The notes under the pieces: generated by a model
What the model was told of the DNA's origin: nothing
What the model saw: the letters and a program-made list of their open reading frames with translations, nothing else
The model's database searches: none
DNA from: Nitrospira sp.
Lineage (GTDB): Bacteria; Nitrospirota; Nitrospiria; Nitrospirales; Nitrospiraceae
Length of the DNA stretch: 49,122 bases
Assembly (NCBI GenBank): GCA_005116965.1
Contig: SWDG01000027.1
Location: forward strand, 135,550-184,671
Reading direction: 5' to 3'
Program-made: the position numbers and the translations under genes
Shown here: positions 1-49,122 of the stretch, one piece after another
Layout of the letters: each line of letters opens with the position of its first letter
Position numbering within the stretch: the stretch's first letter is position 1

Positions 1-183
1 CCGATCCTCCAACCCCGCCGCTCCGTCGGCTTCATAGCGGATGCTCCATCGACGAAACGTGCGTTCCGTGACCCCGAGCATCTCCGCCGCTTCTGCCATC
101 GTCAGTTCCCGTCGTTGTCGTCGCTCGTACAGCTCTTCAAACCGCATCCGTCTGACCTCCTGTAGGACTGTGGCCCGTGTCAT
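1..183 (-). CDS. Transposase N-terminus (partial)
   Basis: These are the first 61 codons of a DDE-type transposase, cut by the window edge. They read as a helix-turn-helix segment (LTMAEAAEMLGVTERTFRRW). About nine in ten residues match the transposase at 20403-21665; differences include VRR for VRQ near the start and RRWSIRYEADG for RRWGDRYEAEG. The ATG at 183 is preceded on the minus strand by a good ribosome site (AAGGAGGGC-like), as in the other copy. Whether the rest of the gene is intact cannot be judged here. Confidence 0.85.
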   Translation of the reverse strand, partial: MTRATVLQEVRRMRFEELYERRQRRELTMAEAAEMLGVTERTFRRWSIRYEADGAAGLEDR

Positions 184-262
184 GGTTGCCCTCCTTGAGG
201 GCGCACCCTAAACCGGACAGATCAAGTGCTACACAAACCGGACAGATGATGTGCTAGCTACA
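1..262 (-). mobile_element. Right end of a truncated IS (IS1202/ISNCY-like), runs off window
   Basis: This is the end of an insertion sequence closely related to the complete copy at 20333-21745, in the same orientation. The terminal 25 bases (238-262, ending gctagctaca) are identical in both copies. Further in, the sequences differ at scattered positions, so this is an older or separate insertion and not a recent duplicate. The repeated motif ccggacag occurs twice in the end region, probably as transposase binding sites. The left end lies outside the window, so its direct repeat cannot be checked. Confidence 0.85.
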
Positions 263-325
263 CGCCCGAGCTGCTGTATTGCTAGGGACGTGATCTGAAG
301 GTATGTTAGTCAGTTGTCCTCTTTC

Positions 326-1391
326 CTAATCCTTTAGCTGATACTTCTGGGCAGGCTTCACCACTAAATATCGAACAACGGGTACCCTTGCCAAAACAAC
401 TGTTAGCAAGATGGAAAGGGCGTAGACGACGATACCAACTAGAGCCCCCCGTAACGGAACATGGAGCCTCCAAATTATCGGGTTAAGCGTATACATCACG
501 AGGATATGAGATACATAGACCCCTAGGGTGAATTGGGCCAGAAACGGGAAGGGGGTTGACTCGCCTAGTTTCGGCTTCGCAAGTGCGAGCAGAAAGACAC
601 CGAGCCCTAGAATAATTCCTCCCAAGAAAAAGTGCCACTTGATTGCCTCGCGTGAACTGTGGACAACGGTGTTCATGATCGTCCCTTCTATCAACGCCAA
701 GGCATAACCACCTACAATCACACTCCATGCCATGGCCACTGAGGGCTGTTTGCGTCCCACCAACCACCATCCAATGGCGGTAAGCAGAGTGGCTATCGAC
801 CATGTTCCGAGATGTCCACCCATGATTTCCTCTGTGAGAGCCAACGCATAGAGACATACGATAAAGAGGACCAGGTATCTCTGTACGCAGCAGATCGCTA
901 CGAGAGTCAGGGCGGCAAAGCTGAACATGAGTGCTGGAAGAAACCAGAGATGAAAAACAGGGTAATGTCCCCTTAGAAAAAGGCTAATATTCTGGGTTCC
1001 AAGTAGGTGGATGTTCTTCAGGACTGTTGAGCAAAACGACTGCCACCAGCCGTGAAGGTAGACCTCGCCAGGCCAACTGGGCGGGAAGATAATGTAAATA
1101 CACATCCACCCAATGAATATCCAAGTCAGAGGAGAAACATACCGACGAAATTGAGCAATGGGATTTCCATAAGTCAATAGTGATTGTCCGAAAAAATACC
1201 CGGCCGCGATAAAAAAAGTACGGCGGCCCTACCCACCAGACCAAATAACCAGTGAGGACCACTGGGAAATACCCGTCCACGAGTTCAGAGAGACTTGCTA
1301 CAAACCCGGCATGCCACAGGACAACCGCAAAGATGGCAAGCACCCGAAAACTTTCGATGCTGGGAATACGTGTCGTCACTAGGTTCAACAT
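326..1391 (-). pseudogene. Acyltransferase-3 family membrane protein, frameshifted in an A7/T7 run
   Basis: Two overlapping frames together give one integral-membrane O-acyltransferase (acyltransferase 3 family, about 354 residues, roughly ten membrane segments). The N-terminal frame (ATG at 1391) carries the family hallmark IESFRVLAIFAVVLWHAGF, with the expected early Arg and His. The rest (ending at 326) carries the later membrane helices. The frames would join if the run of seven T on the coding strand (1211-1217) had six: PPYFF would then continue as IAAGYFFGQ. Members of this family transfer acyl groups, often acetyl, to cell-surface sugars. No clear ribosome site precedes 1391. The frameshift may be real, phase-variable or a sequencing error. 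No polysaccharide gene is adjacent. Confidence 0.75.
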
Positions 1392-1500
1392 TGCATCTGA
1401 TCGGCCAAGGCGCGTGTACAAGATTTTTCACGCATCGTGATCTTGCACAATTTGCGGTTCCGGCAAAGATCTTGAGGAAGGGCGCGCTCAAACACCAAGT

Positions 1501-1526
1501 GCAACATATTTGGGAGAATATGTTGC
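1501..1526. repeat. Perfect 10-bp inverted repeat, 6-bp spacer
   Basis: GCAACATATT and AATATGTTGC face each other around TGGGAG. It lies in the gap between the broken acyltransferase and the lipoprotein gene at 1685, just before a half copy of the interspersed repeat. It could be a protein-binding site or a stem-loop. It has no T-tract and is not called a terminator. Confidence 0.5.
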
Positions 1527-1535
1527 ATGGGAAAG

Positions 1536-1589
1536 GAGCCTCTGAGTGATGCGAGAACGCCGCTGGAGAACTTTTTCAGCATTCTGCTA
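1536..1589 (+). repeat. Half copy of interspersed palindromic repeat (copy A)
   Basis: The stretch from gagcctctgagtgatgcgag to ctttttcagcattctgct matches, in reverse complement, the left half of the repeat at 31886-31960. Its middle also matches the repeat at 42498-42680. Only one half is present here, so this is a truncated copy. Confidence 0.7.
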
Positions 1590-1684
1590 GGCGGCGGTAG
1601 CCGTGCTGCTACACTTACCTCAGCGCAGGAAGAGGTTTGTGTCCTGGTACGCACCCGTATGGAATGGGAAAAGGAGTACAGCTT

Positions 1685-2431
1685 ATGGCCGTCACAACCC
1701 GTCACGTTTTGCATATGACCAGTTCTGTTTGTTTGGCCGTCGCCGTTGTCATGATGGTCGCCTGTTCTGGTAGGTATTATACGGCCAATGTGAACGGCGG
1801 AAAGAAGGTCTATCGTGTCGATGAACAGGGCGCCAAGACGCTGGTGTATGAAACAGACCAGGATGGAAACATCACCATCCATGATGCCGACGATCCAAGG
1901 GCGAAGCAGCAGGCTGCCGCGCAGGAGATCGCAGAACAGCTCAGTGCGAAGCGAGCTGACCAACTTGAGCAGCTCAGCCTGACGCTTAAACGGCAGCCGA
2001 ACGATCCAATTTATGTCAGTCTTGCCCAACCAGTACTGGATACGCAAATGGAGAAGGCGGAGCGATCAAAAGGAGCGGTGGCGGAGCAAATGCGAAGTGC
2101 ATTCGAGGCAGACCCTATCATCAAGCTGATTGAAGAGAATCGCAGTCGGTCTGGTTTGTTACGGTCGCATGGCGAGGCGAACGCCGATGTCGAAGTGTCG
2201 CCCAAGGTTTCGCTAAAGGAAGCCTATGGAATCGACCGGAAAACTGGAAAGCCAAGTAAGATGCTGGCGGTCGTCTTTGAGGCCACCATCACGACACAGG
2301 TCCCACCGGCGACGTACAATGTGACAGAATCAGGCCATGTCTTGAAAAACTTGGAGGTCTCCAAACGCTTCGTCAAGCAGGTCAGGCAAGTCATCCTGGA
2401 GAAAATCGCCCCCACTATTCCGGCTCACTGA
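1685..2431 (+). CDS. Putative lipoprotein of unknown function
   Basis: This predicted protein of 248 residues begins with a basic, hydrophobic signal segment ending in a lipobox-like MVAC-S, so it is probably lipid-anchored in the envelope. I chose the ATG at 1685 because AAAAGGAG lies 8 bases upstream; upstream in-frame starts would place extra residues before the signal peptide. The mature part starts with short tyrosine- and glycine-rich turns (RYYTANVNGG), followed by a charged, probably helical Ala/Gln/Glu-rich stretch and a C-terminal domain that I do not recognise. It stands alone, with a 111-base gap to the next gene. No function is assigned. Confidence 0.7.
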   Translation: MAVTTRHVLHMTSSVCLAVAVVMMVACSGRYYTANVNGGKKVYRVDEQGAKTLVYETDQDGNITIHDADDPRAKQQAAAQEIAEQLSAKRADQLEQLSLTLKRQPNDPIYVSLAQPVLDTQMEKAERSKGAVAEQMRSAFEADPIIKLIEENRSRSGLLRSHGEANADVEVSPKVSLKEAYGIDRKTGKPSKMLAVVFEATITTQVPPATYNVTESGHVLKNLEVSKRFVKQVRQVILEKIAPTIPAH

Positions 2432-2542
2432 ATCGATGACTCCGCCTTAAACTCAAAAAACAGACCGATTCAGCTGCTCTATTTGCTGGGACTCACCGAT
2501 CACCCGTGTAATAATGCTGACGCACTTCTGCGTGAGCACCCC

Positions 2543-3115
2543 ATGGCAAAGCGGCAACCAGCTGACTCTCGAATCACCATCGCGGATACGTCGCAGGGGC
2601 TCCGCATTGTCATGCCTTGCAGACGCAGTTGGTTGGTGATTTGCTTTCTGGGGTTTTGGATCTGTGGCTGGGGGGTGGGTGAAATCGTGGTCACCCGTCA
2701 GTTGCTGAACGGGGACGCTCCGCCGGGGGGAGAAGTCTTCATGCTGACATGGCTTGGGGTCTGGACGGTCGGCGGTGTGTTCGCCATCTATGCCTGGTTG
2801 TGGCAGATGATGGGGAAGGAAATTCTCACGGTGCAGGGGCATTCGTTTACGACGCGACGCAACATTGGGGAATTCGGTTTTGACAAGGAATATGATCTCG
2901 TGCAGATGCGCGATGTACGAGTGGGACACCTTGGCGCCAATCCGTTTGATGTTTCGTCGAGTCTTCAGTTATGGGGAGTCGGTGGGGGGGCGATCGCCTT
3001 TGAGCATGGCGCAAGGACCTATCGATTTGGGGCTGGACTCGATGAAGCAGAAGCGAAACAGATCGTGACGGCCATCAAACAACGCTACCGTATTCCAGAG
3101 AGCGCAAGGACCTAG
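2543..3115 (+). CDS. Two-helix membrane protein, PH-like, unknown function
   Basis: About 190 residues if the ATG at 2543 is used; a TTG 20 codons upstream is also possible, and neither has a strong ribosome site. The protein has a soluble N-terminus, two membrane helices joined by a short loop (about residues 28-50 and 68-87), then a C-terminal soluble part containing LTVQGHSFTTRRNIG, FGFDKEYDL and a glycine-rich turn. This arrangement resembles small bacterial membrane proteins with a PH-like domain after a helix pair, but I cannot name a family. It converges with the TtuA-like gene downstream; a weak GGTGG/CCACC hairpin lies between them. Confidence 0.65.
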   Translation: MAKRQPADSRITIADTSQGLRIVMPCRRSWLVICFLGFWICGWGVGEIVVTRQLLNGDAPPGGEVFMLTWLGVWTVGGVFAIYAWLWQMMGKEILTVQGHSFTTRRNIGEFGFDKEYDLVQMRDVRVGHLGANPFDVSSSLQLWGVGGGAIAFEHGARTYRFGAGLDEAEAKQIVTAIKQRYRIPESART

Positions 3116-3193
3116 CTGCCAACGTCTAGCACGACGCGAGTTGGCTGAGTTCATGCGGGAGATAGCCATACCACCGGCAATGATGGTGGTGGT

Positions 3194-4129
3194 TTACACA
3201 CTGTGCGTCTTGGCGCGCGCCATCATCTTGCAGTAAGAGCAGACCTCGGCGGTGGTAGGCTGTTGGCAGACGGAGCAGGGATGCAGCATGGCCTGGTCTT
3301 TCTCAGCCATCGTGGTCGGTGAGACTTCGGGCTTGCGCTGTTTGTCGAGAAAACCACAGTAAAAGGCCTGCTTGGTGCCTGGGGATTCCGTCTCAAGCCG
3401 ATTCAGCACTTCTTTATAGAGAAGGGTTCGCGCGCCTTTTGCCATCGGACACTCTTCCACGATGTAGTCGATGCGGTTGAGCACCGAATAGGCAGCCAAT
3501 TCGCGTTCGGAGAGACGAAAGAGCGGTTTCACTTTCTTGGCAAACCCGTCGAGAGAGGCCGGCAGGCTGGGGGATTGCTTGTCCAAGTATTCCTCCTGCC
3601 AGCGCAGCACGTTGCCCAGCAGGCGGGCTGCTTCATCATCGAGATTGTGGCCAGTCGCCATCACATCGTATTTGTGTTCCAGCGCGACGCGATTGAACTG
3701 GTAGCGTTTGATGGTGCCGCAGGTGGAACAGGTCGGACGGTGAATCAGCATGGCCAGTTCCTTGATCCCGGCGCCTGCTTCCTGTTCCACAGTGTGGACA
3801 TGCAGAACTGCGCCATGCGGGCTGGCCACGGTTTCAGAAAACTTCACCACTTTGGCATGGGACACGTCCGAGTACCCACCGATGCCGAGGTTCACATAGA
3901 GCGCGTCGGCCTTGTAGCCCATCTTGAGGAGAATATCCCAGAGGGCCAGGCTGTCTTTCCCTCCTGAGACCGCAACCAAGATACGATCATCTTTTCCGAA
4001 CATCCTTTCAGACTTGATGGCCCGGCTGACCTGGTCATGCACATAGACGTTGAAGCAGCCTTTGCAGAAGGCGGCATTGTGGCGAGGGAGATCGATCACT
4101 GCGTGGGTTTTGCATTTTGTGCAATTCAC
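3194..4129 (-). CDS. ttuA: TtuA/Ncs6-type tRNA 2-thiolation ATPase
   Basis: A 311-residue PP-loop ATPase of the TtcA/TtuA group. Visible in order: an N-terminal zinc finger (C3, C6, C22, C25), the PP-loop SGGKDS at 55-60, the CSTC pair (C134, C137), the HNLDDE motif at 161-166, C227, and a C-terminal zinc finger (CSVC...CSYC). C134, C137 and C227 match in spacing the three cysteines that hold a [4Fe-4S] cluster in Thermus TtuA. By family knowledge such enzymes adenylate a tRNA uridine and replace its oxygen with sulfur taken from a ubiquitin-like carrier. A carrier gene lies just upstream on the same strand, supporting the TtuA assignment over TtcA. The target nucleotide is not certain. Confidence 0.85.
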   Translation of the reverse strand: MNCTKCKTHAVIDLPRHNAAFCKGCFNVYVHDQVSRAIKSERMFGKDDRILVAVSGGKDSLALWDILLKMGYKADALYVNLGIGGYSDVSHAKVVKFSETVASPHGAVLHVHTVEQEAGAGIKELAMLIHRPTCSTCGTIKRYQFNRVALEHKYDVMATGHNLDDEAARLLGNVLRWQEEYLDKQSPSLPASLDGFAKKVKPLFRLSERELAAYSVLNRIDYIVEECPMAKGARTLLYKEVLNRLETESPGTKQAFYCGFLDKQRKPEVSPTTMAEKDQAMLHPCSVCQQPTTAEVCSYCKMMARAKTHSV

Positions 4130-4138
4130 TTGTTGCGT

Positions 4139-4187
4139 GCTGGGTGCTGAGGACTGAGAAGAGCCTCAGTCCTGAGTCCTCAGTCCT
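4139..4187. repeat. Low-complexity ctgagtcct-type repeat in a sulfur-transfer operon
   Basis: The gap between the sulfur-carrier and thiolase genes is filled by reiterated gctgaggactgag / ctcagtcctgagtcctcag units that can fold into a hairpin. The same word family (cagtcctcagcactcag) occurs inside the helicase gene near 10300 and 11600. Confidence 0.6.
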
Positions 4188-4385
4188 TTACGTTCCGCCG
4201 GAGATGACCGGACGGATTTCGATCTGATCTTGGTCGTAGAGCATCTCATCTTCGGTCACGAGTTCATCGCCGCGTATGATCAGGTGCGCTTCGACTACAA
4301 GATTGAGTTCTTTGAAGAGGTCTTTCGCCTTCTTCGGGCCTTTGATCTCAATGGTTCGTGAGGGATGGCTGAGTTGAACTTGCAT
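4188..4385 (-). CDS. ThiS/MoaD/TtuB-like sulfur carrier
   Basis: A 65-residue beta-grasp protein (MQVQLSHPSRTIEIKG...) ending in ISGGT. The size, the di-glycine near the C-terminus and the position directly upstream of a TtuA-like gene indicate a ubiquitin-like sulfur carrier that is thiocarboxylated by an E1-like enzyme and then donates sulfur for tRNA thiolation. I chose the ATG at 4385 because the 18 upstream in-frame residues do not look like part of the fold; no strong ribosome site is visible. One extra threonine follows Gly-Gly, so a processing step may be needed before activation. No E1-like or processing gene is in the window. Confidence 0.8.
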   Translation of the reverse strand: MQVQLSHPSRTIEIKGPKKAKDLFKELNLVVEAHLIIRGDELVTEDEMLYDQDQIEIRPVISGGT

Positions 4386-4455
4386 AGCCCGATCATATGC
4401 TGCGGATGCGCAAGGGGGCAAGAGGCCTGCTCTGGGCACAGGGGCCTATTTACTT

Positions 4456-4858
4456 CTACTCCAAGGTATACAGCGCGAAAATTCTGTAGGGACCAGGCTC
4501 TGAATTGTTGAACATTCCGGTTTCCACAAGCTGCTTTGTAGTCTCGAAATTGGGGACCAGACAATGTGAATTGGTCTGAATCTCGTTAGCCAGTGAGTTG
4601 CATGAAAGTGTGAAGTATTCAGGTTTGTTCCTTGTGACGCTGTTTGCTACATGTGGCAGTGAGATCGATGGACTGCTCTCGTGCAACCTGTGCAATCACA
4701 TCAGGAGAACCGAATAGCCAATGCCCAGTGTGTCTCCAGAAGTTAATCGAATCGGCATGTAGAGAGTATGGCAAGGCTTCTCCGCGAGTTGTGAAGGGTT
4801 CCTTGGCTTCGTGGGCGTGTTCGCCACCAGCCACGGCGAGCACTGTTTGAAATTCCAA
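4456..4858 (-). pseudogene. Possible decayed gene, two frames
   Basis: Two overlapping minus-strand frames (79 codons starting at 4858 and a second frame ending at 4456) read like parts of one protein interrupted by a frameshift near 4640-4690. The second frame has a protein-like end (NFETTKQLVETGMFNNSEPG, then a stop). I do not recognise a family. This fills the otherwise gene-free stretch 4386-5002; it is equally possible that the stretch is non-coding. Confidence 0.3.
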
Positions 4859-5002
4859 TCTAACTCAGTTCGGAATGGAGAAATTGCACTGCCGAGAATG
4901 CGGTGGCTGCTGATGAATATGAGAAAACGGGCTGAGGAGCCAGGCGCACCAGGGCCGAGTTTTCACACGACCCTGGCGGCGTGAAACTGGCTGGTTTGAG
5001 TC

Positions 5003-5356
5003 CTACTGCACTTCGACGGTGATGCTCTGGCTGGCTGCGACGAGGGCATGGTCCTTCGTGGCGCCCGTCACGGTGATCTGGTGCGTCCCACGGCTCAACC
5101 CCTTAAACGTTCCGCCAAATCCCTTCTGATACTCGTTGTCCACGAAAACGTGGGCATGAGCCGCTTGCGAACCCTTGGTCAACTCGTATTTCAGCTCAAA
5201 GCTGTCGCTGACCTTGTCCCCGGCTTTGGGAGACGTGATCACGATCTTCGACCCATCCTCTATTGGTTTATCGGCTGCGAAGACTGGTGCTCCGCTCAGA
5301 TAGCCGGTTAATGCGATGCCTAACCCCATGAACACAATACGACTCATCACATGCAT
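5003..5356 (-). CDS. Secreted Ig-like protein (DUF4399/DUF6130 type)
   Basis: About 117 residues with a cleavable signal peptide (hydrophobic core MGLGIALTGYLSG, cleavage probably after FAA). The mature part is a small beta-rich domain: ITSPKAGDKVSDSFELKYEL, then HAHVFVDNEYQKGF, LSRGTHQITV and TVEV. This pattern is shared by DUF4399/DUF6130-like exported proteins with a histidine-containing AHAHVFVD segment, which might bind metal. The ATG at 5356 is preceded by GGAGG at a good distance; an upstream ATG at 5368 overlaps that site and is less likely. It is divergent from the regulator-like gene at 5579, with about 220 bases between. Its function is unknown. Confidence 0.7.
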   Translation of the reverse strand: MHVMSRIVFMGLGIALTGYLSGAPVFAADKPIEDGSKIVITSPKAGDKVSDSFELKYELTKGSQAAHAHVFVDNEYQKGFGGTFKGLSRGTHQITVTGATKDHALVAASQSITVEVQ

Positions 5357-5578
5357 CAAGACCTCCACGTTTGAAATTGTTTATTGACCCTCTCACTCTA
5401 ACACCCGATCCGGGATAAGTGTTGGTCTCAATTGAACAGTCCGGCGGAGGACATTTCAGAGAACCTCGTCCTTTGTGGGAAGACCTTCTTCTGCTCGCAT
5501 TGCCTCGTTTTCCCTCTGGTGCTAGACTCAACCACCGTGGTTTCTTCATTCATCGCTCCAAATGCTGAGATAAGTACG

Positions 5579-6046
5579 ATGCCTCCTCCTGAAGGACAGC
5601 CTGTGCCGACATCGGGGCACGTGATTGATCAGCAGTCGGAGATCGGGGCCATCCTTCGTCGAATCCTCGAACAAGTGGCTACCGATGTCGGTGACCAGTT
5701 CTTCCCGTCGCTTGTACAGCAGGCGACCTCGCTTTGCGTGGAGTACGCCTATATTTCTGAGCGGAGTGACGACGGTAGTTGCTTTTGCTCGAAAGCGGCT
5801 TGGGCTAACGGAGGTCCGCTCCCGCCCTTCGATGTGCCGGCAAAGGGTCCCAACAAGGTGGACATGGCCAAGACGCTGGCACTCAGAGACGTGGAACGAC
5901 AACACATCCTTGATATGTTGGAACAGACCAGCTGGCGTGTCAGCGGTGAGAAAGGCGCAGCTAAAATCCTCGGTCTCAACCCGACCACGCTCGAAACGCG
6001 CATGAAAAAACTCGGCATCGCCAGACCAAGCTCACCAACGGGATAA
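5579..6046 (+). CDS. Fis-type regulator remnant lacking the AAA+ domain
   Basis: About 155 residues. The first part (to about residue 75) resembles the GAF sensor region of sigma54-dependent activators (AILRRILEQVATDVGDQFF ... SLCVEYAYISE). The end is a Fis-type helix-turn-helix (RDVERQHILDMLEQTSWRV ... KILGLNPTTLETRMKKLGI). In complete activators a central AAA+ ATPase of about 240 residues with GAFTGA separates these parts; here they are joined in frame by a short linker, and no Walker motif remains. It could still bind DNA but could not open sigma54 promoters. The start at 5579 has no strong ribosome site. It may be a deletion remnant or a repurposed binder. Confidence 0.65.
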   Translation: MPPPEGQPVPTSGHVIDQQSEIGAILRRILEQVATDVGDQFFPSLVQQATSLCVEYAYISERSDDGSCFCSKAAWANGGPLPPFDVPAKGPNKVDMAKTLALRDVERQHILDMLEQTSWRVSGEKGAAKILGLNPTTLETRMKKLGIARPSSPTG

Positions 6047-6075
6047 TCTTCTCACCTCTGATGGAAGGAGGCCCA

Positions 6076-7410
6076 ATGCCTATTCGGATGGTTGCCACGC
6101 CTCTGCTCGGCGTCGGCCTTCTCGCCTTGATTCTGATCGTTCACGTTGGAATAGCCGATGCACAGGTCAAGTGCTGGGTGCCTCGTCAGAACGAGGGGCC
6201 TGTCACCGATAAACGATGGGCGCGCCATCTCAAGGCCATGAGTGCCGCAGAAACCATTCTCAAACAGTCACAGGAGTTCCTGAATTCGCCGGTCCCCGTC
6301 CGCCTGCAGACCACGATGGTGACCAACCGGAATAAGCCGAACGATTCGCGGTTGATCGTGCAGGCTTATCCGGAACAGACGTCACTCGGTATCGAGATCT
6401 GGCAAGGAGCATGCGGGATTAGTCCTGATGCAGATCGCGTAGCCGGATCGATCGGAAAGATCAGCATCTTTTTCAACCACCTTTCGAAGAACATGTTCAT
6501 GGGCCAGGATGAGATCCCGGAGCTGACCGGCATGATAGGTGGGTATCCTGAGTATAACGGGTGGGTGGTGCTCTCAAAGAATGGGCGGCTGCCGTGGATT
6601 CCTCAAACCCTTGGCGATCGTCTGGATCGTGTGGGGGCTGTCCGTGAAAGGGCCTTGGCTGATTGGCGCAACGCCATGGCGTTACGCAAAGCTCCCGATC
6701 AGACCATGATCGACCGGACTGCGGCATTGCGGAGAAAGACCGATCCAGCCGGCGCCGACCAGTATGTAGAGAACATGAGGCGACTGACGGCAGATTTGCA
6801 AGGGGCACAAGCCAAGGATGCCACGCGAGAAGCGCACCTCACGAAGCTGCTCAGCGAATACCGTGCCTATCAGGCCTCGTTTACGGCTCAACAACTTGCA
6901 ATGCCCGCGGTATGGGGCGATAGCAATGGCTCAGCTCGTCAGGCAATGGAGGCTCAGATCGCTGAGTTACAAGAACTCAGCGCGGATGAGCAAGAGAGAG
7001 CGGGTGAAATACGGGAGCACAGTCGTACGCTGGAGAGAGAAGCAGCAGCGAGCAATAACGAAGTGGCAGCGCTTCAGTTTCGGACTCAAGCCATGGACTT
7101 GTTGCAGGATGCCGACCAAATTCGCAAGGACCATAGGGAGCGTGCTGTACTGGAGGAAGAAGCCTTGCGAGGTGCTTATGAATTGACCAACCTTAAACCG
7201 GGCCCAGCAGAGCACGCGCTTGCCTATAAGATGGATCCAACCGTTCCGAACCGAAGTCAGCCTGGAAAGATCCACGTCATTGTCGTATCGACATCGACGT
7301 CGGCGGAGGAGGATATTCTGCAGCGCCCTGAACAGGCAGCGCGCAAGGCTTGGCTCGATCAAGTCAAAGAGTCGATCGATTACGCTGCCTTGGCAGCATT
7401 ACTGGACTGA
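6076..7410 (+). CDS. Exported coiled-coil protein of unknown function
   Basis: A 444-residue protein. The ATG at 6076 is chosen for the AAGGAGG 4 bases upstream. A signal peptide (hydrophobic stretch LLGVGLLALILIVHVGIA, then DAQ) indicates export. Residues about 20-180 form a globular region containing W and C residues (VKCWVPRQNEG, IEIWQGACGIS). Residues about 185-370 are rich in Ala, Glu, Gln and Arg and likely form long coiled coils. The C-terminus is globular (PGKIHVIVVSTST). I do not recognise a family. The gene follows the truncated regulator by 29 bases and could be co-transcribed with it. Confidence 0.7.
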   Translation: MPIRMVATPLLGVGLLALILIVHVGIADAQVKCWVPRQNEGPVTDKRWARHLKAMSAAETILKQSQEFLNSPVPVRLQTTMVTNRNKPNDSRLIVQAYPEQTSLGIEIWQGACGISPDADRVAGSIGKISIFFNHLSKNMFMGQDEIPELTGMIGGYPEYNGWVVLSKNGRLPWIPQTLGDRLDRVGAVRERALADWRNAMALRKAPDQTMIDRTAALRRKTDPAGADQYVENMRRLTADLQGAQAKDATREAHLTKLLSEYRAYQASFTAQQLAMPAVWGDSNGSARQAMEAQIAELQELSADEQERAGEIREHSRTLEREAAASNNEVAALQFRTQAMDLLQDADQIRKDHRERAVLEEEALRGAYELTNLKPGPAEHALAYKMDPTVPNRSQPGKIHVIVVSTSTSAEEDILQRPEQAARKAWLDQVKESIDYAALAALLD

Positions 7411-7472
7411 TACTCGCAGACTCACTGGTTCTCTCATCATCCCATTCCATAGCCTCTCGTTCCCGAGAAATT

Positions 7473-7490
7473 CTCCCAATTAATTGGGAG
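7473..7490. repeat. 18-bp perfect palindrome
   Basis: CTCCCAATTAATTGGGAG reads the same on both strands. It is A/T-centred with G/C arms, like a dimeric regulator site, and lies 31 bases before the redoxin remnant and 63 bases after the preceding gene. Confidence 0.55.
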
Positions 7491-7520
7491 GTTCCCAATA
7501 TTTCAGGAAAATCCCGTATC

Positions 7521-7658
7521 ATGTTCGTTCCCGTCACTCGCTATCGGCCGGCGACGTACCTGATCGATAAGCGCGGCATTATACGTTATATCAAAATCGG
7601 TGAAGGGGACTACGGCAAGACAGAGTGGCAGATCCAAGCCTTGTTGCCGGAAAGGTGA
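7521..7658 (+). pseudogene. C-terminal remnant of a thioredoxin-like (redoxin) protein
   Basis: Forty-five codons ending in TYLIDKRGIIRYIKIGEGDY...TEWQIQALL resemble the last two strands and final helix of AhpC/TlpA-type redoxins (TYLID..G.I.Y...GEGDY). The active-site cysteines and the first two thirds of the domain are missing upstream, so this cannot be an enzyme. It is a remnant, not a small gene. Confidence 0.65.
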
Positions 7659-7661
7659 CGG

Positions 7662-8387
7662 TCAGCGCCGTCCGTCATACCACACGGAGAGGTGTTTCTT
7701 ATCCTGCAAGGTTCGTTTCGGGAGGAAAAAGATTCGGAAGATCTGCACGGCGATCTCTCGGCCTGAGTAGAGCGAAACCTTGCGTGAGGATGTCTCAAGT
7801 GGATACCCCGTCAAGATCGTAAATTGAAGGTTGCGTCGGCGTCCCCATTGTTTGAGCTGTTTACTGAGCCTAATTTCGTCTAACGCGTAGAGCTCCTGGT
7901 CGAACCCGCCGACTTCTTGAAACGCATCGCGACGACAAACCACCAGCGCTCCAGCAGCCCAGCGACAGAGCACCGAGACGGCAGTCCAAAACCATAGGGT
8001 CATGTTCGCCCACCAAGGCAGCCCATCCATGCGCAGCGTGCTGCCGCATCCAACGTACTTTCCTGAGTCAATCAGCCGTAGAATCTCCGCAAGCAGACCT
8101 GGACTCAGTAGGCTGTCGGCATCCAAGAACAGCAGCCAGTCTCCCCTGGCGTGAGCGGCACCGGCATTGCGTGCCCGGCCGATTTGATTGATCGGTTCGA
8201 AGACGACTGTTGCACCGGCCTGTCGGGCGAGCTCCGCCGTATTGTCAGTGGAATTATTGTCCACGACAATAATCTCGGATGTGAAACCGGATCTCTGATT
8301 CGCAGCGATCGAGGCAGCGACGGATTGCAGCGAGCCTTCGATCAGACGGGCTTCGTTGAATGCCGGGATGACGATAGAGAGATGCAT
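7662..8387 (-). CDS. Family 2 glycosyltransferase
   Basis: About 241 residues with a GT-A fold glycosyltransferase 2 domain from the start: LSIVIPAFNEARLI, then EIIVVDNNSTDNTAELAR (nucleotide-binding strand), ARGDWLLFLDADSLLSP with the metal-binding Asp-Ala-Asp, and the acceptor region with GGFDQELYALDEIRLSKQLK. A hydrophobic segment (WANMTLWFWTAVSVLCRW) could sit in or on the membrane. I chose the ATG at 8387 because the fold begins immediately after it; further ATGs lie upstream at 8408 and 8453. By family it transfers a sugar from a nucleotide donor, but donor and acceptor cannot be told. It is divergent from the helicase gene (105 bases). Confidence 0.85.
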   Translation of the reverse strand: MHLSIVIPAFNEARLIEGSLQSVAASIAANQRSGFTSEIIVVDNNSTDNTAELARQAGATVVFEPINQIGRARNAGAAHARGDWLLFLDADSLLSPGLLAEILRLIDSGKYVGCGSTLRMDGLPWWANMTLWFWTAVSVLCRWAAGALVVCRRDAFQEVGGFDQELYALDEIRLSKQLKQWGRRRNLQFTILTGYPLETSSRKVSLYSGREIAVQIFRIFFLPKRTLQDKKHLSVWYDGRR

Positions 8388-8492
8388 GAGACAGCCATGA
8401 TGCCACATTTGCCATGGGTTGCGAAATGGGCTGTCAGTTTCGCATGATGGCATAGAGCGAGAACGCGCAGGTGTGCCCTACTGAGATCTTTC

Positions 8493-11400
8493 ATGCGTGA
8501 TAAAATGCCGCCGATGCCACTCACTCGATTCCATCCGGTCATCTCGGAATGGTTTACCTCGCAGGTCGGCCAGCCGACCGACGTTCAACTTCAAGCGTGG
8601 CCCGCGATCCAATCCAGAGCCGATGCGCTGATCGCCGCGCCGACCGGATCCGGAAAGACCCTTGCGGCCTTTCTCTCCTGCATCGATCAGCTCTTCAAAC
8701 AAGCCCTGGCCCGTGAACTGGATGACCACACCCATGTGCTCTACGTCTCGCCGCTCAAGGCGCTGAGCAACGACATTCAGAAGAATCTTCAGAAGCCGCT
8801 GGCGGAGATCGGGCAGATGGCATTGCAAGCTGGTTTGCTGATGCCGGAGCTGAGGGTGTTGGTCAGGACCGGCGACACCCCGATGGCGGATCGGCAGCAG
8901 ATGCTCAAGCGGCCGCCACACATTCTTGTCACCACCCCAGAATCGCTCTTCATCTTATTGACGGCCGAGAAGAGCCGGCGACTCTTGCAGACGGTGCTCA
9001 CGGTGATTGTGGACGAAATTCATGCGTTGGCCCCCAACAAGCGCGGGGCTCATCTGGCGCTCTCGTTGGAACGGCTGGAAGCGCTCACCTTTACGAAACC
9101 ACAGCGGATCGGCCTCTCGGCGACGCAACGGCCGATCGAACTGGTCGCCGATTTCTTAGTGGGGGCTCGGCCTCATCCAACAATCGTTGATGTTGGCCAT
9201 CGTCGAGAACTGGACCTTGCCGTTGAAGTGCCGAAGGACGAATTGAGCGCCGTCGCGACCAATGCGATCTGGTCCGATGTCTATGACCGTGTGGCTGAAC
9301 TCGTCCGTCAGCACCGCTCGACTTTGGTCTTTGTGAACACCCGCCGGTTGGCGGAACGGGTGTCGCATTATCTGGAAGAGCGTCTGAAAGACTTGGGCCC
9401 CGATGTCGTGGCGGCCCATCATGGGAGCCTCTCACGGCAGATTCGCCTGTCAGCGGAAGAGCGGTTGAAGACCGGCAAGACGCGCGTCGTCATTGCCACA
9501 GCCTCGCTGGAGTTGGGTATCGATGTCGGCACCGTCGATCTTGTTTGTCAGATCGGGTCGCCGAGAGCCATCGCCACCGGGCTGCAACGGATCGGCCGTG
9601 CGGGCCACTGGGTCAAAGCGATTCCCAAGGGCCGGTTGTTCGCGATGACACGAGATGAATTGCTGGAATGTGCCGCCTTGGTGCGGGCAATCAGGCAGGG
9701 GAGGCTGGATCAGATCACCGTGCCGCCGGCTCCACTCGATATCCTGGCCCAACAGATCGTGGCTGCTTCGGCCAGCCAAACCTGGGCGGAGGAGGACTTG
9801 TTCGCACTCTGTCGTCGGGCCTTTCCCTATCGCACCCTGTCACGGGAGCATTTCGATGCCGTGGTGCGGATGTTAGCAGAAGGGATTGCCACACAACGAG
9901 GGCGAGGGCTGGCCTATCTCTACCACGACCGGATCAATCATCGAGTCAAAGGCCGACGTGGGGCACGGCTGGCAGCCATCACTTCCGGCGGCGCGATTCC
10001 CGATACGGCCAACTATGCCGTGGTGGCGGAACCGGACGGCACGGTGGTTGGGTCCGTCGATGAAGACTTCGCGGTGGAAAGTCTCGCGGGCGACATTATG
10101 CTGCTCGGCAATACCTCATGGCGCATCAAGGGCGTCGAGACCGGTAAGGTGCGGGTAGAAGATGCGCAGGGGGCGCCGCCCAGCATTCCGTTCTGGCGAG
10201 GGGAAGCGCCATCGCGTACAGCGGAACTCTCCACCGAAGTCGCAACGCTCCGTCACGATATCGCCACGCACGCGTCTTCTCCTGCCGATTCAGAACACGT
10301 AGTCCCCAGTCCTCATTACTCAGCACTGCAATGGCTGAAGCAGGAGTGCGCGCTCGATCAACGGGGGGCTCAGCAGGCCATCGAATATGTCTTGATGGGA
10401 AAAGCGGTGTTGGGTGTGGTGCCAACGCAGGAGACGGTCGTCGCTGAACGGTTCTTCGACGAAAGCGGCGGGATGCAGCTAGTCATCCACTCGCCGTTCG
10501 GCGGACGCATCAACAAGGCCTGGGGCTTGGCCTTGCGGAAGCGATTCTGTGTGACGTTCGATTTTGAGCTACAGGCGGCGGCGACGGATAATGGCCTGGT
10601 GATCTCACTGGGCGAGAAGCACAGTTTTCCGCTGGAGTCCGTGTTCGGCTATCTCCATTCCAATACGGTGCGAGAGGTCTTGATTCAAGCGATCTTGCTG
10701 GCGCCGATGTTCACCACGCGGTGGCGTTGGAATGCATCGCGCGCGCTGGCGCTACTCCGCTTTTCGAACGGCAAGAAGGTGCCGCCGCAGATTCAACGCA
10801 TGAGGGCCGAAGATCTGCTGGCGGCAGTGTTTCCCGATGCGATTGCTTGTCAGGAGAATCTAACAGGGGAGCGGGCCGCTCGGCAGATCCCCGACCATCC
10901 GCAGGTGACGGAGACGATGCGTGACTGTCTAACGGAGGCGATGGATCTTGAGGGGCTGACGGCGGTGCTGCAACGGATCGAGGCCGGCCACATTCGTTGT
11001 GTGGCGGTGGAGACGCCGGCGCCCTCTGTGTTCTCACACGAAATCCTGAATGCCAATCCCTACGCCTTCCTGGATGATGCACCGTTGGAAGAGCGGCGGG
11101 CGCGGGCCGTGGAGATGCGTCGGACGCTGCCGCCGGATCTGCTGGGGCAGATGGGGGCCTTGGATCAAGCTGTGATTGAAGAAGTTCAGCGTGAATCCTG
11201 GCCGGTGGTGCGCGATGCCGACGAAATGCATGACGCCCTCTTAACGCTGGTGTGGTTGCCCGAACCGATACCAGCTGACTGGTCCATGCATCTGCCGATG
11301 CTGATCGAATCCGGTCGTTCCGTCTTTCTGGCGTTTCACGCGTTACGTTTCCCGTCTCACCAGGTCAAGGGATGGGTGGCCACAGAAAATTGTGAGCGAG

Positions 11401-12845
11401 TCCGACAGCTGTTAACCGGCGGTGAGGACTCGACCTGTGATGCCGTCGTGCTTGGGTGGATGGAAAGCATTGGCCCGACGACGACTGTCGAGCTAGCCGA
11501 GCGGCTGCATCTTCCGGTTCCTGCCATCGATGCCTCGATGATCCGTCTCGAAGGGCAAGGCCAGGTCCTCCGCGGTCAATTCCGTCCAATTTCAGCACTC
11601 AGTCCTCAGCCCTCCGCACTTTCCGGCGAAGTCGGTTCTGCTTCACCGGAGTGGTGTCACCGCCGCTTGCTAGCCAGGATCCATCGGTTGACGATCGGGA
11701 TCTTGCGCAAGGAAGTGGAACCGGTGACGGCGTCGGACTTCATGCGATTTTTGATGCAATGGCAGCATGTTGTGCCAGGGTCGCGTCAGCATGGCGACAC
11801 GGGGCTCATGGAAGTCATCAAACAACTCTCCGGGTTCGAGGCCGCAGCCTCTGCGTGGGAACCCCAGTTGTTACGTACGAGGATGGCCAAGTATGAGCCG
11901 GAACTCTTAGATCGGCTCTGCCTAAGCGGCGCAGTCAGTTGGGGGCGCCTCTCGCCCCATCCGAAACTGGCATCGGGTAGTGAGACGGAGGGGCGGTGCA
12001 TCACCCCGACGAGCATTGCGCCCATCAGTATCTTCCCGAGAGAGGAGTGCGACTGGTTGCTCGCCGCACTCCATCGTGAGGTGATTGCAGTAGGCCCCGA
12101 TCCGTTCGCACTGCTGAGTTCGGTAGCCCAAGATCTCCGTCGTGCATTGCAGCAACAGGGCGCCAGTTTTTTTACTGACCTAGTGCGGATCACCAACCAT
12201 CTTCCCTCTGAAGTCGAGCAGGGATTGTGGGAGCTGGTGGCAGCCGGTCTGGTGACGGCTGATGGGTTCGATAACCTCCGTGCCCTCATGGACCCGCATC
12301 GGCGTCGCGCCGAGGGACGGGAACGGGCTCGTCGGCCTCGGCATGCAGCAGGACGGTGGTCGCTGTTGCGGTCAGCTGAGAGCAGTCAGCTGACCGCTAT
12401 TAGCTTATGCGAACGCACCGCTCGCCAACTGCTACGTCGCTATGGGGTTGTGTTTCGTGATGTGCTGGCACGGGAATCGATGGCTTTATCCTGGCGGGAT
12501 CTGCTGGTGCAGTATCGGCGGATGGAGATGGCCGGAGAAGTCCGTGGCGGTCGATTCGTGAGTGGATTTACCGGCGAGCAGTTTGCTCTACCGGAGGCGG
12601 TGGAAGGGTTGCGTGCAATCAGGAAATCGAGAGTGTCCTTAAGCCACGAGGTCACCCTTTCCGCCACCGACCCATTAAACCTGGCCGGAGTGATTTTGCC
12701 TGGTCCTCGTGTTCCGGCAGTGCCCACCAACTTTCTGATCATCAAGGACGGTGTGCTCGTCAGGACCGTACTCGGTCGGCACAGTGAGGGGACGCTCCCC
12801 ATTGCTGAGTTGACCGGTCCGGCACCGGTGCGACAGCAGGCATGA
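8493..12845 (+). CDS. lhr: Lhr-type ATP-dependent DNA helicase
   Basis: A 1,450-residue superfamily 2 helicase. Visible in order: Walker A APTGSGKT (49-56), DEIH (174-177), LSATQRP (motif III), the second RecA domain with THRRL-like and SLELGIDVG motifs, and motif VI QRIGRAGHW, followed by a long C-terminal region as in full-length bacterial Lhr (about 1,500 residues). Family members translocate 3' to 5' on single-stranded DNA and unwind DNA or RNA-DNA hybrids, acting in repair. Three ATGs lie within 22 bases (8493, 8505, 8514) without a clear ribosome site. The frame contains simple-sequence or palindromic inserts at about residues 601, 1035 and 1292 that look like intergenic repeats read through in frame. 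No nuclease partner is adjacent. Confidence 0.9.
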   Translation: MRDKMPPMPLTRFHPVISEWFTSQVGQPTDVQLQAWPAIQSRADALIAAPTGSGKTLAAFLSCIDQLFKQALARELDDHTHVLYVSPLKALSNDIQKNLQKPLAEIGQMALQAGLLMPELRVLVRTGDTPMADRQQMLKRPPHILVTTPESLFILLTAEKSRRLLQTVLTVIVDEIHALAPNKRGAHLALSLERLEALTFTKPQRIGLSATQRPIELVADFLVGARPHPTIVDVGHRRELDLAVEVPKDELSAVATNAIWSDVYDRVAELVRQHRSTLVFVNTRRLAERVSHYLEERLKDLGPDVVAAHHGSLSRQIRLSAEERLKTGKTRVVIATASLELGIDVGTVDLVCQIGSPRAIATGLQRIGRAGHWVKAIPKGRLFAMTRDELLECAALVRAIRQGRLDQITVPPAPLDILAQQIVAASASQTWAEEDLFALCRRAFPYRTLSREHFDAVVRMLAEGIATQRGRGLAYLYHDRINHRVKGRRGARLAAITSGGAIPDTANYAVVAEPDGTVVGSVDEDFAVESLAGDIMLLGNTSWRIKGVETGKVRVEDAQGAPPSIPFWRGEAPSRTAELSTEVATLRHDIATHASSPADSEHVVPSPHYSALQWLKQECALDQRGAQQAIEYVLMGKAVLGVVPTQETVVAERFFDESGGMQLVIHSPFGGRINKAWGLALRKRFCVTFDFELQAAATDNGLVISLGEKHSFPLESVFGYLHSNTVREVLIQAILLAPMFTTRWRWNASRALALLRFSNGKKVPPQIQRMRAEDLLAAVFPDAIACQENLTGERAARQIPDHPQVTETMRDCLTEAMDLEGLTAVLQRIEAGHIRCVAVETPAPSVFSHEILNANPYAFLDDAPLEERRARAVEMRRTLPPDLLGQMGALDQAVIEEVQRESWPVVRDADEMHDALLTLVWLPEPIPADWSMHLPMLIESGRSVFLAFHALRFPSHQVKGWVATENCERVRQLLTGGEDSTCDAVVLGWMESIGPTTTVELAERLHLPVPAIDASMIRLEGQGQVLRGQFRPISALSPQPSALSGEVGSASPEWCHRRLLARIHRLTIGILRKEVEPVTASDFMRFLMQWQHVVPGSRQHGDTGLMEVIKQLSGFEAAASAWEPQLLRTRMAKYEPELLDRLCLSGAVSWGRLSPHPKLASGSETEGRCITPTSIAPISIFPREECDWLLAALHREVIAVGPDPFALLSSVAQDLRRALQQQGASFFTDLVRITNHLPSEVEQGLWELVAAGLVTADGFDNLRALMDPHRRRAEGRERARRPRHAAGRWSLLRSAESSQLTAISLCERTARQLLRRYGVVFRDVLARESMALSWRDLLVQYRRMEMAGEVRGGRFVSGFTGEQFALPEAVEGLRAIRKSRVSLSHEVTLSATDPLNLAGVILPGPRVPAVPTNFLIIKDGVLVRTVLGRHSEGTLPIAELTGPAPVRQQA
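10297..10330. repeat. In-frame cagtcctca-type repeat inside helicase
   Basis: The string agtccccagtcctcattact followed by cagcactgca encodes VPSPHYSAL in the helicase. It matches the wording of the repeat between the sulfur-carrier and thiolase genes (4139-4187). Confidence 0.5.
11594..11628. repeat. In-frame cactcagtcctcagccct repeat inside helicase
   Basis: This encodes ISALSPQPSALS, a low-complexity loop. It is the clearest match to the reiterated cagcact/cagtcct word family seen at 4139-4187. Confidence 0.55.
12368..12397. repeat. 12-bp perfect inverted repeat inside helicase
   Basis: GCGGTCAGCTGA and TCAGCTGACCGC face each other around GAGCAG within the helicase frame, encoding RSAESSQLTAI. 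It is in frame and does not interrupt the gene. Confidence 0.7.
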
Positions 12846-12984
12846 ATTCAGGAAGCCAGGCCTAAAGGGTTTGGCCGTCTTGCGCTGAAGAGAACGCAAT
12901 ACTGCAGCGAAGAGACTGAGGAGTGACGATGAGATTCGATCGATTGGTGCTGGTCTGACCGAGACACTGCTGGCCGCCGCCGGC

Positions 12985-13220
12985 AATGCTGTATCTGCCA
13001 TCTGCTTCGGTGGCGATATTCTCACCTTGGAAGGTCCGGTGCCGAGCTATGCTGAGACCGTGGCCGGTCCGCTCATCGACCAAGCCGGACTGGAAGGAGG
13101 CATTTTGCAAACCAAGCATAGGGAGTGATATCGTATCGAAGATCACAAAGGCCGTAAGTAAATGTTCCTGGAGTTTATGCGGCTAGACGGTGTGTAGTTT
13201 CTTTGCGTCATCCAGAATGA
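12985..13220 (+). pseudogene. Decayed paralogue of the DUF2780-like lipoprotein
   Basis: The stretch encodes, in shifted frames, DILTLEGPVPSYAETVAGPL then IDQAGLEGG. This corresponds to the segment ADFSTLSNSLPALG...TGPIVDQAGLES of the intact gene just downstream. Its last bases (tttctttgcgtc) match the end of that gene as well. Stops and frameshifts follow the DQAGLE motif. It is read as the remains of a tandem duplication. Confidence 0.6.
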
Positions 13221-13299
13221 CTTTGCGGGGAAGTCGTAGCGGAAGAGTCTCCCCGCAATGCATTGTGCAATCTCATCCAACAAGCGAGGAGGTTCTATC

Positions 13300-13731
13300 G
13301 TGAAGTACCTATCTTTTGTCACCGCCACCCTGTTTCTGAGCGTGTTCGGACTGTCCGGTTGTGCTAGCCTGCCATTGATGAACCCACAAGATGTGCTCAC
13401 AAGCATGGTGGCCAAACAACACGGGATTGGTCCAAGCCAAGGGAAGGCAGCAGTCGGCTCCATCCTCAACTACGCCAAGGAGAAAATGCCAGCCGCAGAT
13501 TTTTCGACTCTGAGTAACTCTCTTCCCGCGTTGGGGACTTACCTGAAGGAGGCAACCGACGTGAAGGCTGTGACCGGTCCGATCGTCGACCAAGCCGGAT
13601 TGGAATCGGCATTTGCTAAGGTGGCTTTGGGACCGAAAATGGTGCCCAGGATAACAAAGACCATGAGCGATTTCGTCGGGACTTCAGGCGGTGAGATGGC
13701 GCGCAATTTCTTTGCGTCGCTCATGAACTAA
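13300..13731 (+). CDS. DUF2780-like lipoprotein
   Basis: A 143-residue protein starting with GTG at 13300, chosen because GAGGAGG lies 7 bases upstream and the signal sequence begins there. A lipobox (LSGC) ends the signal peptide. The mature part (LTSMVAKQHGIGPSQGKAAV ... LNYAKEKMPAADFSTLSNSLP ... VDQAGLESAFAKVALGPKMV) has the helix spacing of DUF2780 (VcgC/VcgE-type) proteins, which have no known function. A decayed copy lies just upstream. A long hairpin 33 bases past the stop may end the transcript. Confidence 0.7.
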   Translation: MKYLSFVTATLFLSVFGLSGCASLPLMNPQDVLTSMVAKQHGIGPSQGKAAVGSILNYAKEKMPAADFSTLSNSLPALGTYLKEATDVKAVTGPIVDQAGLESAFAKVALGPKMVPRITKTMSDFVGTSGGEMARNFFASLMN

Positions 13732-13763
13732 GCTGTACGAGGCTAGTCCGGTCGACCACGTCC

Positions 13764-13800
13764 CCTGAGCCTCCTCAGGCGCGAGCTGAGGCGGCTCAGG
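13764..13800. terminator. Long hairpin after the DUF2780-like gene
   Basis: CCTGAGCC-t-CCTCAG pairs with CTGAGG-c-GGCTCAGG around GCGCGAG, a 15-pair stem with one mismatch. No T-tract follows on either strand, so termination is only a possibility. Confidence 0.4.
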
Positions 13801-14253
13801 AGACAAAACTAGACGTGGACAATTCATTGAATTCCACACAATCGCATCAGGTCTGGGCGTGCTCCTTTTCATCACCGCAATGGGAAGCATTGCGATGGAT
13901 TTATTCGATCAGAGCACTGCCTCCCGCTATTTCCTTGTGAGCGTCTTTCTCAATGACCTGACCCGCGATTCCATTCCGGCGGAGGAGACGTCCGACAAGG
14001 GCAGTCTCAGTAATTCGCTCAAAGCAGTAGGCCAATGTTAATTTGGGCGAGTGGATAGATGGTCTGGTGCGCCTAAAGACCGGATCTGCGTTATCTCTCC
14101 GATGTATCGCTTTCTCCTGGATGAGAGAGGTGCGAAACAACCATTGCTGCTGATCACGATTCCGGCGCAATTTGAGTTGACCAGCGAATGGAGTCGAGCA
14201 GCTCGTACACCATTCACAGCCAGCACTCTGATTGTGCTGGAGAGAGGAAAGAC
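13801..14253 (+). other. Gene-poor stretch
   Basis: No gene is assigned. A frame through 13859-14041 reads GLGVLLFITAMGSIAMDLF and would make one membrane helix, but it has no ribosome site and no family I recognise; it may be a remnant. The last 20 bases carry the ribosome site of the amidohydrolase gene. Confidence 0.4.
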
Positions 14254-15603
14254 ATGAAACGCTATCTCATGGCGGCACTGAGTGTGCTCATCATTTTTAA
14301 CGACATCCTTGGGTCGAATGCTCAGGCTACCGATGTTCCATCTAGTGTGCTATTCGAGAATGTGCGCGTCTTCGATGGATCCTCCGATCGTCTGTCGTCG
14401 CCTGCGAACGTGTTGATCGTCGGCAACACCATCAAAGCGATTTCCACTGTACCTGTGACGGTCCCCTCCGGCACATCAGTGACGCGGATTCAGGGCGGCG
14501 GGCGTACACTCATGCCGGGATTGATCGACGCCCATGTCCATCTCATGTTCTCGAATGTGTCGCAGGCGGTGATCTTGATGGCCGACATCGGGTACGTCAA
14601 TCTTGCCGCGGGGAAAGCTGCACACGAGATGCTCATGCGCGGCTTCACCAGCGTGCGCGATCTGGGTGGCCCGGTGTTCGGGCTCAAGCGAGCGATTGAT
14701 CAGGGACTTGTGGCTGGACCGCGTGTTTGGCCGTCCGGTGCATTCATTTCCCAGACGGGCGGCCATGGTGACTTCCGGTTGCCAACGGACATTCCATCCC
14801 GCCCTGGCGACTACACCTATGGTGAACGCATCGGCGCGACCGCGATCGCCGATAGCCCTGATATGGTGCGTCGACGGGTGCGCGAGCAGCTGATGTTGGG
14901 AGCCTCCCAGATTAAGTTAATGGCGGGTGGCGGTGTCGCGTCGAGCTTTGACCCTCTTGATGTCACGCAATACAGCACCGACGAGTTGCGTGCTGCGGTG
15001 GAGAGTGCTGAGAACTGGGGCACCTACGTGACCGTGCACGCTTACACGCCACGCGCCGTGAAGCAGGCGATTGAAGCCGGGGTGAAGTGCATCGACCACG
15101 GTCAGCTGCTCGATGATGCCACCGCAAAGCTGATGGGGGAGAAAGGCGTCTGGTGGAGCCTGCAACCATTTACCGACGACCACCCCTCGGCATTCCCCGA
15201 AGGATCACCGAACCGAATCAAGCAGCTTCAGATGTACAACGGCACCGATACGGCCTACGCACTGGCCAAGAAATACAAGATCAAAACAGCCTGGGGTACC
15301 GATATCCTCTTCAGTGCTGAAAACGCAGCCAGACAGGGAAAGATACTCTCGAAAATGGCGCAGTGGTATCAGCCGGCTGAAGTGCTCAGAATGGCTACAG
15401 CGGACAACGCCGAGCTGCTCGCGTTGTCCGGCTTGCGGAGTCCCTATCCCGGTAAGTTCGGCATCATTCAGGAAGGGGCGATGGCCGACTTGCTGCTCGT
15501 GGACGGCAATCCCTTGGAGAACCTCAAGCTAATCGACGACCCGGAAAAGAATTTTCTTGTGATCATGAAAAATGGAGTGCTCTACAAGAATCTGGTCAAG
15601 TAA
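14254..15603 (+). CDS. Exported metal-dependent amidohydrolase (prolidase/imidazolonepropionase-like)
   Basis: A 449-residue enzyme starting at ATG 14254 with GAGAGGAAAG just upstream; the signal peptide (MKRYLMAALSVLIIF ... NAQA) sends it to the periplasm. Amidohydrolase motifs appear in order: LIDAHVHL with the metal-binding His-x-His, IKLMAGGG with the lysine that is usually carbamylated, VTVHAYTPRA and IDHGQLL histidines, and WGTDILFS with the catalytic Asp. The C-terminal strand cap (GKFGIIQEGAMADLLLVDGN) is typical. Close families hydrolyse Xaa-Pro dipeptides or cyclic amides; the substrate is not evident. The gene is followed closely by a small frame and the carbonic anhydrase remnant. 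Confidence 0.88.
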   Translation: MKRYLMAALSVLIIFNDILGSNAQATDVPSSVLFENVRVFDGSSDRLSSPANVLIVGNTIKAISTVPVTVPSGTSVTRIQGGGRTLMPGLIDAHVHLMFSNVSQAVILMADIGYVNLAAGKAAHEMLMRGFTSVRDLGGPVFGLKRAIDQGLVAGPRVWPSGAFISQTGGHGDFRLPTDIPSRPGDYTYGERIGATAIADSPDMVRRRVREQLMLGASQIKLMAGGGVASSFDPLDVTQYSTDELRAAVESAENWGTYVTVHAYTPRAVKQAIEAGVKCIDHGQLLDDATAKLMGEKGVWWSLQPFTDDHPSAFPEGSPNRIKQLQMYNGTDTAYALAKKYKIKTAWGTDILFSAENAARQGKILSKMAQWYQPAEVLRMATADNAELLALSGLRSPYPGKFGIIQEGAMADLLLVDGNPLENLKLIDDPEKNFLVIMKNGVLYKNLVK

Positions 15604-15616
15604 GAAGAGGCTTGGC

Positions 15617-15781
15617 ATGATTCACGCGTCCGTCGCCCGAATTCAAGCTGTCGGCCTGTCTGGACTGTTGTTGTTCTCGTCTCCGCCGGCTGAGACCAAC
15701 TCGGCTCCAGCTAGAGCCAAAGTGATGATCAAGGTGGTCGAGATAATCAAGAAAGGGGAAGCGAGCTATAAGCGGCAATGA
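15617..15781 (+). CDS. Small hypothetical protein with a hydrophobic N-terminus
   Basis: Fifty-four codons beginning at ATG 15617, 13 bases after the amidohydrolase stop and with AGAAGAGG upstream. The first half (ARIQAVGLSGLLLFSS) could be a signal peptide; the end is lysine-rich (KVVEIIKKGEASYKRQ). No family is recognised. Its small size and position before a remnant gene make it uncertain. Confidence 0.4.
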   Translation: MIHASVARIQAVGLSGLLLFSSPPAETNSAPARAKVMIKVVEIIKKGEASYKRQ

Positions 15782-15801
15782 GCTACCAAGAGGGGAATCC
15801 C

Positions 15802-16257
15802 ATGAATCAGGAAGATCGATCGCCTAGATCCGGCATTATCCTGCCACGCCGGACTGCTCTCGCGACGTTGGGCGTCGCGGCGACTGTCGGATTGCTTGGC
15901 CTGGTGCAGAGAGGCGGTCTTGTTTACGCGCTGACCAGAGAGGAGCGCGACAAGATTACGCCGGACGAAATTATTGCCCGCGGCAAGAAAGGCAATGAAC
16001 GGTTCCTTTCAGGCAAGCGCAAGACCGGTCTGCTGGACAAGATTCGCCCGGCGATCGAGGCCACCCAGTATGACGGGGACCGCACTGCGAAGAATTACCC
16101 CTTTGTAAATGCTGTTGCGCGCAAGAACGTGGAATTGACGATGGCCGGGATCCGCGCAGGCAGCTCCGTGCTTAAGGGGCTAGAGGACAAGGGGGGCATC
16201 AAGATCGCCGGCGCGATGTATTCTATTGAAACCGGGGCGGTCGAATTTTTCTCCTGA
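15802..16257 (+). pseudogene. Beta-carbonic anhydrase with the catalytic core deleted
   Basis: The open frame (151 residues, ATG 15802 after AGAGGGG) has a twin-arginine signal (LPRRTALATLGVAATVGLLG) and the start of a beta-carbonic anhydrase (TPDEIIARGKKGNERFLSG). It then jumps directly to the C-terminal part of that fold (LLDKIRPAIEATQYDG ... NVELTMAGIRAGSSVLKGLE ... KIAGAMYSIETGAVEFF). The middle, about 90 residues holding the two zinc-binding cysteines, the histidine and the Asp-Arg pair, is missing without loss of frame. It cannot hydrate CO2. It may be dead, or expressed as a non-catalytic protein. Confidence 0.8.
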
Positions 16258-16449
16258 TAGCACGTGTGTCGACGGCATGTGCAAATAGACGCATCCGTAA
16301 ACGAGAGCAGGTGAAGACGAGATAAAGGAAGGCTTCGCCACGATGTCCTACAGTCTCGTTGTCTGATAAGCCGCATCGAATCCGCCAGCAGCGTAGTACT
16401 TCTGTTGGCTGCACCGGCCAGCCTTCGTGCTCAGATCCCTCAAATCAAG

Positions 16450-16848
16450 TTATCGAATGACTGCTCCGGATGTATCCCGAAGCAGTGAAAGTAATGCCGT
16501 GGAATCCTTGCCTATCGCCTCGGCATAGCTTGCCTGGGCGGCGGAGAAAAATGCCGGTTGCCGGTCTTCCGGAACCCCCAACAGTTTACTCATTGACGCC
16601 AAATATTCTCCTCGTCCTGCTGCCAGATCCTGCCGTAGGTTCTCGTGATTGAAGCTGACAAACGCTATCGTTTTAAAATCAGGCTTAATTTGGCCATCTT
16701 CGCTCCACCAGGCAGCTCCTGACGTGGTGCCGGTGATATTGGATGTCGTGTCGGTCGTTTGATTAATGGTGGCTTTCAGGGTGCAACCCGTTGTGCCAAG
16801 CATCAGGCTTGCACCGATGGCTGCTATATTTCGAAAAGATTTCCGCAT
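16450..16848 (-). CDS. DUF3015-like lipoprotein
   Basis: A 132-residue protein; ATG 16848 follows GAGGAG by 4 bases. The signal peptide ends at GTTGC, so a lipid anchor is likely. The mature part contains NQTTDTTSNITGTTSG, WWSEDGQIKPDFKTIAFVSF, NLRQDLAAGRGEYLASM and KLLGV, the pattern of DUF3015-type envelope proteins (NL..D.A.GEGEYL..L..LLG). Function is unknown. It is divergent from the gene at 16988, with a 139-base gap. Confidence 0.7.
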   Translation of the reverse strand: MRKSFRNIAAIGASLMLGTTGCTLKATINQTTDTTSNITGTTSGAAWWSEDGQIKPDFKTIAFVSFNHENLRQDLAAGRGEYLASMSKLLGVPEDRQPAFFSAAQASYAEAIGKDSTALLSLLRDTSGAVIR

Positions 16849-16987
16849 GGACTCCTCCCTCTTCAAGCAGGATCAAGATGTCTGAATGCCCACACTATAT
16901 CATATGGTCTCTTAAGTTCAGCCAACTAGGTGCCGATAGCGGAGCGAGGCAAGGCTTATCGCTCATCGATCGAGGAGGAGACCTCAT

Positions 16988-17902
16988 ATGCCGGTTCAAG
17001 CCCTGACATCCATCGATCCACATCACTTCTTCAATCTGCGTCAGCTACCCGATGGGGAGGTCCATGGACTGGATACACGGGTCAGCGGCGTGGCGGTGTC
17101 CAACGATTTTTCTGGCCGTTTTGCGGTGACGACTGCGGAAGGAGACCGGATTACCCTTACTGCAGACCTTGAAACTAATTTTCGATCCGGGAGCTATGAG
17201 TCTCGTGTGGAGGCTGGTGGTACAACGGGGAACACAGGAGCGACGTATACGCACCAGACTATTCAGCAAGACTTCGGCGTCACTGTGGACGGAGATCTCA
17301 ACAAGGAAGAGCTGCATGACCTGGAAACGCTCTTCCGGAACATTTCGAATGTTTTTCGTGGATTCTTTCAGGGGGAAGATGAGGATGCCAGAGCGCATAC
17401 TACCAAGCTTGCGGAAGGGTTCGTAGCGTTGGACTCTCTCTCCAGTCTCGATTTGACTGTCGAGGCTGTTCGATCGGTTGCGGTAGTGGCAGCATTACAG
17501 GGTACCCCGGGTGGGGCGCCAGGGACGGTTGCGGCGATCCCGCAACCGTTCAACGGTACCACGGCGCCCACCCCGTCATCTGATTCGCCTGATGGAACCC
17601 ATCTCACTGTGCCAGTGAAAGACGCGCATCTCGCATCACTCATTCAGCAAGTACTGGATGCCTTGAAGGACGCAAAGGTCGAACTAGATAAGGTCCGCAA
17701 GCATCTGCCAGACTTCTTCGACAAGTTACGAGAGGATCTGGCGAAGGAACGTCGAGGCGAGCAAGAGCCCAAGGGTAATCCGCAGGATCATTCACGACCT
17801 CAAGTATCGGATGAGATTAACTCACCGACAACTAGCAGCAGCTTGCTTGTGGCCTATCGAACAGTCACCGAGACATCACTCTCACTGTCGATCCAGAGTT
17901 AA
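16988..17902 (+). CDS. Hypothetical protein, 304 residues
   Basis: ATG 16988 follows GAGGAGGAG at a good distance. No signal peptide or membrane helix is seen. Residues about 20-95 look beta-rich. Residues about 97-160 hold VDGDLNKEELHDLETLFRN then FFQGEDEDA, a helix-pair pattern seen in proteins annotated as DUF5610-like. Residues about 165-210 are rich in Pro, Thr, Ser and Gly, and about 215-265 are helical and charged. I cannot name the function. A hairpin lies between this gene and the convergent DUF2330 gene. Confidence 0.65.
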   Translation: MPVQALTSIDPHHFFNLRQLPDGEVHGLDTRVSGVAVSNDFSGRFAVTTAEGDRITLTADLETNFRSGSYESRVEAGGTTGNTGATYTHQTIQQDFGVTVDGDLNKEELHDLETLFRNISNVFRGFFQGEDEDARAHTTKLAEGFVALDSLSSLDLTVEAVRSVAVVAALQGTPGGAPGTVAAIPQPFNGTTAPTPSSDSPDGTHLTVPVKDAHLASLIQQVLDALKDAKVELDKVRKHLPDFFDKLREDLAKERRGEQEPKGNPQDHSRPQVSDEINSPTTSSSLLVAYRTVTETSLSLSIQS

Positions 17903-17940
17903 TCCAAATACTGCTCATTCGCGGTTGATGTCGAGTCGTT

Positions 17941-17973
17941 GAGAGCGAAGTCGTGCATGCCGGCTTCGCCCTC
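17941..17973. terminator. Hairpin between convergent genes
   Basis: GAGAGCGAAGTCG pairs with CGGCTTCGCCCTC around TGCATGC with two mismatches. Its place between two converging genes suggests a shared terminator, although no T-tract follows. Confidence 0.4.
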
Positions 17974-17984
17974 AGCATAATCAG

Positions 17985-19340
17985 CTAGTTCGTCCACAAT
18001 CGTTGATACCACTTCTTACCCTCGCCTGCCGGCAATGAGACTAGGTTCATGGTCTTGCGAATCTCGCCGATATTCCATCCGGTCAGACTTGCCAGAGTTT
18101 GCGCCTCTCGTTCAGACCGATCACGTAACTGTTGCCGATAGGCAGTCGCAGCTGGACAGTCCTCCGTGCCTGTCCAGGGGTGACGGAGGACATAACGTGC
18201 TTGGAAATTGTTCCGATCGGAAGTTTCCTGGAACATCAAATCTTCGGGAAAGTGGGCGGCATCGTAGCGGACATGCAGACGTGTGAGGAAGACGTTCTGG
18301 CCCTGTGGGACAAACGCGTTGCCTCGCTGCATCCCGTTTTGGTTGTCTTGCCAGAAGACACCGAGGCTCCGCAGCTCTTTGGTCGACAATGGATTGGCGG
18401 CGCACGGGTCGCACCAGTTCATGTCCCAGGCATATTCGAGAAATACGCCGCGCTCGCTTTCACGCTTCACCTGCTGTGTGAATAGGTCGCGATAAAATTC
18501 GCCGAACCTATCTTTGACGTAAAGCGGGAGCTCTTGGGCTTCCGGCAACCGGACCGTTCGGTAGTTGGTCGTTTCGACGCGGCCTTGTTTCATCAGGACA
18601 TAGATGAAAAGTTCCTGAGCGCCCTCCGCATTCACGGTACCCAGCCGGATCGGCAGCATGAACTTCGGCGACTCAAAGGCGATCTGGAGCGGCCGCAGAT
18701 GTGTAAAGCCGAGCTTTGATTGCTCAACCAGGTTTACCCTGGCCACAAAGAACTTCATATTCTGCTTTAAGTAACTCTGAAGAACCGTTGATGTGCCAGA
18801 TGGAATGCGGTATCCATTTTCACTAAGCCACGTTTCAAGGCCGTGACTCTCCTTGGCCGAGAGAATGAGGATGTCGTATTCGCCGACGGTATACTGTGCT
18901 TCGACGGTCACACCCAGCGCCTTGTCGCGCTCTTGTTTTTCCGGAGCCGATGCGGGCGCCATGTTCTTTATGGAACCCATTCGGTCTTCTATCAGTTCAT
19001 AGCGTCGGCAGGGATTCTCATCGAAGTATTCCACCAGCCGTGGTGCTGAATAATCAGCCAGATGTTTGAGGATCGCCGGATCGCCGACATGAATCTGGTC
19101 TTTTCCCAGGACAGTTGGTACTGGTACGACCATCGCGAATTCCTTCACGTCGCCTTTGAAGTCGTTGGCCATGGTGATGACGGTCTTATTGTCTTGGCGA
19201 GCAATGACAACTTCGGACGCTTTGTTAAAAAGCTTGGTGTCCGCCTTGCCAACGTAGAACCCACAAAAGGCCGAGGCCTCGGCACTCCAGAGGAATAGCC
19301 CTATCAGAAAGGTGAATATCGGCACGATGGCATATCTCAT
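17985..19340 (-). CDS. DUF2330 exported protein
   Basis: A 451-residue protein with a signal peptide (FTFLIGLFLWSAEASA) followed at once by FCGFYVGKADTKLFNKASEV, the DUF2330 start. VIARQDNKTVITMANDFKGD and FAMVVPVPTVL are also characteristic. Several cysteines in the mature part (FCGF, NPCRR, CDPC) suggest disulfides or metal binding. The ATG shares its A with the TGA of the upstream RnfD-like gene, so translation is coupled; AAGGAGG lies just before it. The function of DUF2330 is unknown; its repeated pairing with an RnfD/NqrB-type membrane protein hints at a redox role. Confidence 0.85.
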   Translation of the reverse strand: MRYAIVPIFTFLIGLFLWSAEASAFCGFYVGKADTKLFNKASEVVIARQDNKTVITMANDFKGDVKEFAMVVPVPTVLGKDQIHVGDPAILKHLADYSAPRLVEYFDENPCRRYELIEDRMGSIKNMAPASAPEKQERDKALGVTVEAQYTVGEYDILILSAKESHGLETWLSENGYRIPSGTSTVLQSYLKQNMKFFVARVNLVEQSKLGFTHLRPLQIAFESPKFMLPIRLGTVNAEGAQELFIYVLMKQGRVETTNYRTVRLPEAQELPLYVKDRFGEFYRDLFTQQVKRESERGVFLEYAWDMNWCDPCAANPLSTKELRSLGVFWQDNQNGMQRGNAFVPQGQNVFLTRLHVRYDAAHFPEDLMFQETSDRNNFQARYVLRHPWTGTEDCPAATAYRQQLRDRSEREAQTLASLTGWNIGEIRKTMNLVSLPAGEGKKWYQRLWTN

Positions 19341-20224
19341 CAAAACCTCCTTTGTGGTTGAAGCGACAGTGATAAGGGTATGGACACAGGAGCGTGACCG
19401 GCCGTGGGCTTGGACCAGTCATATCGAACACCGGGGAACAAACGATCGAGGAAGGGAACGAGTGGCGAACACGCGATCAGCCCCCACAGCAGTCCATTTG
19501 GCTTGAAGAGCCCAAACTGGACGTAGAGTGCGGTGAGTGCGATCAGGAGGGCATAGACAATCCGGCCTGTTCTGGAGTCCGGCGTGGTCTTGGGGTCGGA
19601 AATCATGAAAAACGAGAAGATCAGTAGAGCGCCGCTTTCGATCTGATGCTGCGGAATTGTCAGCGGATCGCCGAGCCACAGTGCGCGAATGAACAGCAGG
19701 CCGACGTAGAAGGTAAGAAAGGCCAGTGTGACATCGGCCCGTGCTGCGCGAGTGACGACGAGACTGCCAAGACAGGCGATCAGAAATCCGAACCAGACTA
19801 CCTGTCCCCATTGTCCTGGTGAGATCCAGCCGAGGCCACTGCCAAGGATCACGGCGAGAGCGAGATTCGTTGGGTTGAAGACGTGCTTGTCCTTCCAGTG
19901 GATGATGAACTTACTACCAATTGCGATAATGGCGGCGAGCGCAGCTACCGCGAGATCGTTCGTTCGAAGGAGTAAGCAGAGAGATAAAGACGAGATGAGC
20001 GCGCTCTTTGGATCAAAAAAAAGAAGATTGAAATAACGGGTACCCACAAATTGGGTGAGTTGGGCCACACCCAGTGTGATGGCGATCTGCCAGATCGAGA
20101 CATCGAACTGGAGCCAGAAGAGGCCGTAGACGAGGAGAATCGAGAGGCTGGCAATCTGGTAGAGGCGGGGATCCCACCAGAAAGCTGGTTTATTTGGTTG
20201 GGCCGTGCCGTTGTCTTGCCCCAT
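19340..20224 (-). CDS. RnfD/NqrB-family membrane protein
   Basis: About 294 residues with eight to ten membrane helices and the NQR2/RnfD/RnfE family pattern (FVGTRYFNLLFFDPKSALIS, KHVFNPTNLALAV, IFSFFMISDPKTTPDSRTGR). In Rnf and Nqr complexes this subunit carries covalent FMN and moves electrons within the membrane. Here no other rnf or nqr gene is nearby; instead it overlaps a DUF2330 gene, so it probably serves a different complex. ATG 20224 is preferred because AGGAGG lies 5 bases upstream; a GTG at 20245 is the alternative. An IS sits about 110 bases upstream and may have separated it from its original promoter. Confidence 0.85.
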   Translation of the reverse strand: MGQDNGTAQPNKPAFWWDPRLYQIASLSILLVYGLFWLQFDVSIWQIAITLGVAQLTQFVGTRYFNLLFFDPKSALISSLSLCLLLRTNDLAVAALAAIIAIGSKFIIHWKDKHVFNPTNLALAVILGSGLGWISPGQWGQVVWFGFLIACLGSLVVTRAARADVTLAFLTFYVGLLFIRALWLGDPLTIPQHQIESGALLIFSFFMISDPKTTPDSRTGRIVYALLIALTALYVQFGLFKPNGLLWGLIACSPLVPFLDRLFPGVRYDWSKPTAGHAPVSIPLSLSLQPQRRF

Positions 20225-20306
20225 TGAGTCCTCCTGGTTTGCCACGGCATTGCCGGGGCTTCACAGGAGGATATGGGGCAAAGGTGGGAATCCTTTCAGA
20301 TGGGCT

Positions 20307-20330
20307 GGTGAAATGAGCGGAGTTGACAAG
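20307..20330. repeat. Left 24-bp target-site repeat of IS
   Basis: These 24 bases (starting ggtgaaatgagcgg, ending gttgacaag) are identical to 21746-21769 on the other side of the IS. Two extra bases (ct) separate this copy from the TGTAG terminus. Confidence 0.85.
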
Positions 20331-20332
20331 CT

Positions 20333-21745
20333 TGTAGATAGCAAGTTAAGTTGTCCGGTTTTTGTAGCACATGATCTGTCCGGTATTCGTTCTCCCAGAA
20401 TTTCAGGGGGACACCGAAATTCTTTCGCGCGCAGTTGCCCGAGGAGCGACGATCGGGCGGTTGCGTGACCGCAGGGTCGAGTCCTTCTGGTGTCTGCCCC
20501 CAGCCGTGGAATCACTCAGTTGGCCCTCCGCATTGTAGCGCGCCAAGCACCGCGGGCCATGAAACACCGCCAAGCTCCCATCCGGATACGCATGGACCCG
20601 GACCGTGGCCTTCACATAATGGAACCGGTGCGCATCCGGTGGAATCTGCAAACTCCGGCCTTGATACCGCACCGTATTGTCGTTGGCGACCACCCGCTCC
20701 TCCTGCACACAGAGTATCTCCGCAAGGTTCGTCCCGATCCATGGGACGAAGGCCGTGCCCGGTTCGGCCGCCGCCATCGCAAACCGCTGATTGTAGACAG
20801 GGAGAAACGTGGTGAGCAGATACTGGTTCGCCGCCGCCATGTCCGTAATCCCGGCGAGCGCCAATTCTTTGGGCAACCGATCTTGGAGCGTGCGGAAGGT
20901 GCGCTCCGACCGCCCCCGCGCCTCTGGCGAATAGGCGGGGATCAACGTGATGCCTAACTGCTGCAAGGCCCGATGCACCTGCGTCGGCCGGCTCTTATTC
21001 ACCTTCCCTCCGGCCGCGTCAGTGTACCAGTAGTGCGATCCACGATCCGTATAGAGAGAGCTAAACAGGCCTGTGGTCTCAATGACGTCCCGCAGCCCTC
21101 GGAAGCTGCTCATGGTGCCTTCTTCGTCGACGAAGAAGGCCGAATACAGCTCGCTGGTCGCATCGTCCATGGTCACAATGAGATCCCACTGACAGCCGGG
21201 CACCCACTCATGAGTCGAGCCATCTTGATGCAGCATCATCCCGGGTAACGGTTTGCGCGGTCGCTTCTTGCGATGCGCGCCGCGCCGCGGGGCACGGGGA
21301 ACATGGCCCGCCGCTTGGAGCCGATTCTTGATCCAGGTATAGGACCGCCTCCCGCCATGCTCCGTCTGCCAACGCTCATAGAAGTGTTTCACCGTCCAGC
21401 CGGTATAGCGACTCTCATACAGCGTCACCATCTGCAAGACTTCGTCGACCGGGACCGCGCGGGCCGACGCGTGGCCCAGCCGCCGATCCTGCAAGCCCGC
21501 CGTCCCCTCAGCTTCATAGCGATCACCCCAGCGGCGAAACGTCCGCTCCGTGACGCCCAGCATCTCCGCGGCCTCCGCCATCGTCAGTTCCCGCCGTTGT
21601 CGCCGCTCGTACAGCTCCTCAAATCGCATCTGTCGTACCTCCTGTAGGACGGTTGCCCGTGTCATCGTGGCCCTCCTTCGGAGGACCACCCTAAACCGGA
21701 CACTTCTCGTGCTACAAAAACCGGACAGATGATGTGCTAGCTACA
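20333..21745 (-). mobile_element. Complete insertion sequence, IS1202/ISNCY-like, 24-bp direct repeats
   Basis: About 1.41 kb. Both ends start TGTAG(A/C)TAGC, and both contain TGTCCGGTTTTTGTAGCAC followed by a second TGTCCGGT, forming imperfect inverted ends of about 50 bases with two internal repeat units. One gene, on the minus strand, fills the element. The 24-bp direct repeat is much longer than the 4-15 bp usual for IS481-like elements and fits the long repeats reported for the IS1202 group. A truncated relative starts this window. Confidence 0.85.
20403..21665 (-). CDS. DDE (rve-type) transposase of the IS
   Basis: A 420-residue transposase. The N-terminus has a helix-turn-helix (LTMAEAAEMLGVTERTFRRW) and a second helical DNA-binding segment. 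The integrase-like core follows: first catalytic Asp in MMLHQDGSTHEWVPG, second in LYTDRGSHYW, Glu in AYSPEARGRSERTFRTL. ATG 21665 is used because AAGGAGGG precedes it; an ATG-less extension to 21689 overlaps the terminal repeat. The gene looks intact, so the element may be active. Confidence 0.9.
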   Translation of the reverse strand: MTRATVLQEVRQMRFEELYERRQRRELTMAEAAEMLGVTERTFRRWGDRYEAEGTAGLQDRRLGHASARAVPVDEVLQMVTLYESRYTGWTVKHFYERWQTEHGGRRSYTWIKNRLQAAGHVPRAPRRGAHRKKRPRKPLPGMMLHQDGSTHEWVPGCQWDLIVTMDDATSELYSAFFVDEEGTMSSFRGLRDVIETTGLFSSLYTDRGSHYWYTDAAGGKVNKSRPTQVHRALQQLGITLIPAYSPEARGRSERTFRTLQDRLPKELALAGITDMAAANQYLLTTFLPVYNQRFAMAAAEPGTAFVPWIGTNLAEILCVQEERVVANDNTVRYQGRSLQIPPDAHRFHYVKATVRVHAYPDGSLAVFHGPRCLARYNAEGQLSDSTAGGRHQKDSTLRSRNRPIVAPRATARERISVSP

Positions 21746-21769
21746 GGTGAAATGAGCGGAGTTGACAAG
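21746..21769. repeat. Right 24-bp target-site repeat of IS
   Basis: Identical to 20307-20330 and directly adjoining the IS terminus at 21745. Joining the two flanks through one copy restores the pre-insertion gap between the RnfD-like gene and the PFK fusion gene. Confidence 0.85.
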
Positions 21770-21827
21770 TCCTTGAGCGGGCGCAAGAATAGCGCTTCGT
21801 TAGAATATCGTTCTATTGACGCCGCTT

Positions 21828-24137
21828 ATGAGCCACCCCTTAGATTTTGTCACCATTGAAGGACTCCTTGCCTATGGTCGCGCCCTCGCTCGACGAGCGT
21901 CGGAGGGGGGACTTGTCCAACCCACGCTGAGAGAAGCATCCGGCGATGACGCGGATCTTGTCCGTGCGAAGATGGAACAAGTTCGCGCGTTCGTCCAGCG
22001 CTCCAAGGCCGGTTTTGCAACTGCCGAAGCGTACCAGTCAGCACGGGAACGCCTCATCGATGACCCACTAGTATTTTTTGTAGCCTGGAACGCTCTTTTG
22101 GCGGAAGGTTCGCTGCAGCCGCTGCTTCGAGCTACAATCGGGTCGGTGGCCAAACCGACCTATCGGCGCCCGGTCGCCATTGTACCTCGCTCGCAGCTGA
22201 CACCCACGCTGGCGGAAGGCCGGATTGTTCTGGAACTAGGCGACGACCGGTTTTGGTTATTGCCACGGGACCTTGGCGACCGGACGCTGTTCCTCACCAT
22301 GCGTCACGGCGTGTCGCAGGTTGACAGCAAGACCCATCGTGTCGGATGCCGCTTGCCAAACCAATTAGACCGCGAACGAGGCGTTGCCAAAGCCGATGCG
22401 GTAGGGGCAGCGCTCGCCCACATGATCGGCCTCGTGGGACAGCAGCTGGATTTTCTGCATCTCGCGAATTATCTCGATCCGCAAACGTTCCTCCATTGCA
22501 TCAGCCGCAGCCCGAATACCAGGCAACTGTATGAACGGGTGTCTGCGGCGCTGCTCCAAGGTGCGTCCGTCGCCGAACCGATTGCCGAGCCGGCACTTGA
22601 ATCGTCGGATTTCGGCTGGGTCACGGGATTAGAGAAGTCGGTGGAGATCGAAGAAGCCGCGCAGGCGTTCGGCGTGGAGACCGCGACCGCCAAGCGGCTG
22701 ATGAAAGATCCGCTCTATTGTTATCCCGATGGCAATTCATTCTTCGACCTCTATGTCGAGGTCATCGATGGGCTCCACCGGTTGGGCTCTGCGCAGAAGG
22801 GGAGAGTCGCCTGCCTCTATACGCACAGTTCCACCCTGCGAGCCTTAATGATCTATTTGGACCCACGCCCGTTCCATGAAGCGTTCAGTGAGTTCAGCGA
22901 CTACAAGGAAAGCCAAGACAATGTGGTGCTGCTCACAGTCGAACAGGGACGGATGTCCGGCTACTCAACAGCGGTTGGGTTGTCCGAGCGGGAGCGGGTC
23001 GCCCGGAATACCTGGGTAACAGTGGAGGCTGCGAGAAAAGATCGCGTGACACTCAAACCTCGATCCCTCAAGCGGATCGTGGCGCTTGTCTCCGGAGGTG
23101 ATTTTGCCGGCGCCGGCGCCGCGCTCAAAGAATTGCATGTGACAGGCCAACGCATGGGGTTGGAGGTCTATTTTGTTCGGCACGGCTATCTGGGGCTGGC
23201 CAACAATTGGATCGAACGTGTCACCGATGAACATACTCGCGGCATGGGCAGCCATCCCAGCAGTCCCATCGGCAGCAGCCGCTTCGAGGAGTTCAAACAG
23301 GAGACGGTGCAGCAGGTCGCCATGCGCCACCTGGAGCCCTACGTGCGCGATGGTGCACTGATTGTGCTGGGAGGGGACGGCAGCATGCGGGGCGCTCGGG
23401 CCATTTACGAAGAATTCGGTGTGCAGGTGGTTGGCATGCCAGGCAGCATCGACAATAATCTCGAAGGAACCATAGCTCTCGGGTTTCAGTCCGCCGTGAC
23501 GTTGGCGGATCAATCCATCGAATCGCTCAAAGCCACCAGCGCGGCGATGGGCAGTGTGTTTTTCGTGGAGATCATGGGCGCCGGGTCAGGTCATCTCGCG
23601 TTGGCCTGTGCCTATCAGGCGAGAGCCGAAGGGTTGTTGGTCAATGAGCATCCCGACCCAAACACCTATATCGATGAGGTGATTCTCGGCACGCTGAAGC
23701 GGACATTAGGTGTGCCGAACAAGAGCCACCTCTTCGTCGTCGCCGAACGGACGCCGCATCGTCATCATAAGGACGGTGGCGTCCATGGACTGGTGGACTA
23801 TGTGGCCGGAGTGATTGCGCGATGGCCGGAACGACAGCCGCGGCCTGATCACTATCCGCTTACGCCGGCCACCAAAGCCACTATTCTTGGCCACACGCTC
23901 CGGGGTGCCCGGCCAATACCGGAAGACAAAGCGATTGCGCAACATCTTGCCCATGAAGTGGTGCACCGGCTGATCGACTCGCCTGAGGACATTGTCGGGT
24001 GTCTCTTGGCCTACCGTGAACGGGGATCAATCAGCCCGATTCCACTCCACGCGGTTACATCGAAGCAGTTCGACTGGGACGTCTTCAGTCGGATGCATGG
24101 CAACACCCGCGTCTCGAACGGCTCAGTTCCCGTCTGA
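21828..24137 (+). CDS. Fusion: histidine-phosphatase-like domain plus phosphofructokinase
   Basis: A 769-residue two-domain protein. Residues about 150-400 resemble the histidine phosphatase (phosphoglycerate mutase/FBPase-2) superfamily: LFLTMRHGVSQ with Arg159-His160 and a second histidine in CLYTHSSTLRAL (His333). Residues about 415-769 are a 6-phosphofructokinase: VSGGDFAGAGAAL (422-425), IVLGGDGSMRGA (Asp517), GMPGSIDNNLEGT (catalytic Asp542), FVEIMGAGSGHLALA. Gly after GGD and Gly before SID fit ATP rather than pyrophosphate as donor. The usual TIDND reads SIDNN. The order matches neither plain bacterial PFK nor eukaryotic PFK-2/FBPase-2, whose kinase is a different fold. It probably acts in sugar phosphate interconversion. 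ATG 21828 has no strong ribosome site; a TTG lies 4 codons upstream. An IS lies 83 bases upstream. Confidence 0.85.
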   Translation: MSHPLDFVTIEGLLAYGRALARRASEGGLVQPTLREASGDDADLVRAKMEQVRAFVQRSKAGFATAEAYQSARERLIDDPLVFFVAWNALLAEGSLQPLLRATIGSVAKPTYRRPVAIVPRSQLTPTLAEGRIVLELGDDRFWLLPRDLGDRTLFLTMRHGVSQVDSKTHRVGCRLPNQLDRERGVAKADAVGAALAHMIGLVGQQLDFLHLANYLDPQTFLHCISRSPNTRQLYERVSAALLQGASVAEPIAEPALESSDFGWVTGLEKSVEIEEAAQAFGVETATAKRLMKDPLYCYPDGNSFFDLYVEVIDGLHRLGSAQKGRVACLYTHSSTLRALMIYLDPRPFHEAFSEFSDYKESQDNVVLLTVEQGRMSGYSTAVGLSERERVARNTWVTVEAARKDRVTLKPRSLKRIVALVSGGDFAGAGAALKELHVTGQRMGLEVYFVRHGYLGLANNWIERVTDEHTRGMGSHPSSPIGSSRFEEFKQETVQQVAMRHLEPYVRDGALIVLGGDGSMRGARAIYEEFGVQVVGMPGSIDNNLEGTIALGFQSAVTLADQSIESLKATSAAMGSVFFVEIMGAGSGHLALACAYQARAEGLLVNEHPDPNTYIDEVILGTLKRTLGVPNKSHLFVVAERTPHRHHKDGGVHGLVDYVAGVIARWPERQPRPDHYPLTPATKATILGHTLRGARPIPEDKAIAQHLAHEVVHRLIDSPEDIVGCLLAYRERGSISPIPLHAVTSKQFDWDVFSRMHGNTRVSNGSVPV

Positions 24138-24274
24138 ACCGATTACTCTGGTAGCAGGCTGTTGGCAATATCCGCCATCGGCCTGCTCAACATCCGGCAG
24201 AGAGTTATGTGTGTCGTTGAGTGTGAGAGTTGGTGGGATCGTGAAACAGTGAGCACAGAGGCAGCCGAGTGAAC

Positions 24275-24742
24275 TCAGCAGCCCTTGAACTTCTTTGTCC
24301 GGCACTGCTCCGAGAGCTGCTTGGCTTCTGTGACCTGGGCGGGCGACATACGCTTGGCGACATCCTCGAGATTTTCTTCCGCTTGCTTCTTTTCCTCACC
24401 CTGCATGTGTGCGGCGGCAAGACTCACCCACATATAGGCCCGCACATAGTCTGGTGGGCCCCCCAGCCCTGCGAAATACAACTCCGCAAGGTTATTTTGC
24501 GCTAGTGGGTGACCATGTTCAGCCGCTTTCTCGTACCACGCTCGCGCCTGGGTATAATCTTGTGGTACGCCTCTTCCTTTGGGATACAGTTCCCCGAGTC
24601 GATTCTGTGCCTCCGTATCTCCTTGGGTGGCCTGGGCCTGGAGTGCTTTTAGGTCTTTGTTGTCGAGTGGGGCAAATGCTGCCCCTTCTCCAAGAGGAAG
24701 GGCAAGGGTTGCAAGAAGCATGATGGTGGCAATGGCACGCAT
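24275..24742 (-). CDS. Exported Sel1-like repeat protein
   Basis: About 155 residues. ATG 24742 begins a signal peptide (MRAIATIMLLATLALPLGEG). Two Sel1 units follow: DTEAQNRLGELYPKGRGVPQ DYTQARAWYEKAAEHGHPLA and AQNNLAELYFAGLGGPPDYV; the end is helical, charged and has two cysteines (SEQCRTKKFKGC). Sel1 repeats mediate protein-protein contacts in the envelope; the partner is unknown. Confidence 0.8.
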   Translation of the reverse strand: MRAIATIMLLATLALPLGEGAAFAPLDNKDLKALQAQATQGDTEAQNRLGELYPKGRGVPQDYTQARAWYEKAAEHGHPLAQNNLAELYFAGLGGPPDYVRAYMWVSLAAAHMQGEEKKQAEENLEDVAKRMSPAQVTEAKQLSEQCRTKKFKGC

Positions 24743-24923
24743 GGGTTTCGAGTATGCCGCGCACGCAAAGGAATCGTCAAGCTGAAAGGTGAGGGGGTGA
24801 GCTCCTGTGAGACGATGCGGAGCGTGAAGCACAGTTTCGGCTACCGAGCCCTCTGTGGAAAGTCGGGAGGTGGTGGTAGAGCGGGAACGGGAAGTTGAGA
24901 AGGAAACCGGAGCGTCTGATTGT

Positions 24924-25196
24924 TTAATTGAAGGGGGGACCAAGGTTGATCCCAGCACCCTGGGGTGGCTGTACCGTGATGATTTGTTCTCCGCCCGGCA
25001 GATTGATTGTGCTCTCTACATTTCCTTTCCGATCCTTATAGACTGTTGTGCCACCTTCAGAATCCAATACCTGATTCAAGCGTTCCTGCGCACTCGGTTG
25101 TTGAGAGGGTTCCTCCCCACCGGCAAGCAACAGGCTTGGCCCGATGGTTCCCACCAGGATGGCGACAAAGGCAGTGATCCGACGCATGGGTTCCAT
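24924..25196 (-). CDS. Small exported protein, unknown
   Basis: Ninety residues; ATG 25196 follows AAGGAGG by 7 bases. A signal peptide (ITAFVAILVGTIGPSLLLAG) is followed by a Gln/Pro-rich linker and a short region, ERLNQVLDSEGGTTVYKDRK then PGGEQIITVQPPQG, that looks beta-rich. No family is recognised. It is divergent from the DJ-1/PfpI gene (86-base gap) and lies 181 bases upstream of the Sel1-like gene, on the same strand. Confidence 0.7.
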   Translation of the reverse strand: MEPMRRITAFVAILVGTIGPSLLLAGGEEPSQQPSAQERLNQVLDSEGGTTVYKDRKGNVESTINLPGGEQIITVQPPQGAGINLGPPFN

Positions 25197-25282
25197 TATA
25201 CTGCCTCCTTGTTCAAGTAGGTAGATGCCGATGGAGGCGGAACAGACCATTCAATAATCATTGATGACCACGAGAGGGGTTG

Positions 25283-25948
25283 ATGATGATTCCAGAGAAG
25301 AAGTTTCAAGTGGCGATCCTATTGTACGACGGCATGACGGCGCTCGATGCAATCGGCCCCTACGAAGTCCTTCAGGCGCCGACACTTGGAACCGACGTGC
25401 GCTTCGTGGCACGTGAGAAGGGCGTGAAGCGGACCGATTTCGGTAGACTGCGCCTGACGGCAGACTATTCGCTCGATGAAACCACCAGTCCCGATATCCT
25501 GGTGGTACCAGGCACGGCATTTCCACAAGCGGTGATGGGGGATCCGCTGGTTCTGGAATGGATTGCTCAAGTGCACCGCACAACCAAGTGGACCACGTCG
25601 GTCTGTACCGGGGCCTTAGGGCTGGCAGCTGCGGGCGTGCTCCAGGAGCTGAAGGCCACAACACATTGGCTCGCCCACGATATTTTGCAACAATTCGGTG
25701 CCATTCCGACTAAAGCACGTGTCGTCCGCGACGGCAAGGTTGTCACAGCCGCCGGGGTTTCCTCAGGGATCGACATGGCCCTCACCCTGGTTGCGGAAGA
25801 ATTTGGCGCTGAAGCGGCGCAACTCATCCAGCTGCTCATTGAGTACGACCCCCAACCACCGTTTGATGCCGGGAGCCCAGACAAGGCGCCGTCAGCCATC
25901 GTGACTGCAGCGCGTGAAGAGTTCAGCAAGTTGGTGGGCATGCCATAA
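25283..25948 (+). CDS. DJ-1/PfpI family protein
   Basis: About 221 residues of the class I amidotransferase-like fold. FQVAILLYDGMTALDAIGPY and EVL start the domain (Glu28 is the usual partner of the catalytic Cys). ILVVPGTAF precedes the nucleophile elbow SVCTGALGLAAAGVL (Cys108), and THWLAHDIL plus VTAAGVSSGIDMALTLV follow, as in isonitrile-hydratase-like (InhA) and AraC-linked DJ-1 proteins. The end lacks an AraC DNA-binding domain. It could be a hydratase or glyoxalase-type stress protein. ATG 25283 follows GAGAGGGG; TTG 25280 and ATG 25286 are alternatives. Confidence 0.85.
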   Translation: MMIPEKKFQVAILLYDGMTALDAIGPYEVLQAPTLGTDVRFVAREKGVKRTDFGRLRLTADYSLDETTSPDILVVPGTAFPQAVMGDPLVLEWIAQVHRTTKWTTSVCTGALGLAAAGVLQELKATTHWLAHDILQQFGAIPTKARVVRDGKVVTAAGVSSGIDMALTLVAEEFGAEAAQLIQLLIEYDPQPPFDAGSPDKAPSAIVTAAREEFSKLVGMP

Positions 25949-25957
25949 TTCTCGCAG

Positions 25958-26162
25958 AGGCCTCATGGGGATCTCGATCTCTTGGATGATCTTCAATGGG
26001 CCAATTGGAGTCGAGAAGGACAGCTACTCGTGGCGACACGAACGGGCCTGCTGCAAATACACAATCTTGAAGGCGATAGTCCGGAAATTATCTTTGAAGC
26101 GGATCTCTCCAATTCTTGAGCCGACTCCTACACCGGCACCAGCTTGGACACAGTGCTGGTAG
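25958..26162 (+). pseudogene. C-terminal remnant of a beta-propeller-like protein
   Basis: One frame reads DLDLLDDLQWANWSREGQLL then VATRTGLLQIHNLEGDSPEI and stops; a shifted frame continues with LEPTPTPAPAWTQCW and a stop. Together this looks like the last blade and tail of a longer protein, broken by one frameshift and lacking its N-terminal part. No start or ribosome site is visible. Confidence 0.5.
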
Positions 26163-26371
26163 GAGAAGACCCTGAAAGGGAGAAAAATCGAATGACGTCT
26201 ACAATCCCTGTTCTTCCTCCACTCATCCTCTGAGTTCGTTTCTCTGCACTCGTTCTGGCTGGTCAGCACACCGTCTTGTTCGGCAATACAGATCTCAGCG
26301 CGTGGCTGTCCGGCGCATCGTCAACGTTGCCTCATGTTCAACATCGCTGAGTACCTCATGTCACAAACCTT

Positions 26372-26431
26372 GAAATCAGTTGCCAGAAACCCCATCTCGC
26401 GATACCCCTAGTCTAGACGCTGGTTTCTGGC
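26372..26431 (+). promoter_or_regulatory. Leader stem-loop, copy 1 (before the mini-protein)
   Basis: gaaatcagttgcc is followed by a perfect 10-bp inverted repeat: GCCAGAAACC (26382-26391) pairs with GGTTTCTGGC (26422-26431). The same arrangement recurs 325 bases downstream. It ends 41 bases before the mini-protein ATG. It could be a structured RNA leader or a protein-binding region. Confidence 0.6.
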
Positions 26432-26471
26432 GTTGAAAAAGGTACAACAATCAATCGTGGGGAGGATGTGC

Positions 26472-26540
26472 ATGCATTTCGTCGTGGTATCAGCTATCGC
26501 GGTGGGGTTGGTATATTTGTTGTGGGAGATCCGGCCATAA
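26472..26540 (+). CDS. 22-residue membrane mini-protein
   Basis: ATG 26472 follows GGGGAGG by 7 bases and opens a 22-codon frame, MHFVVVSAIAVGLVYLLWEI then RP and a stop: almost one membrane helix. Its start aligns with the signal peptide of the gene at 26798 (MRFILVSAVASALV), which also has the same kind of leader. A strong stem-loop terminator follows 57 bases after the stop, so the unit has its own leader, ribosome site and terminator. It may be a genuine small membrane protein or the remains of a duplicated secreted-protein gene. Confidence 0.5.
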   Translation: MHFVVVSAIAVGLVYLLWEIRP

Positions 26541-26596
26541 AGCTTGCTTCCATATAAAAGCATCGAGTGTGCTCTTTTGAGATGCATGCTCGTACG

Positions 26597-26635
26597 CGGC
26601 CTCCAGGGGACAGCCTACTGGAGGCCGTGGTTTTT
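26597..26635 (+). terminator. Rho-independent terminator
   Basis: CGGCCTCCAG pairs perfectly with CTGGAGGCCG, followed by TGG and TTTTT. It lies after the mini-protein and before the second leader copy. Confidence 0.8.
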
Positions 26636-26696
26636 GTGCCCCTTTTCTTGCCTTGCCTTTACGTATGTCTCGCAAGAGTCCTGAGTTTAAAACCGC

Positions 26697-26760
26697 GAAA
26701 TCAGTTGCCGGAAAACTTGTCTCACGATAGCTCTAGACCGGGCGCTGGTTTCCGCGGCGC
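26697..26760 (+). promoter_or_regulatory. Leader stem-loop, copy 2 (before the Lys-rich secreted protein)
   Basis: gaaatcagttgcc (26697-26709) is identical to copy 1. The stem GCCGGAAA pairs with TTTCC...GGC (749-758) with a two-base bulge. One A-T pair of copy 1 (385/428) is G-C here (710/753), so the pairing is kept while the bases change. It ends 38 bases before the ATG at 26798. Confidence 0.55.
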
Positions 26761-26797
26761 CCACGCTAACACAACCTATTTCAGAGGAGAGTTATCC

Positions 26798-27166
26798 ATG
26801 CGGTTCATCCTTGTATCGGCAGTGGCATCCGCACTCGTCATCGGAGGTGGTTCCTTGGTTATGGCGGACGAGCTCACGAACCTTGGTTCCGACTTGAAGC
26901 AGGACATGGGTTCAATGGCCAGTGAGGCTAAGGGTGACATGGCGTCTGACCATGAGCAGATGAAGGAGAACTTCAAAGCCAAGAAAGATCAGATGAAGGA
27001 TGAGATGAAGGCCAAACGAGCGAAGATGAAATCCGAGATGAAAGCGAAGCGAGATGCGCTCAAGGCCGAGAGGCAGGAGATGAAGAGTACCGCAAAGGCA
27101 AAGAACGGTAAGGCCCAGAGGAAGGCCAAGGAAGCGGTTGAATCCACGACGTCTGGACCGTACTAA
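26798..27166 (+). CDS. Secreted Lys/Met-rich coiled-coil protein
   Basis: A 122-residue protein; ATG 26798 follows AGAGGAG by 7 bases. The signal peptide (MRFILVSAVASALVIGGGSL ...) is cleaved probably after VMA. The mature part is almost wholly helical and charged with repeated MK.EMKAKR.KMKSEMKAKR-like units (about residues 50-100). Such Lys/Met-rich exported proteins resemble metal-, nucleic-acid- or stress-related proteins, but no family is certain. It shares its leader and start sequence with the mini-protein upstream. Confidence 0.75.
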   Translation: MRFILVSAVASALVIGGGSLVMADELTNLGSDLKQDMGSMASEAKGDMASDHEQMKENFKAKKDQMKDEMKAKRAKMKSEMKAKRDALKAERQEMKSTAKAKNGKAQRKAKEAVESTTSGPY

Positions 27167-27214
27167 ACGACCCAGCTCTGATCCACAATCCGTGAGATCG
27201 CTGCAGTCTTCCAG

Positions 27215-27247
27215 ACGACCTCCAGCAACCGCGTTGCCGGAGGTCGT
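27215..27247. other. Hairpin after the Lys-rich gene
   Basis: ACGACCTCC pairs with GGAGGTCGT around a 15-base loop, 48 bases after the stop. No T-tract follows, so this may be a rho-independent terminator that has decayed, or another structure. Confidence 0.4.
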
Positions 27248-27390
27248 CGACCTGTGCACATATGCTGAATGCCGCTCTCGGGAGTGATGCGGAGCGTGGT
27301 CATGCGGGAGACCGCTCGACAAGAGTGGAGGCGATACGCTATACAGTATCTGTCGAACAACGTACGTGAGCTCAGAACGAGGTCGGAGTT

Positions 27391-27696
27391 ATGCAAGATT
27401 ACTCAGTGTATTATGGGAGCGCCTGTATCATTTTCTCCCTCTATATCCTCATCAAGGGGTTCATTGCGGCGTCCAGGCAACGTAGCGAACATCATTCCAC
27501 GACGCTTGTTCCAGCCTACATCTATGGAATCGTGGCGTCGATTCTGCTGACTCTTGGCCTGGGATTCTTCAAGCCGACTTTGCCCTGGTGGGGGTACCGA
27601 TTGATTTTCCCTGGCACCACGATGCTCTTTCCCGCCATCATTTATCTGATCGGCCGCCGTCCACTGAAGCCCAACCTTGATCGAGTCGACGCGTAG
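27391..27696 (+). CDS. Small three-helix membrane protein
   Basis: A 101-residue protein with three hydrophobic segments (SACIIFSLYILIKGFIAA, AYIYGIVASILLTLGLGFF, IFPGTTMLFPAIIYLIG) and a short basic tail. ATG 27391 follows GGTCGGAG. No family is recognised. The gene converges with the lipoprotein gene downstream, with 39 bases between. Confidence 0.7.
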   Translation: MQDYSVYYGSACIIFSLYILIKGFIAASRQRSEHHSTTLVPAYIYGIVASILLTLGLGFFKPTLPWWGYRLIFPGTTMLFPAIIYLIGRRPLKPNLDRVDA

Positions 27697-27735
27697 TCAG
27701 GACCAGCCGTCTCCAACGCACCGGATGCTGCCAGA

Positions 27736-28938
27736 CTATTTGGCGATGGTAATGCTGGGCACGCCGGCGCGTGAGATCTCCGTGACTGTCATCTGAAATA
27801 GTTGCGACAAGAGCTTGAAGGCCTCGCGGTTCCAGCGGGCCTGTGGCCCGGTCGTATTGACGGCATAATAGTTCCCATGGGATTTCATGACGAGATCCAG
27901 CCCCGATGGAGCTGACGACGACAGGATCAGATCCATGGTCTTGACCGGATTCTCCATCACCTCAGGTGTGCGATGATCCTTCTCGATATGGTGTTCCGGC
28001 TCTTCAGCGAGGGAGAGCCCCAGAAAGTTCAGCATGGCATTGAAGCTGCGTAGCCGAAAGTCTCCCTTCAGCGGCCAGTCACCGCCGACATGTCCAGGGC
28101 GAATATCAAATGTCACGTCATGCGGGAGGCCCTGTTCGTTCTCGTTCTGCAAGCGGGTCCGTTCCTCCCGGGACAGGACATTTGGATCGTAGTTCGTGAT
28201 CAGCGTACCGCCTTCGATCTGTTTCCGCAGCGTGAATGTCTTGTCTTTCGCGTCGTAGGCTACCTGGTATTCCTGTTCGAGCGCTTTGAATCCTTCCGCC
28301 GTGACCGAGTCGGCGGGAATCGTCCAACTTCGTTCGATGCGCAGTGGTTCAACGTAAAGGCTGTTGTGGTCTTGAATAGCCGAGAGATGGAGGACCACCC
28401 GCCTGAACATCTCGTAGCCGGCCTTGTCGGATGGATTATTCCGGTAGGCGATCGTGCCGTCGCTCTGGTTGACTCGGAGTTCTTTGGCCATCAGTCGGAG
28501 GAGGAGATCGATATCGATGCCCTGCCGCAGCAACAGCGTCAGCTTGGCTTCATGGAACGGCGTGAGTAAGCGTTTGGTAAACTCTTCTCCCTCAATCGGA
28601 GCGATACTGATCGTCGGGTTCTCGGCCACGCTTCCGCCGATGACAGGCAAGATCGTCCGGCTGGCGTCTCCGGTGAGGGCCGGTGTGGCACCGGCTGTGA
28701 AACGAAAATCGAAGGTCGCCGCGACATTGGAGACGCCGGTAAAGTGAATGGGCTGATGATGTTGTGCTCGGGCGATGTTCACAAGCAGTTGCTTGGATTG
28801 CGATTCGGTGATGGCCTCGTCATAGGCAATCACAGCTCGCGTCAGGGTGATGGGAGAAAGACATCCCGACAACACGAGTAGGCAGGAAACAATCCCTAAG
28901 CTGAACCAAGCAGATGGCACAACGGAATTCTTTATCAA
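27736..28938 (-). CDS. Conserved lipoprotein of unknown function
   Basis: About 400 residues. A lipobox (VLSGC) follows a hydrophobic segment, so it is lipid-anchored. Just after it, AVIAYDEAITESQSKQLLVN and IARAQHHQPIHFTGVSNVAA are highly patterned and typical of a widespread family of exported proteins with no known function. The start is a TTG at 28938 with AGAGGT nearby; no better ATG lies ahead of the signal segment. Many residues are predicted beta. It stands alone upstream of the P450 gene on the same strand, with a 98-base gap. Confidence 0.75.
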   Translation of the reverse strand: MIKNSVVPSAWFSLGIVSCLLVLSGCLSPITLTRAVIAYDEAITESQSKQLLVNIARAQHHQPIHFTGVSNVAATFDFRFTAGATPALTGDASRTILPVIGGSVAENPTISIAPIEGEEFTKRLLTPFHEAKLTLLLRQGIDIDLLLRLMAKELRVNQSDGTIAYRNNPSDKAGYEMFRRVVLHLSAIQDHNSLYVEPLRIERSWTIPADSVTAEGFKALEQEYQVAYDAKDKTFTLRKQIEGGTLITNYDPNVLSREERTRLQNENEQGLPHDVTFDIRPGHVGGDWPLKGDFRLRSFNAMLNFLGLSLAEEPEHHIEKDHRTPEVMENPVKTMDLILSSSAPSGLDLVMKSHGNYYAVNTTGPQARWNREAFKLLSQLFQMTVTEISRAGVPSITIAK

Positions 28939-29036
28939 GCCAGTACCTCTCTTCGAACACCGACAACAATCGAACGCGGTTGTACCATATCATCAGGGAG
29001 ATGCCTAGCAGCAGGAGAGACGGGTCGGTGAGCGAG

Positions 29037-30452
29037 CTATGACACAGCGGGGTGTGGTGCCGAGATCCCGACTCGCTGCACGATCATCTGCACCGGAACA
29101 TTCGGGCGTAACGTCATGACTGGTTCCGGACGGATCGTCTGCCCGTTCACCAGATGTAAGCGAACTGTGGTGGCGATCGTCGCCAAGATCAACAGTCCTT
29201 CCATCTCCGCAAATGACTCTCCCAAGCATCGCCGTCCACCGGCACCGAACGGGATGTAGGTGAACGCCGGGCGGGTCCGTTGTGCCTCGTCTGAAAAGCG
29301 TTCAGGATCGAATCGGTTTGGATCAGCGAACCACCGTGGATTGCGGTGCAAGTTCCAGGGGCTGATGAAGACCCAGGCTCCTGGTGGAAGGACTGCTCCA
29401 GATGGAAGTCGGTCCTGCGCATGGGCAAGACGGGTGTGAAGCGTCCAGGCCGGAGGGTAGAGGCGCAGCGACTCATCCCAGATCATCTTCATGTAGCGCA
29501 AGCGAGGAAGATCGGCCGCGTTAGGTAGCCGAGCCCCCAAGACTTCGTTCAGTTCTTGAGTCAGTCGTTCTCGAACCGATCCATCTTGCGAGAGAAGAAA
29601 CCACGTCCAGGTCAGCGCGTTGGTGGTGGTTTCATGACCAGCCAGCAAGAAGGTCATGAGTTCATCACGAATTTCTTCATCACTCAGTGGGCGACCTTCT
29701 GTATCGGTCGCGCTCAGTAGAAGAGATAACACGTCATCATGTGGCTCAGCAGCCATCCGTCGCTCGTGAATGAATTGAAACAGCCTCGCTTCGATCATGC
29801 GGAAGCCACGGGTGAACCGACGATGTCGTGGGATGGGAACCCAGAGAGGGGTCACGCTTGCGAGGAGGGAGTCATATTGGAGCTTGATGAGACTTTGACC
29901 GACTGCAATGGCTTCACGAATGGTCTCGCCCTCGGACCGCAGGTCTTGACCAAAGAGAAGGCGCCAGATCACCGACAGGGTGAGGTGGGCCATTTCCTGT
30001 CCGATGTCGATGGTCGTGTCATCCTGCCACAGCGCCACACAGTCGCGAGCCTGGCTCGTGATGAGGTTGGTGTAAGCGGTCACATGATTTCCATGAAAGA
30101 AGGGTAGGAGTACCCGTCGCTGACGGTGATGGATTTCGCCTTCCGTGTGAAGCACGCCCTGACCAAAGATACGCGATTCGACCGGGGGGACGGGCGCCTT
30201 TCGATAATTGTCTTGATTGGTCACGAGTACATGTTTCACATCGGTGGGATGGTTCAGCACATACATGGCGGCGTCACGCTGCCGCAAGAGCAGTTCAACG
30301 ACAAGCCCCATCGGAAGTTTGACCACGTCACCATAGGCCTGACACTGTATGAGAAAGCCAAGCGTGTCGCGGCGAAGGTCGGGGAAACATCCCCACCAAC
30401 GCGAGACCGGTGGGCCGGAAAGGGTGGGTGGTAGTATCGCGTGCTCGATCAT
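29037..30452 (-). CDS. Cytochrome P450
   Basis: About 471 residues from ATG 30452; a frame open to 30548 overlaps the transporter gene and is less likely. All P450 hallmarks are visible: I-helix AGHETT (271-276), ExxR in DESLRLYP, PERF in FDPERFSDEAQ, and the heme-binding loop FGAGGRRCLGESF with Cys409 as axial ligand. It uses oxygen and two electrons to oxidise a small molecule. The close bacterial relatives with a long N-terminus are often fatty-acid or terpenoid hydroxylases, but the substrate is not predictable. No ferredoxin or reductase gene is adjacent. An MFS transporter gene lies 49 bases upstream on the same strand. Confidence 0.92.
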   Translation of the reverse strand: MIEHAILPPTLSGPPVSRWWGCFPDLRRDTLGFLIQCQAYGDVVKLPMGLVVELLLRQRDAAMYVLNHPTDVKHVLVTNQDNYRKAPVPPVESRIFGQGVLHTEGEIHHRQRRVLLPFFHGNHVTAYTNLITSQARDCVALWQDDTTIDIGQEMAHLTLSVIWRLLFGQDLRSEGETIREAIAVGQSLIKLQYDSLLASVTPLWVPIPRHRRFTRGFRMIEARLFQFIHERRMAAEPHDDVLSLLLSATDTEGRPLSDEEIRDELMTFLLAGHETTTNALTWTWFLLSQDGSVRERLTQELNEVLGARLPNAADLPRLRYMKMIWDESLRLYPPAWTLHTRLAHAQDRLPSGAVLPPGAWVFISPWNLHRNPRWFADPNRFDPERFSDEAQRTRPAFTYIPFGAGGRRCLGESFAEMEGLLILATIATTVRLHLVNGQTIRPEPVMTLRPNVPVQMIVQRVGISAPHPAVS

Positions 30453-30501
30453 GCGGTCTACGCATCGCTCATGAAAAATACCGTATATCTGATTGCCACT
30501 G

Positions 30502-31797
30502 TCAATAAGTGCCGGCTGGAACCTCGGCGGTCTCTTTCTTCTCTTCACGAATCGTGGACAGTGCGATCAACGACAGGACGGCGCACAGACTGACATACCA
30601 TCCAGGGGCAAGCGCACTCCCACTCCGTTCCATGATTACCGTAGCCATCAACGGGGCAGTCCCGCCGAACAGAGCCGAGGCAATATTGTACGAAATCGAG
30701 AGGCCTGTGTAGCGGCTTGCGACTGGAAAGAGCGTCGCCACGATGGCAAAGAACGGACCCATATAGGCTGACACGAACACCGTGATCAGGATTTGAGCCA
30801 TGACGATCAATGCGAGCTGGCCGCTGCTCAACCACGAAAAGAACGGAACTGAGCCGAGGGCCAGGCCCGCGGCGCCGATGGCCAGTACCCATCGATGCCC
30901 AACTCGATCGGACAGCTTGCCCATGCACGGAATCAGTATCGCCAACAGCGCCATGCACACTGTGTTGATGAGCAATGCCGTTCCCATCGGGAGGTCGGTC
31001 ACTTTGGTCAGATAGGTGGGTAGAAACACATAGAAGATGTAAAACCCAACGCCATGTACCAGGACGAGACCGATTACTTGTAGGAGTGGCGCACGGTGTG
31101 ATGTAAACAACTCACGGACGGGTGAGGACGACACTACACCCGATTGTTGCAGCCGTTCAAAAGCCGGCGACTCTGGAATGCGCCGTCGAAGATACCAGCC
31201 GACCAACGCGATGACACTTCCCGCCACAAACGGAATGCGCCATCCCCATTCTTGAAGTGCCTCCGATGAGAGGTTCAGCGTCGCCAGGGTCCCGACGCCA
31301 GAGCCTAAGAGCGCGCCGATCTGTGCGCTGAATCCCGCCCAACTGCCGATATAGCCTCGCTCGGTCGGTGCGGCATGTTCAACAAGGAAGGTGACGGACC
31401 CCGTGAATTCTCCACCGACCGAGAGACCCTGAAGAAAGCGCAGCATGGTGAGTATGAGCGGTGCAGCAAGACCGATCTGAGCATAGGTCGGCAACATGCC
31501 GACCAGGCAGGTGGGCAATGCCATTAAAATTATGGACCAAGCCAAGGCCGCTCGTCGGCCCCTGGTATCACCCCAGTGCCCAAACAGCAGCGCACCCAGT
31601 GGTCTGGCCAGAAAGCCGACGGCGAACACACCGAACGTGGCGATTAACGATAACGACGGATCCGACGCAGGGAAAAAGAGACGAGACAAGACCGGCGCGA
31701 AGTATCCAAAGAGGGCAAAATCATACCACTCCAGCACATTCCCGATTGCACCGGCCAAGACCGTTTTCCGTAATACTTTGGGTCCATCTGAATCCAT
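30502..31797 (-). CDS. MFS metabolite:H+ symporter (MHS family)
   Basis: About 431 residues with twelve membrane helices. The hallmark of the MHS group is at the start (GNVLEWYDFALFGYF and LSRLFFP), and loop 2-3 holds GHWGDTRGRR. Members move organic acids, osmolytes or aromatic acids with protons. ATG 31797 follows GAGGG by about 9 bases; a GTG 6 codons upstream is the alternative. Spacing suggests co-transcription with the P450 gene, so the transporter may supply or export a P450 substrate or product. Confidence 0.88.
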   Translation of the reverse strand: MDSDGPKVLRKTVLAGAIGNVLEWYDFALFGYFAPVLSRLFFPASDPSLSLIATFGVFAVGFLARPLGALLFGHWGDTRGRRAALAWSIILMALPTCLVGMLPTYAQIGLAAPLILTMLRFLQGLSVGGEFTGSVTFLVEHAAPTERGYIGSWAGFSAQIGALLGSGVGTLATLNLSSEALQEWGWRIPFVAGSVIALVGWYLRRRIPESPAFERLQQSGVVSSSPVRELFTSHRAPLLQVIGLVLVHGVGFYIFYVFLPTYLTKVTDLPMGTALLINTVCMALLAILIPCMGKLSDRVGHRWVLAIGAAGLALGSVPFFSWLSSGQLALIVMAQILITVFVSAYMGPFFAIVATLFPVASRYTGLSISYNIASALFGGTAPLMATVIMERSGSALAPGWYVSLCAVLSLIALSTIREEKKETAEVPAGTY

Positions 31798-31885
31798 AAG
31801 AATGCACCCTCGCACAACAGTGGCACATTAGCCGCGGTCACCATACCATGAATACCTCAGTCACATGCGAGAGGTGCGTTGTCAT

Positions 31886-31960
31886 TAGCAGAATGCTGAA
31901 AAAGCCTTCCATCGGCGTTCTCGCATCACTCAGAGGCTCAACGTACCGAAGCGTACGCCT
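31886..31960 (-). repeat. Interspersed palindromic repeat, left half (copy B)
   Basis: From ttagcagaatgctgaaaaag through gaggctcaacgtaccgaagc to gtacgcct. The reverse complement of 42640-42675 matches its second part, and copy A matches its first part. The repeat is cut here by the IS110 element and resumes at 33111. Confidence 0.75.
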
Positions 31961-33110
<1,150 letters not shown>

Positions 33111-33165
33111 CCTCTCTCGCTGCGGCCTTGCTGGACGGCCTTTTTGAACACGCTGCAGGACTAGG
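33111..33165 (-). repeat. Interspersed palindromic repeat, right half (copy B)
   Basis: cctctctcgctgcggccttg ctggacggcctttttgaaca matches the reverse complement of 42585-42635. Its end (ggcctttttgaacacgctgc) is an imperfect inverted copy of the left end (gcagaatgctgaaaaagcc), so the whole element is a long palindrome. Confidence 0.75.
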
Positions 33166-33171
33166 TGGATC

Positions 33172-33546
33172 ATGCAATCACAATACACAGAGAATCTATT
33201 CTTCATCGTGGGACTATGGACCCTTCTCGTTCCGATTGGCCTGGTGCTATCTCCTTTGTACGCCCAAGACTATCCGCCGGATATCACACGCGGGAAAGCG
33301 ATCTATCAGCACCACTGTCAGGACTGCCACGGCCTTACCGGTCGAGGGGACGGCCCTGCCGCCGCTTCCTTGAAAGTCTCTCCGGCTGATTTTCAGCGAT
33401 TCCGGTCGTTCCTGAAATCCGATGAAGAGTTACTGCGAACGATCGAGCACGGTGTGGTCTTCAGCCCGATGCATTCTTGGCGCGGCCAGCTCACCGACGG
33501 AGAAATGCAAGACGCCGTGGCGTACATTCGCCTTCTTTCGCAGTAA
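33172..33546 (+). CDS. Class I c-type cytochrome
   Basis: A 124-residue exported protein. A signal/anchor segment (LFFIVGLWTLLVPIGLVLSP) precedes a single-heme domain: GKAIYQHHCQDCHG with Cys49, Cys52 and His53, then GRGDGPAAASL and a likely Met ligand, Met100, in VFSPMHSW. The length and the C-terminal helix (LTDGEMQDAVAYIRLL) match small soluble electron carriers of the periplasm. ATG 33172 follows AGGTGG. No oxidase or reductase gene is adjacent. Confidence 0.88.
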   Translation: MQSQYTENLFFIVGLWTLLVPIGLVLSPLYAQDYPPDITRGKAIYQHHCQDCHGLTGRGDGPAAASLKVSPADFQRFRSFLKSDEELLRTIEHGVVFSPMHSWRGQLTDGEMQDAVAYIRLLSQ

Positions 33547-33817
33547 GGGCGATAATCGATCTACTAAGGTGATGCTACGATTCTCTTGACCCCCGAGAAC
33601 TATAGTCAACGGTTTCAGGCACCCGGTCTTCCCATTGCTCTGACCAGTATGCGCTGCCGCACCCTGCTTGATTGTCAAACTTGACCGAAGGGCACCGATG
33701 GATCGGGTTTCTGAATCCCTGCGAGCGCTTGAACCTGTGAGATATCAGATTCCCACGGCCTTGCAACGCCTAGCCTTGACGGTCAAACCCAGGATTTACC
33801 ACCGAAGGAGACACAAG

Positions 33818-35236
33818 ATGAAGCGCTTCTCCATACCGACCGTCTTTGTGGGAATGATCATCCTCATCGGACTTCCCGCCTCATGGGCTGGAGCGACAGG
33901 CTCACCTGCTTCTAAGACGACGTCGCTCGCGGTTCCCCTCTGCAAGAGCGCTTACAAGCAGAAGTCCGTCTCTACCAAGACATTGCAGACCCTCGTGCGT
34001 TCGCATGAACGATGGGTGGAATATCGAGGCAACCCTGATGCCAAAAGGATGGAGCTCTGCCAAGCGGATCTGAGCCGGGCAGCACTCGTGGGAGCGAATC
34101 TCGAACGGGCCGATCTGGAGGGTACGCTCCTGCGTCAAGCGAAGCTGTCTCAGGTCAACCTGGCTCAGGCTAGCCTTGCCGGAGCTGACCTCACCAAAGC
34201 CCTCCTAGAAGACAGTAATCTCTCCGGAGCCGATCTGCGCCGTGCCCGGCTCACTGGCGCAAATCTCTCCCGAGCCATCGGCGATGAAGCTGCGCTTTTT
34301 GACGCTGTCCTGGTTGGTGCCAAACTACGCGAAGCCTCGTTCGAGCGGGCGCAATTGGAGGGCGCCGATCTCACCGCTGCCGACTTGACCGACGGCAACT
34401 TCGTCGAGGCGTATTTTTACGGAGCGACATTGAACGGTGCCGTCCTGGTGAATGCTGATCTGACGGGCGCCGACCTGCGTCGCACCGTCCTGACCAACGC
34501 AAATCTCTCTCGTGCCAACCTTCAGGGCGCGCTGCTGGACCGTGCGCAATTGGAAGGGGCCCGCCTGATCGAAGCCGACATGGAAAGCGCCTATCTGGAC
34601 GAAGCAAATTTGCGTGGCGCAAACCTGAAGGGAGCGATTCTTCGCGGCGCAGATCTCCGGTACGCCAACCTGCATGGCGCAGACCTGCAGGACGCCGACT
34701 TGGAAGGAGCCAACCTCGAAGAAGCTGCTCTAGGCAAGGCAGATTTGCACTCGGCGAAGCTCCGAATGGCTATTCTTTATCATGCCGTCTTTGATGAGAC
34801 CAATCTCATGGACGCAAACCTCAACCGCGCGGTCCTGATCGGGGCCACGGGATTACGCGCCAACTTCATGAACGGCGATCTAGGCGAAATCTATGCTCCA
34901 AAATCCTCTTTCCAACTGGCACAATTCAACAGGACCCATCTGGAATCGGCCAATTGGGTCGGCGCAGATCTTCGCGGGGCGAATTTCAGCCACTCCAACA
35001 TGACCCACGCCAATCTTCAGGACTCGAATCTGCAAGATGCCATATTTGTTTCCGTCAATTTGAGCGGCGCTCGACTGGACTCAGCGGACTTGCATCGCGC
35101 GAACTTCACGAGCGCCAACCTCTCATCGGTCATCGGTCTCACGCAGGCACAACTCAATGCCGCCTGCGTCGACGAACAGACCAAATTACCGCCTGGACTC
35201 AGCCGTCCCGCTCCCTGCACTCCTGCCAAGAAATAG
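33818..35236 (+). CDS. Exported pentapeptide-repeat protein
   Basis: A 472-residue protein. ATG 33818 follows AAGGAG by 7 bases and begins a signal peptide (TVFVGMIILIGLPASWAGA). From about residue 80 to 450 almost every fifth position is Leu or Phe in A(D/N)LxxA units, which build a four-sided beta-helix; the end (ACVDEQTKLPPGL) is the usual tail cap. Such proteins can act as scaffolds or, in Qnr types, as DNA mimics; this exported version is probably structural. The hydrolase gene starts 8 bases after its stop, suggesting one transcript. Confidence 0.9.
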   Translation: MKRFSIPTVFVGMIILIGLPASWAGATGSPASKTTSLAVPLCKSAYKQKSVSTKTLQTLVRSHERWVEYRGNPDAKRMELCQADLSRAALVGANLERADLEGTLLRQAKLSQVNLAQASLAGADLTKALLEDSNLSGADLRRARLTGANLSRAIGDEAALFDAVLVGAKLREASFERAQLEGADLTAADLTDGNFVEAYFYGATLNGAVLVNADLTGADLRRTVLTNANLSRANLQGALLDRAQLEGARLIEADMESAYLDEANLRGANLKGAILRGADLRYANLHGADLQDADLEGANLEEAALGKADLHSAKLRMAILYHAVFDETNLMDANLNRAVLIGATGLRANFMNGDLGEIYAPKSSFQLAQFNRTHLESANWVGADLRGANFSHSNMTHANLQDSNLQDAIFVSVNLSGARLDSADLHRANFTSANLSSVIGLTQAQLNAACVDEQTKLPPGLSRPAPCTPAKK

Positions 35237-35244
35237 GTTCAACC

Positions 35245-35894
35245 ATGACCTCCCAACACGAGCACCGCGTAAGGATCACACGAGGGGAAGTGACTTTGGA
35301 GGGTATCCTCGGACTCCCAGTTGATCCGCGCGGTATCGCTGTCTCTGCGCATGGCAGCGGCAGCGGGCGTTCAGCCCCCGGAATATGTTCGTCGCCCGCC
35401 ATTTACAGCAAGACGGATTCGCGACGTTGCTCCTCGATTTACTGACCGACGAAGAAGCGGACGATCAGCGCAAGGTATTCGATATCGATCTACTGGCCGA
35501 CCGGTTGTTACTGGCCAAACGCTGGCTGGAGACGGAGCCCCGAGCTAGGCAACTGAAGATCGGCTATTTTGGTGCCAGTACCGGAGCCGGAGCCGCTCTG
35601 CAAGCCGCAGCGAGAGAGCCCTCAAATCTCAGGGCAGTCGTGTCACGAGGCGGACGACCAGACCTGGCCGAATCCTATCTACCGTCGGTCACCGCTCCAA
35701 CCCTATTGATCGTCGGTGGCCATGATGAACCGGTGATTGAGATGAACCAGGCAGCCTGCGATTTGCTGGCCTGCGAAAAGAAGTTGATCATCGTCCCCGG
35801 CGCCACGCATCTGTTCGAAGAGCCAGGTACGTTAGAACAGGTGGCGGAACATGCGAGAAGGTGGTTCCAGCGGTATTTGCAGCAAATTGGATGA
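35245..35894 (+). pseudogene. Dienelactone-hydrolase-family protein, frameshifted
   Basis: The N-terminal frame (ATG 35245) reads VTLEGILGLPVDPRGIAVSA then HGSGSGR; a second frame continues with SPRNMFVARHLQQDGFATLL, the nucleophile elbow GYFGASTGAGAAL (Ser in G-A-S-T-G), the acid in VGGHDEP and the base in PGATHLFEEP. A single missing base near 35369-35372 separates the halves; corrected, the product would have about 216 residues. Such alpha/beta hydrolases act on esters and lactones. A second, worse-preserved remnant of the same family lies 740 bases on. Sequencing error is possible. Confidence 0.75.
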
Positions 35895-35940
35895 CGACGA
35901 GAGGGACTACAATGCTTCTGGACAGGGAAGAGGCGATCCG

Positions 35941-36237
35941 TTAGGCAGATACTCGTTCCCATTCTCTCGCCCGAGCAGCGAAGGCGTCTTTGTACTTCAG
36001 CCAATCATGCAGCGTCGCTGGATCAAAGTCTGCGCCGTTCGGCCACACCAGCGTTTTCACCTCAGGATCCACGGCCACTTGGTTGAACAACTGGAGATCC
36101 AGTAGCGGACCATAGAGTTCGCCTGCAAGGACGGGCTTGAGATAAATGATTTGCTCCGTGTCGTCAGTAAACTGCACTCTCAGCGTATACGGTTCGACAA
36201 TCTCGATAGACCGCACCTGATAAATAGGATGTTTCAT
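35941..36237 (-). CDS. DUF2442 protein
   Basis: A 98-residue protein (MKHPIYQVRSIEIVEPYTL ... LVWPNGADFDPATLHDWL) with the DUF2442 end signature WPNG.D..P..L. It lies 7 bases downstream of a DUF4160 gene on the same strand, a pairing that recurs widely in bacteria and is treated as a putative two-gene module, sometimes proposed as toxin-antitoxin. No activity is known for either part. Confidence 0.88.
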   Translation of the reverse strand: MKHPIYQVRSIEIVEPYTLRVQFTDDTEQIIYLKPVLAGELYGPLLDLQLFNQVAVDPEVKTLVWPNGADFDPATLHDWLKYKDAFAARAREWERVSA

Positions 36238-36244
36238 CTTTCTC

Positions 36245-36514
36245 CTAGGTCAACGGCGCAATAGGCAACGGTTTGTGGCCGCCCTGCAATCGATCCCAGT
36301 CGGCTATTAGTTCTGTCTGGTGCAACTCGGCCCATGCCTCGACTAACCGTTGCTGGCGTTTCGGCAACGCCCCAGCCAGCATTTCCACTGGCTCGATCCC
36401 ATACACCGCCACATGCTCTTGGTAGTAAGCATGAAAGTGGGGTGTATGGTGCGAAGCCTGGACCTCGACAAACATTCGGATGATAATCCCGAAAAAGCGA
36501 CACAGCTCAGGCAT
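36245..36514 (-). CDS. DUF4160 protein
   Basis: An 89-residue protein carrying the DUF4160 signature: start MPELCRFFGIIIRMFV, then HHTPHFHAYYQEHVAVYGI, and a C-terminal helix (LPKRQQRLVEAWAELHQTEL). The histidines in HTPHFH could bind metal. Its partner DUF2442 follows 7 bases later. The pair sits between a frameshifted hydrolase and a remnant of the same hydrolase family. Confidence 0.88.
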   Translation of the reverse strand: MPELCRFFGIIIRMFVEVQASHHTPHFHAYYQEHVAVYGIEPVEMLAGALPKRQQRLVEAWAELHQTELIADWDRLQGGHKPLPIAPLT

Positions 36515-36635
36515 TTGTCCATTCTACTCACTTGCCTCATGAGCTGCAATCTTGCCCTCATAGTAATGGGCCTCGTGTCAACCGTTCGAATCCTTCAGCG
36601 ATCCGCCAATAATGCTCTTGCCCGGCTTCTTACAG

Positions 36636-36773
36636 GCTCCTGCCCTGTGAGAAAAAGCCATTCATCGTCCACGAACCGCACATCTCTTTGAGGAGCCGAG
36701 CACATCGGAAGAGGTGGCAGAACACGTGTGCGAGTGGCTTAAGCGTTCGGAAAATGACCGGCATGATGGTTGA
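36636..36773 (+). pseudogene. Remnant of a second dienelactone-hydrolase gene
   Basis: The segment encodes, with one frameshift, LPCEKKPFIVHEPH and then HLFEEPSTSEEVAEHVCEWL before a stop. This matches the last part of the hydrolase at 35245-35894 (ACEKKLIIVPGATHLFEEPG TLEQVAEHARRWF). The catalytic serine and the rest of the gene are absent. Confidence 0.65.
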
Positions 36774-36952
36774 CCGCACCACTACAGAAACGCATATCTT
36801 GGCTCTATGTAGCAAATGAAGGTTGTTGAGATCTTGCCAGCCAGATGTAGCGTTACTTGATACACGACCCATTCCCCTCTACACTTCCTCCCCTTACAGA
36901 ACACAGGCGACACCCGCCGCAGGCTTTTGCGATAGTGAACCAGAGAGGCCCG

Positions 36953-37811
36953 ATGAGGCAGAGCAAGGGGCCAGAATTCATCCGATTTTTTTCGTCCGAT
37001 CATTCAGGTCATGAGAAACCTCGGCGGGTCTGGAACAGCGTCAGAAATAGTGAATAGGTCACTGGAAGTCGCACAAGTCACTGAAGCGGAGCAGCAAGCC
37101 GTCAATAAGAACGGACTTTCTCGAGTAAAGAACCAGGTTCACTGGGCACGTCAGTATCTCGTCTGGACTGGGTACCTTGGATCATCGAAGTGGGGGGTCT
37201 GGAATCTCACGGATAAAGGGATGTCCGTGGATCTTTCAACCCTCAATGCACTCGACATATTCAGATCCGTTCTGGCCAATCGCCCCAAGAAGGCGAAAGA
37301 ATCAGGCGCACAGCAACGTGATGAGGATATTCCGGATGAAGAAGAGCCCAAGGATCATAGGGCTGCGCTGCTTGCAGTAATTAAGTCATTGCCACCAGGT
37401 GGGTTCGAAAGGCTCACGCAACGGCTGCTTCGTGAATCAGGTTTCCAACAGGTCACTGTAACTGGCAAGAGTGGGGACGGAGGAATTGACGGCATAGGGA
37501 CTCTAAAAGTTAATCCCTTCGTCAGTTTCAACGTGCTTTTTCAATGCAAGCGATACCAAGGGGCAGTTACTCCTTCGCACGTCCGTGACTTTCGCGGCGC
37601 CATGATGGGACGTGCAGACAAAGGGCTGATAATTACGACAGGAACCTTTACGCTTGAGGCTAAGAAAGAGGCGAGACGGGATGGAGTTCCACCAATTGAG
37701 CTTGTGGATGGGGACATGCTCGTTGAAATGTTCGAGCAGCACGAACTCGGCTTGATTCCTAAACGGTCCTACGAAATTGACGAGATGTTCTTCCAGGAAT
37801 ACAAGAATTGA
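36953..37811 (+). pseudogene. mrr: Mrr-family restriction endonuclease, frameshifted in a T7 run
   Basis: ATG 36953 (after GAGAGG) starts MRQSKGPEFIRFF, the usual Mrr N-terminus; the frame breaks at seven T (36986-36992). With six T it would continue RPIIQVMRNLGGSGTASEIV and run to 37811, giving about 285 residues. A shorter start at 37011 loses the first 19. The N-terminal winged-helix domain recognises DNA. The C-terminal Mrr_cat nuclease domain has the signature TGKSGDGGIDGIG, then VLFQCKRYQGAVTPSHVRDF (Asp and Gln-x-Lys residues). Mrr enzymes cut methylated foreign DNA (type IV restriction). The frameshift may be a sequencing error, real loss, or phase variation. Confidence 0.8.
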
Positions 37812-38152
37812 TCTCAACCGAGATTCATTAAGGCATCTCCTCTATGTCCAACCATCCTGTGTCACATTAGCGAACAGAGGGATGATTGTCCTTATAGCAC
37901 GTGGTACTAAGACAAATTTCAGGATCATGGGCGCTGCTCCCTCCCCTTGAAGCGTTGTCGTGTCTATCCTCACTTCCTGGTTGACCGGCGCTTCACAGGG
38001 ATCTTGTGTGCCTAGCACCGTCGGCGAACCTCTTTAAGTGCACGCCACTGTTCAGGATGGGCAGCTATCTCAGAATCAAATTCTATAAATGCAAAAATCG
38101 GAAGGGGGGGGAAGGGCCGCTCTCTGAGCTGGAAGGGCGACTGTCTACAAGG
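37812..38152. other. Gene-free stretch
   Basis: About 340 bases between mrr and the helicase terminus. It holds a run of eight G (38104-38111) but no gene, clear hairpin terminator or repeat that I can identify. Confidence 0.5.
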
Positions 38153-41100
38153 TCACGCACTCGGGGAGAGCAGGAAGTCGAAGTCGGCTTTCGTCAGGAC
38201 GCCTTGCCCGGAGCCCCGCACCACGCCGGCCATGACCGCGTCGTACAATTCGAGCTTCCGCTGTTTGAGCGCCACCATCTTCTCCTCGATGCTGTGGCGC
38301 ATGAGAATCCGCACGATCGTGACGGTCTGCTGTTGCCCGATGCGATGCGCGCGGTCCGACGCCTGGCGCTCCACCGCCGGATTCCACCAGGGGTCCAGAT
38401 GAAAAACATAGCTCGCTCGGGTCAGATTCAACCCCTGCCCTCCTGCCTTGAGACTCAAGAGAAACACGCTCGGCTGTTCACTGGTCTGAAACGCCGTCAC
38501 CCGGGCCTTGCGCGCAGCCGACGCCGTAGACCCATCCAACCGGTGGTAGGACAGTCCGTGCCGAGTGCATGCTTCCTGCACGAGGTCCAGAAAGCTGGTG
38601 AACTGCGAGAAGACCAGGGCGCTGTGCCCCTCATCGCGCAAGACCTGGAGCCGCTCCACCAAGAAGCTGAGCTTAGGGGAGGTCTCATCGGTTTGCTTCG
38701 TAAGGAGGCGGGGCGAAAGACAGACCTGCCGCAGTTTGAGAATAGCCGTGAGCGCGATAAACTGGGCCTGCCCGGACGTCTTGGTGCGATAGGCGTCGTC
38801 GATCGTTGAGCGAACCTGATCGACAGTCTGTTGGTAGAGCGCCTTTTGCCGATCCGTCAACTCAAGGAAGACCTCGTGCTCGATTTTCGGCGGGAGGTCC
38901 TGGAGGATCTCAGCCTTGGTTCGCCGCAGAATAAAGGGCCGCGTCCGGCGCAGTATCCGATCGAGCGCGCGACCCGCGACACGTTTCAGGTCGGTCTTGA
39001 AGTGATCGTACTCGCCCAGGAGTCCCGGCACACACAGGTCGATCACGGAGAAATACTCGCCCAGATGGTTTTCAAGTGGCGTACCGGTCAGGGCGATCTT
39101 GAAGCGTCCCTGGAGGCGACGGACCGCGCCTGTCGTGTCCGCCTGAATATTTTTCACCGCCTGTGCTTCGTCGAACACGATCACATGGAACGCCGTTTGC
39201 GCTAAGGTGTCGATATCCCGACGGGCCAACCCATAGGTCGTGAGCACCACCTCGCCGTCTCCAGCGTCGAATGTCCGTTCACGACCGCTATACGCATGAA
39301 CCTTCAAGCCGGGCGCGAAGCGGGCAAGCTCCTGTTCCCAGTTGAAGAGCAGACTTGTCGGCACGACGACCAGATGAGGGCCCTTCACCCCGTGAGCCGT
39401 CTTGATGCGTCCCTCCTTGATCGCGGCCAACAGGCAAATGGTTTGGAGGGTCTTGCCCAATCCCATATCGTCGGCCAAACAGGCACCGAATCGATGCTCG
39501 TAGAGAAATGCCAGCCAGGCGTAGCCGTCCTGCTGGTAGGGGCGCACCTTCGCGTGCAGGGCCTTCGGCAACGGCGGCGGCTCGATCCGCTCAAATCCCA
39601 GCAATCGCACCAACACCGCCTCGTCCTCGGCTGGCAGCGACACAGGAATACCCTGCTCGCGCAGCGCCAGCCAATCGAAGATCTGCAACCGGGGCACACG
39701 CACAACGTGCGCTGCTTTCCGATCCTCCGGCGCATCACCCGTAAGGCCAATGATCGCGCGCAACCGCTCCATAGTCTGCCCATCCAAGACCCGCAGACCG
39801 TGCCCAGTGTCGATCATTCCGCCCTGCCGGACGGCTGCCCGCCATTCCGTCTCGTCAATCACCACCCCGTCGCAGCGAATCTCCGGCCGGATCTCGAACC
39901 AGTTGATCCCGGTCCCCTCTCGATCCTGACGCCCGACTTGGACAGTGCAATCCCACCGAACGGGCCGGAGCGGTTTGTCTTCGTACAGCAATGCAATCCC
40001 GGACGCCGTCAGCTTTTCCAAAAGCTCCGGCAACCGCTGGAACAGCACAAGCGGGTCGATCATCATCGCGTCGTACGAGGGCATGCCGCGAAACGCGTCC
40101 AGACCGAAAACCTCGAATGGAATCCGGTACAGCAACACTTCGCGAGGTTTATCGATTGCTTGCAATGCCCACCGCCCTCCTTGGACCTGCAGCCGCACAT
40201 CTTGACTGGTGAACACCGACAGATGGTGACTCAGCCATTGAGCGGCCTCAAGACGGATGCTCCTCGCCCAATCGCTCTGATCCAACGCCGTCTTGATGCG
40301 GCGATCTCGTTCCTTGGCTTCGCCCACTGTGAGCGACGTAAAGAACAGATCGTAGAGCATGGCCTTGCGCTTCTGTGCGCGCAACGGTGCGGACACGGCG
40401 CGGCCCTGCTCCAACGCCCGGATGAAGGCAAAGGTCGAGGCGCTCGGAGCAAATCTGGCGTCACCGCGCCGGCATTCCGTCTGTAGCATCCACGCGGTGG
40501 TCGGCGCGCCGGCCTCGGCTGGAAGCGGCGCCAGAATCAACGCGTACGACACCTCATCGCCTACCGACACAGTGTCGGAAGAATGAACTGGCGCCTCTTC
40601 CCCATCCACACGCAGCAGAACATCACGTAAGGTCTTGTCGGCCTGTTTGCAGATCAAATCAATTTGAGCGGACTGGAATTCGTCTCGCGAGACAGTGAAT
40701 TCCACTTCATGGTGAAGGCCCTGCGATCGCCCATGACCCTGGCCGCCCGGCAAGGTCACCGCGCACAATGTCCCGGCCGGTCCGCCCCCATGGTCATCAG
40801 CGTTGAAACCTTGGAAACCGTTGCGTAACGCACGAAACGAAGCCCATCCACTTTCGTCCTCCAAGCAGAGCAAGCGGCGGCCACTCACGTCGACCACGAA
40901 GCCGCGAATGCAGACGATTCTGTCGAGCGCCGTTCCGTCGGCGATGCAGACCGCGCGAATCCTCACGTCATCACCGGTAAGAGCGATCTCGGTCTTGCTC
41001 CGACAGGTGACCGACGGAGTCCATTCGAGGGCGATAGACTCCAGGCCGGCTTTCATCACGATCGGGAACCGGCGCTTGGAGATACGGAGATAGCGCTCTA

Positions 41101-41788
41101 AGGGCTCGTCCACATACCCTGACGAAAACCAGGACGCATTCAGGAGTGGCCGCAGCTCTGGCGGTAACGCGGGGGTCCATCCTGCAGGAACCCGCACACC
41201 GTTCCGATGGATCACAAGTTGCGGATACGGCTGGCCGGCGTCGATCACGATTTCATAGCCCGACTCAGGGAGACCACCCCCATTCCGCGAGGGGACCGTC
41301 CCCTTGATGGAACCTGTCTGGGCGAGGTCGCCGAGCAACTCAATTCGGAGCGCGGCTAGGTGGGCTTGTTGCCGATCGGACAATGGGAACGTCTCGGGCG
41401 ACAGCAGATGTTTGGTGGCAAAGCAGACACAAAGGATATGCTTGCATAGCCGATCAAAATCCCAGGCCGGACAGTCACAGAACGAAGAGAGAAACCCCTC
41501 GTCGAGAGAAAAGATGACTTCGTACAGGCTGGTTCCCTGAACCTGCGCCGTGAGCGTGGCGCCGTCCTTACCCCAGACATAGTGCTGAAGCCGTTGCTGC
41601 CGGTAATAGTCATATCCCCTGAGCACCGTCTCTTTAGGGGCCATCGTGTACAAATCGTTGACGGTAAAGGCACGAAATGCGGCAACCAGGGCCGCCGAGG
41701 CAGGAGTAGGAATGATGATGGGGCTTTCCTTCGTGTCAGAAAGGGGACTCTCCCCCCCTCTGCGACGAGACGCAGGTGTCTTCCTCAT
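38153..41788 (-). CDS. SWIM zinc-finger, SNF2-type helicase
   Basis: A 1,211-residue helicase. Near the N-terminus lies a SWIM zinc finger (CDC at 104-106, CKH at 115-117). The central part (about 130-650) is the SNF2-associated bacterial region. The C-terminal half is a SNF2/Rad54 motor: DDMGLGKTLQTICLLAA (Walker A, about 775), FDEAQAVKN (Walker B DEAQ), LTGTPLENHLGEYFSVIDL and QASDRAHRIGQQQTV (motif VI). It would translocate on double-stranded DNA and remodel protein-DNA complexes. It is near an Mrr gene but faces it, with about 340 bases between, so a defence link is only a suggestion. No ribosome site is seen before ATG 41788. Confidence 0.9.
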   Translation of the reverse strand: MRKTPASRRRGGESPLSDTKESPIIIPTPASAALVAAFRAFTVNDLYTMAPKETVLRGYDYYRQQRLQHYVWGKDGATLTAQVQGTSLYEVIFSLDEGFLSSFCDCPAWDFDRLCKHILCVCFATKHLLSPETFPLSDRQQAHLAALRIELLGDLAQTGSIKGTVPSRNGGGLPESGYEIVIDAGQPYPQLVIHRNGVRVPAGWTPALPPELRPLLNASWFSSGYVDEPLERYLRISKRRFPIVMKAGLESIALEWTPSVTCRSKTEIALTGDDVRIRAVCIADGTALDRIVCIRGFVVDVSGRRLLCLEDESGWASFRALRNGFQGFNADDHGGGPAGTLCAVTLPGGQGHGRSQGLHHEVEFTVSRDEFQSAQIDLICKQADKTLRDVLLRVDGEEAPVHSSDTVSVGDEVSYALILAPLPAEAGAPTTAWMLQTECRRGDARFAPSASTFAFIRALEQGRAVSAPLRAQKRKAMLYDLFFTSLTVGEAKERDRRIKTALDQSDWARSIRLEAAQWLSHHLSVFTSQDVRLQVQGGRWALQAIDKPREVLLYRIPFEVFGLDAFRGMPSYDAMMIDPLVLFQRLPELLEKLTASGIALLYEDKPLRPVRWDCTVQVGRQDREGTGINWFEIRPEIRCDGVVIDETEWRAAVRQGGMIDTGHGLRVLDGQTMERLRAIIGLTGDAPEDRKAAHVVRVPRLQIFDWLALREQGIPVSLPAEDEAVLVRLLGFERIEPPPLPKALHAKVRPYQQDGYAWLAFLYEHRFGACLADDMGLGKTLQTICLLAAIKEGRIKTAHGVKGPHLVVVPTSLLFNWEQELARFAPGLKVHAYSGRERTFDAGDGEVVLTTYGLARRDIDTLAQTAFHVIVFDEAQAVKNIQADTTGAVRRLQGRFKIALTGTPLENHLGEYFSVIDLCVPGLLGEYDHFKTDLKRVAGRALDRILRRTRPFILRRTKAEILQDLPPKIEHEVFLELTDRQKALYQQTVDQVRSTIDDAYRTKTSGQAQFIALTAILKLRQVCLSPRLLTKQTDETSPKLSFLVERLQVLRDEGHSALVFSQFTSFLDLVQEACTRHGLSYHRLDGSTASAARKARVTAFQTSEQPSVFLLSLKAGGQGLNLTRASYVFHLDPWWNPAVERQASDRAHRIGQQQTVTIVRILMRHSIEEKMVALKQRKLELYDAVMAGVVRGSGQGVLTKADFDFLLSPSA

Positions 41789-41881
41789 GGTGCGACACTA
41801 TAGCGACCGGGAGAGAGCCTCATCAAGCAGCGTTGGACGATTGCTCGCGCAGCTACATAGGGGCGGTTGCCGTAGAAGCGC

Positions 41882-42427
41882 TCAGGAATGCCGTGGGTTA
41901 AATTTCTCTTTCACAACTTCCAGCACTTTCCTCGCTGCGTCGTTCGCGGAGAGCGCAGTCGCGTCTATGGCCACTTCAGGGTGGGCCGGCACTTCGTAGG
42001 GATCTTGCAGCCCCGGCACGGTCGAGGACTCTCCCTGTTGGCCTCGCTGATAGGTCCCCTTGTAGTCACGTCGCATAGCCAGCTCCAACGGACACTCCAC
42101 GGCGACCTCGATGAACTGAGGAATCAGGCTGCGGGCAAAGTCTCGATACGCCCGCTTGTTGCCTGTCGCATCGAAGAGAACGGTGACGCCATGAGCGACC
42201 AGTCTTGCACCCATGAACGCGAGCGAACGATAGAACAGATCCCGTTCTGCAACACTGTACGTTGGATGAGGTGTCAACATTCTGCGGACCGTATCCGATT
42301 CGAGTACTTCGACAGGACCAATCTCTTCCAGCTTTGGCTTCAGCGCGGCTGCAATCGTACTCTTTCCGGACGCAGGCAGTCCTGTGAGCCAGATGGCGAA
42401 AGCCTTTGATGTGGCCTCAATCGTCAT
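41882..42427 (-). CDS. cysC: Adenylylsulfate-kinase-like protein
   Basis: A 181-residue P-loop kinase: Walker A GLPASGKST (16-24), ESDTVRRML (sugar/nucleotide-binding helix), FDATGNKRAYRDFARSLI, and PGLQDPYEVPAHPEVAID, a typical CysC end. APS kinases phosphorylate the 3' position of adenylylsulfate to form PAPS. The segment usually reading GFS..DR..NIRR is TYSVAERDLFYRSL here, so related small-molecule phosphotransfer cannot be ruled out. No sulfate adenylyltransferase gene is adjacent. ATG 42427 is the only start upstream of the P-loop. Confidence 0.75.
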   Translation of the reverse strand: MTIEATSKAFAIWLTGLPASGKSTIAAALKPKLEEIGPVEVLESDTVRRMLTPHPTYSVAERDLFYRSLAFMGARLVAHGVTVLFDATGNKRAYRDFARSLIPQFIEVAVECPLELAMRRDYKGTYQRGQQGESSTVPGLQDPYEVPAHPEVAIDATALSANDAARKVLEVVKEKFNPRHS

Positions 42428-42497
42428 GGGTCAGCCAGCAAGAGAGACATGGACGTTCGTTCTATCAGCTGAGGCAAACCGCTAGCGAGTAACGGAC

Positions 42498-42680
42498 TCT
42501 AGCAGGCTGCGGAAAAACTCGATTGATGGCCACAATATGGCCGGAATGTTCCGTACGGTGTTGACGCCGGAATAACTTCAGGATGCTCAAAAAGGCTGTC
42601 CAGCAAGGCCGCAGCGAGCAAAGAGGCGAGGCGTACGCTTCGGTACGTTGAGCCTCTGAGCGATGCGAGAACCCCATCTT
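42498..42680. repeat. Interspersed palindromic repeat (copy C, partly rearranged)
   Basis: Contains atgctcaaaaaggctgtcca then gcaaggccgcagcgagcaaa, gcgtacgcttcggtacgttg and gcctctgagcgatgcgagaa: the full order that is split by IS110 at 31886-33165. A preceding part (gcaggctgcggaaaaactcg) is a separate fragment of the same end. Confidence 0.7.
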
Positions 42681-42705
42681 CTGTTCTGTGTATCTCGGCA
42701 CGTAC

Positions 42706-43545
42706 TTATGACTTCAGCGCAGCAAACTGCTGTTTGAATGTCTGGATCTTGAGCAGATAGGTTCTCACATCATGGTCGCCGCAGCGTTGGTGGGGTGTGA
42801 GACGAAAGTTCCGCTTCGTATAGTCACGGCCCGCCCCGGCACCACAGAGATGAATGACTGCAGCGAGGTCCTGCTTTTGCTGGAACGTCGCCGGGTGCTG
42901 TCCGACCAATTTTGCCACATGACGGTCGAGGGACGCGGCGGTCAGCTCAATCGCGTGACCTGGGATGATTCTGGTGTAGAGGCCATTGAACCAACAGGAG
43001 TTGAGGTTGTGCCAGGGCCCGTCTTCGACGACGACATGGTTGTGGATACAGTAGCGTATCCCTTCCTGAAACGTGCCGTCGGTGATTTGAAACATGCCGA
43101 CTGCCGTCGAGGCCGGTTGGTACCACTCCAGCGGATTCGACGAGACGACGCGCCACCGCCAGTAGGTTCGTGCCACGGGATTACCCGAGCCTTCGGCTTG
43201 AGCCAAGGCCGCGAGCAGTTCGGGTGTCATAATGGCTGTCGAATGTGTCTCGAACAACGCGCCGTATTCTTGCCACGTCTGGCGAGGATTCTTGCTGAGT
43301 GCCTTCTCTACGGGAAAGAACAATTCCGTCGGTTTATAAAACGTGTGATAGGCCCAATTGATCCCCAACAGGAGGACGAAAAGCAGGAGGGCGCTGATTC
43401 CTAACCGTGTCGCGGGTGGTGTTCGACCGACGGCCCGGAGAAACGTGCAGAGATTCTTCCACCGCCGATGAACGAAGTGTGCCATCGACCTCACTGGGTG
43501 AGGATGGTGAGGGCGAGTAGGGCGGGTGTGGCGGCGAGGGGACAT
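42706..43545 (-). CDS. Membrane-anchored lytic-transglycosylase-like protein
   Basis: About 279 residues; ATG 43545 is the first in the frame that yields a short basic tail and one membrane helix (LGISALLLFVLLLGINWAYH). The exported part resembles an SLT-type fold: LLAALAQAEGSGNPVA contains the likely catalytic Glu, and STAVGMFQITDGTFQ matches the GLMQ-type loop. YCIHNH and several cysteines follow. Such enzymes cleave peptidoglycan for insertion of machines or for cell-wall turnover. No ribosome site is evident; the frame continues upstream to 43695, but with no better start. Confidence 0.7.
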   Translation of the reverse strand: MSPRRHTRPTRPHHPHPVRSMAHFVHRRWKNLCTFLRAVGRTPPATRLGISALLLFVLLLGINWAYHTFYKPTELFFPVEKALSKNPRQTWQEYGALFETHSTAIMTPELLAALAQAEGSGNPVARTYWRWRVVSSNPLEWYQPASTAVGMFQITDGTFQEGIRYCIHNHVVVEDGPWHNLNSCWFNGLYTRIIPGHAIELTAASLDRHVAKLVGQHPATFQQKQDLAAVIHLCGAGAGRDYTKRNFRLTPHQRCGDHDVRTYLLKIQTFKQQFAALKS

Positions 43546-43732
43546 AGTGGCAGAGTAACAAAAACAGATAAATTCTTCCTCTTCGAGATTAAGTGGTGTG
43601 GGTGCGCACAACAGTTCTGTGAGATGCTGAATGCGTGAACGATCTTGATTTGCAGTTAGGACGAGTTCAAGATGCCCGAGAAATAGTGGGCTCATCTCAT
43701 GCGCAGTAAGCCGTAGGCTCTAGGAGGCTTGT

Positions 43733-45032
43733 ATGCAACGACGTGTCGTGCTGAGCGTCGCCCTGCTGGCGATCTTGATATCCCCCTCTGCGTTCCGCAC
43801 TTCGACCGGTGCGCGGTGTCGGCATTGAGCTGAGTCCAGAAATGGCCAGGCAAGCGGTTCGGCTCCATCCTGCCTTGGAGTTCAGGGTGGATGATGCGGA
43901 GACGGTGGAGATCGCGGAAACCTTCGACGTCATTATCCTCGCTGATGTGGTGGGCCACTTGCAGGATGTGGGAGCCGCCTTCAGGCGGCTGCACCAAGCC
44001 TGCACTCCACACACGCGCATCATTGTCGCCTACTACAATTATCTGTGGGAACCGGTTCTTCGGCTCAGCGAAATGCTTGGGTGGAAGATGCCTCAGCCAA
44101 AGCAAAGTTGGCTCTCTCCAGAAGACATCGCCAATCTTTTACGCTTGGCCGACTTTGAGGTGGTGAAGACGGAACGGCGATTGCTGTTACCGATAAAGAT
44201 TCCGTTCCTTTCCTCATTTTGCAACAAGGTCCTCGCCCATGTATCGGGAGTTCGCAAGTTGTGTCTCAGTCACTATGTGGTGGCTCGACCGCGCCTTCGG
44301 AGACTGGAACGTCCCTACTCGACAACAATTGTCATCCCTTGTCGAAATGAACGTGGAAATATCGACGCGGCGCTCAAACGGATTCCACGATTCGGCGGCC
44401 GCCAACAGATCATTTTTGTCGACGGGCACTCGAGCGATGGGACGCCGGAAGAGATTCGGCGCCTGATGGCCTGCTATCCAGGTAAAGATATCAAGCTGCT
44501 GGTGCAAGACGGCAAGGGAAAAGGTGACGCGGTGCGCAAAGGCTTTGCCCATGCCACTGGTGACGTGCTCATGATTCTTGATGCGGATCTGACGATGCCG
44601 CCGGAAGCTCTTCCGACGTTCTACGAGGCACTGACGACTGGAAAGGGCGAGTTCATCAACGGCTGTCGCCTTGTGTATCCTATGGAAGCGCAGGCCATGC
44701 GTCTGCTCAATCTGATCGGGAACAAGTGTTTTAGTCTGGCGTTCTCATGGCTCTTGAATCAGCGGATCAAAGATACGCTGTGTGGAACCAAGGTCCTATT
44801 CAGACGCGATTACGAACGATTGGCTGCGAATCGGGATTATTTTGGAGATTTCGATCCCTTTGGAGATTTCGACCTGTTGTTCGGAGCATCAAAGCTGAAT
44901 CTACAGATCGTCGAGATTCCGATTCGGTATCAAGCGCGGGCCTATGGTAGTACCAATATCCAGCGATTTGCGCACGGGTGGTTGTTGCTCAAGATGACGG
45001 TCTATGGATTCTTTCGTCTGAAGGCCGTGTGA
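43733..45032 (+). pseudogene. Methyltransferase-glycosyltransferase fusion, N-terminus out of frame
   Basis: An AGGAGG 5 bases before ATG 43733 marks the real translation start, but that frame closes after 31 codons; the main frame is open from GTG 43809 to 45032 (407 residues). The first 170 residues are the later part of a SAM-dependent methyltransferase (RGVGIELSPEMARQAVRL, FDVIILADVVGHLQDVG) that lacks the glycine-rich motif I, which is encoded out of frame just upstream. The rest is a GT2 glycosyltransferase (TTIVIPCRNERGNIDAAL, VDGHSSDGTPEEIRRL, ILDADLTMPPEALP). Such fusions modify surface glycans or lipids. The frameshift may be a sequencing error; the glycosyltransferase part looks intact. 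Confidence 0.7.
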
Positions 45033-45757
45033 TGTCCGACGACGTTCTCCATCGGCATCGAATCGTGTGGCAGCAGAAACCTGTGCTTCGACGGTTGTAT
45101 GAAGATTGGTATAGGGAGATCGTCGCCTGGTTAGTGCCTGGGCACACGGTTGAGCTCGGCGGAGGGACTGGCAATCTGAAAGAGTATGTGCCCACAGTCT
45201 GTTGTACCGATGTAGTCATGCTGCCGTGGCTGAATGTCGTCGCAGATGCGCAGCGCCTCCCATTTCAGTCCGAGTCATTGGGAAATCTGGTACTGTTTGA
45301 TGCTCTCCACCATATTGAAAATGTCACGCTCTTTTTCGATGATGCACAGCGCGCGCTTCGGGTCGGCGGCAGGATCGTGGTGATGGATCCGTATATCTCT
45401 TGGGCGTCGTGGCCGATCTATCGCTGGTTGCACTCGGAGCCGGTCGACTGTCTGGAAGACCCGCTCGTGCTCAAACCACAACGAACAGATCGTGTGCCGT
45501 TTGACGCCAATCAAGCCATCGCGACGACCTTATTCGAGCGGAACCAGCCGCAGTTCCATTCGCGGTATCCACGACTCGCTGTTCAACACATCCGACGAAT
45601 GGCCTGCGCGGCGTACCCGTTGAGCGGCGGCTTTGACCATCCCTCGCTTCTGCCTCAGTGGATGGTCATGCCGATGTTGCGCGTGGAGCCTATGCTGGAG
45701 CGATTGGGGCACCTGCTTGCCTTCCGCATACTTGTCGTCATTGAACGACAAGCGTAG
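45032..45757 (+). CDS. Class I SAM-dependent methyltransferase
   Basis: A 241-residue enzyme; its ATG shares the A of the TGA of the preceding gene, so translation is coupled. Motif I is HTVELGGGTGNLKEY, motif II CCTDVVMLPWLNVVADAQ, then LPFQSESLGNLVLFDALHHI and VGGRIVVMDPYISW. It probably modifies a sugar, lipid or small molecule in the same pathway as the upstream fusion protein. The substrate is unknown. Confidence 0.85.
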   Translation: MSDDVLHRHRIVWQQKPVLRRLYEDWYREIVAWLVPGHTVELGGGTGNLKEYVPTVCCTDVVMLPWLNVVADAQRLPFQSESLGNLVLFDALHHIENVTLFFDDAQRALRVGGRIVVMDPYISWASWPIYRWLHSEPVDCLEDPLVLKPQRTDRVPFDANQAIATTLFERNQPQFHSRYPRLAVQHIRRMACAAYPLSGGFDHPSLLPQWMVMPMLRVEPMLERLGHLLAFRILVVIERQA

Positions 45758-45802
45758 CACTCCAGAGATCCACCAATCGCATGCCCCCCATCCCGCAGAT
45801 AG

Positions 45803-45832
45803 TTGCAAGGTGGAAGAAGCCCCCCCTATAAT
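45803..45832 (+). promoter_or_regulatory. Sigma70-like promoter of ndk
   Basis: TTGCAA at 45803-45808 and a consensus TATAAT at 45827-45832, 18 bases apart, lie 52 bases before the ndk start codon. Confidence 0.65.
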
Positions 45833-45884
45833 AGATCGCGCCGTTCAGTGCATGCATTAACTATCTGGAGGAATCGTTGATATC

Positions 45885-46304
45885 ATGAGCGAAAGAACGT
45901 TGGCCATCATCAAGCCGGATGCTGTGAAAAAGAATGTCGTGGGAGATATTATCAATCGCTATGAGCAAGCCGGGCTGAAGCCGGTAGCGATCAAGCTGAT
46001 TCACATGTCTCAGTCGGTGGCTGAGGGATTTTATGCCGTACATAACGCGCGCCCTTTTTTCGGGAGCCTCTGCAGCTTCATGTCTTCCGGGCCTGCCGTC
46101 GTCCTTGTGTTGCAGGGTGATAATGCCATCAAAAAGAATCGTGAGCTGATGGGGGCGACCGACCCAGCGAAAGCCGATGCGGGGACCATCCGCAAAGCAC
46201 ACGGAGCGAATATCGAATTCAACGCCGTACATGGTTCCGACTCGCCGGAAACTGCACAATTCGAGATTGGATATTTCTTCCCCGGCATGGAGATTTTCCG
46301 TTAA
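45885..46304 (+). CDS. ndk: Nucleoside diphosphate kinase
   Basis: A 139-residue enzyme of full family length: [20 protein letters not shown] at the start and the phospho-accepting His116 in [10 protein letters not shown] near the end. It transfers the terminal phosphate of ATP to other nucleoside diphosphates in the cytoplasm. ATG 45885 has GGAGG only at 13 bases, a long spacing, but no other start fits. It has its own promoter and a strong terminator. Confidence 0.97.
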
Positions 46305-46362
46305 CCTTCCTGTCTTGGAGTACGCGGATCTCCTCGCCCTCCCAGCGCTGACCGGTACCGTT

Positions 46363-46399
46363 GAAGAGGAACAGCACTGTTGCTGTTCCTCTTCTTTTT
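46363..46399 (+). terminator. Rho-independent terminator of ndk
   Basis: GAAGAGGAACAGCA pairs perfectly with TGCTGTTCCTCTTC around CTGT and is followed by TTTTTG. This is the strongest terminator in the window. Confidence 0.92.
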
Positions 46400-46483
46400 G
46401 TTTAGCGAGACCTCTTCGGAATCAGGACTGGTTCAGGCTCGATGGTCTACGATCCTCCTCTTCGGCTCGACACAGATCGTTCC

Positions 46484-46513
46484 TTGACAACGCCAGTCGG
46501 CCCCAACTACCAT
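46484..46513 (+). promoter_or_regulatory. Possible promoter of the gcvH-lpdA group
   Basis: Consensus TTGACA at 46484-46489 and TACCAT at 46508-46513 are 18 bases apart, about 100 bases before gcvH and after the ndk terminator. The second box is only a moderate match. Confidence 0.4.
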
Positions 46514-46617
46514 CCTGAAAAGTTAGAAGATCTGGGCTGAGATTAAGTGGCGACCGAGGAGGAGTGTCCGTTCGTTTCGCCTGATCTCACGTTGAACCTT
46601 CTGTATAGGGAGCCGAC

Positions 46618-47004
46618 ATGATTCCAGCTGATTTGCGGTTTCACAAAGAGCATGAGTGGGTTCGCCTCGATGGGAAACGAGCGACTGTGGGTATCAGTGA
46701 CTTTGCGCAGGATGCCTTAGGCGATATCGTGTTTCTGGATCTGCCCAAAGTGGGCGTCTCGGTCAAGGTCGGTCAACAGATCGGTGAAGTGGAATCGACG
46801 AAAACAACATCTACGATCTATACGCCGGTGAGCGGAACGATCAGCCAGATTAACACCGAGCTAAAAGATCGTCCTGAAGTGGTGAATTCCGATCCCTACG
46901 GCAAGGGTTGGATTGCGATCATCGACCTTGCCGATCCGGCGGAAGTTGATCAGTTAATGACGGCTGCTCAGTACGAAGCCTTTCTCGCCAGTCAAAAGCA
47001 TTGA
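46618..47004 (+). CDS. gcvH: Glycine cleavage system H protein
   Basis: A 128-residue lipoyl carrier of full length; Lys62 in EVESTKTTSTIYTPVSG is the lipoylated residue, although usual relatives read ESVKAASD there. It shuttles the aminomethyl group between the P, T and L proteins of glycine cleavage. ATG 46618 follows AGGGAG. The L-protein gene follows 91 bases later; gcvP and gcvT are not in the window. Confidence 0.95.
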   Translation: MIPADLRFHKEHEWVRLDGKRATVGISDFAQDALGDIVFLDLPKVGVSVKVGQQIGEVESTKTTSTIYTPVSGTISQINTELKDRPEVVNSDPYGKGWIAIIDLADPAEVDQLMTAAQYEAFLASQKH

Positions 47005-47095
47005 GTCTCCTGTCTGTTGGACCTCTGCATCATTGCGTGATTGGATCTCGGTGACGGTCTGCCATGCCTTAATCGACAATAAGTGACTAATCCAC

Positions 47096-48529
47096 ATGAC
47101 TTCTCCAACTCACATTGCCATTCTTGGTGCCGGCCCCGGTGGATATGTGGCTGCTATCCGCGCAGCACAGCTCGGCGCTCGGGTGACGGTCATCGAGCGA
47201 GAAAAGCTTGGTGGAGTCTGCCTCAACTGGGGTTGCATTCCGAGTAAAGCCCTCCTCTCCGTGGTAGAGCTTGGCGACAAACTAAAAAAAGCGGAGGAGC
47301 TGGGACTCCTGTTTCAGGGGCCTGTCGCCTATGACCTTGCACGGATGGTGTCGCGAAAAGATACAGTCGTGGCGACCCTTGTGAAAGGGATTACGACGTT
47401 GTTCAAGGGGTGGGGCATCGATCACGTGAGTGGGCAGGGAATGATCAAGAATACGCGGACCATCGTGGTCACCAAATCTGATGGGAGTCAGTGCGAGATC
47501 CAGGCTGACGCGTTGGTCGTTGCGACCGGATCGTCGTGGCCCAACCTTCCTCAATTTCCAATCGATGGACGACAAATTCTGACCAGCCAACAGATGCTGG
47601 ATCTTACACAGATCCCGGCCAGTCTCATGATTATTGGCGGCGGTGTGGAGGGCTGTGAGTTTGCCTCATTGTATAGCGGGCTTGGCACGCAGGTGACGAT
47701 GGTTGAGCTGATGCCACGGGTCTTGCCGTTAGAGGATGAAGAAATCTCATCCACCATGACGCGTGAACTAAAAAAACGTGGCGTCACGGTGCTGACAGGT
47801 ACCACAGTTGAAAAGATAGAACAATCACCAGAATTGATTATGGTGCAGATGAAAGATGGCAGTGCCATCACCGTAGAGAAGCTCTTAGTCTCCGTCGGCC
47901 GAGGGCTCAACTCACGAGGGATTGGATTGGAGCAGGTCGGTGTGACCACTGGACGCCGTGGAGAAATTCTGGTTGATGCGCGGCTGGAAACGAATGTGTC
48001 GGGTATTTATGCGATTGGCGATGTGACTGGGAAGGCCATGTTGGCTCATGTCGCCTCGACGCAGGGGCAAGTGGCAGTCGAAAATATTCTGGGACATCCA
48101 CGGACCATTCAGTATGACGTGATCCCCGCCGGTATTTTTACCTTGCCCGAGATCGGGCGTGTAGGGCTGACTGAGCAGCAGGCTCGGGACCAGGCACAGA
48201 CCAGGGGACAGGAGCCCGGTCAGGCGGTAAAGATCGGTCGCTTCCGGTACGCAGGTTTGGGCAAGGCGCAAGCCACGGGTGATACCACCGGCTTTTTCAA
48301 AGTCATTGCCGATTCCGCAACCGGCAAGATTCTTGGCGTCCATATTCTTGGCGCGCACGCAGCGGATCTGATTCATGAGGCCGCATTGGCATTGCAGGTG
48401 GGAGCCACAGTGGATCAAGTGGCCGGGATGATTCATGCCCATCCAACCCTCGCTGAGGGGGTGATGGAAGCGGCAGAGGATGTCGATGGTGCCGCCATTC
48501 ATCAGCTCCGAAAGCAGGTGGCAAGATGA
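47096..48529 (+). CDS. lpdA: Dihydrolipoyl dehydrogenase (L protein)
   Basis: A 477-residue flavoprotein: FAD motif ILGAGPGGYVAAIRAAQLG, redox disulfide GGVCLNWGCIPSKALL, NAD motif MIIGGGVEGCEFASLYSGLG, second FAD motif SGIYAIGDVTGKAMLAHVA and the interface IHAHPTLAEGV with the catalytic His-Glu pair. It reoxidises the lipoyl group of H protein or of 2-oxoacid dehydrogenases, making NADH. The following gene overlaps its stop by 4 bases. Confidence 0.96.
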   Translation: MTSPTHIAILGAGPGGYVAAIRAAQLGARVTVIEREKLGGVCLNWGCIPSKALLSVVELGDKLKKAEELGLLFQGPVAYDLARMVSRKDTVVATLVKGITTLFKGWGIDHVSGQGMIKNTRTIVVTKSDGSQCEIQADALVVATGSSWPNLPQFPIDGRQILTSQQMLDLTQIPASLMIIGGGVEGCEFASLYSGLGTQVTMVELMPRVLPLEDEEISSTMTRELKKRGVTVLTGTTVEKIEQSPELIMVQMKDGSAITVEKLLVSVGRGLNSRGIGLEQVGVTTGRRGEILVDARLETNVSGIYAIGDVTGKAMLAHVASTQGQVAVENILGHPRTIQYDVIPAGIFTLPEIGRVGLTEQQARDQAQTRGQEPGQAVKIGRFRYAGLGKAQATGDTTGFFKVIADSATGKILGVHILGAHAADLIHEAALALQVGATVDQVAGMIHAHPTLAEGVMEAAEDVDGAAIHQLRKQVAR

Positions 48530-49011
48530 TCAGCTCACTGTTGCTGAAGCTTGGCATGCTGGCAGTCACGGTGGGCATTGTTTTCTGGATCATAGGGGCC
48601 CCTCATAAAACTCCGCATCTTGTGTCTGGATTCACCGCTGAACGGCAATTCGCTCCTGTTCCGACGACGGGGCCGGACAATCGGGTAGGGCACGCGCCGA
48701 GGCAACCTGGTCGCAGTGGCCAGGAGCCGAATAGTGAGATCGTCGCCCTTGCGAAGCCATCGTCCACGCCAGTTGGGCCGTTGTTGGATCTCAATCGGGC
48801 GAAGGCGGGTGAGCTGGAGGCCTTGCCTGGTATTGGTGCGGTCCTCGCACAACGGGTGATCGCCTTCAGGGAATCACTCGGAGGGTTTCGAAAGATCGAG
48901 GACCTTCGTGAAGTAAAGGGTATCGGTGCCAAGAAATTCGATCAGCTCAAATTATTGGTGACGGTTTCAACAACAGATTCAAAAGGAACGACGGAGCGAC
49001 GCGTGCTATGA
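48526..49011 (+). CDS. ComEA-like helix-hairpin-helix protein
   Basis: A 161-residue protein with one membrane helix at the N-terminus (MLAVTVGIVFWIIGA), a Pro/Gly-rich linker to about residue 80, and a tandem helix-hairpin-helix end (DLNRAKAGELEALPGIGAVL, GGFRKIEDLREVKGIGAKKF). This is the ComEA layout, which binds double-stranded DNA outside the inner membrane during uptake; it is also found in proteins with other roles. It overlaps lpdA and the next gene by ATGA, so it is translated with them. Confidence 0.85.
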   Translation: MISSLLLKLGMLAVTVGIVFWIIGAPHKTPHLVSGFTAERQFAPVPTTGPDNRVGHAPRQPGRSGQEPNSEIVALAKPSSTPVGPLLDLNRAKAGELEALPGIGAVLAQRVIAFRESLGGFRKIEDLREVKGIGAKKFDQLKLLVTVSTTDSKGTTERRVL

Positions 49012-49122
49012 AGGATGTGAATCAGCAGATTGATCTCATTCGGCGTGGTGCCGTAGAGGTGATCCAGCCTGCGGAACTAGAAGCCAAGCTCAAGCGGGCA
49101 CTCACAGAGGGCCGTCCATTAC
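49008..49122 (+). CDS. tyrS: Probable tyrosyl-tRNA synthetase, partial
   Basis: Only the first 38 codons are present (MKDVNQQIDLIRRGAVEVIQ then PAELEAKLKRALTEGRPL). The pattern QIDLIRRG..EVI...EL..KL......RPL is the usual start of bacterial TyrRS proteins. The catalytic motifs are beyond the window. The ATG overlaps the preceding stop by 4 bases. Confidence 0.7.
   Translation, partial: MKDVNQQIDLIRRGAVEVIQPAELEAKLKRALTEGRPL

Follow-up and report, generated by a model that had tools for sequence, protein, structure and literature searches.

Sugar breakdown is gated by phosphofructokinase (PFK). Nitrospira, which are major oxidisers of nitrite and include complete ammonia oxidisers, both make sugar and burn stored glycogen, and to our knowledge little is understood of how they change from one to the other. 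Does one gene in a 49,122-nucleotide stretch of a Nitrospira sp. genome (contig SWDG01000027.1, positions 135,550 to 184,671; hereafter the window) encode such a switch? Its product clearly belongs to the PFK superfamily and, by sequence, also to the histidine-phosphatase family, and it is a single candidate for this role. If the candidate proves true, it would represent a new regulatory architecture for a textbook enzyme.

An intact fusion confined to the class of Nitrospira

The gene occupies 21828-24137 on the forward strand, from an ATG at 21828 to a stop codon at 24135-24137, and its 769 codons, encoding 769 amino acids, contain no internal stop. An earlier note had described this frame as an RHG/second-His phosphatase-like half joined to a PFK half carrying GGDG and SIDNN, and had proposed profile searches of both; each part of that description was borne out, with both halves scoring above their Pfam cut-offs. 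About 75 of the 296 sampled Nitrospirota genomes carry the full-length fusion in one open frame at 62-97% identity, all of them within the class of Nitrospira, and the closest relatives are found in Nitrospira MAGs (86-97% identity). A genome scan reaching close relatives only returned no matches outside Nitrospira. When 292 Nitrospirota genomes were searched with a profile of the N-terminal half, 73 gave a match, all in the class of Nitrospira and each within a long fused frame, and no unfused version of this half was found. Among the plasmid matches listed, there were only partial ones, to the PFK half, and viral contigs encoded no relative of the N-terminal half.

The earlier note had named two outcomes that would count against the fusion, a first half without a match to histidine phosphatases and a misassembly joining two genes. 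The first half does match (see below), and we rejected misassembly because the same fused frame recurs across approximately 75 genomes, in some of which it lies intact in a genome assembled as a single contig. A seemingly N-terminally truncated copy (locus L025, 5829-7890) proved to be a scaffold gap, where a run of N bridges the copy and an unrelated gene upstream.

Purifying selection acts on all parts of the fused protein, with mean pairwise identities of 62%, 74%, and 81% and dN/dS values of 0.10-0.19, 0.05-0.09, and 0.02-0.05 for residues 1-150, residues 151-400, and the PFK half, respectively. Residues 1-150 (21828-22277, forward strand) are the least conserved large part and matched no Pfam family. 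The motifs AWN, KP, and IVPR are invariant in the second half of this region, which may therefore be either a portion of the phosphatase-like fold or a separate small domain.

The C-terminal half is a divergent ATP-type member of the PFK superfamily

The PFK domain spans residues ~414-713 (23067-23966, forward strand) and is recognised by Pfam PF00365 with an E-value of 9.8e-54 (residues 416-713; 183 bits against a cut-off of 30.9; profile positions 1-275 of 277) and by phmmer comparison to E. coli PFK (E 3e-31). It falls short of the curated cut-offs of the NCBIfam models PFKA_ATP (170 bits vs 371) and PRK03202 (176 bits vs 253). To locate conserved and altered residues, we compared 71 fusion relatives with 22 ordinary PFKs, comprising E. 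coli PFK and 21 from the phylum. The GGDG donor motif (residues 515-518; 23370-23381, forward strand) is invariant and, together with Gly539 at position 124 and the equally invariant PG[ST]IDNN, identifies the domain as ATP-type and not PPi-type. The SIDNN motif (residues 540-544; 23445-23459, forward strand) supplies Asp542, the equivalent of the general base Asp127, which is kept in 71/71, while Asn544 takes the place of Asp129. The earlier note read SIDNN as a departure from TIDND close to the catalytic Asp; the final Asn is a real change, present in 71/71 fusions and in none of the 22 ordinary PFKs, but the Ser is trivial, since 33 of the 71 have Thr there and animal PFK itself reads GSIDND.

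The residues kept in the fusion (Gly11, Arg72, Asp103, GGDG, Gly124, Asp127, Met169, Glu222, His249, and Arg252) reproduce the ATP-type pattern. Those replaced, in addition to Asp129, are Arg162 (Ser, or Thr/Asn), Arg171 (Ala), and Arg243 (Lys); the first and second correspond to Ser576 and Ala585, which flank the kept Met169 (M583) at 23553-23582, and the third to Lys683, which is followed by the kept His249 (H689) and Arg252 (R692) at 23874-23903, both on the forward strand. The 6-phosphate-binding set thus retains His249 and Arg252 and has lost both of its other arginines. Nearly all of the ordinary PFKs compared keep Arg162, Arg243, and Asp129, and the whole fusion clade has lost them. Ordinary bacterial PFK uses Arg162 of the adjacent subunit to bind the phosphate of fructose 6-phosphate in the R state, and this residue turns outward in the T state (PMC12203962). 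The effector-site residues Arg21, Arg25, Arg54, and Lys213 are likewise replaced in the fusion, with Lys at position 154 and Glu187 kept; in the closest ordinary ATP-PFKs from the class of Nitrospira, Arg21, Arg25, and Lys213 are all kept.

In the phylogenetic analysis all fusions grouped as a single clade (support 100/100), whose stem measures 3.5 changes per column, although their position beside E. coli is not secure. By these comparisons the PFK half is an ATP-type lineage of single origin and deep divergence. The length of the stem suggests a changed substrate or role, and the retained catalytic and ATP-binding residues, together with the low dN/dS, argue that this half is not decaying.

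The N-terminal half retains an incomplete histidine-phosphatase pocket

Residues ~151-400 (22278-23027, forward strand) contain a His_Phos_1 (PF00300) match at residues 239-351 that lies slightly above the Pfam cut-off (E 1.2e-4), and the same family was found in the N-terminal halves of 31/31 diverse relatives, with a best E-value of 6.8e-8. We also aligned the profile of this half to one built from six canonical histidine phosphatases, three from the source genome together with E. coli GpmA, YtjC, and CobC, which gave an E-value of 7e-5, a probability of 62%, and a score of 40, compared to a maximum of 22 in 40 column-shuffled controls and 13 for the reversed profile. The aligned features are collinear (RHG, the SPNT region, the FG...G..K region, PxG.S, and the second His), and profile match and motif order together place the half among the branch 1 histidine phosphatases, such as GpmA, PhoE, and CobC, in which the corresponding elements are RHG, SPxT, (F/Y)GxxxGxxK, PxGxS, and the second His. 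Compared to these enzymes, it lacks the Glu after RHG, and its spacing from RHG to the SPNT region is longer by approximately 20 residues.

Further differences concern the catalytic pocket. The RHG motif (22302-22310, forward strand), with R159 and with H160 at the nucleophile position, is invariant in 71/71 sequences, as is the second His, H333, in YTHSSTLRAL (22824-22826, forward strand). In canonical members the proton donor is the Glu of an LxE motif four residues ahead of Gly, which we take to be E89 in GpmA; this position aligns to Ser259 in the LESSDFGW segment (22596-22619, forward strand) and is Ser in 71/71. Beside it, E258 is present in 66/71 and D261 in 71/71. In the Aquifex enzyme the donor is E82, matching PhoE, and donors are known to differ across the superfamily (PMC12051542). 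We considered the GNS motif (22731-22739, forward strand), which is GES in most canonical members, as the donor site and rejected it, since canonical members place the donor Glu in LxE before FG; the replacement of its Glu by Asn (46 sequences) or His (25; n=71) is a second difference, separate from Ser259. No conserved residue corresponds to the second pocket Arg, which is R58 in the Aquifex enzyme; position 232 is variously R, K, E, T, S, H, or Q. Given the Ser at the donor position, the lack of a conserved second Arg, and the GNS/GHS change, the residues do not make up a standard catalytic pocket, although they leave phosphate binding plausible. Two AlphaFold2 runs that used only relatives 86-98% identical gave a mean pLDDT of 39. 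The protein as a whole, read from its sequence, is a conserved product of Nitrospira and its relatives in which an incomplete phosphatase-like domain is joined to an unusual PFK.

Genomic context and other sugar enzymes

Comparison of gene positions showed that 29 of 45 carriers, belonging to two families, have a pyruvate kinase gene within ~0.7 kb of the fusion. In the fetched loci with both genes called, the pair was divergent in 18, co-directional in two, and convergent in two, indicating that the adjacency has outlived rearrangement, which argues for a working link between the fusion and pyruvate kinase, the enzyme of the other one-way step of glycolysis. In the source genome the pyruvate kinase gene lies outside the window, at C12:473172. 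The co-occurrence of the two genes (43/45 carriers vs 21/35 non-carriers) was not used as proof, since it is confounded by one reduced genus. In an outer relative (L086), the fusion adjoins genes identified by sequence as glgC-, malQ-, glgB-, and glgX-like.

The fusion is the sole PFKA-family protein in 15 of the 75 carriers; eight of these 15, including genomes in one contig, also have no PfkB-type match over the cut-off, and in a ninth the PfkB-type match is split between contig ends. In families beyond the order of Nitrospira, carriers of the fusion have a standard ATP-type PFK as well, which means that the fusion need not be a genome's sole PFK. A second PFK in the source genome (C6:178757-179716, L004) belongs to the same superfamily as the fusion but is PPi-type by motif (GGDD, KTIDND) and has no extra domain; a second PFK is often, though not always, present in other carriers as well. 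The source genome also has an ordinary GpmA-like mutase. A separate gene for class I fructose bisphosphatase (FBPase) was present in 16/16 genomes checked, source genome included, and we therefore rejected FBPase absence as a reason for the fusion.

Possible functions of the fusion

Our preferred reading, to which we give about an even chance, is that the fusion is an ATP-dependent PFK working in glycolysis under the control of a sensor domain derived from a phosphatase, rather than a two-way enzyme resembling PFK-2/FBPase-2. The C-terminal half would phosphorylate fructose 6-phosphate with the gamma-phosphate of ATP, using Asp542 (Asp127) as general base, and would act as a 6-phosphofructokinase in the direction of glycogen and sugar breakdown across the class of Nitrospira. 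The N-terminal half, a predicted histidine-phosphatase fold whose catalytic pocket is partly gone, would bind a phosphorylated ligand such as a sugar phosphate or a phosphoglycerate, and its sensing would substitute for the control that ordinary bacterial PFKs exert through the effector site and the Arg162 switch. An autotroph whose normal flux runs toward sugar might in this way open glycolysis only on a signal, and the fusion would probably give nitrifiers their own means of turning sugar use on and off. The kinase reaction, substrate, direction, and sensing role are inferred. In their favour are the kept Asp127, GGDG, Gly124, His249, Arg252, Glu222, Met169, and Arg72, the low dN/dS, the adjacency to pyruvate kinase, the glg- and malQ-like neighbours in L086, the eight genomes with no other recognised PFK, the replaced effector-site residues, and the phosphatase pocket that keeps R159, H160, and H333 but not the donor Glu or a conserved second Arg. 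Against this stand the altered 6-phosphate contacts (Arg162 to Ser/Thr/Asn, Arg243 to Lys), the change of Asp129 to Asn, the very long stem, and the standard ATP-type PFK that accompanies the fusion outside the order.

These same losses, found throughout the fusion clade, could instead have re-shaped the sugar pocket of an ATP-dependent kinase for a substrate other than fructose 6-phosphate, which would also agree with the very long stem and with the ordinary ATP-type PFK present alongside in outer families. We consider this unlikely given the linkage to pyruvate kinase, the genomes with no other recognised PFK, and the retention of the His249, Arg252, and Glu222 equivalents.

We regard it as slightly less probable still that the protein is bifunctional, with fructose 1,6-bisphosphate or a different bisphosphate formed by the C-terminal half and dephosphorylated by the N-terminal half, so that one chain runs the step both ways. 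The invariant R159, H160, and H333, the acidic E258 and D261 flanking the missing Glu, and the variation of proton donors across the superfamily (PMC12051542) are compatible with such activity, and the best PDB profile matches of the N-terminal half are to PFKFB bisphosphatase domains, at E-values (0.8-1.3) that are not significant. The earlier note had suggested that the protein might interconvert a sugar phosphate and bisphosphate, or that its first half might sense or regulate; the former is weakened by the invariant Ser at the donor position, the unconserved second Arg, and the separate FBPase in every genome checked, and a sensor or regulator appears to be the better reading of the first half. 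A more specific version, a bacterial PFK/bisphosphatase switch that arose independently of PFK-2/FBPase-2, in which an active N-terminal half using E258 or D261 as its relocated acid and an active ATP-kinase half have their flux direction set by a ligand in autotrophic nitrifiers, strikes us as improbable. Least probable of all is that neither half is catalytic and that the protein, a double pseudo-enzyme, acts as a sensor of sugar phosphates controlling some other protein, possibly the pyruvate kinase encoded next to it: each half does lack some active-site residues of its family and the two genes are adjacent, but neither Asp127 nor the ATP-binding signature varies, and dN/dS in the PFK half is very low.

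Comparison with known enzymes

Like E. coli PfkA (1PFK), the fusion has a ~300-residue PFK domain with GGDG, the general base Asp, and equivalents of His249, Arg252, and Glu222; it differs in its 400-residue N-terminal extension, ~30% identity, replaced effector-site basic residues, and the Asp129 to Asn, Arg162 to Ser, Arg171 to Ala, and Arg243 to Lys substitutions. The earlier note likened the layout to PFK-2/FBPase-2 (PFKFB) in reversed order, and this holds insofar as both carry a phosphofructokinase and a histidine-phosphatase fold on a single chain, the kinase being N-terminal and the phosphatase C-terminal and catalytically complete in PFKFB, in contrast to the reversed order and incomplete pocket seen here. 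Kinship, however, is limited to the phosphatase superfamily: the kinase half of PFK-2/FBPase-2 is an unrelated P-loop fold, and that of the fusion is PF00365 and C-terminal. Yeast PFK also bears a domain from another enzyme family at its N-terminus, a glyoxalase-I-like domain (PMC12203962), but the domain family differs and yeast PFK is a duplicated eukaryotic PFK.

We found no histidine-phosphatase/PFK fusion in the open-access literature, to which our search was limited, so the architecture may already be recorded elsewhere as an unstudied annotation. A 2025 review of the PFK superfamily names the yeast glyoxalase-like fusions and expects new ones; it does not mention a phosphatase-fused PFK, and the words "phosphatase" and "Nitrospir" are absent from its text. 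Nitrospira genomes have been read as lacking PFK (e.g., PMC9239080), and the fusion may bear on such readings.

Two other features of the window were noted by eye. A transposase-like gene (20403-21689, reverse strand), with a helix-turn-helix and an integrase-like core, lies ~140 bases upstream of the fusion and points away from it; none similar was found near the fusion in the compared relatives. Further downstream, a cytochrome P450-like frame (29037-30548, reverse strand) overlaps a major-facilitator-type transporter frame (30502-31815, reverse strand) by ~46 bases.

Follow-up and report, generated by a model that had tools for sequence, protein, structure and literature searches.

The window analyzed here, i.e., the whole stretch of 49,122 nucleotides from a Nitrospira sp. 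contig (SWDG01000027.1), carries a leader sequence in two copies, each of which is followed by a gene. The 13-base sequence gaaatcagttgcc occurs at 26372-26384 and again at 26697-26709, an offset of exactly 325 bases, and the two copies are alike over about 80 bases of leader, with the similarity extending into both coding starts. A preliminary description of this DNA had reported the duplicated leader, and this observation holds; the same leader pair is present in 44 genomes, which rules out a chance duplication. The first leader precedes a 22-codon mini-gene (unit 1) and the second precedes a gene for an exported protein (unit 2). The features of the locus are as follows.

26362-26411, + strand: conserved 5′ block of leader copy 1, interpreted as a promoter (TTGCCA 26380-26385, 17 bp, TACCCC 26403-26408)
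26416-26434, + strand: copy 1, local hairpin in the RNA, GACGCTGG-TTT-CTGGCGTT (fold -7.8 kcal/mol; covariation in the alignment of 83 leaders)
26460-26466, + strand: mini-gene ribosome-binding site GGGAGGA (GGGAGG invariant in a 12-species alignment)
26472-26540, + strand: 22-codon mini-gene, MHFVVVSAIAVGLVYLLWEIRP, with one predicted transmembrane helix (44 genomes, pN/pS 0.23)
26595-26635, + strand: rho-independent terminator of unit 1, CGCGGCCTCCAGGGG-ACAGC-CTACTGGAGGCCGTG followed by GTTTTT (stem 26595-26629)
26687-26736, + strand: leader copy 2, promoter-like block (TTGCCG 26705-26710, 17 bp, TAGCTC 26728-26733)
26740-26762, + strand: predicted hairpin of copy 2, GGGCGCTG-GTTTCCG-CGGCGCCC (fold -17.0 kcal/mol)
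26798-27166, + strand: gene for a 122-aa exported Lys/Met/Glu-rich protein, frame start MRFILVSAVASALV (39 genomes with copy 2 before an intact ORF)

Unit 1 has its own ribosome site and its own terminator, as had been proposed; the terminator hairpin, completed by its T-run, folds at -28.4 kcal/mol (z -4.7), and a stem of the form GGCCTCCAG lies about 53 nt past the stop codon in most unit-1 orthologues.

A DNA search of 39 relatives recovered the locus in 14, and these belong to one genus. A covariance model (R1), built from 23 leaders, located the leader in 44 of 79 Nitrospira genomes, as a rule with exactly two strong matches in each; copy 2 was the second match in the genome of the window (77.4 bits). 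One leader copy always lay 5′ of the 22-codon ORF and the other 5′ of the gene for an exported Lys-rich protein, the former ORF being present in 44 genomes and the latter intact in 39. Named records place the positive genomes in Nitrospira, and the mini-protein profile, when run against 395 genomes of the phylum, gave full-length matches in Nitrospira only. The remaining 35 Nitrospira genomes are without the unit pair, and the pair is thus not essential to the genus. Two genomes from two other, related genera (G102 and G149) have the leader before the exported-protein gene only, with no unit 1. Off the locus and across most other genera R1 gave weak matches (E 0.01-0.1; 3e-4 in G228), which were taken as chance because they had neither a leader-like context nor a following ORF of either kind, and a REP-like mobile element was rejected since there are merely two leader copies per genome.

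The 22-codon ORF is a genuine gene under purifying selection as a protein, given its constant length and its pattern of substitution. It has 22 codons and no indel in 44 of 44 genomes (42 distinct DNA sequences) and varies mostly at third codon positions, with a mean pN of 0.118 and a mean pS of 0.519, i.e., the ratio of 0.23 listed above; the two alternative frames give ratios of 0.60 and 2.77. In the encoded proteins M1, H2, L13, L16, L17 and W18 are invariant, residues 3-17 are all hydrophobic or small, and position 21 is Arg or Lys in every case. The suggestion that unit 1 may make a tiny membrane peptide is therefore borne out as regards the gene, and the membrane location is predicted; we infer that the product is a single-pass inner-membrane protein. 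Position 2, which is Arg in 31 of 39 unit-2 proteins, is His in all 44 mini-proteins, and this replacement together with Arg/Lys21 favors, by the positive-inside rule, an orientation with the C-terminus probably inside the cell, as is reported for YohP (PMC12719787). Searched up to an E-value of 1, Pfam and NCBIfam gave no match to the mini-protein and thus none to CydX, KdpF or another curated small subunit, although this is a weak test for a protein of 22 residues. PDB sequence searches with the unit-1 and unit-2 proteins gave no member-level match, and a literature search for Nitrospira start sites or small proteins found nothing relevant. A short, hydrophobic protein with a single predicted helix, its own terminator and a structured leader might also be a membrane-depolarizing toxin of a type I toxin-antitoxin system, like Ibs or TisB. 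We consider this highly improbable, as 44 genomes carry the gene once, at a conserved site and under strong purifying selection, its leader is common to an exported-protein gene, and a crude scan of either strand called no antisense promoter-like site.

The unit-2 protein consists of a signal peptide ending in ADE followed by 11-residue repeats; it is Lys-rich and ranges from 110 to 144 aa across genomes. Lengths of 110, 122, 133 and 144 aa were seen, i.e., steps of about 11 residues, as repeats resembling MKSEMKxKRDQ were gained or lost. It resembles apolipoprotein-like and LEA-like proteins in its Lys/Glu/Met-rich 11-residue helical repeats, but differs from the apolipoprotein-like family PF01442 in being bacterial and exported and in scoring under the curated cut-off (E 0.0027, 17.9 bits vs. 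a cut-off of 90); no member-level match was obtained in Pfam or NCBIfam. Distant homologues are widespread in the bacterial family without the Nitrospira leader, which a full-sensitivity search of 20 such loci did not find.

The arrangement of the two units among genomes showed that each is autonomous. They lie 1.4-4.8 kb apart in G039, G044, G046, G054, G062, G077 and G091. In the six genomes in which the gap was read, it holds transposase-like ORFs (G039, G044, G062 and G091) or other genes (G046 and G054), and both units are intact despite the insertions; in G003 they are on different contigs. Since the units are separated yet both intact, each leader serves its own gene. Copy 2 has decayed in G012, G018, G075 and G083 with the mini-gene persisting, and in G052 copy 1 alone was found, together with the mini-gene. 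By eye, an ORF for a RAYT-like (Y1-type) transposase, starting with MARPLRIEYPGAFYHVT or a close variant, is present between the units in G039, G062 and G091 (L076, L096, L099), and its position is possibly a favored insertion site.

Unit 1 has a single origin. In a tree of the leader plus first codons, the unit-1 sequences formed one clade with support of 100/98, and 100% of the bootstrap trees counted a single change; support for the root separating the two units was weak (69/90). Gene conversion between the copies was rejected by this tree. Codons 2-15 had a DNA identity of 0.49 between the units vs. 0.32 in codon-shuffled controls (mean BLOSUM z 3.8), and the mini-protein profile also matched signal peptides of unit 2 in three genomes (G003, G013 and G039). 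Together with the related genera having the exported-protein unit only, these data lead us to conclude that unit 1 arose within this Nitrospira clade when the leader was duplicated along with its 5′ UTR and the start of the signal peptide.

Conservation of the leader begins abruptly at about column 4 of the alignment, and pairing does not account for the upstream block. TTG (columns 19-21) is present in 83 of 83 leaders and TA (columns 42-43) in 82 of 83, and the spacer between TTGNNN and TA is 17 bp in 80 leaders and 16 bp in 3, which agrees with a sigma-70-type arrangement of a TTG -35 element, a TA -10 element and a spacer of about 17 bp. The commonest -10 hexamers, TACCCC, TAGCCC and TACCCG, lack the T at the last position and are not TATAAT-like; TACCCC and TAGCCC are poor for sigma-70, and a consensus scan called no sigma-70 site. 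In G102 and G149 the spacer sequence differs and TTG, spacing, TA and hairpin are kept. Several of the distant unit-2 homologues, aligned by eye, carry TTGGCA-N17-TATTGA or TTGGCA-N17-TACTCC some 90-100 bases 5′ of the start codon. The simplest reading of these sequences is that the upstream block is a promoter with an unusual -10 element. From this, the transcript is predicted to start at about 26414-26417, and the hairpin, which begins at 26416, would form the 5′ end of the mRNA.

The upstream block of copy 1 also contains CTTGAAAT at 26369-26376, and CTTGAAA-N14-CCCCATCT at 26369-26397 could be read as a heat-shock promoter recognized by an RpoH-like sigma factor, in which case both units would be heat-shock genes. 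Copy 1 agrees with the E. coli sigma-32 consensus (CTTGAAA-N11-16-CCCCATnT) at 14 of 14 specified positions, the next-best site in the window reaching 12, and the genome carries an RpoH-like sigma factor beside groES. Nevertheless, we judge a heat-shock promoter unlikely and did not uphold it, as the perfect match is confined to copy 1 of the window: the CCCC box is lost in orthologues (ACCCATCT, ACCGATCT, CTCGATCT), copy 2 scores just 8 of 14, the groES and HSP20 genes of this genome have no such site above background, the element is absent in other genera, and it has been lost from three unit-2 leaders with the gene intact. The RpoH-like sigma gene (G000:C6:674559-675941) adjoins groES and scores 275 bits, which is below the proteobacterial cut-off. 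Copy 2 in G010 (L005), G001 (L006) and G016 (L103) is missing columns 1-15 and directly follows the unit-1 terminator, yet the gene is intact; this loss amounts to a natural deletion experiment on the putative promoter and counts somewhat against the reading that we favor.

Downstream of the promoter-like block, covariation supports a local RNA hairpin in the leader. Its stem (columns 56-63 with 67-74) is paired at 89% over 83 leaders and has double-sided changes at seven of eight pairs, amounting to 34 cells vs. 14.3 ± 6.5 in shuffled alignments, with 0 of 500 shuffles as high; these counts refer to sequences and not to independent events. RNAalifold chose the core of this stem unprompted. 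The hairpin of L090 (unit 1 of G093) is fully re-paired as CGTGCTGG-TTT-CCAGCACG (z -4.4), that of L087 (unit 2 of G090) is another, independent, fully re-paired case, and the hairpin of copy 2 in the window underwent a one-base deletion followed by new pairing. The preliminary description had also proposed a structured RNA leader with covariation, and this is correct for the leader, although the stem it named was the wrong one. That longer stem, GCCAGAAACC...GGTTTCTGGC, is perfect in copy 1, is broken in copy 2 by the one-base deletion and is not conserved among relatives. Across the alignment it joins columns 21-30 with 62-71 and is paired at 77% overall, with double changes at four pairs in 10 cells vs. 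3.8 and 8.8 in shuffles, which is no excess. The pair said to covary from A-T to G-C is mismatched in 50 of 82 leaders; among unit-1 leaders it is T-C or A-C in 38 of 43 and A-T in one, the window's own. The changes that break pairing thus concern the long stem and not the leader itself. In addition, the 5′ arm of the long stem is inside the putative promoter spacer and would not be transcribed.

Two other readings of this region were weighed. If the whole conserved stretch were transcribed, it could be a riboswitch-like or attenuator leader in which two alternative stems have one 3′ arm in common; both stems do use the same arm, GGTTTCYGGC, pairing of the long stem reaches 80% among unit-2 leaders, and many unpaired positions are invariant. 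We find this quite unlikely, considering that the long stem shows no covariation and carries the mismatched key pair, that G102 and G149 keep the local hairpin with the 5′ arm of the long stem gone, that an Rfam search of the region returned no match near the gathering score and hence no family, and that the leader serves just two genes per genome. Alternatively, the hairpin might be a DNA operator for a dimeric regulator and not an RNA structure, as had been suggested from the sequence; the near-palindrome CGCYGG-N3-CCRGCG is directly 3′ of the promoter, a position at which repressor binding is conceivable. An operator is, however, not favored and in our estimate an unlikely explanation: G-U type pairs, which break the dyad symmetry, are frequent (61-69 is U-G in 37 of 82 leaders and 62-68 is G-U in 25 of 82), both sides change to other letters, and copy 2 of the window retains its hairpin with new letters after a deletion.

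Taken with the RNA hairpin, the evidence makes it probable that the locus comprises two autonomous, co-regulated units with a common leader, of which unit 1 was derived from unit 2 and now encodes a membrane mini-protein. Each leader would be a TTGNNN-17 bp-TA promoter whose transcript opens with the hairpin, at most a few bases from its 5′ end, and runs on through a long 5′ UTR to a strong ribosome site. The ancestral unit would be unit 2, its product being an exported Lys-rich helical repeat protein. The duplicated signal peptide would have lost its cleavage site, exchanged its N-terminal Arg for the invariant His and gained the C-terminal W-[EQ]-x-[RK]-[PAS]. The outcome would be an inner-membrane protein of 22 residues that spans the membrane once and is made together with the exported protein. 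For the 5′ hairpin, the most likely role is protection of the short mRNAs, by analogy with the 5′ UTR stem-loops that stabilize the mRNAs of ompA in E. coli, vacA in Helicobacter and recA in Acinetobacter (PMC7509114). Like these, it is short, is predicted at or near the 5′ end and lies about 26 nt from the ribosome site; unlike them, it goes with a single promoter block and with just two genes per genome.

Small single-pass membrane proteins of enterobacteria, e.g., YohP (27 aa), AcrZ, MgtS and CydX, usually bind larger membrane proteins and are often stress-induced, as reviewed in PMC12719787. The mini-protein is like those described there in being very short with one predicted helix and a positive C-terminal end, and its gene, like that of YohP, is unlinked to a larger partner gene. 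In contrast to them, it has 22 residues, is confined to one genus, showed no sequence relation and has a leader and N-terminus in common with an exported protein, which points to an origin from a signal peptide. Based on the analogy with these proteins and on the co-regulation, the mini-protein is most likely a helix that attaches to a larger protein of the inner membrane and modulates it; it would act through helix-helix contact with such a protein or complex, in the condition in which the exported protein is made. A more specific proposal is tentative, and we would sooner expect it to fail than to hold: an orphan membrane protein, born from a signal-peptide duplication with loss of cleavage and inversion of the charge bias, forms a two-gene regulon with its parent and serves an envelope or respiratory complex of nitrifying Nitrospira as regulator or subunit, possibly with the His as a ligand.

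Gene callers generally overlook genes of this length, so that a 22-codon gene under clear selection in 44 genomes of Nitrospira, an ecologically important nitrifier, firmly extends a class that is poorly charted. The locus also offers a readable case of the birth of a small membrane protein, as the putative parent leader and signal peptide are adjacent to it in most genomes and stand alone in related genera. Furthermore, by tying the membrane peptide and the exported repeat protein to one condition, the common leader opens the function to experimental test. With respect to the surroundings, the window encodes a 101-aa membrane-like protein (MQDYSVYYG...) at 27391-27696, 3′ of unit 2; it had no Pfam or NCBIfam match exceeding its cut-off and is found downstream in L007 (G012) too. 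Transposase-like ORFs flank the region at 20403-21689 (- strand) and 32114-33088 (+ strand).
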